21,145 bases of DNA from a virus. Each line of letters opens with the position of its first letter. Position 1 is the first letter of the stretch. The translations under genes were made by a program, and so were the position numbers. This document shows positions 1-21,145 of this stretch, in pieces. The notes under the pieces are model-generated. The model was not told where the DNA came from. It made no database searches and saw only the letters and a program-made list of their open reading frames with translations. The DNA is taken from the IMG/VR virus record IMGVR_UViG_3300035180_002012, positions 1-21,145 of that record. The stretch is one strand, 5' to 3'.

Positions 1-11
1 TTAATTTTTAT

Positions 12-25
12 AAAAAATGCAACAC
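12..25 (-). repeat. GTGTTGCATTTTTT repeat, copy 1 (inverted)
   Basis: The plus strand reads AAAAAATGCAACAC, the exact reverse complement of the copies at 128-141 and 152-165. Together with copy 2 it makes a perfect inverted repeat about 100 bp apart. Such sets of short, mixed-orientation sites occur at the ends of Mu- and Tn7-type elements as transposase binding sites, but nothing here proves that role. Confidence 0.5.
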
Positions 26-127
26 CTAATCGGGACTATTTTGAACTATTTTGTATATAACGGGATAGCATCTAAGTATATGAATAATAAACTTTATGCA
101 ATAAATATATTTTGCATTTTTGCAGGG

Positions 128-141
128 GTGTTGCATTTTTT
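128..141 (+). repeat. GTGTTGCATTTTTT repeat, copy 2
   Basis: Exact 14-bp copy of the sequence at 152-165 and inverse of 12-25. It is preceded by GG, extending the match with copy 1 to 15 bp (GGTGTTGCATTTTTT). Confidence 0.5.
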
Positions 142-151
142 GTAAACAAAA

Positions 152-165
152 GTGTTGCATTTTTT
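152..165 (+). repeat. GTGTTGCATTTTTT repeat, copy 3
   Basis: Direct copy of 128-141, 24 bp downstream (a little over two helical turns), so both copies face roughly the same side of the DNA. Function unknown. Confidence 0.5.
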
Positions 166-180
166 TGAAACAAAATTGAC

Positions 181-192
181 TGCAAAATTGCA
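181..192. repeat. TGCAAAATTGCA palindromic 12-mer
   Basis: Arms TGCAA/TTGCA with a two-base spacer, lying just outside the hairpin array. It is the intergenic example of the 12-mer that recurs through the late genes. Confidence 0.6.
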
Positions 193-210
193 ATTTTTAT
201 TTTTTGTTTT

Positions 211-490
211 AGCTGTTGCAAACCTGACAAAATGGCAGATTGTCAACACTAATGTCAAAATGTGAAAACTTGACAAAATTGCAGATTTTCACGAAACATC
301 TACTGTCGGAAACCTGCAAAAATTGCAGGAAACCGACACCACCTTAAAAGAAAATATGAAAACCTGCAAAAATTGCAGATTTGCATAAAAACCCTCTACC
401 TTTTAAAGAAAAGGTTGGAACCTGACAAAATGGCAGATTCCAACCATTCTAAATTTTTAGGAGAACCTGCAAAAATTGCAGATTCCGATA
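211..490. repeat. Array of six palindromic cores inside variable complementary arms (hairpin array)
   Basis: Six cores of the form ACCTG(CA/AC)AAAA(TT/TG)GCAGA lie at about 222-239, 269-285, 312-329, 362-379, 420-437 and 465-482, centre-to-centre 44-58 bp. The cores are themselves palindromic (CTGCAA-AAA-TTGCAG). Flanking arms differ from unit to unit yet pair with each other. Unit 1 pairs TGTTGCAA with 240-248 (one bulge). Unit 2 pairs GTGAAAA (262-268) with TTTTCAC (286-292). Unit 3 pairs TGTCGG (304-309) with CCGACA (333-338). Unit 4 pairs TATGAAA with TTTGCATA (one bulge). Unit 5 pairs GGTTGGAA (413-420) with TTCCAACC (438-445). Unit 6 has only weak arms. Covarying arms around a constant core point to selection on a stem-loop, in RNA or as a DNA cruciform. 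On the minus strand unit 5 is followed by TTTTCTTT and could also terminate the late transcript. Confidence 0.75.
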
Positions 491-520
491 TTTTCTCTAA
501 TCATTTTTATATGTCAGATT

Positions 521-3058
521 TTAATATTTCCTTCTCTCGTTATCTCTATTGATTTTTTCTAATACTCTTCTTATTTCTTTTTCAAGCTCTGATGCAACAT
601 TAGATGATAAATCTGATTTTGAACTTGCTGATATTGTGATATTTCCAATGTGAACTGATATATTTGATGATGTTTTTGGATTGTTTGGTGTTGTCAGTGA
701 TGTATTTAAAGATAGTTGTCTCATTGGTGCAACTGCTAAGGATAACACTTTATTCATTTTATTAATCAACGGACTTGGTTTTATTGTATCTGCTATTGTT
801 TCAATGAGTTTTATTTTGTGAAGATCTTTTAAAGCTCCTTCCTTCGCAGGTGAAAATGGCAGTAAATTTCGGATTTTCTGTGTGATGTTTTTCATTATTT
901 CTATCGGTTTATTAGCAACTGACTTAATGCCATCAACAAGTGTAGTTAATATCTTCTTGCCTGCTTCAAACAGGTTTAGGCTGGATATTGTTTTAATTGC
1001 TTCTGTGATTTTGGAAATAAAGAAAGTTATTATTGTAATATTCCAAGTAATTAGTTTTATCGGAATTGATAGTATAGTTGCTAATGCCTTTCCAAGTGCT
1101 TCAAATACTTTAAACGAGCTTGCAGTCTCTTTTATGCTGTTGCTTAAATGTTTTGTTGCATTGCTTGATTTGTTGGTTAGTGTAAAGAAAGAGCCGATAG
1201 CGTCAAAAACAGGTCTAACAACATCGAATAACTGCCTGAAAGCTTCTTTTAATGGTTGTAATGCTTTTGATAGTTCTTGTAATGCTGGAGTAATACCTTC
1301 TGTAAATCCTTTTATAAATGCAGAAATAGCTCCGAAAACGTTAGGAAAATGTGATTTAAACCAAGCCGTTATTTTGTCCCAATTTCTCCAGAGTAGATAA
1401 CCGCCTATAATTGCTCCTGTTATTGCTGTAATCAATAGACCGACTGGATTAGTTATAAATGCTAATCTAAGCATATTTAAAGCTGGAATTATCATTCTAA
1501 CAATCACGAAAGCCAATCTACCGAACATAGATATTACTCTAAATCCTGCTAAAGACAATGAAAGAAAGATACTACCAACTTTTGCAATGATACCAAGCAA
1601 TGCTAAAAAGCCTATACCACCGCCTATTATCATTGCAATAGTTGATGCTAAGGTTCTGTGATTTTCTATAATGTCTTGTATTTTAGATAAGTAATCGTTC
1701 AGTCTATTAAATACAGATGTTAGAGCAGGTGCAAACAAAGAGCCGATAGTTGCAGAAAGATTTATAAATGTTCCTTGCAACGCCTCAAAGGTATTTTTGA
1801 ATGTGTGGATAAGTCTATCTGTTCTTTCATTTACATCTGCTTGTTTTTGAATGTCAGATGCTACTTTTTCAAGTCCTGTAAATCCGCCTTTGCTAATCTG
1901 CTCTTTCATAGCTTGGTAGTCTTTTTCGTCAATCTTTTTCATTCTTAAAAGTGTATCTATATACTCCAATGCTTGTTCTTTAGTTCCATTGACTAATACA
2001 GCAACGCCTCTTAATCCTTCTGCTCCAAATAGTTCTCGCATTATCTCCATTCTTTGATTGGCATCTTTTACTTGAGAGAGTTTATCTCTTAATACTGCAA
2101 AGAATTTCTCTAATTGAAATTGTCCGTTTTCAAAGAAATCTTTTGATGAGATATTAAAAGTAATGCCTTTTTTCTGCAATTTTGCAACATTTTCGTCTAA
2201 TTTGGCTATGTTCTCTAATGCATCTTTTACAGATGTTCCTGCTGTTTCTCCTTCTAATCCCATTTTTCGCAATGCTCCAAGCAGTGTGCTAACTGTGTTA
2301 AAAGCTTCTATTCCTTTTAAATTTAAGATGTTTAATGTTGGTGCTAAATCTTTAGATGCAAAAGCTATTTCGTCCATTCTTAAGCCTGTTGCAAACTTGA
2401 CTTGTTGCAACCGATTAACAAGCTGTCCGAAGTCTTTGTCTGCAATGTTATAAGCTTCTTTAAACTTGGCTATATATTCCGCTGCTTGCTCTGTGCTTAT
2501 ATGCTCAGTATCTTTTACTAAAACCCATAATTTAGCAGATGTTTTTAAAGCTCCGTTTGCTATTGTTTCAGCTGATAGCCCGACAGTCTTTAGAGCTGTT
2601 GCCATCTCATAGTAATCCTTCGTAGAACCCGGATATAGATTTCCAAGCTCCATTACTTGTTTATTTATTTCTTTTAGATGCTTTTCATTTTCCTTTAATT
2701 CTTCAGGAGTAGCTGCGTTTTTGTTTAACATAAAAGCAACTTCTAAGTTGGCTTTCGCTTGGTCTAAATCAGCAAAAGCCCATAAACTACCACCAATTCC
2801 TGCCATCGGAACGGCAGTAGCTTTTGCTATTTCTGAAGAAAAATTATCAAGCTTATCTGAAAATTTTTTAATGTTTTCTATGTCAAAAGTTTCTTTGATG
2901 GTTTTCTGCAGTTTTTGAAATGGAGATTGCAAATTTGCAGTAGTTTCTTGAACGTTCTTTAGCTCATTTTCAAGCTTTTTGACTTGCTCCAGTGGTTGTG
3001 ATAATGCTTTTGAAAACTGGTCGAAAAGCTTTAATACTATCTCGACGTTATACTGCAT
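521..3058 (-). CDS. Tail tape measure protein
   Basis: This 845-residue protein sets tail length and is threaded inside the tail tube before DNA ejection. Residues about 85-350 resemble the conserved tape-measure core of the TP901 family, which runs through a helical region and ends near the LFGAEGLRG segment. Residues about 468-556 form a long hydrophobic stretch with several potential membrane-spanning helices, typical of tape measure proteins. The N-terminal 60 residues are helical and Lys/Glu-rich. The C-terminus is Ser/Asn-rich, then a charged helix. Its ATG overlaps the end of the frameshifted chaperone frame by a few bases and has only a weak ribosome site, so it is probably translationally coupled. 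It is the last gene before the gene-free left end. Length is normal for a contractile tail of moderate size. Confidence 0.9.
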   Translation of the reverse strand: MQYNVEIVLKLFDQFSKALSQPLEQVKKLENELKNVQETTANLQSPFQKLQKTIKETFDIENIKKFSDKLDNFSSEIAKATAVPMAGIGGSLWAFADLDQAKANLEVAFMLNKNAATPEELKENEKHLKEINKQVMELGNLYPGSTKDYYEMATALKTVGLSAETIANGALKTSAKLWVLVKDTEHISTEQAAEYIAKFKEAYNIADKDFGQLVNRLQQVKFATGLRMDEIAFASKDLAPTLNILNLKGIEAFNTVSTLLGALRKMGLEGETAGTSVKDALENIAKLDENVAKLQKKGITFNISSKDFFENGQFQLEKFFAVLRDKLSQVKDANQRMEIMRELFGAEGLRGVAVLVNGTKEQALEYIDTLLRMKKIDEKDYQAMKEQISKGGFTGLEKVASDIQKQADVNERTDRLIHTFKNTFEALQGTFINLSATIGSLFAPALTSVFNRLNDYLSKIQDIIENHRTLASTIAMIIGGGIGFLALLGIIAKVGSIFLSLSLAGFRVISMFGRLAFVIVRMIIPALNMLRLAFITNPVGLLITAITGAIIGGYLLWRNWDKITAWFKSHFPNVFGAISAFIKGFTEGITPALQELSKALQPLKEAFRQLFDVVRPVFDAIGSFFTLTNKSSNATKHLSNSIKETASSFKVFEALGKALATILSIPIKLITWNITIITFFISKITEAIKTISSLNLFEAGKKILTTLVDGIKSVANKPIEIMKNITQKIRNLLPFSPAKEGALKDLHKIKLIETIADTIKPSPLINKMNKVLSLAVAPMRQLSLNTSLTTPNNPKTSSNISVHIGNITISASSKSDLSSNVASELEKEIRRVLEKINRDNERRKY
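2175..2186. repeat. TGCAATTTTGCA palindromic 12-mer in coding sequence
   Basis: Exact copy of the scattered 12-mer within the tape measure gene, read in frame as AKLQKK; no flanking arms. A relative, TGCAAATTTGCA, lies at 2928-2939 near the start of the same gene. Confidence 0.55.
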
Positions 3059-3173
3059 CTTCTAACTCGTCATTGATTTCTTCATAGTAATCATTTAACT
3101 CTTTAGCCCAAAAAGAGATTTCGTCAATATCCATCTCTTTTAAATCGTTGTAGCTAAAACCATGCTTAACCAT
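3048..3173 (-). CDS. Tail assembly chaperone C-terminal extension (-1 frameshift product, E'-like)
   Basis: In the -1 frame relative to the upstream chaperone gene there is an open stretch whose last 41 residues begin MVKHGFSYNDLKEMDIDEIS and end in an acidic helix. In P2- and Mu-like phages the tail chaperone is made as a short form and a -1 frameshifted long form; both act as chaperones for the tape measure protein and are absent from the virion. Here the -1 frame is open only from the codon right after a TAG at the slippery sequence CCCTTTG (3197-3203) down to a TAA at 3048-3050. The fusion would be ...KIFSPL-VSTATIIA-MVKHG... . The internal ATG at 3171-3173 has no good ribosome site, so fusion is preferred over separate initiation. 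The stop overlaps the tape measure start. Confidence 0.8.
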   Translation of the reverse strand: MVKHGFSYNDLKEMDIDEISFWAKELNDYYEEINDELEDAV

Positions 3174-3178
3174 TGCTA

Positions 3179-3430
3179 TTATTGTTGCTGTGCTAACAAA
3201 GGGCTAAATATCTTCCCAAATTCATTAGTCAGCATTAATACATCTGCTATATCCATCTCATCTAAATCATCTTCAGTAATTGGATTTCCGTCAATTAATA
3301 CAAGTCTAACCATAAGCATTTTCATAATCTCAGATGTGTCATTTGCCATTTTTTGAGCCCAGAATAAGTCTTTACCTTTGCCGTCTTTAATTGTTGCAAT
3401 TTTGCCACTTGGCAGTGTTATATTTCTCAT
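3179..3430 (-). CDS. Tail assembly chaperone (gpE / Mu gp41-like), short form
   Basis: A protein of about 83 residues directly between the tail tube and tape measure genes, the standard place for the tail assembly chaperone of contractile-tailed phages. It has a basic N-terminal beta segment (LPSGKIATI), a KDLFWAQKMA segment, and a C-terminal helical part with Asp/Glu-rich turns. Two adjacent ATGs (3433 and 3430) follow GGAGGG; the second is preferred because the first leaves only three bases of spacing. The ribosome site lies inside the end of the tube gene, so the two are coupled. Its last residues are SPLLAQQQ; the Pro-Leu codons form the slippery site of the -1 frameshift that produces the long form. 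Confidence 0.85.
   Translation of the reverse strand: MRNITLPSGKIATIKDGKGKDLFWAQKMANDTSEIMKMLMVRLVLIDGNPITEDDLDEMDIADVLMLTNEFGKIFSPLLAQQQ
3197..3203 (-). promoter_or_regulatory. Programmed -1 ribosomal frameshift site CCCTTTG
   Basis: On the minus strand the zero-frame codons read AGC CCT TTG, so the heptamer C-CCT-TTG fits the canonical X-XXY-YYZ rule exactly (X=C, Y=T, Z=G). The -1 frame has a TAG immediately before the heptamer and is open from it for the whole E'-like extension, while the zero frame stops 12 bases after the heptamer. Position, direction and product match the conserved tail-chaperone frameshift. A downstream stimulatory structure was not identified with certainty. Confidence 0.8.
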
Positions 3431-3432
3431 CA

Positions 3433-3951
3433 TTACCCTCCAATATTAATTTTGTAGTTTTGCAATACATCATCACCACTGACTTTATAAATGTTGTTTA
3501 ACACATCTACTTCCACTATTTCCTGCTCGTCAACTTCCAACTTGTAATAAATCACTGATAAAGTAGCTTCTGCTTCTGTGTTGTCTGCTTTTTTAAACTT
3601 GCCGCTGTCAAATTCTTTAAAAAAGCCTTTAAACTCTGCTTTTACTGGTAATTCTGCCATAACTCCTTGATTAGTCCAATATTGGTTTGATGCTCTAACA
3701 ATTACAGTGTGAGCTGTGAATGGGTCAGATGCAAGCTTTAAAAATTCAGGATACATACTATTGAATTTGATTTTTGCTTCCAACTTATCAAGACCGCTTG
3801 GAAGTTCAAACTCACCATACAAACCTAATCCTTTGCTATCTGCAAATTTGAATTTAATTTTCGGCAGTTCTACCTCTTCAGCTTTTGCTATGAAGTCATT
3901 TCCGTCAATATAAACTCTTGCGTTAAATACTTTTGATACGTTTATTGCCAT
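3433..3951 (-). CDS. Major tail tube protein (P2 FII / phage tube family)
   Basis: This 172-residue protein forms the inner tube of the contractile tail. Its layout follows P2 FII closely: an N-terminal FNARVYIDGNDF strand, a VELPKIKFK segment, a LGLYGEFELP segment corresponding to the FII GAGMNG region, a central FKGFFKEFDSGKFK motif (FII has RGRQKEIDTG), and a C-terminal DEQEIVEVDVLNNIYKVSG motif ending in YKINIGG (FII has ELVEIDTINMIEKVNG and RRNIGL). Length matches the family (about 170). It starts at an ATG with GAGGT upstream and follows the sheath gene by 13 bases, the usual sheath-tube order. Confidence 0.93.
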   Translation of the reverse strand: MAINVSKVFNARVYIDGNDFIAKAEEVELPKIKFKFADSKGLGLYGEFELPSGLDKLEAKIKFNSMYPEFLKLASDPFTAHTVIVRASNQYWTNQGVMAELPVKAEFKGFFKEFDSGKFKKADNTEAEATLSVIYYKLEVDEQEIVEVDVLNNIYKVSGDDVLQNYKINIGG

Positions 3952-3964
3952 TGTTGTTTACCTC

Positions 3965-5224
3965 CTATCCTGTTAGTTTCTTTAATAAATCAATGTTTAT
4001 GACTTGTTCAAATGTAATTCTTTCTGCTGGTGTAGGTGGCATAATCTCATAAGTAAATGTGAGATGTCCCATTGCTAATTGGTCTGATGGGTTTTTGTCT
4101 TTTAAGAAATAACATTTGCCATCTACTAATGCTCCTCTGCCTATCATTGTTCTTATAAATGCGTTTACCATAGATAAAACGCCGTCAATTGCTACTGTGA
4201 TTGGCTTGTCTAAAAACTGCAAAGTTGCATATTCTATGCTTTCAGCTATTATGTCAGCGGTTCTTCTTACGTTTATGAAGTTTTTAGGGTCTGTATAAGT
4301 TGGGAATGCTGATGTTCTATTTCCCCAAATTCTGTAGCCAGTGCCAAAGGAATTAAATACTGTCAATATTCCGTTTTCGTTAAGCAAGTTTGCCTCAGTG
4401 TTAGGGTCATTTATGCTTGCTGTAATTGGTCTTTCAATTCCAGTGATGCCAAGTATTTCTCTGTTTGATGGTGAAAACCAATAGCCATCATCGTGGTCTG
4501 TTTTTGCAATTACTCCTGCCAATCTTTGAGATAGTGGCTCTAATCTTTCGGAGTTTGTGGCTGTATCATAGACTTTTACGTGTGGATAACAGATAACAGC
4601 TCTATAAGAAGATGTATTTAGTTGTCCGCCAGAACCTCTTGCATTAATTACTTGTGGAACAGTCATTCCAACAGGTGCATCAATTAATGCCAATGCTCTT
4701 TTTGTCTCTGCTTTTGAAATCATAGCAGTAGCAACAGATGGAGATTCACAGAAAACAGGTGCTAATATCAATTTTGCAGTAAAGCCAAATCTTGAATATA
4801 GCTCATCTATGATTTCTAAGCCTTTTCTTTGTCCTGTTGATGAATCAATTCCGCCTATAATGTCTGATGCTTGGACTTTTGATACATCTGGTTTATTGTC
4901 TGTAGTATGAACTCTTGGGTCAAATACATTTATAACTATGCAAGTAGTCCCACCGTGGTCAAATATTGAATTTAAAGCATAAGGTATGGTGTAGTTTGGT
5001 GTAGGATTTCCAAAGTATTTAATTGCATCTTCTTTATTCAATATTAAAATTGGCTGGTTTACTACTTGATTATACCAACTGTCAGATGACATTCCAGCTG
5101 GTATTGTGTCCTGTATTGGTGCTGTTCCAACTAAAAACACAACTGCAGATTTTACTTCTCTGATTGGAACAGAGCCTTTAAGTAGTTCTATTGTTTCTAT
5201 ACCGTGCAAGTAATTAGCTGGCAT
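3965..5224 (-). CDS. Tail sheath protein
   Basis: About 419 residues; forms the contractile sheath around the tail tube. The sequence has the P2 FI/phage sheath-family layout: an N-terminal HGIETIELLKGSVPIREV beta segment, a variable inserted domain, a central YRAVICYPHVKVYD segment, a DDGYWFSPSNREILGI motif, an FGTGYRIWGNRTS motif and a C-terminal domain with LTFTYEIMPPTPAERI. These glycine/tryptophan-rich motifs are characteristic of sheath proteins. A frame-consistent TTG lies two codons upstream, but the AGGAGG at the correct distance favours the ATG at 5222-5224. The start overlaps the end of the upstream small gene, and the tail tube gene follows immediately. Confidence 0.94.
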   Translation of the reverse strand: MPANYLHGIETIELLKGSVPIREVKSAVVFLVGTAPIQDTIPAGMSSDSWYNQVVNQPILILNKEDAIKYFGNPTPNYTIPYALNSIFDHGGTTCIVINVFDPRVHTTDNKPDVSKVQASDIIGGIDSSTGQRKGLEIIDELYSRFGFTAKLILAPVFCESPSVATAMISKAETKRALALIDAPVGMTVPQVINARGSGGQLNTSSYRAVICYPHVKVYDTATNSERLEPLSQRLAGVIAKTDHDDGYWFSPSNREILGITGIERPITASINDPNTEANLLNENGILTVFNSFGTGYRIWGNRTSAFPTYTDPKNFINVRRTADIIAESIEYATLQFLDKPITVAIDGVLSMVNAFIRTMIGRGALVDGKCYFLKDKNPSDQLAMGHLTFTYEIMPPTPAERITFEQVINIDLLKKLTG

Positions 5225-5411
5225 TTTCAACTACCTCCTTTTTGGATTTTTTAGGTTCTTGTATGGCTTCTAAATAGCCAAGACCTATTAAAGTTTGAAT
5301 ATATTCATGGTCGTTAGTTGGAATATCTACTTCTTGGTTTGGATAAAGAGTATAATCAATGCCATTCAAGAAGATAATCGTCGGACAACTTGACTTTACT
5401 TTAAATTTCAT
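5214..5411 (-). CDS. Small protein upstream of sheath (possibly Mu gp38 / DUF2635-like)
   Basis: A 65-residue protein with a beta-rich N-terminus (KVKSSCPTIIFLNGIDYTLYPNQEVDIP) and a Lys/Glu tail. In Mu a small DUF2635 protein (gp38) occupies this same slot just before the sheath gene, which is the basis for the suggestion; the sequence match was judged by eye only. The gene starts at an ATG after GGAGGC and overlaps its upstream neighbour by one base and the sheath gene by about 11 bases, indicating tight coupling. Function unknown. Confidence 0.75.
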   Translation of the reverse strand: MKFKVKSSCPTIIFLNGIDYTLYPNQEVDIPTNDHEYIQTLIGLGYLEAIQEPKKSKKEVVENAS

Positions 5412-5842
5412 TACATAGCCTCCATATTAATTAATGTTGTTAATGGTTCTTCTGTATCAGGAACTACATACCTGCCATTTGCTTTGAAAGACAGTCTATA
5501 AACAAAATCTCCGCTTTCGTGTGCTAATAAATCAATCTTTGTTGGCAGTGCGTTATACTGTGTTTGTTTGACAATTACATTTATCAGTTTAGTAATTAAC
5601 GGATAAGCTCCATTCCCCTCTTCTCTCAATGATTTGAAAAATAAAATCACGCTAAAACTATAATTGACATCAAAAGAAAATGGTGAGATAGCTTCAAAGC
5701 TTGCATTTTCAATAATGATTTTCACAGATGGAGTATATCGTGGCTTGTCAAATAGTTCTTCTGGTTTACCACTCCAAGCCTGAGCTTTTATCCCGTTTTT
5801 TTCTAAAGCTTGTAATATCTGATTTTCTAATACATCAAACAT
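5411..5842 (-). CDS. Mu gp37-like protein (DUF1834 type), probable tail terminator
   Basis: A 143-residue protein between the virion morphogenesis gene and the small pre-sheath gene, the slot of Mu gp37. It begins MFDVLENQILQALEKNGIKA and has a PSVKIIIENASFEA strand and a central VNYSFSVILFFKSLREEG segment. The remainder contains an HESGDFVYRLSFKANGRYVV segment, as expected for the alpha/beta fold of tail terminator proteins. Such proteins cap the tail tube and connect it to the head. Start ATG with GGTG upstream; it overlaps the preceding gene by 8 bases. Confidence 0.75.
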   Translation of the reverse strand: MFDVLENQILQALEKNGIKAQAWSGKPEELFDKPRYTPSVKIIIENASFEAISPFSFDVNYSFSVILFFKSLREEGNGAYPLITKLINVIVKQTQYNALPTKIDLLAHESGDFVYRLSFKANGRYVVPDTEEPLTTLINMEAM

Positions 5843-6275
5843 TTTTTAACACCATATCTAAAGCTGATATAAAAAACTTCTCTGCTACTTGTTCTTCTTG
5901 GAATTTTTCAGCTACTGGCTTTGCGAATGGTCTTGCTGGCATCTTACTTGTACCTAATTCGTGATAAATGGCATATTCAACTTCAGTCCCTATCCTTGCC
6001 TCAAATGGCATTATTACACTTGAAAATGATTGAGACAATCGTCCTGTCTTGTGTAGAGTTTTCTCTGAAAATCCTTTCTTTCTTTTCCATTGAAGATATG
6101 GCTCTTTGACAGGTTGCCATTCTTCTCCGAATGCTTCACCTTCACTTTGGAACTGTTTTTTAATTCTTGCTTCAATCTCTAAAGCTGATTTTTGCAGTGT
6201 TAACTCTGTAGCTTCCTGCAATTTTGCAGGTAATCCTTCTAAAAACTTTTCTAAATCTTTTATATTGGTAGCCAT
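5835..6275 (-). CDS. Virion morphogenesis / tail completion protein (Mu gpG, P2 gpS-like)
   Basis: A 146-residue protein. The diagnostic C-terminal half contains LHKTGRLSQSFSS, then EARIGTEVEYAIYHELGT and MPARPFAKPV, the L-TG-L-S / G-YA-H-G / P-RPF pattern of the phage virion morphogenesis family. The N-terminus is a long amphipathic helix with SALEIEARIKKQF. The family acts at the head-tail joint during tail completion. It carries one scattered palindrome (CCTGCAATTTTGCAGG at 6215-6230), read in frame as PAKLQE. The ribosome site is weak and the start overlaps the upstream gene by 16 bases, so translational coupling is likely. In Mu the G gene follows F; here it has moved downstream of the capsid gene. 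Confidence 0.85.
   Translation of the reverse strand: MATNIKDLEKFLEGLPAKLQEATELTLQKSALEIEARIKKQFQSEGEAFGEEWQPVKEPYLQWKRKKGFSEKTLHKTGRLSQSFSSVIMPFEARIGTEVEYAIYHELGTSKMPARPFAKPVAEKFQEEQVAEKFFISALDMVLKNV
6215..6230. repeat. CCTGCAATTTTGCAGG palindrome in coding sequence
   Basis: A 7+7 palindrome with two-base spacer, the same half-site as the hairpin array but without complementary flanking arms. Confidence 0.6.
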
Positions 6276-6568
6276 ACTACACTCGCTTTTGGAATGAGAT
6301 TAAGCAGCCTTTCAGCTTCTGTAATCATATTTTTAACGTTCATTGTTTGATAGTTTTCAGCTCTTCTCCAATACATATTAACGTTGGTGGATAATTCAGA
6401 TGCAGCCAGAAGGAGTAAAGCCTTCTTCACTTCTGGCGTATCTGGTAATGTATCTGTGTTTAATAGCTTTTTAGCTCTATTTGTTGCTATATCAATGCAA
6501 TTTTGCAGTATGCTATCAGGAAATGAAGAATCATTTACGAAAGTCTTCAAATCGTCAATCGTTATCAT
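6260..6568 (-). CDS. Mu gp36-like protein (DUF1320 type), head-tail connector candidate
   Basis: A 102-residue, mainly helical protein beginning MITIDDLKTFVNDSSFPDSI, with a run of helices (IATNRAKKLL and KKALLLLAASEL) and a YWRRAENY segment. This is the length and helical pattern of Mu gp36/DUF1320 and of gp6-type connector proteins that extend the portal vertex. Position between capsid and tail genes agrees. The ribosome site is poor (purine-rich AAGAAGAAG) and the start overlaps the previous gene by 4 bases, so it probably depends on coupled translation. Confidence 0.75.
   Translation of the reverse strand: MITIDDLKTFVNDSSFPDSILQNCIDIATNRAKKLLNTDTLPDTPEVKKALLLLAASELSTNVNMYWRRAENYQTMNVKNMITEAERLLNLIPKASVVWLPI
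6496..6507. repeat. TGCAATTTTGCA palindromic 12-mer in coding sequence
   Basis: Exact copy of the scattered 12-mer, within the gp36-like gene; no complementary arms. Confidence 0.55.
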
Positions 6569-6720
6569 TTCTTCTTCTTGTCTTCTTCTATCTTTTCAGC
6601 TAATTTTGCATCAATAACAATTAAAGCAATGTTGTCTTCCAATTCCTGAATGCCTGCATCTACTTTATATTCTTTACCATTTATCCATACTTGAGTAGCT
6701 TCTTTAACAAATACTTTCAT
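6565..6720 (-). CDS. Small hypothetical protein downstream of major capsid gene
   Basis: A 51-residue protein MKVFVKEATQVWINGKEYK... ending in KIEEDKKKK. A longer frame opens at 6747, inside the capsid gene, but TAAGGAG lies correctly spaced only for the ATG at 6718-6720, so that start is used. The N-terminus is beta-rich with a V-V-x-G-x-E-Y-x-V-x-A-G pattern, vaguely like the small pre-sheath protein at 5214-5411; both could be small beta-barrel virion proteins. The slot corresponds to Mu gp35. Function unknown. Confidence 0.7.
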   Translation of the reverse strand: MKVFVKEATQVWINGKEYKVDAGIQELEDNIALIVIDAKLAEKIEEDKKKK

Positions 6721-6733
6721 GTTCCACTCCTTA

Positions 6734-7633
6734 TTAGTTGCTTTCAACTCTTATAATTGCTGGTTCATACAATCTTTTGGTAGCAAAGTATGCCTTCCAA
6801 CCAACTGTTTTCACTCTTCCCAATTTATCTAAGTTGCTATAAACAGTCTGCAATGTGTTGCCGTCCAAATCAATTACTCCATATGCATCAGAGCCAACTA
6901 TAAGAGTTAGATAAACATCAGCAGGTTTGTCTTGATTACCATTTGGAACTATTGGCATTGCAGTAGTTTCTATAAATCTAACTCCTGCATACTCTCCAAT
7001 ATATCCTTGTGCTATCGGGTCTCTTTTAGCCATTGACAGCATAATTAATTCTTGGTCTGTGAATAGGTCGTTGACTTTGTCTGGGTGTATAAAACATACA
7101 TAATAACCATCAGCAAACGGTGGAATATCTGCTTTCTTTAAAAGAGTAGATGCTTTTCTGATTTCTGTTTTAGTTAATGGTTTAGTGCCGTCAAGTTTGT
7201 CTCTACTTGATACACCGCCAGCATATATAACATTAGTTCCTGATGTTAATTCGTCCATTGCTACAGAATGTAATGACTGTTTAGCGTTATAAGACAATCT
7301 GTTTATAGATACGTCCATCAACGGTGTGAATGATGTTATATCTGTGAATTCGTCCAATTCAATGTAGTTTCCATACTCTTCTATTGAAACAGGAACTTGT
7401 TGAGTTGATAAGTTTGCTCCTGTAGTTGGTGTTGGTTTAAATGTGATTGGGTCTTTTGCAATTGGAAGTGGAGAAAATCTTGTAAATACAGCTGTTCTGC
7501 CTGAGTTCTGTGGCATAGAGAATTTTTGTCCGTAGTCAAGTATTGGAAGATTTTGTTTAACATAAGCTAATAACTTACGTTCATAATACTGAGGAAATAA
7601 CTCTGGATTTGTTGCTCCTGTAATCACTGCCAT
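6734..7633 (-). CDS. Major capsid protein, N4-gp56 type
   Basis: A 299-residue HK97-fold capsid protein. Recognisable features of the N4-gp56 major capsid family are the YYERKLLAYVKQNLPILDYG N-terminus, the FTRFSPLPIAKDP segment and the VPVSIEEYGNYIELDEFTDI motif. Further ones are the GGVSSRD loop, the YYVCFIHPDKVNDL motif, a GYIGEYAGVRFIETTAMP segment and C-terminal KTVGWKAYFATKRL. This differs from the Mu gpT major head protein, so the head module is mosaic. Start ATG with AAAGGAGGTAG upstream, one of the strongest ribosome sites here, fitting high expression. No N-terminal propeptide is obvious although a protease lies nearby. Confidence 0.88.
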   Translation of the reverse strand: MAVITGATNPELFPQYYERKLLAYVKQNLPILDYGQKFSMPQNSGRTAVFTRFSPLPIAKDPITFKPTPTTGANLSTQQVPVSIEEYGNYIELDEFTDITSFTPLMDVSINRLSYNAKQSLHSVAMDELTSGTNVIYAGGVSSRDKLDGTKPLTKTEIRKASTLLKKADIPPFADGYYVCFIHPDKVNDLFTDQELIMLSMAKRDPIAQGYIGEYAGVRFIETTAMPIVPNGNQDKPADVYLTLIVGSDAYGVIDLDGNTLQTVYSNLDKLGRVKTVGWKAYFATKRLYEPAIIRVESN

Positions 7634-8023
7634 TTATACTACCTCCTTTCTGAGTTTTTCAGCTAATTTAATCAATTCTTCATAACTCATTTTTTCTAAG
7701 TCAATCTTCTCATCTTCAACTTTTGCTTGAACGCTCGAAGGTTGCAATTTTTCAGTTGCTTTAGCTTTGTATTCTTCTACAATCTCGGCTAAAGTATCAA
7801 CATCTGCTTTTTCAATGAGCTTTAAATAAGCTGACTTATCACCTTCAACAACTTTCACAAGCTTTATTGCTTCAGCTCTTAAGTGTTCCTCGTATTTCTT
7901 GCCAATCTCTGCAAGTGCTTTTAGTTCTTCATTTTCTTTCTCTAATGCTGATAATTTCACTTCTAACGTTCTTACTGCATCAATAAGTTCTTCTTTTGAC
8001 AACATCTCAATTTTTTCTAACAT
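7634..8023 (-). CDS. Coiled-coil protein, probable capsid scaffold
   Basis: A 129-residue Glu/Lys-rich protein, almost entirely helical, with heptad-like runs from residue 10 to 60 (VRTLEVKLSALEKENEEL) and a second helical segment at the C-terminus (MSYEELIKLAEKLRKEV). It lies between the protease and the major capsid genes, where scaffolding proteins normally lie; in many phages the protease and scaffold overlap or are adjacent. No sequence family was recognised, so the scaffold role rests on position and composition. Start ATG with AAAAGGAGGTAAAA upstream. Confidence 0.8.
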   Translation of the reverse strand: MLEKIEMLSKEELIDAVRTLEVKLSALEKENEELKALAEIGKKYEEHLRAEAIKLVKVVEGDKSAYLKLIEKADVDTLAEIVEEYKAKATEKLQPSSVQAKVEDEKIDLEKMSYEELIKLAEKLRKEVV

Positions 8024-8048
8024 TTTTACCTCCTTTTAGATTTTTTAA

Positions 8049-8102
8049 TTACTTAGATGGCTTAGGTCTTGGCTTAGGTTGAGTTTTAACTTTCTTAGCC
8101 AT
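8049..8102 (-). CDS. 17-residue Lys/Pro-rich basic peptide
   Basis: ATG to TAA frame encoding MAKKVKTQPKPRPKPSK, preceded by AAAAAGGAGGTAAATAGCA, an excellent ribosome site. The start overlaps the end of the protease gene by 8 bases, and the next gene has its own ribosome site after the stop. It has nine positively charged residues (eight Lys, one Arg), four prolines and no acidic residues, which suits nucleic-acid binding or a decoration tail. A ribosome site of this strength has no other use here, because no longer frame starts from it. Role unknown. Confidence 0.65.
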   Translation of the reverse strand: MAKKVKTQPKPRPKPSK

Positions 8103-8823
8103 TGCTATTTACCTCCTTTTTACAGTGATTTTCATAAATGTTTTTTGCTCTTGCGTATATTCTGCTGTGTCCATGCAAAGATGCCAAACTCATTGCAGCC
8201 TGTAATCTATCACAAGAGATTTCACCTTCCCAAGTCCGATAAGGGTATTTTTTGCTTGATGGGTCTAAAAAGTAATCTCTTGGTGCTTTATCTTTAAGCT
8301 CTGGGTCGTCCCACCAGTTTTTATAATCTTTTTGTGGTTCTGGATTTGTTTCTTGCTTATCAGCTTCAAATAATACTTTTGCGTTCTTATCTGCTCCTTC
8401 GAAAACGAAACTGATTTCTTTAAAACTCATATCTTTTACGATATGTTTATTGTCTTCTAATTTCTCAGTCTCTAATGTGATGCCAACTGATACATCAGTA
8501 ATAGGTCTTGGTTCCATCTTTAAAAGATTTATCAATTTCTCATTTCCAGCTCTAATTATTTGCAATTTTGCAATGATTTTTCCGTCCTGATAAAAAGCAT
8601 CTTTGACAACTCCAACAACAGAGCCAACTTCCCATTTATGGTCTAATAAAACAGGTTTTCCGATCAATCCCTCTGCTTTTTGCTGTAATAACTCATCAGG
8701 AAAACAGAGATTGCCATATCGTCTTACAACACAAGTAGAAGACAAAGCTATTACATTGACTTCTATAAAATCTTGTTCTTCTTGTAAGTTGTCAGTTGTC
8801 AGTAATGTGTTTAGTGTAAGCAT
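8095..8823 (-). CDS. Prohead protease with C-terminal extension
   Basis: A 242-residue protein. Residues about 20-150 resemble the capsid maturation protease fold shared with herpesvirus assemblin: GKPVLLDHKWEVGSVVGVV places a His at 62, ITDVSVGI places the candidate nucleophile Ser at 112, and FKEISFVFEGADKNAKV follows as the usual closing motif. These enzymes cleave scaffold and capsid precursors in the prohead. Residues about 185-236 form a second part with KYPYRTWEGEISCDRLQAA and an HGHSRIYARAKNIYENHC segment, a domain seen attached to phage head proteins. It is the first gene after the upstream copy of the 55-bp repeated promoter-like element. Start ATG with AAAGGTG; 242 residues is somewhat long for a simple prohead protease, explained by the extension. 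Confidence 0.8.
   Translation of the reverse strand: MLTLNTLLTTDNLQEEQDFIEVNVIALSSTCVVRRYGNLCFPDELLQQKAEGLIGKPVLLDHKWEVGSVVGVVKDAFYQDGKIIAKLQIIRAGNEKLINLLKMEPRPITDVSVGITLETEKLEDNKHIVKDMSFKEISFVFEGADKNAKVLFEADKQETNPEPQKDYKNWWDDPELKDKAPRDYFLDPSSKKYPYRTWEGEISCDRLQAAMSLASLHGHSRIYARAKNIYENHCKKEVNSNG
8561..8572. repeat. TGCAATTTTGCA palindromic 12-mer in coding sequence
   Basis: Exact copy of the scattered 12-mer, inside the protease gene; no flanking arms. Confidence 0.55.
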
Positions 8824-8839
8824 ATAAACACCTTTAATA

Positions 8840-8894
8840 TGATGATGTTAATATTTTGAAATGATAAATGAGATTAAACAAGCACAGATTTCAC
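8840..8894 (-). promoter_or_regulatory. Repeated late promoter-like element, copy 1
   Basis: A 55-bp element, 51/55 identical to 14089-14143, in the gap between the Mu F-like gene and the protease gene, ending 17 bases before the protease ATG. On the minus strand it starts GTGAAATCTGTGC and holds TTGTTT (8881-8876), 17 bases, then CAAAAT (8858-8853), an imperfect sigma70-like pair. The stop codon of the upstream gene lies inside the first bases of the element. Two conserved copies at two transcription-unit starts argue for a phage-specific promoter, probably activator-dependent. Confidence 0.65.
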
Positions 8895-10174
8895 AAAACT
8901 CTAATAATTGCTGAAAGTTGGTCTGATAACTCATCTAAGCTTCGCAATTTTGCAAACTCTATTATTCTGAGATTATCATCGCTTGAGATTACATATTTAC
9001 CGTCTTTTACAAAGATGTAATCAGTGCCACCATCTACATTTTTTCTAATAAATACTTGCTCTGGCTTTTTGATAATCTCTTTTGACATTCTTCTGTATTG
9101 CTCTACTGTCTCAGCTCCTACACTCTGACCGTGTTCTTGGAAGTTTCTTACTAAGTTCTCATCTCCAAATCTTCTCCAACTACTTCCAAGATGTGCTTTT
9201 ATCCTCTCACTAATTTCTTCTGGCTTTAAACTTCTATATTCATCTTGTAATTGTTGCAAGATTGCAGATTGTTCTAAAGATTTTGGCTGTGTTATAGGTT
9301 CTACTACAACAGGTAAAGGTTTCTCTATTTCTTCTTGGTATGCTCCTAAAACACATCTGCAATGTGGGTGTGCTGGTGGTATCTTGGAAGGTATGTTATC
9401 CGATGGCATTCTTTTAAGTGTTTGTAGGTCAAAATTAGTTAAGAATGGTTTATAGTCTGGCAAGTTTTCAGGGTCTGCTTCTATTAAATCTAAAGTTCTT
9501 ACTGCATCGGCTGTTCTAAAAATCCTTCCGTCCATGCTACGACAATAAGGGCAGGTTAGTCTGTCTCCTACTGCATTCCATCTGTAATATGTAATTCTTG
9601 CTTTCTGAAATGCTCTAATTCTTGCTGAGTTTTTCAGATGGTTATAAGTTGTATCAATTATTTGTCTTGCTTTAGTCTGTGTTCTTTGTTCTAAGTATTG
9701 TCCAAATCTATTTAAGAATACTTGAATACCTTTTGCATCTCTTCCGATTGGATTTCCTTGTGTTAGGTAGTAGTTGTTAAACCAGTTAATGACTTCTTTT
9801 CTTAGCCTATTATCTCCTCTGAAAAACCGTCCAAGATAGAAATCTGACAAACTTTCTGCGTAGTTTATAGTTCTAATGTCTGGAGTTCCAAAGCCGAATT
9901 TAAACATCTCTGGAACTGCTTCTCTTTGTGCTTTTTCATATATCTTTTCAAACTCTTTCCTTAAATATTCTTTTTCTTTTACTCCAAGTCTAACTTTCTC
10001 TTCAAGCTTTGAAATAATAAATCTCTGTAAATCTTGGAATGATATAAAGTATTTAGCATATTTGAATGTTTCTTTTAATGCTTCTTCTACTTTCTGCAAA
10101 ATTGCAGGTAATATTGTATTGAGTATCCTATCAATATCTTGATTGCCTTCAGTATCCCAGTCGTATTCAGCCAT
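8891..10174 (-). CDS. Mu F-like head morphogenesis protein with probable RNase-toxin-like C-terminal domain
   Basis: A 427-residue protein. Residues about 165-280 are the Mu F-like minor head protein domain: ARQIIDTTYNHLKNSARIRA, then RITYYRWNAVGDRLTCPYCR with Cys 208/211, and IPPAHPHCRC with His 269/271 and Cys 272/274, a likely metal site. The domain acts at the portal vertex during head assembly. Residues about 325-427 form a separate domain: VRNFQEHGQSVG, TVEQYRRMSKEIIKKP, then EQVFIRKNVDGGTDYIFVKD and VISSDDNLRIIEFA. This H-G / Y / FV-x(n)-G pattern resembles the EndoU/barnase-like (BECR) nuclease domains found at the C-terminus of other Mu F-type proteins. The nuclease assignment is by eye. 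The start overlaps the portal gene by 8 bases. Confidence 0.85.
   Translation of the reverse strand: MAEYDWDTEGNQDIDRILNTILPAILQKVEEALKETFKYAKYFISFQDLQRFIISKLEEKVRLGVKEKEYLRKEFEKIYEKAQREAVPEMFKFGFGTPDIRTINYAESLSDFYLGRFFRGDNRLRKEVINWFNNYYLTQGNPIGRDAKGIQVFLNRFGQYLEQRTQTKARQIIDTTYNHLKNSARIRAFQKARITYYRWNAVGDRLTCPYCRSMDGRIFRTADAVRTLDLIEADPENLPDYKPFLTNFDLQTLKRMPSDNIPSKIPPAHPHCRCVLGAYQEEIEKPLPVVVEPITQPKSLEQSAILQQLQDEYRSLKPEEISERIKAHLGSSWRRFGDENLVRNFQEHGQSVGAETVEQYRRMSKEIIKKPEQVFIRKNVDGGTDYIFVKDGKYVISSDDNLRIIEFAKLRSLDELSDQLSAIIRVL
10095..10106. repeat. TGCAAAATTGCA palindromic 12-mer in coding sequence
   Basis: Exact copy of the scattered 12-mer with extra G/C pairs (CTGCAAAATTGCAG), within the Mu F-like gene, read in frame as PAILQK. 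Confidence 0.55.
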
Positions 10175-11399
10175 CTAATCCAAGCTCCGTTCTTGCTTCT
10201 TCTACTGAGATAATGCCTGCTTGCAACATTTGAATTATTCTCTGTGTATCATCAAGTTTTGCTTTTGATACTTTGTCTGGGTGGAAATCTGGCAGTGGGT
10301 TGAATTCTACATCTACATCATCAATATTAAAGCCTTTTAATAATAAATGGAGTTTATAAGCATATTCTAAAAATCTTTTGACAATTGTCTGAATGCTTGA
10401 CAGTTGAGATATAAATGTATGAAGTGCGACAGTTGACCATGTTTCTGTGTATCCTGTAGAAAAACCAAGAAGTGATGGCTGTGCTTTTGCTCCTTCTATA
10501 GTCCAACGTTCTAACAGTTCTATTATCTCTTTTATTCCTGATGCGTTGCCTGAGATTTCTTCAAATTTTGCCTCTGTTCCTTCAAAATGTAAAAACACGC
10601 CTTTTGACATATTCTCAGCTACATCTTGTCCGAATTGCTGTAAAAATTGCCTGCTTCTGTCTTGATATTCTTTTTCAGTTTCATTTGGTGCTTTTGGCAA
10701 TTGTGGAAATTTAACATCTAAAAATCCAACCAGTCCTAATTTAGTAGCAAGTCCTTGTAGCTCACTTAAAAGCTCTTCTACTGTTTCAATAGTAGATAAT
10801 GACGCTAAAAATGGTGGTATTGCATAAGGTGAGCCGTCCAAAGTAAGTAATGGCATGTATTTATAAGTGTAAGGGTTTAACTTTATCGGGTCTTCTATGC
10901 CAACCCATTGATATGGTTCGTATTCGTCTGTTTCTGGATTGTAATCAAACCATATATATCTGGCTGGAACCAAAGCAATCTTTTTAATTCCTGTTAAGTT
11001 TTTATCTACTACTATCTCAGATGATAAAGCTCCAGAGATGTTTATCTGTGCTATTAATTGGTTTATTAAGTGGTCTGTATTTAAAACAAATGCCAACTCT
11101 TCTAATTCCTGCATTGCTTTTTCTTCATCTTGTCCCTGAACCTTAACAGTGTGTCCTGTGTTTGCAAGTGTGATTATTAGGTTATGAGTTTGAGATAATA
11201 TCGGATTAGCTACAACTGCCTTCTCAATCACGTCTAACCATTCTCTTGGATATCTTGGGTTTAAAAATCTAAACTTAGCTTCTAAGGTTCTTGGTGTGAA
11301 TACTTTAGCTGGCTCTATAGATACTCTTGTAGTTGGTATTTGATTTTTTGGCAGTTCTTCATTACCGAATAGCTTCCTAATCCATTGCTTTATATCCAT
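10167..11399 (-). CDS. Portal protein (Mu gp29-like)
   Basis: About 410 residues; forms the dodecameric portal through which DNA is packaged. It lies between the large terminase and the Mu F-like gene, the invariant portal slot. Features of Mu-type (DUF935-like) portals are an N-terminal FRFLNPRYPREWLDVIEKAV segment, a QINISGALSSEIVVD strand, IKKIALVPARYIWFDYNPE and the SLLGFSTGYTETWSTVALH segment. The C-terminus is a helix with ISVEEARTELGLDG. A TTG start 10 codons upstream is possible, but AGAGGAG lies correctly only for the ATG at 11397-11399; that start still overlaps the terminase gene by 23 bases. The family name is less certain than the portal role. Confidence 0.85.
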   Translation of the reverse strand: MDIKQWIRKLFGNEELPKNQIPTTRVSIEPAKVFTPRTLEAKFRFLNPRYPREWLDVIEKAVVANPILSQTHNLIITLANTGHTVKVQGQDEEKAMQELEELAFVLNTDHLINQLIAQINISGALSSEIVVDKNLTGIKKIALVPARYIWFDYNPETDEYEPYQWVGIEDPIKLNPYTYKYMPLLTLDGSPYAIPPFLASLSTIETVEELLSELQGLATKLGLVGFLDVKFPQLPKAPNETEKEYQDRSRQFLQQFGQDVAENMSKGVFLHFEGTEAKFEEISGNASGIKEIIELLERWTIEGAKAQPSLLGFSTGYTETWSTVALHTFISQLSSIQTIVKRFLEYAYKLHLLLKGFNIDDVDVEFNPLPDFHPDKVSKAKLDDTQRIIQMLQAGIISVEEARTELGLDG

Positions 11400-12690
11400 A
11401 TTTAAGCTCCTCTTTATGCTGATTTGCAAAATAGATAGGTGTAATCTCTTTTACATCTTCTTGACTTGCTGAATGTAAAGCCAAAGCCAAACTCCAAAAA
11501 CGGTCAGCGTGTGAGTCTTCTGTTTCTCCTTCGTATCTGATATTGCCAGCTTTTGTTAATGTCTTTTTTACAGAGTGCAAATCTTCAATTAAATCTCTGT
11601 CTGGTGGAATGCTGATTATCTTGTCTTGAAATACTGCTTTAACTCTGCTTGCGAGTTCATCTTTTATTTTGTTAGTGAAATAGACAGGAATGACTTTTAT
11701 ATCTCCCCATTTCCCAGTAAGCTCTTCTGCTATCTGCATTCCAATGCCTGTTTCATCTATTGCAATTTTGCGTGAAAATGAAGTTAAGTGGTCTATAATC
11801 TTGAACTGCTCTGAGAATGGCAGTTTTCTTAATATCTCTTGCTTTCTTAAGTAATATCTTCCTGCTATTTTTTCAAGAATAGATATAACCGTTAAATCGT
11901 GCCTTCTTGCAATATCAACGCCAAGATAAATGTCCCCTGTTAATTCTTTTATATCTGCTTCTATGTTTTCAACAGTGCAAGAATGCAAAATTTCATAAGG
12001 TAGTAAAACGCTCTCCTCGTCCATAAATTCACACATATATTCCTGTTGCCATATGTCAGAGTTTGGAACGCCTTTCTGCAATTCTTCAATATCTATATTC
12101 AAACCCTGATTAACAGCATCAAAAACAGTAAGCCGTTGTCTAAACCATAAATCATTACTCTCTGACATTTGCCAAAGATGACCGAAGATATCAGATTTTG
12201 CTCTTGGAGTTGATATTACAACAAGTTTGAAATCTTTGTTTCTTGTTATGCTTGGAAATATAGCCTGATAGACTTTATAACCATCTTTAAAAAATGCTGC
12301 TTCTTCCAGAATAACATCACCAGTAAGACCTCTAACACCATCAGGATTGGCAGGAAGTCCTATAATTCTGCTTCTGTTTGGAAATCTTACCTCTAATACA
12401 TTCGTTGTCGTATCTTCAAAAAAACTGACATCTCCTTTGATTTTTCCAATCTCTCTTAAAAAATCAACATGCTTTTTAACTTTCTCCATCAGCTCTTTTG
12501 ACTGTCTTTCTGTTGGAGATATAATCGCTACTAAATGATTTTTTCTTTCAATAGCTCTTAGAACTGCAAAAAGTGAAACTACAAAAGATTTACCTGTTTG
12601 TCTGCTCCACATAATAATGCTGTATTTCTTTTCAAACATTTGATGCAGTGCGTATTGCTGATAAAGTAAAAGGAGTTTGTCAAACTCCAT
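11377..12690 (-). CDS. Terminase large subunit (Mu gp28-like)
   Basis: A 437-residue DNA packaging motor with ATPase and nuclease domains. Visible motifs: Walker A S29-RQTGKS-35, Walker B VILEEA at 126-131, the coupling motif VVISTPR at about 157-163, and an RNase H-like nuclease with acidic residues D259 (LGVDIARRHD), D312 (KIAIDETGIG) and D396 (EDSHADRFWSLALA). All expected catalytic residues are present and the length is normal, so it should be active. The ATG follows GGAAGAG and overlaps the small-terminase gene by 11 bases. It cuts and translocates phage DNA into the prohead through the portal encoded next. Confidence 0.95.
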   Translation of the reverse strand: MEFDKLLLLYQQYALHQMFEKKYSIIMWSRQTGKSFVVSLFAVLRAIERKNHLVAIISPTERQSKELMEKVKKHVDFLREIGKIKGDVSFFEDTTTNVLEVRFPNRSRIIGLPANPDGVRGLTGDVILEEAAFFKDGYKVYQAIFPSITRNKDFKLVVISTPRAKSDIFGHLWQMSESNDLWFRQRLTVFDAVNQGLNIDIEELQKGVPNSDIWQQEYMCEFMDEESVLLPYEILHSCTVENIEADIKELTGDIYLGVDIARRHDLTVISILEKIAGRYYLRKQEILRKLPFSEQFKIIDHLTSFSRKIAIDETGIGMQIAEELTGKWGDIKVIPVYFTNKIKDELASRVKAVFQDKIISIPPDRDLIEDLHSVKKTLTKAGNIRYEGETEDSHADRFWSLALALHSASQEDVKEITPIYFANQHKEELKYGYKAMD

Positions 12691-13177
12691 ATATCTCTTC
12701 CTTGATAATCTTTAAAAATTCAGGGTCAATATTTCTTTTTTTGCCCTCTTCTTCTATCTTCTCAGCTGCTTTCTGCAATTTTTCAGTAATGTGTTTTTCA
12801 AGAGATTGGCTCATTTGTGAAAGTTTATGGACTGCTGTTATAAGTTGCTCTGGCTCTTCAAACTCAAAGCCGTCAATATCTTTAGTAAACTCTAAGACTT
12901 TTTGAGTCAACATCGCAACAAGAGATGACAGCATAAAAGAAGTTGGCTTATTTTGTGTTTGTTGAACTAAAGACTCTACTTTATCCCACCATTCATTATA
13001 TTGTTTTGCTGCTTCTGAATACTCTTTATATGCTCTATGTATAGCTGTTTTACTAATATCATATCCTTCTGTTCTAAGAATACTTTCAATAGTCTTAAAA
13101 TCTTTTTTCTCATTCTCATATAAATAAACGATTTTTTGGATAATATCATAAAGTTGTGCTTTCTTTCTTCTTGGCAT
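12680..13177 (-). CDS. Probable terminase small subunit (Mu gp27 / DUF3486-like)
   Basis: A 165-residue protein immediately upstream of the large terminase. The N-terminus has a basic MPRRKKAQL stretch and an HTH-like TIESILRTEGYDISKTAIHRAYKEY, the pattern of DUF3486 proteins such as Mu gp27 that recognise phage DNA for packaging. The middle and C-terminal parts are helical and coiled-coil-like (MSQSLEKHITEKLQKAAEKI), suited to oligomerisation. Start ATG with GAGAGGAAAGAG upstream; it overlaps the stop of the preceding gene (TAATG). Confidence 0.82.
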   Translation of the reverse strand: MPRRKKAQLYDIIQKIVYLYENEKKDFKTIESILRTEGYDISKTAIHRAYKEYSEAAKQYNEWWDKVESLVQQTQNKPTSFMLSSLVAMLTQKVLEFTKDIDGFEFEEPEQLITAVHKLSQMSQSLEKHITEKLQKAAEKIEEEGKKRNIDPEFLKIIKEEIYGV

Positions 13178-13470
13178 TACTCTTTCCTCTCTGGAACGAT
13201 AATTCCATCATCTCTTTTTGTTAATTCCAAAATATCCACGCCGTCAGGTGCAATGCCGTATAATCTCTTTTTTTCAAACTGCTTATATGGATATGGTATT
13301 TCTTGCATTTTTACATAACCTCTACCAACTAAGTAGTTCAAAGCTTTTTTAATTTCATAATCTCTGTGATACTGATAAAACACTCCAATAATCTCAATCT
13401 CTTCAATATAGCGTGGTTCTATTCTGTATAGAAAATCCAAAATTTCTCCTCTTAAAGCTTTTAAACTCAT
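13177..13470 (-). CDS. Winged-helix-like protein (VpaChn25_0724-type phage protein)
   Basis: A 97-residue protein beginning MSLKALRGEILDFLYRIEPR, with a KKALNYLVGRGYVKMQEIP recognition-helix/wing pattern and a C-terminal YGIAPDGVDILELTKRDDG. The layout (two helices, 'LxYLxxxGYV', then an 'apt-G-dile' strand) matches small winged-helix proteins that lie before DUF3486 in Mu-like phages (the Mu gp26 region). Its role in the virion or in regulation is not known. The start overlaps the preceding stop by one base, so the genes are coupled. Confidence 0.75.
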   Translation of the reverse strand: MSLKALRGEILDFLYRIEPRYIEEIEIIGVFYQYHRDYEIKKALNYLVGRGYVKMQEIPYPYKQFEKKRLYGIAPDGVDILELTKRDDGIIVPERKE

Positions 13471-13808
13471 TATTCTCTCCTTGTATCTAAAAATCTTTCA
13501 ATAAATCTATCTAATTTATTTTCCAGCTTCTGCAATTCTCCTCTCCAACCTGACACATCTCTGTAATGCTCTTCCTTAGTGATAAAGTCTTTTATTTGAT
13601 TTTCTATGTCTTTAATCTTATTTTCTAATCTTTCTTCTCTTTCTTTTATTACATCTGACAGGCTGTCAATTTTTTCTTCTTGTCTTCGTATTAGACCGTC
13701 AATCTTTTCTTCTTGTCTTCGTACCAAGAAAACTATTATCATGAGTATGACAAGCAATGATGTTTCTGGAGTAATCAATTTCCACAATCCTATGTTAAGG
13801 AAATCCAT
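13470..13808 (-). CDS. Membrane-anchored coiled-coil protein (DUF2730-like, Mu gp25 slot)
   Basis: About 112 residues: one N-terminal membrane segment (residues about 18-30, LLVILMIIVFLV) followed by a long charged coiled coil to the end. It lies two genes upstream of the small terminase, the slot of the Mu DUF2730 protein; the shape would also fit an inner-membrane spanin, so both readings are kept. Residues about 31-52 contain a duplicated RRQEEKID unit encoded by two 33-bp near-identical DNA repeats. A GTG one codon upstream (13811) is possible, but AGAGGT spacing favours the ATG at 13806-13808, which shares one base with the preceding stop. Confidence 0.75.
   Translation of the reverse strand: MDFLNIGLWKLITPETSLLVILMIIVFLVRRQEEKIDGLIRRQEEKIDSLSDVIKEREERLENKIKDIENQIKDFITKEEHYRDVSGWRGELQKLENKLDRFIERFLDTRRE
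13665..13730 (-). repeat. 33-bp tandem duplication inside the coiled-coil gene
   Basis: The minus strand encodes RRQEEKIDGLI followed by RRQEEKIDSLS; the DNA copies share TCTTTTCTTCTTGTCTTCG-type sequence with few differences. An in-frame duplication that lengthens the coiled coil by 11 residues. Boundaries are approximate. Confidence 0.7.
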
Positions 13809-14071
13809 CACAAGACCTCTAAGAATTTTTCTAATGGAAGAACGATTAATGGCTCTTGTCTATTTGCTTTTATTACAACTGCATCATTGCCTTCAAGCCA
13901 TTGATAAATAGACATCTCTTTTCTTGCTTTAACTTGAACGTGTCCGATAAGTTCAACATGCAAATCTGCAGAACCTAAAGAACCAGCAGACCTGACAACT
14001 TTCAAACCTTTATTTTCAAAGATTTTCTTTATCTCTCTTTCTACTCTACTTCCTTTTCTTTTTGCATTCAT
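13808..14071 (-). CDS. Small Hjc-like nuclease candidate
   Basis: An 87-residue protein resembling archaeal-type Holliday junction resolvases and related PD-(D/E)XK nucleases: KRKGSRVEREIKKIFENKGL with Glu 11/13, VVRSAGSLGSADLHVE with Asp 36, then HVQVKARKE. The usual E-x-K of the last motif is Q46-V-K48 here, a substitution seen in some PD-(D/E)XK subfamilies but which could also lower activity. In phages such enzymes resolve branched DNA before packaging, which would fit its place at the head of the packaging block. It is the first gene after copy 2 of the repeated promoter-like element. Start ATG with AAGGG upstream. Confidence 0.75.
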   Translation of the reverse strand: MNAKRKGSRVEREIKKIFENKGLKVVRSAGSLGSADLHVELIGHVQVKARKEMSIYQWLEGNDAVVIKANRQEPLIVLPLEKFLEVL

Positions 14072-14088
14072 GATTAGACCCTTAAATG

Positions 14089-14143
14089 TGATGATGCTAA
14101 TATTTTGAAATGATAGATAAGATTAGACAAGCACAGATTTCAC
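14089..14143 (-). promoter_or_regulatory. Repeated late promoter-like element, copy 2
   Basis: Near-identical to 8840-8894 (4 mismatches in 55). Lies between the HTH gene and the nuclease gene and ends 17 bases before the nuclease ATG. Minus-strand features: GTGAAATCTGTGC at the upstream edge, TTGTCT (14130-14125), 17 bases, CAAAAT (14107-14102). The same distance to the start codon in both copies suggests a defined leader length. Confidence 0.65.
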
Positions 14144-14174
14144 GGATATGATTAGAAAGTAAGAAAGTAAGAGA

Positions 14175-14414
14175 TTACGATCTGCTTTTTATGGTGTCTT
14201 TTATCTCATCAGATAGTGGAGTTGGTGGAGTTAATAATGCTTCTCTTTTAAGTCTTCCAAGTTCGCATGCTGGTATTCTAACTACTGATTTTTTACCTAT
14301 TTGAACAGCTCTAATTATTCCTGCATCAATCCAATTGTAGATAGTCCTCTTGCTTACATTAAAATACTCTGCTACTTCTTCAGCTGTATAAAACTCTTTA
14401 AACAAGTCAAGCAA
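14175..14414 (-). CDS. AlpA/excisionase-type helix-turn-helix protein
   Basis: A 79-residue DNA-binding protein of the HTH_17/MerR-like excisionase class: FYTAEEVAEYFNVSKRTIYN (helix-turn-helix), then WIDAGIIRAVQIGKKSVVRIP (wing). Such proteins act as excisionases or transcription regulators. It is the only gene between the early-region terminator and the first late promoter-like element, so by position it could be the middle/late activator, as Mor and C are in Mu; it is not a sequence relative of those. The start is a TTG, chosen because AAGAGGT lies 9 bases upstream and no ATG is available. A good sigma70-like promoter precedes it. Confidence 0.8.
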   Translation of the reverse strand: MLDLFKEFYTAEEVAEYFNVSKRTIYNWIDAGIIRAVQIGKKSVVRIPACELGRLKREALLTPPTPLSDEIKDTIKSRS

Positions 14415-14448
14415 GCTTTATAACCTCTTAAGAGATTTATTTATCAAT

Positions 14449-14477
14449 AATATAAGGTAAAACAAAGTTAAAATCAA
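14449..14477 (-). promoter_or_regulatory. Sigma70-like promoter of the HTH gene
   Basis: On the minus strand TTGATT (14477-14472), exactly 17 bases, then TATATT (14454-14449). That is 4/6 and 5/6 matches to the -35 and -10 consensus, the best promoter seen in the window. Predicted start of transcription is near 14442, about 28 bases before the TTG start codon. Confidence 0.65.
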
Positions 14478-14493
14478 GTTAAATAAATAAAGA

Positions 14494-14506
14494 TTTCACA
14501 GTGAAA
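14494..14506. promoter_or_regulatory. Palindromic operator candidate TTTCACAGTGAAA
   Basis: Perfect 13-bp palindrome (TTTCAC-A-GTGAAA), about 17-30 bases upstream of the -35 box of the HTH gene. On the minus strand it yields GTGAAATCT, the same nine bases that begin both copies of the repeated late promoter-like element, so one regulator may read all three sites. Confidence 0.5.
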
Positions 14507-14509
14507 AAT

Positions 14510-14521
14510 TGCAATTTTGCA
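14510..14521. repeat. TGCAATTTTGCA palindromic 12-mer, intergenic
   Basis: Exact copy of the scattered 12-mer, immediately upstream (on the minus strand) of the TTTCACAGTGAAA palindrome in the gap between the early and late regions. Confidence 0.55.
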
Positions 14522-14540
14522 GATTTTTTTAAGAAATGAT

Positions 14541-14573
14541 AAAAAGGCTCCGAGAAATCTGTAATTTTCTCGG
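14541..14573 (-). terminator. Rho-independent terminator of the early operon
   Basis: On the minus strand CCGAGAAA - 8-base loop - TTTCTCGG (14573-14550), extendable by one or two pairs, then AGCC and TTTTT (14545-14541). It lies about 60 bases after the stop of the DnaC-like gene and before the HTH-gene promoter, and so separates the early from the middle/late transcripts. Confidence 0.7.
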
Positions 14574-14633
14574 AAAAGAATGTAGGAGGAGATGAAAGGA
14601 AGAAAACCACTAAATTATTATTGGCATTACTGC

Positions 14634-15269
14634 CTATATTTTTCCCAATCTTAAATCTTTTTTACTCTCAATTTTTACATATTCACAATAACTTCTTAAT
14701 CTTGATAATAACGGTTCTGGGAATTGTTGAAAGCTTTCTTTACTGTTTGTTGTGATAAATATAGGAATGTTTTTACTTTCTGCGTAATAGATTACTTGTG
14801 TTATCAAATCAACTTTTATATCTTTTAGATTTGGTAATAGATCATCAATCAAAATTGCGTCATGTTCGTGGAATGTTTCAAACGCTTTTGTGTCAAATAG
14901 CACTGTGCTAATGTATAATGGATTATTCCTTTTCCAATATTGCAGTAGTTTTGCTATTTTCCAAGTGCCGGCTGTGGACTTTCCCACGCCTGCCATTCCT
15001 TCCATTATTACACTTCTTTTAATCTCTTTAATTTTTCTAATACTTTCGGTTTCTTTTACCTGAAAAATTGCAGTCTCTATTAGTTTTTCTGGGAATTTGC
15101 CATTTATGAGTATACTTTTAATATGTTCTTTCGTTCTTGGCTTTAGCATTCTAAACGCACCTGAAGACTTATACCCATCTTTATATACCCAAAAGCCACT
15201 GTCATCTTCTATTATGTGAGCTTCTGGAAAATCTTTTTTAATGCTTTCTAAATTTTTATATATCTTCAT
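14634..15269 (-). CDS. DnaC/IstB-like AAA ATPase, probable helicase loader
   Basis: A 211-residue protein with Walker A G91-MAGVGKS-98, Walker B ILIDD at about 139-143 and a sensor-1 strand IFITTNS at about 170-176. These are followed by PEPLLSRLRSYCEYV, the arrangement of DnaC-type replicative helicase loaders. The N-terminal 80 residues form a separate small domain with FWVYKDGYKSSGAFRML that may bind the helicase or DNA. It is the last gene of the early operon and directly follows a protein with an SSB-like tail, so the pair is probably a phage replication-initiation module. Start ATG with AAGGAGGG upstream. Confidence 0.8.
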   Translation of the reverse strand: MKIYKNLESIKKDFPEAHIIEDDSGFWVYKDGYKSSGAFRMLKPRTKEHIKSILINGKFPEKLIETAIFQVKETESIRKIKEIKRSVIMEGMAGVGKSTAGTWKIAKLLQYWKRNNPLYISTVLFDTKAFETFHEHDAILIDDLLPNLKDIKVDLITQVIYYAESKNIPIFITTNSKESFQQFPEPLLSRLRSYCEYVKIESKKDLRLGKI

Positions 15270-15284
15270 TTTACCCTCCTTAAA

Positions 15285-15773
15285 TTAGAATGGTATATCT
15301 TCGTCGTCGTCATCTTTAGCCCAGTCTTTCAGATAAAAATCTTTTCCTCTTTGATTTTCTGGAGATGCCCAGTCTTTATTACTGTTTGATTTGCCTTTTA
15401 TGTTTGGTAGCTGATTTCTGAAGTTCAGCAGTCCGTTCCAGTCTTTTCTTGTTCTCTTGAAGTTCTCATAATCTTTCTTTAGTTGCTCTATGCTTTCATT
15501 GTTTCTTTTATAGATATGCATCAATTCTCTTAAGTGTTTTGCTATTATTGCTTTATACTCTGTTGTAAATCTAAACATTTCAGGTGGTTTGTCATTCCAT
15601 AGTTGTAAATACCAGCCAATGAGATGTTGGACTTCTTTTCCGTCATCTTTCTTGCTTTCTTCTTTAAGTCTTGCTTCTATCTCAAGCAGAACATACAAAG
15701 CATCTCTTTTTTTTCCTGCTAAAAGAAATTCAACAGCCTTTTCAAGTTTTTTTAAAATCTGTTTGTTATTCAT
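15285..15773 (-). CDS. Replication-associated protein with SSB-like acidic C-terminal tail
   Basis: A 162-residue protein with no family firmly recognised. Residues 1-50 form an amphipathic helical region (ILKKLEKAVEFLLAGKKRDA). Residues about 60-125 contain LIGWYLQLWNDKPPEMFRFT and a WNGLLNFRNQLPN segment, reminiscent of phage replisome-organiser domains (an YW-W motif and a basic helix). The last nine residues are DDDDEDIPF, closely matching the DDDIPF tail by which bacterial SSB recruits replication and repair proteins. There is no OB-fold in front of this tail. The neighbour is a DnaC-like loader. The start shares ATGA with the preceding stop and has GGGAGGTG upstream. Confidence 0.7.
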   Translation of the reverse strand: MNNKQILKKLEKAVEFLLAGKKRDALYVLLEIEARLKEESKKDDGKEVQHLIGWYLQLWNDKPPEMFRFTTEYKAIIAKHLRELMHIYKRNNESIEQLKKDYENFKRTRKDWNGLLNFRNQLPNIKGKSNSNKDWASPENQRGKDFYLKDWAKDDDDEDIPF

Positions 15774-16285
15774 ACTACACCTCCCATCTTTTTCATATGT
15801 TTATATTTGGATTTAATACTTTCTGCAGGTCTTCCAAGTTTTTTTGAAAGTTCCTGTAGTTTTTCAGTAGTTAATCCGTGTTTTGAGATTACATCTAATA
15901 TTAGCTTTTCTTCTTCTTTTGAATATCTTCTTTTAACTGTCATTCCTTTTTGTCTTCTTCTTTGTTCCAAATATCTCTTTCTGTATTCTCTTTCACATTC
16001 TTTACTACAGTGCTGGTCGGTGTTTTGAACGGGAATAAATCTACTGCCACATATTCCACAGGTTCTTTTAATGCTTTCAATGTTTTGGTCTGGTAGTCCA
16101 AATACTGGTGGATTATCACTGTATATTTCCAATATTCCACTTTTTACCTGTCCAGCTATTAAACTTCTGATTTTCTCTTTTACATACTGTTTTAAATAAG
16201 ATGGTGGGTTTATTTCTTTCAGCACCATCCAAGGTGTGAAAATTTTCAGTTCTAACATCACTTGCCAAATTCTGCCTTCTGTCAT
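15770..16285 (-). CDS. Zinc-finger and helix-turn-helix (Myb-like) protein
   Basis: A 171-residue protein. Residues 1-70 look like a winged-helix unit (FTPWMVLKEINPPSYLKQYV, then VKEKIRSLIAGQVKSGILEI). Residues 76-97 hold a four-Cys zinc site (CGICG ... HCSKEC: Cys 76, 79, 93, 97). Residues about 115-165 are basic then helical (RRYSKEEEKLILDVISKHGL, LSKKLGRPAESIKSKYKHM), like a Myb/SANT DNA-binding repeat. It is presumably a DNA-binding regulator or replication factor of the early operon; no named family was recognised. Start ATG with GGGAGGTAAAAA upstream. Confidence 0.75.
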   Translation of the reverse strand: MTEGRIWQVMLELKIFTPWMVLKEINPPSYLKQYVKEKIRSLIAGQVKSGILEIYSDNPPVFGLPDQNIESIKRTCGICGSRFIPVQNTDQHCSKECEREYRKRYLEQRRRQKGMTVKRRYSKEEEKLILDVISKHGLTTEKLQELSKKLGRPAESIKSKYKHMKKMGGVV

Positions 16286-16288
16286 TTT

Positions 16289-16975
16289 TTACCTCCCTAA
16301 TGCTTTTGCTACATTTTCAAGAATGCCTTCATTAATTTCTTGAAATCTTTTTGATGCTTGTAAAACTACAGCTACATCTATGGTTGTCCAGCCTTTGTTT
16401 TTTGCATAGTTGTAAATTGTCTTTGTGTCTGTATTTATTCCCATCTGATTTATTAGTGTTTTTACTGTGTCTTCTGTTATTGGCTGAAGTTCTTTTTTAA
16501 TTACAAGTCTTTTATGGATTGAATGCGGATAACTTGCAATGATTTTAGGAATTGTTTGGTCTCCAAGAAATACATAACTAAATGCCAAGTCTTCATCTTC
16601 TGAGAAGTCTTTTAATTCATTAAGTAGATGCTGTTTTTTCAGTAGTCTTTGAGCTTCGTCTAAGATAAAGATTGGTTTGATGTTTTTGTAAATAATATGG
16701 TGCTTGATAATGTCTAAGGTTCCTTCGTATGTATGTCTTGCTCCACAACCTAAGGAATAGCCTATTAATCTGTAAAGCTTTCCTCTTGTTATCTCGCCAT
16801 CTGGTATTTTGATATAGAAAGCCTCTTTTGATATAGATGAGATTTTTTTAGATGCTACTGTTTTTCCAGTTCCCCATTGTCCCCAGATGACAGCGTGCAT
16901 TGGCATTGATTGTTCTTCTCTTACTTTCTTGAGTGCTACAATAGTGTCTGCGATGACTTTCTCTACGTGTATCAT
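16289..16975 (-). CDS. MuB-like transposition target ATPase
   Basis: A 228-residue AAA+ ATPase directly downstream of the transposase, as MuB follows MuA. Walker A is GQWGTGKT at 32-39, Walker B is IFILDEAQRLL with D106-E107, and a sensor-like YVFLGDQ follows. The C-terminal part (LQPITEDTVKTLINQMGI and a TIDVAVVLQASKRFQEI helix bundle) is like the MuB C-terminal DNA-binding domain. MuB binds target DNA in an ATP-dependent way, activates the transposase and gives target immunity. A longer frame opens at 17065 but lacks a ribosome site; AAGGAGG lies 7 bases before the ATG at 16973-16975. The first 43 bases of the gene are duplicated just upstream (see 16987-17049). MuB itself is somewhat longer (about 312 residues), missing mainly its N-terminal HTH domain here. 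Confidence 0.88.
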   Translation of the reverse strand: MIHVEKVIADTIVALKKVREEQSMPMHAVIWGQWGTGKTVASKKISSISKEAFYIKIPDGEITRGKLYRLIGYSLGCGARHTYEGTLDIIKHHIIYKNIKPIFILDEAQRLLKKQHLLNELKDFSEDEDLAFSYVFLGDQTIPKIIASYPHSIHKRLVIKKELQPITEDTVKTLINQMGINTDTKTIYNYAKNKGWTTIDVAVVLQASKRFQEINEGILENVAKALGR

Positions 16976-16986
16976 TTTAAACCTCC

Positions 16987-17049
16987 TTAAGAAATATTTA
17001 GTTTTTGTGCTACAATAATGTCTGCTATAGCTTTCTCTACGTGTATCAT
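16987..17049 (-). CDS. 20-codon leader peptide from duplicated start of the MuB-like gene
   Basis: ATG-to-TAA frame encoding MIHVEKAIADIIVAQKLNIS. The first 43 bases are 39/43 identical to the start of the MuB-like gene 74 bases downstream, and the peptide's first 14 residues match its N-terminus except at two positions. It has its own ribosome site (GGAGG within the end of the transposase gene), and its TAA sits at the edge of the MuB-like gene's AAGGAGG, so its translation ends exactly where the next begins. It could be a relic of a tandem duplication, or a coupling/attenuation leader; the intact frame and both ribosome sites favour some function, but this is not proven. Confidence 0.6.
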   Translation of the reverse strand: MIHVEKAIADIIVAQKLNIS

Positions 17050-17051
17050 CT

Positions 17052-18518
17052 TTAGCATCCTCCAAAGAGTTTTAATGGGTCAAAGATGTCCTCAGGTTCT
17101 TCCTGAGGTGCTTCTTTTTCCACTTTTTCCACTTCTTCAGATGCTAAAATGCTCGTAATGTCTAAAATTCCTTCGTTCTTTGTCTCTTTCAGTTCTTCCT
17201 GTCTTATCTTTTCTATTTCTTCCGATAATTTAGCTTTTCTTTTTTCCATTCTTTTCTCTTTATTCTTAGCTTCTTTTAACTCTACTGTTTCTAAGCTTGG
17301 GATATCTTTAGAGATCAACACAGCATATCCAAGCTTAGTTTTTTCTTGCTCGTCCCAAACTTCAAGCTTTGTTGCATCTTCTAAATCACGGTAGCATATG
17401 ACAGTTGGAGCTTTTGCTTTCCTGCCGTATTCTCCATATCTTTCTTCTTGTCTGTAATGGAATTCATAGACAAGGTTATCAATCGTTATGCCATTGTTTC
17501 TTATAACACGAATAAATCTTTCTCTAAATGCAAGTCTAATGCTGTCTATGTCAGTTTTTCTATATGTTTGTTTTATGGCAGAATGCAAAATTTCAGGGAC
17601 TACTGGCTCGTTGAAATGTTCGAATTTATGTTCTTCTCTGTTGTATGTTTCAATGGCTGTTTTTAAAGCTTCTTCAAATGTTTGATGTGTTTTTGTGTAA
17701 TATCTGAGTTTGTCTTTTAAATCTCTGAAACTTCTTTCTATAGTTTTTTGGTTTGGTCTTCCGGGTGTTGTATTTCTATGTTTGATGTTTAGTTTTTCTA
17801 ATCCTTTCTCAATTAACTCTGTTTTTAGTATGGCTTCGTTATCTGTGATGATTTTTTCAGGTAATCCGTATTTTTCAAACAGTCTCATTAGGTATAAAGC
17901 AATATCTAAGGTAGAAAATGCTCTGTTGTAATATTGGACATTGGTATCTTCTTTTACTTCCTTATAAAAGACATCAAGGAAATAGCCTGAATATCTTTCT
18001 CTTGCTATAAATATATGGTAATGCTTTCCGCCGTTTGAATATCCAGTGGCATCTATTTCCCATTCTCTTTGATTTCTTGACAATTTGCCTTTACTGACTA
18101 TATTTTTAGATAGTTCCTTTTTGTCTAATCTTTTTCTTTGCAGTTTTTCATATGAGCCAAATTCTTCTCTTATAAAATCTCTGATAAATTTATACCAAGC
18201 TTGATATGAGCTTATGCCTGCAAATTGTAAATCCATTTCCAGCAGTTTATAAATCTGTCTAAGAGATAAAAACCTTGTTCTTCCTTTTTCTTTGTTTTTC
18301 ATAAGTAGTAATTCTTTAATTCTTGATTTCAATTCTTCTGATATTTCTATTTTTCTCTCTTTCTCTTTTTGCAGTTTTAACTCTGCATCTATCCATCTTT
18401 TTATGGTAGAGAAGTGGGCTTTTATACCCACTTTGTTTATAATTTGTTGTATTTGTCTTAAGGAATAGCCTTGTAGGAATAGTTCGTAAGCTGTTTTTCT
18501 AATTTCTGCTTTCTTCAT
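17052..18518 (-). CDS. MuA/TnsB-like DDE transposase
   Basis: A 488-residue transposase. Residues about 5-45 contain an HTH (LFLQGYSLRQIQQIINKVGI, then STIKRWIDAE) and about 60-125 a second DNA-binding region. The RNase H-like catalytic core has D156 (WEIDATGY), D226 (IITDNEA) and E261 (NQKTIERSF), with 34 residues between the last two. Residues about 340-395 form the C-terminal barrel (NGITIDNLVYEFHYR, VICYRDLEDATKLEVWDE). A charged tail follows, ending in a DIFDPLKLFGGC region that could contact the MuB-like partner, as in Mu. MuA has about 55 residues between its second Asp and Glu; the short spacing here is nearer to TnsB. All catalytic residues are present, so it should be active. Start ATG with AGAGGCTGG upstream. 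Confidence 0.92.
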   Translation of the reverse strand: MKKAEIRKTAYELFLQGYSLRQIQQIINKVGIKAHFSTIKRWIDAELKLQKEKERKIEISEELKSRIKELLLMKNKEKGRTRFLSLRQIYKLLEMDLQFAGISSYQAWYKFIRDFIREEFGSYEKLQRKRLDKKELSKNIVSKGKLSRNQREWEIDATGYSNGGKHYHIFIARERYSGYFLDVFYKEVKEDTNVQYYNRAFSTLDIALYLMRLFEKYGLPEKIITDNEAILKTELIEKGLEKLNIKHRNTTPGRPNQKTIERSFRDLKDKLRYYTKTHQTFEEALKTAIETYNREEHKFEHFNEPVVPEILHSAIKQTYRKTDIDSIRLAFRERFIRVIRNNGITIDNLVYEFHYRQEERYGEYGRKAKAPTVICYRDLEDATKLEVWDEQEKTKLGYAVLISKDIPSLETVELKEAKNKEKRMEKRKAKLSEEIEKIRQEELKETKNEGILDITSILASEEVEKVEKEAPQEEPEDIFDPLKLFGGC

Positions 18519-18519
18519 A

Positions 18520-19533
18520 TTACCAGCCTCTTTTTGCTGATTTGGATACCTCTATTGCTCTTTCTCTTGCTTCATCTAATAACTTAAAAGTTTTTTCCCA
18601 GCCAATCTTAAGAGCGATTTGATATATATGTGTGAGAAAAGTATCTTTTAGTTCATTGTATAGCTCTTCTTCTGTTGCTGGTGGTGGGTCGTTTGGTGGT
18701 CTTCCGCCATAAGATCTTTTTTGTTGGAATTCTTCTCTTTTTTGTCTGGCTAATTCTTCAAATTCTGGATCATATTCATCTTCTTTGTTAATATTTTCAT
18801 ACCATTTTCTGGCAACCTCTTCACTCATTCCTTTACTTCTTGCATACTCACGTATTTTGATATAAAGAGGGTCTTTTTCTATTTCTTCTATTTCTTCTAT
18901 TTCTTCTATTTCTTCTTCTGGTTCTTCTTCTGAGGGGGTGGGGAATTCCTGCAATTTTTGCAGGTTCTCCCCACTTATCCAATTGATAACAGTTTTGTGA
19001 TCAACATCAAGTTGTCTTGCAATCTCTCTTGAACTATATCCTTGTTCTTTTAGCTCTTTTGCCTTTTCTTTTATATCTTCTGGCTTTTCTCTTCTCTTCA
19101 CTCCTTGAACCCAGTTATAAATAGTTCTCTCACTTACTCCAAAGATTTTTTGAAGTTCTGGAATTTCCACATTTTTTGAATATAAGTTTTGGCATAAAAG
19201 CCTTTTCTCTTCTTTTGTTAATGGTATTCCGTGTCTATTCTTAGTTATTGCTAAAATCTCAGCTTCTAATATATCTTTAAGTTCTACTACTTCAGCTTTG
19301 ATTGTTGTTCTTCCAAGTCTTTTTGATGCCATAAGTCTATGCATTCCATCAATAAGCCAATATTCATCGCCTTTCTGCCAAACTGTAATAGGTGGAAATT
19401 CAGAGCCAAGTCCCATTGCTTCTTTATACTCTTCTACCTTGTCCTCTACTGTGTGAGTTTCTACTCTTGGAAGTAGTCCTTGAATGATTTCAATTTTGTT
19501 AATTGGTATTTCTCTAATGCCTAATACTTTCAT
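18520..19533 (-). CDS. ParB-like protein with two helix-turn-helix segments
   Basis: A 337-residue protein. Residues about 1-95 are a ParB/sulfiredoxin-like domain with IREIPINKI and YWLIDGMHRLMASKRLG, where D62-GMHR-66 corresponds to the nucleotide-binding G-x-HR box. Residues about 125-143 (IPELQKIFGVSERTIYNWVQ) and 167-187 (YSSREIARQLDVDHKTVINW) are two HTH units. An acidic linker with EEIEEIEEIEEIEK follows, then a C-terminal helical domain. In chromosome and plasmid partition ParB binds palindromic parS sites; in phages such proteins can also regulate transcription. No ParA is in the window. A unit of the palindrome family found at the left end lies inside this gene (18937-18974) and encodes the linker segment after HTH 2. 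Start ATG with GAAGGAGG upstream; the preceding gene ends within that ribosome site. Confidence 0.85.
   Translation of the reverse strand: MKVLGIREIPINKIEIIQGLLPRVETHTVEDKVEEYKEAMGLGSEFPPITVWQKGDEYWLIDGMHRLMASKRLGRTTIKAEVVELKDILEAEILAITKNRHGIPLTKEEKRLLCQNLYSKNVEIPELQKIFGVSERTIYNWVQGVKRREKPEDIKEKAKELKEQGYSSREIARQLDVDHKTVINWISGENLQKLQEFPTPSEEEPEEEIEEIEEIEEIEKDPLYIKIREYARSKGMSEEVARKWYENINKEDEYDPEFEELARQKREEFQQKRSYGGRPPNDPPPATEEELYNELKDTFLTHIYQIALKIGWEKTFKLLDEARERAIEVSKSAKRGW
18880..18915 (-). repeat. Four 9-bp tandem repeats encoding Glu-Glu-Ile
   Basis: TATTTCTTC occurs four times in a row on the plus strand, giving the EEIEEIEEIEEI linker in the ParB-like protein. Such runs arise by slippage and tend to vary in number. 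Confidence 0.85.
18937..18974 (-). repeat. Seventh hairpin unit, inside the ParB-like gene
   Basis: The core CCTGCAATTTTTGCAGG (18948-18964) is the exact reverse complement of the unit-3 core at 313-329. It is flanked by GTGGGGA on the left and TCCCCAC on the right, a perfect 7-bp pair unlike any arm at the left end. Minus-strand reading frame gives GENLQKLQEFPT. The element is therefore read through in frame, in the linker after the second HTH. Confidence 0.75.
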
Positions 19534-19534
19534 A

Positions 19535-19810
19535 TTAATAACCTCCTTCTAAGTATTCTTCTAAATTAACAACTACATACTTTCCTGTGTTAAGGTCTAA
19601 TCCTACGACCTCAACGATAAATCCATCTTTGTCAAGTTCTTCAAAATATACGATGTCGTCTTGGATTATAAAGGTATAATCTATTTTGTTTGATATAAGC
19701 CTCTTTACTATCTCCGCTGCCAATCTAAAACCCCTACGCTGAGGAGTTTTTGAGTAATTTACAATCTTTTGTAAAGTAAATTCTCTGTCTTTAAATATTT
19801 GTGCTATCAT
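19535..19810 (-). CDS. Small hypothetical protein
   Basis: A 91-residue protein, not recognised. Helical N-terminus (IFKDREFTLQKIVNY), a basic TPQRRGFRLAAEIVKRLI segment, then a beta-rich second half (YTFIIQDDIVYFEEL, VEVVGLDLNTGKYVVVNLEE). It lies between the RecT-like and ParB-like genes, shares ATGA with the end of the former and carries its neighbour's ribosome site at its own end, so it is a genuine member of the early operon. Presumably an accessory replication or recombination factor, but nothing in the sequence shows this. Confidence 0.75.
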   Translation of the reverse strand: MIAQIFKDREFTLQKIVNYSKTPQRRGFRLAAEIVKRLISNKIDYTFIIQDDIVYFEELDKDGFIVEVVGLDLNTGKYVVVNLEEYLEGGY

Positions 19811-20574
19811 TCTTCATTACCTCCTTCTTCTGCTATTTCTTTTATTTCAATTTTTATTTTCTCTATAATTTCTTCATAATCTTTTCTTTCAATGTCTTTT
19901 GTATGCTCTAATCCATACTCAGCTAATACACTTCTAATAATAGTTTCTACAACTTCATTGGTAAGCCCGTGTTCTTTTGCTGTGTTATTTGCAATAGCCC
20001 AAAGTCTCTTTTTCTGAGCTTCAGAGATTTTATCTTCTTTGTTTTCTGATGTTTCTTTTACTGTTTCTTTTACTGGTTCATTAATAACTGGTTCTGACAT
20101 AACCTCTGCTTCTTCATATGGTAATGATGCTGTCTCTTCTGGGAATGCCAATCTGAAAGCCTGTGCTATAGCCGTCTTTTTAAGCATGAATATTGGCATT
20201 GATTTCCAGCTTGGAGTATCTTTTTTTACTTCTGATAAATATGTACGCCATTTTAATGGGTGGCTCCAGTCCTTTCGATAGATTACCACTTCTGCGAAAG
20301 TGCCTACTGCATCTTTGCCTATTTCTACATCCCAACCATCTAAACGACCTGTCCGCTCTGCTCGTTTGATGTATTCAAGATAACTGACCACTACCTGCAG
20401 ACTATTACGAAATGGGATAAAATGACATTGTTTTTCAAGAGGATTTAATCCCATCATCTTTGCCAAATTTACAGCCTTAACTATTTCTACATCGTCAACT
20501 GATGCCAAGTGTGGAAATAAAACCCTTACCATTTCTACGATGTTGCCTTCTGTTGCCTTAACTAATGCTGTCAT
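19807..20574 (-). CDS. RecT/Bet-family single-strand annealing protein
   Basis: A 255-residue recombinase. The core (residues about 15-150) has the RecT/Bet pattern: VKAVNLAKMMGLNPLEKQCH, FIPFRNSLQVVVSYLEYIKR (the conserved I-x-G-like strand and Y-x-K-R-A segment), FAEVVIYRKDWSHPLKW, a WKSMPIFMLKKTAIAQAFRL motif and an AFPEE end. The C-terminal 100 residues are charged and helical. These proteins anneal complementary single strands, usually with a partner exonuclease; none is visible in the window, though the truncated gene at the right edge cannot be identified. Mu itself lacks a RecT. Start ATG with AAAAAGGAGGTAG; the start overlaps the preceding gene by 17 bases. Confidence 0.88.
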   Translation of the reverse strand: MTALVKATEGNIVEMVRVLFPHLASVDDVEIVKAVNLAKMMGLNPLEKQCHFIPFRNSLQVVVSYLEYIKRAERTGRLDGWDVEIGKDAVGTFAEVVIYRKDWSHPLKWRTYLSEVKKDTPSWKSMPIFMLKKTAIAQAFRLAFPEETASLPYEEAEVMSEPVINEPVKETVKETSENKEDKISEAQKKRLWAIANNTAKEHGLTNEVVETIIRSVLAEYGLEHTKDIERKDYEEIIEKIKIEIKEIAEEGGNEE

Positions 20575-20740
20575 ATCTTTCTACCTCCTTTTTAGTAAAT
20601 TCTAAAAACTTCACTACATTTTTGATATTGCTAAATTCAAATACTCTTCCTTGTAGGTAAACAATGAATTTTCCATTATCCGAATAAAGCTTGCCTTTTA
20701 AATCCCAAGCTAATTTTTCAGCTATTTCGTATAATTCCAT
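20558..20740 (-). CDS. Small hypothetical protein
   Basis: A 60-residue protein beginning MELYEIAEKLAWDLKGKLYS, with a short beta-hairpin (NGKFIVYLQGRVFEF) and a helical end (NVVKFLEFTKKEVERY). Not recognised. It has a strong ribosome site (AAGGAGG) and overlaps the RecT-like gene by 17 bases, whose ribosome site lies inside it. Tight packing and this ribosome site support a real gene. Confidence 0.7.
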   Translation of the reverse strand: MELYEIAEKLAWDLKGKLYSDNGKFIVYLQGRVFEFSNIKNVVKFLEFTKKEVERYDSIS

Positions 20741-20753
20741 TTTTCTTTCCTCC

Positions 20754-21032
20754 TTATTTTTTGTTTACTGCTATTTGCAAAGATTTAGCTGGTTTAAACA
20801 CAACGACTTTCTTAGCTGAAATTGTGATTTCTTCTCCAGTTCTTGGATTTCTTCCTTTTCTTGCTCTTTTTTCTTTTACACCAAAAACACCAAGTCCGGG
20901 AATAGCTACTCTTTCACCTGAAATAATTACTCTAATAACTGTTTCACAGACATAACTGACAATATCGTCAGCTTGTGAAAGAGTAATGCCAAACTGCTTT
21001 TGTGTTGCTTGGATTAAGTCAAACTTTGTCAT
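20754..21032 (-). CDS. HU/IHF-family DNA-bending protein
   Basis: A 92-residue histone-like protein with the standard layout: N-terminal helices (MTKFDLIQATQKQFGITLSQ), a VAIPGLGVFGVKEKRARKGR beta segment and the RNPRTGEEITISAKKVVVFK arm that inserts into the minor groove. All signature residues are present. Bent DNA is needed for Mu-type transpososomes (host HU/IHF in Mu), so a phage-encoded copy could serve transposition or packaging. Start ATG with AAAAAGGAGGTGTAGT upstream. Confidence 0.93.
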   Translation of the reverse strand: MTKFDLIQATQKQFGITLSQADDIVSYVCETVIRVIISGERVAIPGLGVFGVKEKRARKGRNPRTGEEITISAKKVVVFKPAKSLQIAVNKK

Positions 21033-21034
21033 AA

Positions 21035-21145
21035 CTACACCTCCTTTTTAGAATTAGATTTTTTGGATCTTCTTTCTTGAAGTTCCTTTTCATAAATATG
21101 CAAGATATTCGGGTCTTGGAAATAATCAGCTATTTTTAAAACTAA
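21035..21145 (-). CDS. C-terminal fragment of an unidentified gene (cut by window edge)
   Basis: Open frame running in from the right edge, 36 codons then TAG (21037-21035), reading LVLKIADYFQDPNILHIYEK and a Lys/Ser-rich tail ending KKSNSKKEV. The ribosome site of the HU-like gene lies in its last codons, the same packing as the other early genes, which supports a real gene. Too little is present to name it. Confidence 0.7.
   Translation of the reverse strand, partial: LVLKIADYFQDPNILHIYEKELQERRSKKSNSKKEV

Follow-up and report, generated by a model that had tools for sequence, protein, structure and literature searches.

What keeps the centre of a palindrome constant whilst its two arms change from copy to copy and still mirror each other? 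The question is raised by an array near one end of the window, by which we mean the whole 21,145-bp stretch analysed here, an IMG/VR virus record that encodes a Mu-like, contractile-tail phage (Table 1). The first-pass annotation had taken the covarying arms as the mark of a stem-loop and not of a linear protein site. That argument fails, since the arms follow, residue by residue, the recognition helix of a ParB-like protein encoded by the same phage. We put at roughly 85% the probability that the units are duplex, parS/operator-like palindromes bound by the phage's own two-HTH ParB-like protein, a reading in which binding is inferred from sequence comparison and role from location.

Table 1. 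Features of the window, with the repeat units numbered U1 to U7
Feature	Position	Strand	Remarks
Phage terminus	1-175	none	'left-end' type, with three AAAATGCAACA-type repeats: 14-25 (+), 128-137 (-), 152-161 (-)
U1	214-248	+	core 224-238 CTGACAAAATGGCAG; arm type GTTG(c/a)
U2	260-294	+	core 270-284; arm type TGTGA
U3	303-339	+	core 314-328; arm type TGTCGG, the specificity type of phages G001 and L073
U4	354-388	+	core 364-378; arm type TATG; left arm altered relative to G001 counterpart
U5	412-446	+	core 422-436 CTGACAAAATGGCAG; arm type GGTTGG
U6	457-491	+	core 467-481; hybrid unit where the left-end-type array joins the tape-measure side
Tape measure	521-3058	-	
Sheath	3965-5230	-	
MuB-like AAA ATPase	16289-17065	-	
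MuA-like DDE transposase	17052-18518	-	
ParB-like tandem-HTH protein	18520-19533	-	337 aa
U7	about 18939-18973	-	GTGGGGAGAACCTGCAAAAATTGCAGGAATTCCCCAC; core 18949-18963; in ParB-like gene directly behind HTH2 codons
HTH2 motif, 19 residues	18979-19035	-	SSREIARQLDVDHKTVINW, aa 167-185; code residues H179, K180, N184
RecT	19807-20574	-	
HU	20754-21032	-	

The palindromic units in the window and in related phages

Six near-palindromic cores lie within positions 224-481 at start-to-start distances of 46, 44, 50, 58 and 45 bp, confirming the spacing first described; a degenerate form of the core matches 30 times in the window against 3.1 expected, a count reached in 0 of 100 shuffles. The arms of U1-U5 pair with each other as reported, and the two paired core variants (CTGCAA/TTGCAG and CTGACA/TGGCAG) are both real, with a third, TTGCAA/TTGCAA, contributed by relatives. 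The arms of U6 (TAGGAG / CCGATA) do not pair. A seventh full unit, U7, had been overlooked within the ParB-like gene; its arm type, GTGGGGA, is the phage's own specificity, and it is perfect over GTGGGGA/TCCCCAC.

A search of IMG/VR with the 18-base core returned 36 stretches, mostly from related phages, with nine distinct chance units in unrelated phages as a control, and further relatives were added by sheath, ParB-like and MuA searches. The resulting family comprises 63 distinct units across about 30 related virus contigs, which bears out the earlier claim of a constant core with covarying arms. Across the 63 units the arms pair with a score of 5.44 inside a unit, compared with 1.95 for arms taken from different units, a result reached in 0 of 10,000 permutations; the chance core matches in unrelated phages score 0.84. 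A standard pair count over 23 different units gives 94% paired cells, as opposed to 69% after shuffling and 26-40% with the partners slid. Pairing varies with the distance d from the core: 12/63 units pair at d=1, where A.C occurs in 42, 32/63 at d=4 and 50-60/63 at d=5-9, with a drop from d=10. Mismatches at d=4-9 are divided between G.T (16) and A.C (16). One arm altered without the other, the pattern that the first-pass annotation had held to be at odds with its proposal, is found in the terminal arrays: U4 and its G001 counterpart are unlike in the left arm only, and arms of two different types are carried by U6 and by units of L064 (203 and 297), L079 (439) and L043 (7331). Unit orientation is consistent in G001 and not in every phage, and for that reason was dropped as a clue.

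The exact commonest core gave 16 single chance matches only in 84,980 prokaryote (GTDB) genomes, so that neither a host nor a chromosomal family was found. A search of IMG/VR with the core variant CTGACAAAATGGCAG added no new family members; its other matches are to unrelated sequences, several of which have their own tandem repeats. A phage collection searched by DNA and by MuA protein yielded no relatives.

Base 1 of the window is close to the phage end, since two contigs of the window's own phage (L046 and L071) match from base 1 inward and differ in the flanking DNA outside. In L046 a tRNA-Ser gene lies outside the phage end, followed by what, read by eye, looks like an SRP RNA. For the host our guess is a member of hot-spring Aquificota. 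The AAAATGCAACA-type terminal repeats, probably transposase end-binding sites, are spaced in the window as in the left ends of G001, L057, L073 and L049. No target-site duplication was recognisable by eye at the G001 ends, as expected for packaged host DNA.

Arm sequence and the second HTH of the ParB-like protein

The first-pass annotation had rightly picked out a ParB-like/HTH protein as the one to test. It has a ParB/Srx N-domain with a GxxR motif (G63-M-H-R66), of which G63 and R66 are invariant in 12 relatives, followed by HTH1 (about aa 107-147) and HTH2 (about aa 153-190). Pfam (including the HTH domains), PHROGs (ParB-like, E 7e-15), a PDB sequence profile and an AlphaFold model give the domain assignment, and Foldseek matches the model to the Noc/ParB/KorB fold (E 4e-8). 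In the model the residues encoded by U7 (aa 190-213) form a disordered linker with pLDDT under 50, and the C-terminus is formed by two long helices (aa 288-332) at medium confidence, a candidate for the C-terminal dimerisation domain of the clamp family. No ParA was found among the scanned neighbours (MuA-like, MuB-like AAA, RecT, HU and DnaC-like) of the window phage, which is only partly sequenced. A clade of relatives (L058, L066 and L074) has longer ParB-like proteins of about 540-558 aa, in which the N-terminal part and the embedded unit are the same and the C-terminal part is enlarged.

A unit lies directly behind the HTH2 codons of the ParB-like gene, upstream of the transposase gene, in 23/23 readable relatives; the contig of L144 ends before the place and is outside this count. 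The embedded unit is translated as NLQKLQ-like peptides in 12 phages and as PAKIAD-like peptides in 11, and this use of two reading frames argues that it is kept as DNA and not as protein sequence. Two relatives have tandem units in the linker (L141 at 1465 and 1543; L142 at 5770 and 5839), the second of which is of a shared TGTC[TC]CAT type.

Arm sequence changes with the recognition half of HTH2. Over the 23 relatives the distances between arms correlate with those between HTH2 recognition halves (Mantel r=0.62, p=1e-4; 0.63 in the first 18 phages), against r=0.21 for the N-domain, 0.25 for HTH1, 0.16 for the inter-HTH linker and 0.15 for the MuA HTH, and partial correlations controlling for the N-domain, the scaffold half or MuA remain at 0.55-0.62. 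The dependence resolves into single residues of the 19-residue motif. Residue 13 goes with the bases at d9d8 (Q with TA, 5/5; H with GG, 4/4; K with GT, 6/6; R with TG, 4/4; Y with GT, 2/2; L with GG or CC), residue 14 with d7 (K/R with G, 6/6) and residue 18 with d5 (D with G, 8/8; R with C, 3/3; K/N/V with A, except two). Residue 13 has the lowest permutation p value, 5e-5, followed by residue 18 (2e-4), residue 14 (5e-4) and residue 12 (1e-3); these values were calculated with one phage per residue combination and without a model of the phage tree. Arm bases predicted from the nearest helix are 71% identical to those observed, over a baseline of 32%. Arg-guanine and Asp-cytosine are familiar contacts, and the code is chemically sensible since, read on the opposite strand, it gives Arg-G and Asp-C pairs.

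In the gene copies the arm-HTH2 correlation is inflated by shared inheritance, because the HTH2 codons lie within about 5-60 bp of the embedded site; L100 and L109, from different clades, share the same helix, arm and core variant. Recognition beyond linkage is suggested by the action of separate residues on separate bases and by distant, unlinked units that match their phage's own type. Together these two lines of evidence reduce the worry over linkage and do not remove it. Variation in the core follows the tree of the N-domain and HTH1 and not the HTH2 helix, and a link from HTH1 to the core independent of the N-domain tree was not supported (partial r -0.15), which is why the reading of the core by HTH1 is something we infer.

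The embedded placement and the residue code thus point to parS/operator-like sites read by a symmetric dimer. Two protomers would bind a unit head to head, with HTH1 predicted to read the constant core half-site AAC-CTGCAA and HTH2, as the residue code supports, likely reading the variable arm at a distance of 5-9 bp from the core, a contact that would lie about one helical turn further out. With one and the same HTH2 contacting each side of a unit, its two arms would be mirror images, and the differences between phages would reflect diversification of HTH2 specificity. The embedded site occupies linker codons that immediately follow those of HTH2, so that a helix and its cognate site can move as a pair. 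Other copies occur next to the probable transposase sites at the ends of the phage, as well as in its early control region, and these locations suggest that the units may nucleate a KorB/Noc/ParB-like clamp, which would control early transcription and/or draw both ends into a single domain for transposition.

Unlinked sites and the make-up of the terminal arrays

Of the unlinked units, thousands of bases from the gene, 9/23 are of the phage's own arm type versus 2.5 after shuffling (p=0.003). In L057 the phage end, the control region and the gene all carry GGTTCG; G001, near-complete at 35.4 kb, has its own type, TGTCG, at each end as well as in the early control region and the gene; and L076 and L043, which are probably one phage in two contigs, have CCCGCAC in common. 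Three of the eight phages with both kinds of site (the window phage, G005 and G009) show no own type among the unlinked sites seen. In the window each of the six array units departs from the phage's own GGGGA arm at two or more of the 5 bases, and none fits the GGG.A predicted from H13, K14 and N18 of its helix; the window's GTGGGGA type is found at the end of L073. In the divergent control region of L050 there is a perfect consensus sigma-70 promoter (TTGACA-18-TATAAT, 4703-4732, minus strand) some 100 bp from a unit; its -35 and -10 do not lie under the unit, and the idea that units serve as promoter elements was rejected.

The window array appears to be a fusion with U6 near the join, as indicated by its alignments to left ends (1-287 to those of L050, L049, L057 and L073 at 82-88%; 303-390 to L050/L049 at 82-85%) and to the right-end array of G001 (345-524 at 75%), and the tape measure gene is matched from 519 onward. 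On the tape-measure side the window has a left-end-type terminus (repeat starts 14/128/152), whereas G001 has at that side a right-type end with another repeat spacing. From these comparisons the right end of the window lineage seems to have been swapped for a left end via the arrays. L055 has a ParB-like gene identical to the window's next to an HU gene (2431-2697) only 56% identical to its window counterpart, a difference that points to allele replacement. RecT, an annealing protein whose gene comes two before that of the ParB-like protein, is a possible agent of recombination at the shared 15-21-bp cores.

Such recombination probably accounts for the mixture of own and foreign specificities in terminal arrays, and the array units foreign to the phage's own helix may be left over from specificity switching, or may be functional. 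Some units outside the gene (L054 209-346 and L052 2296) are flanked by HTH-gene codons, for example WEREGLLQPAKIAGYGNANNL (translated by eye), and such extra sites therefore seem to have been copied from the ParB-like genes of other phages. A bolder suggestion, which we consider unlikely, is that the terminal arrays serve rival phages' ParB-like proteins as docking sites, with several foreign specificities kept beside the transposition ends of each phage. If so, rival-type sites would hijack, titrate or answer to the rival's protein in a shared host, and the arrays would be a record of competitors kept as sites.

Other readings and known systems

If the units were RNA or single-stranded DNA stem-loops, as in a small-RNA array or packaging/replication hairpins, complementarity would be kept to hold the stem, which would account for the strong compensatory change in the arms and for a core that can be drawn as a 6-bp stem with a 3-nt loop. 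Covariation alone is no proof of this, since a symmetric dimer site of changing specificity covaries alike, and several features of the units speak against it: the arm bases follow a protein recognition helix, the supposed helix is broken at d=1 and weak at d=4 whilst d=5-9 are strict, and hybrid units with unpaired arms persist in the arrays. A strand-specific stem should moreover prefer G.T over A.C, and the equal numbers seen favour neither strand; a scan of Rfam matched no family. We therefore judge stem-loops very improbable. Three other classes set aside by the first-pass annotation are rightly excluded: CRISPR, since every unit has arms of its own that are mirror images and the spacing is irregular; intrinsic terminators, since a single terminator-like match occurs in 1-560, where 0.3 would be expected; and attC.

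Slightly less probable still are mobile or recombination-driven palindromes (REP/RPE-like), whose arms would be complementary through templated correction at quasi-palindromes and not through selection. The occurrence of units in arrays, intergenic gaps and a gene, the recombination at cores suggested by hybrid units and array fusion, and the HTH-gene flanks of some terminal units would all suit such elements. They are, however, not dispersed in hosts, given the GTDB result, they occupy the same place in one gene in every readable relative with no empty site found, and templated correction would not tie the arms to HTH2 amino acids. Least probable of all is that the units are bound by some other protein of the phage, for instance the MuA-like transposase or a CI-like repressor: units do adjoin the probable transposase end sites and also occur in the divergent control region, but the distances of the MuA HTH and N-terminal region correlate with those of the arms at r=0.15 and 0.13 only (partial 0.12 after HTH2), and the terminal TGCAACA repeats are probably MuA's own sites.

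Sites of the phage's own ParB-like protein, the reading that we prefer, would be of wider interest because most ParB-family proteins are known with a single site that hardly varies, and here at least 10 natural specificities would be available, in which one helix rewrites the arm, the core stays constant and the cognate site is written in the gene beside the helix. This would provide a recognition code for an HTH, obtained from sequence alone and directly testable, a collection of ParB-parS-like pairs that may be orthogonal, and a way into self versus non-self discrimination by transposable phages. The case also carries a caution, that covariation within a palindrome does not by itself establish an RNA stem-loop.

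To our knowledge, no hypervariable arm has been described for OB, and KorB is without a second variable HTH; the present units differ from KorB/OB in their hypervariable arm and in a cognate site inside the protein's own gene. They resemble the KorB/OB system of plasmid RK2 in the ParB-family fold, in having several palindromic sites over one mobile element and possibly in being suited to distant repression by a CTP clamp; KorB silences promoters up to 1.5 kb away by sliding (PMC11790492). Unlike parS, the units have bipartite half-sites, a constant core with an arm of at least 10 types, and no ParA seen among the scanned neighbours. parS is nearly universal, at about 16 bp. ParB-parS and Noc-NBS share with the proposed system a palindrome read twofold by an HTH, with specificity set by few residues (PMC7383237), and a site within the gene is also seen in B. 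subtilis, where parS-359 lies inside parB (PMC4442127).

The repressors and stoperators of L5-clade mycobacteriophages are similar in having two DNA-binding domains and many sites per genome, with sites and repressor diverging together, and these repressors bind as monomers to asymmetric 13-bp stoperators (PMC6550527, PMC9283540). The units differ in being near-palindromic and in lying in both orientations to transcription, and the protein differs in being ParB-like. For phage Mu we know of no such palindrome family and no ParB-like protein. The window phage is nonetheless like Mu in being transposable, with MuA/MuB and three end-type repeats per end, and in the Mu prophage the ends are held together (PMC3820752). 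Either KorB-like silencing or Mu-like end pairing would fit the locations of the units.
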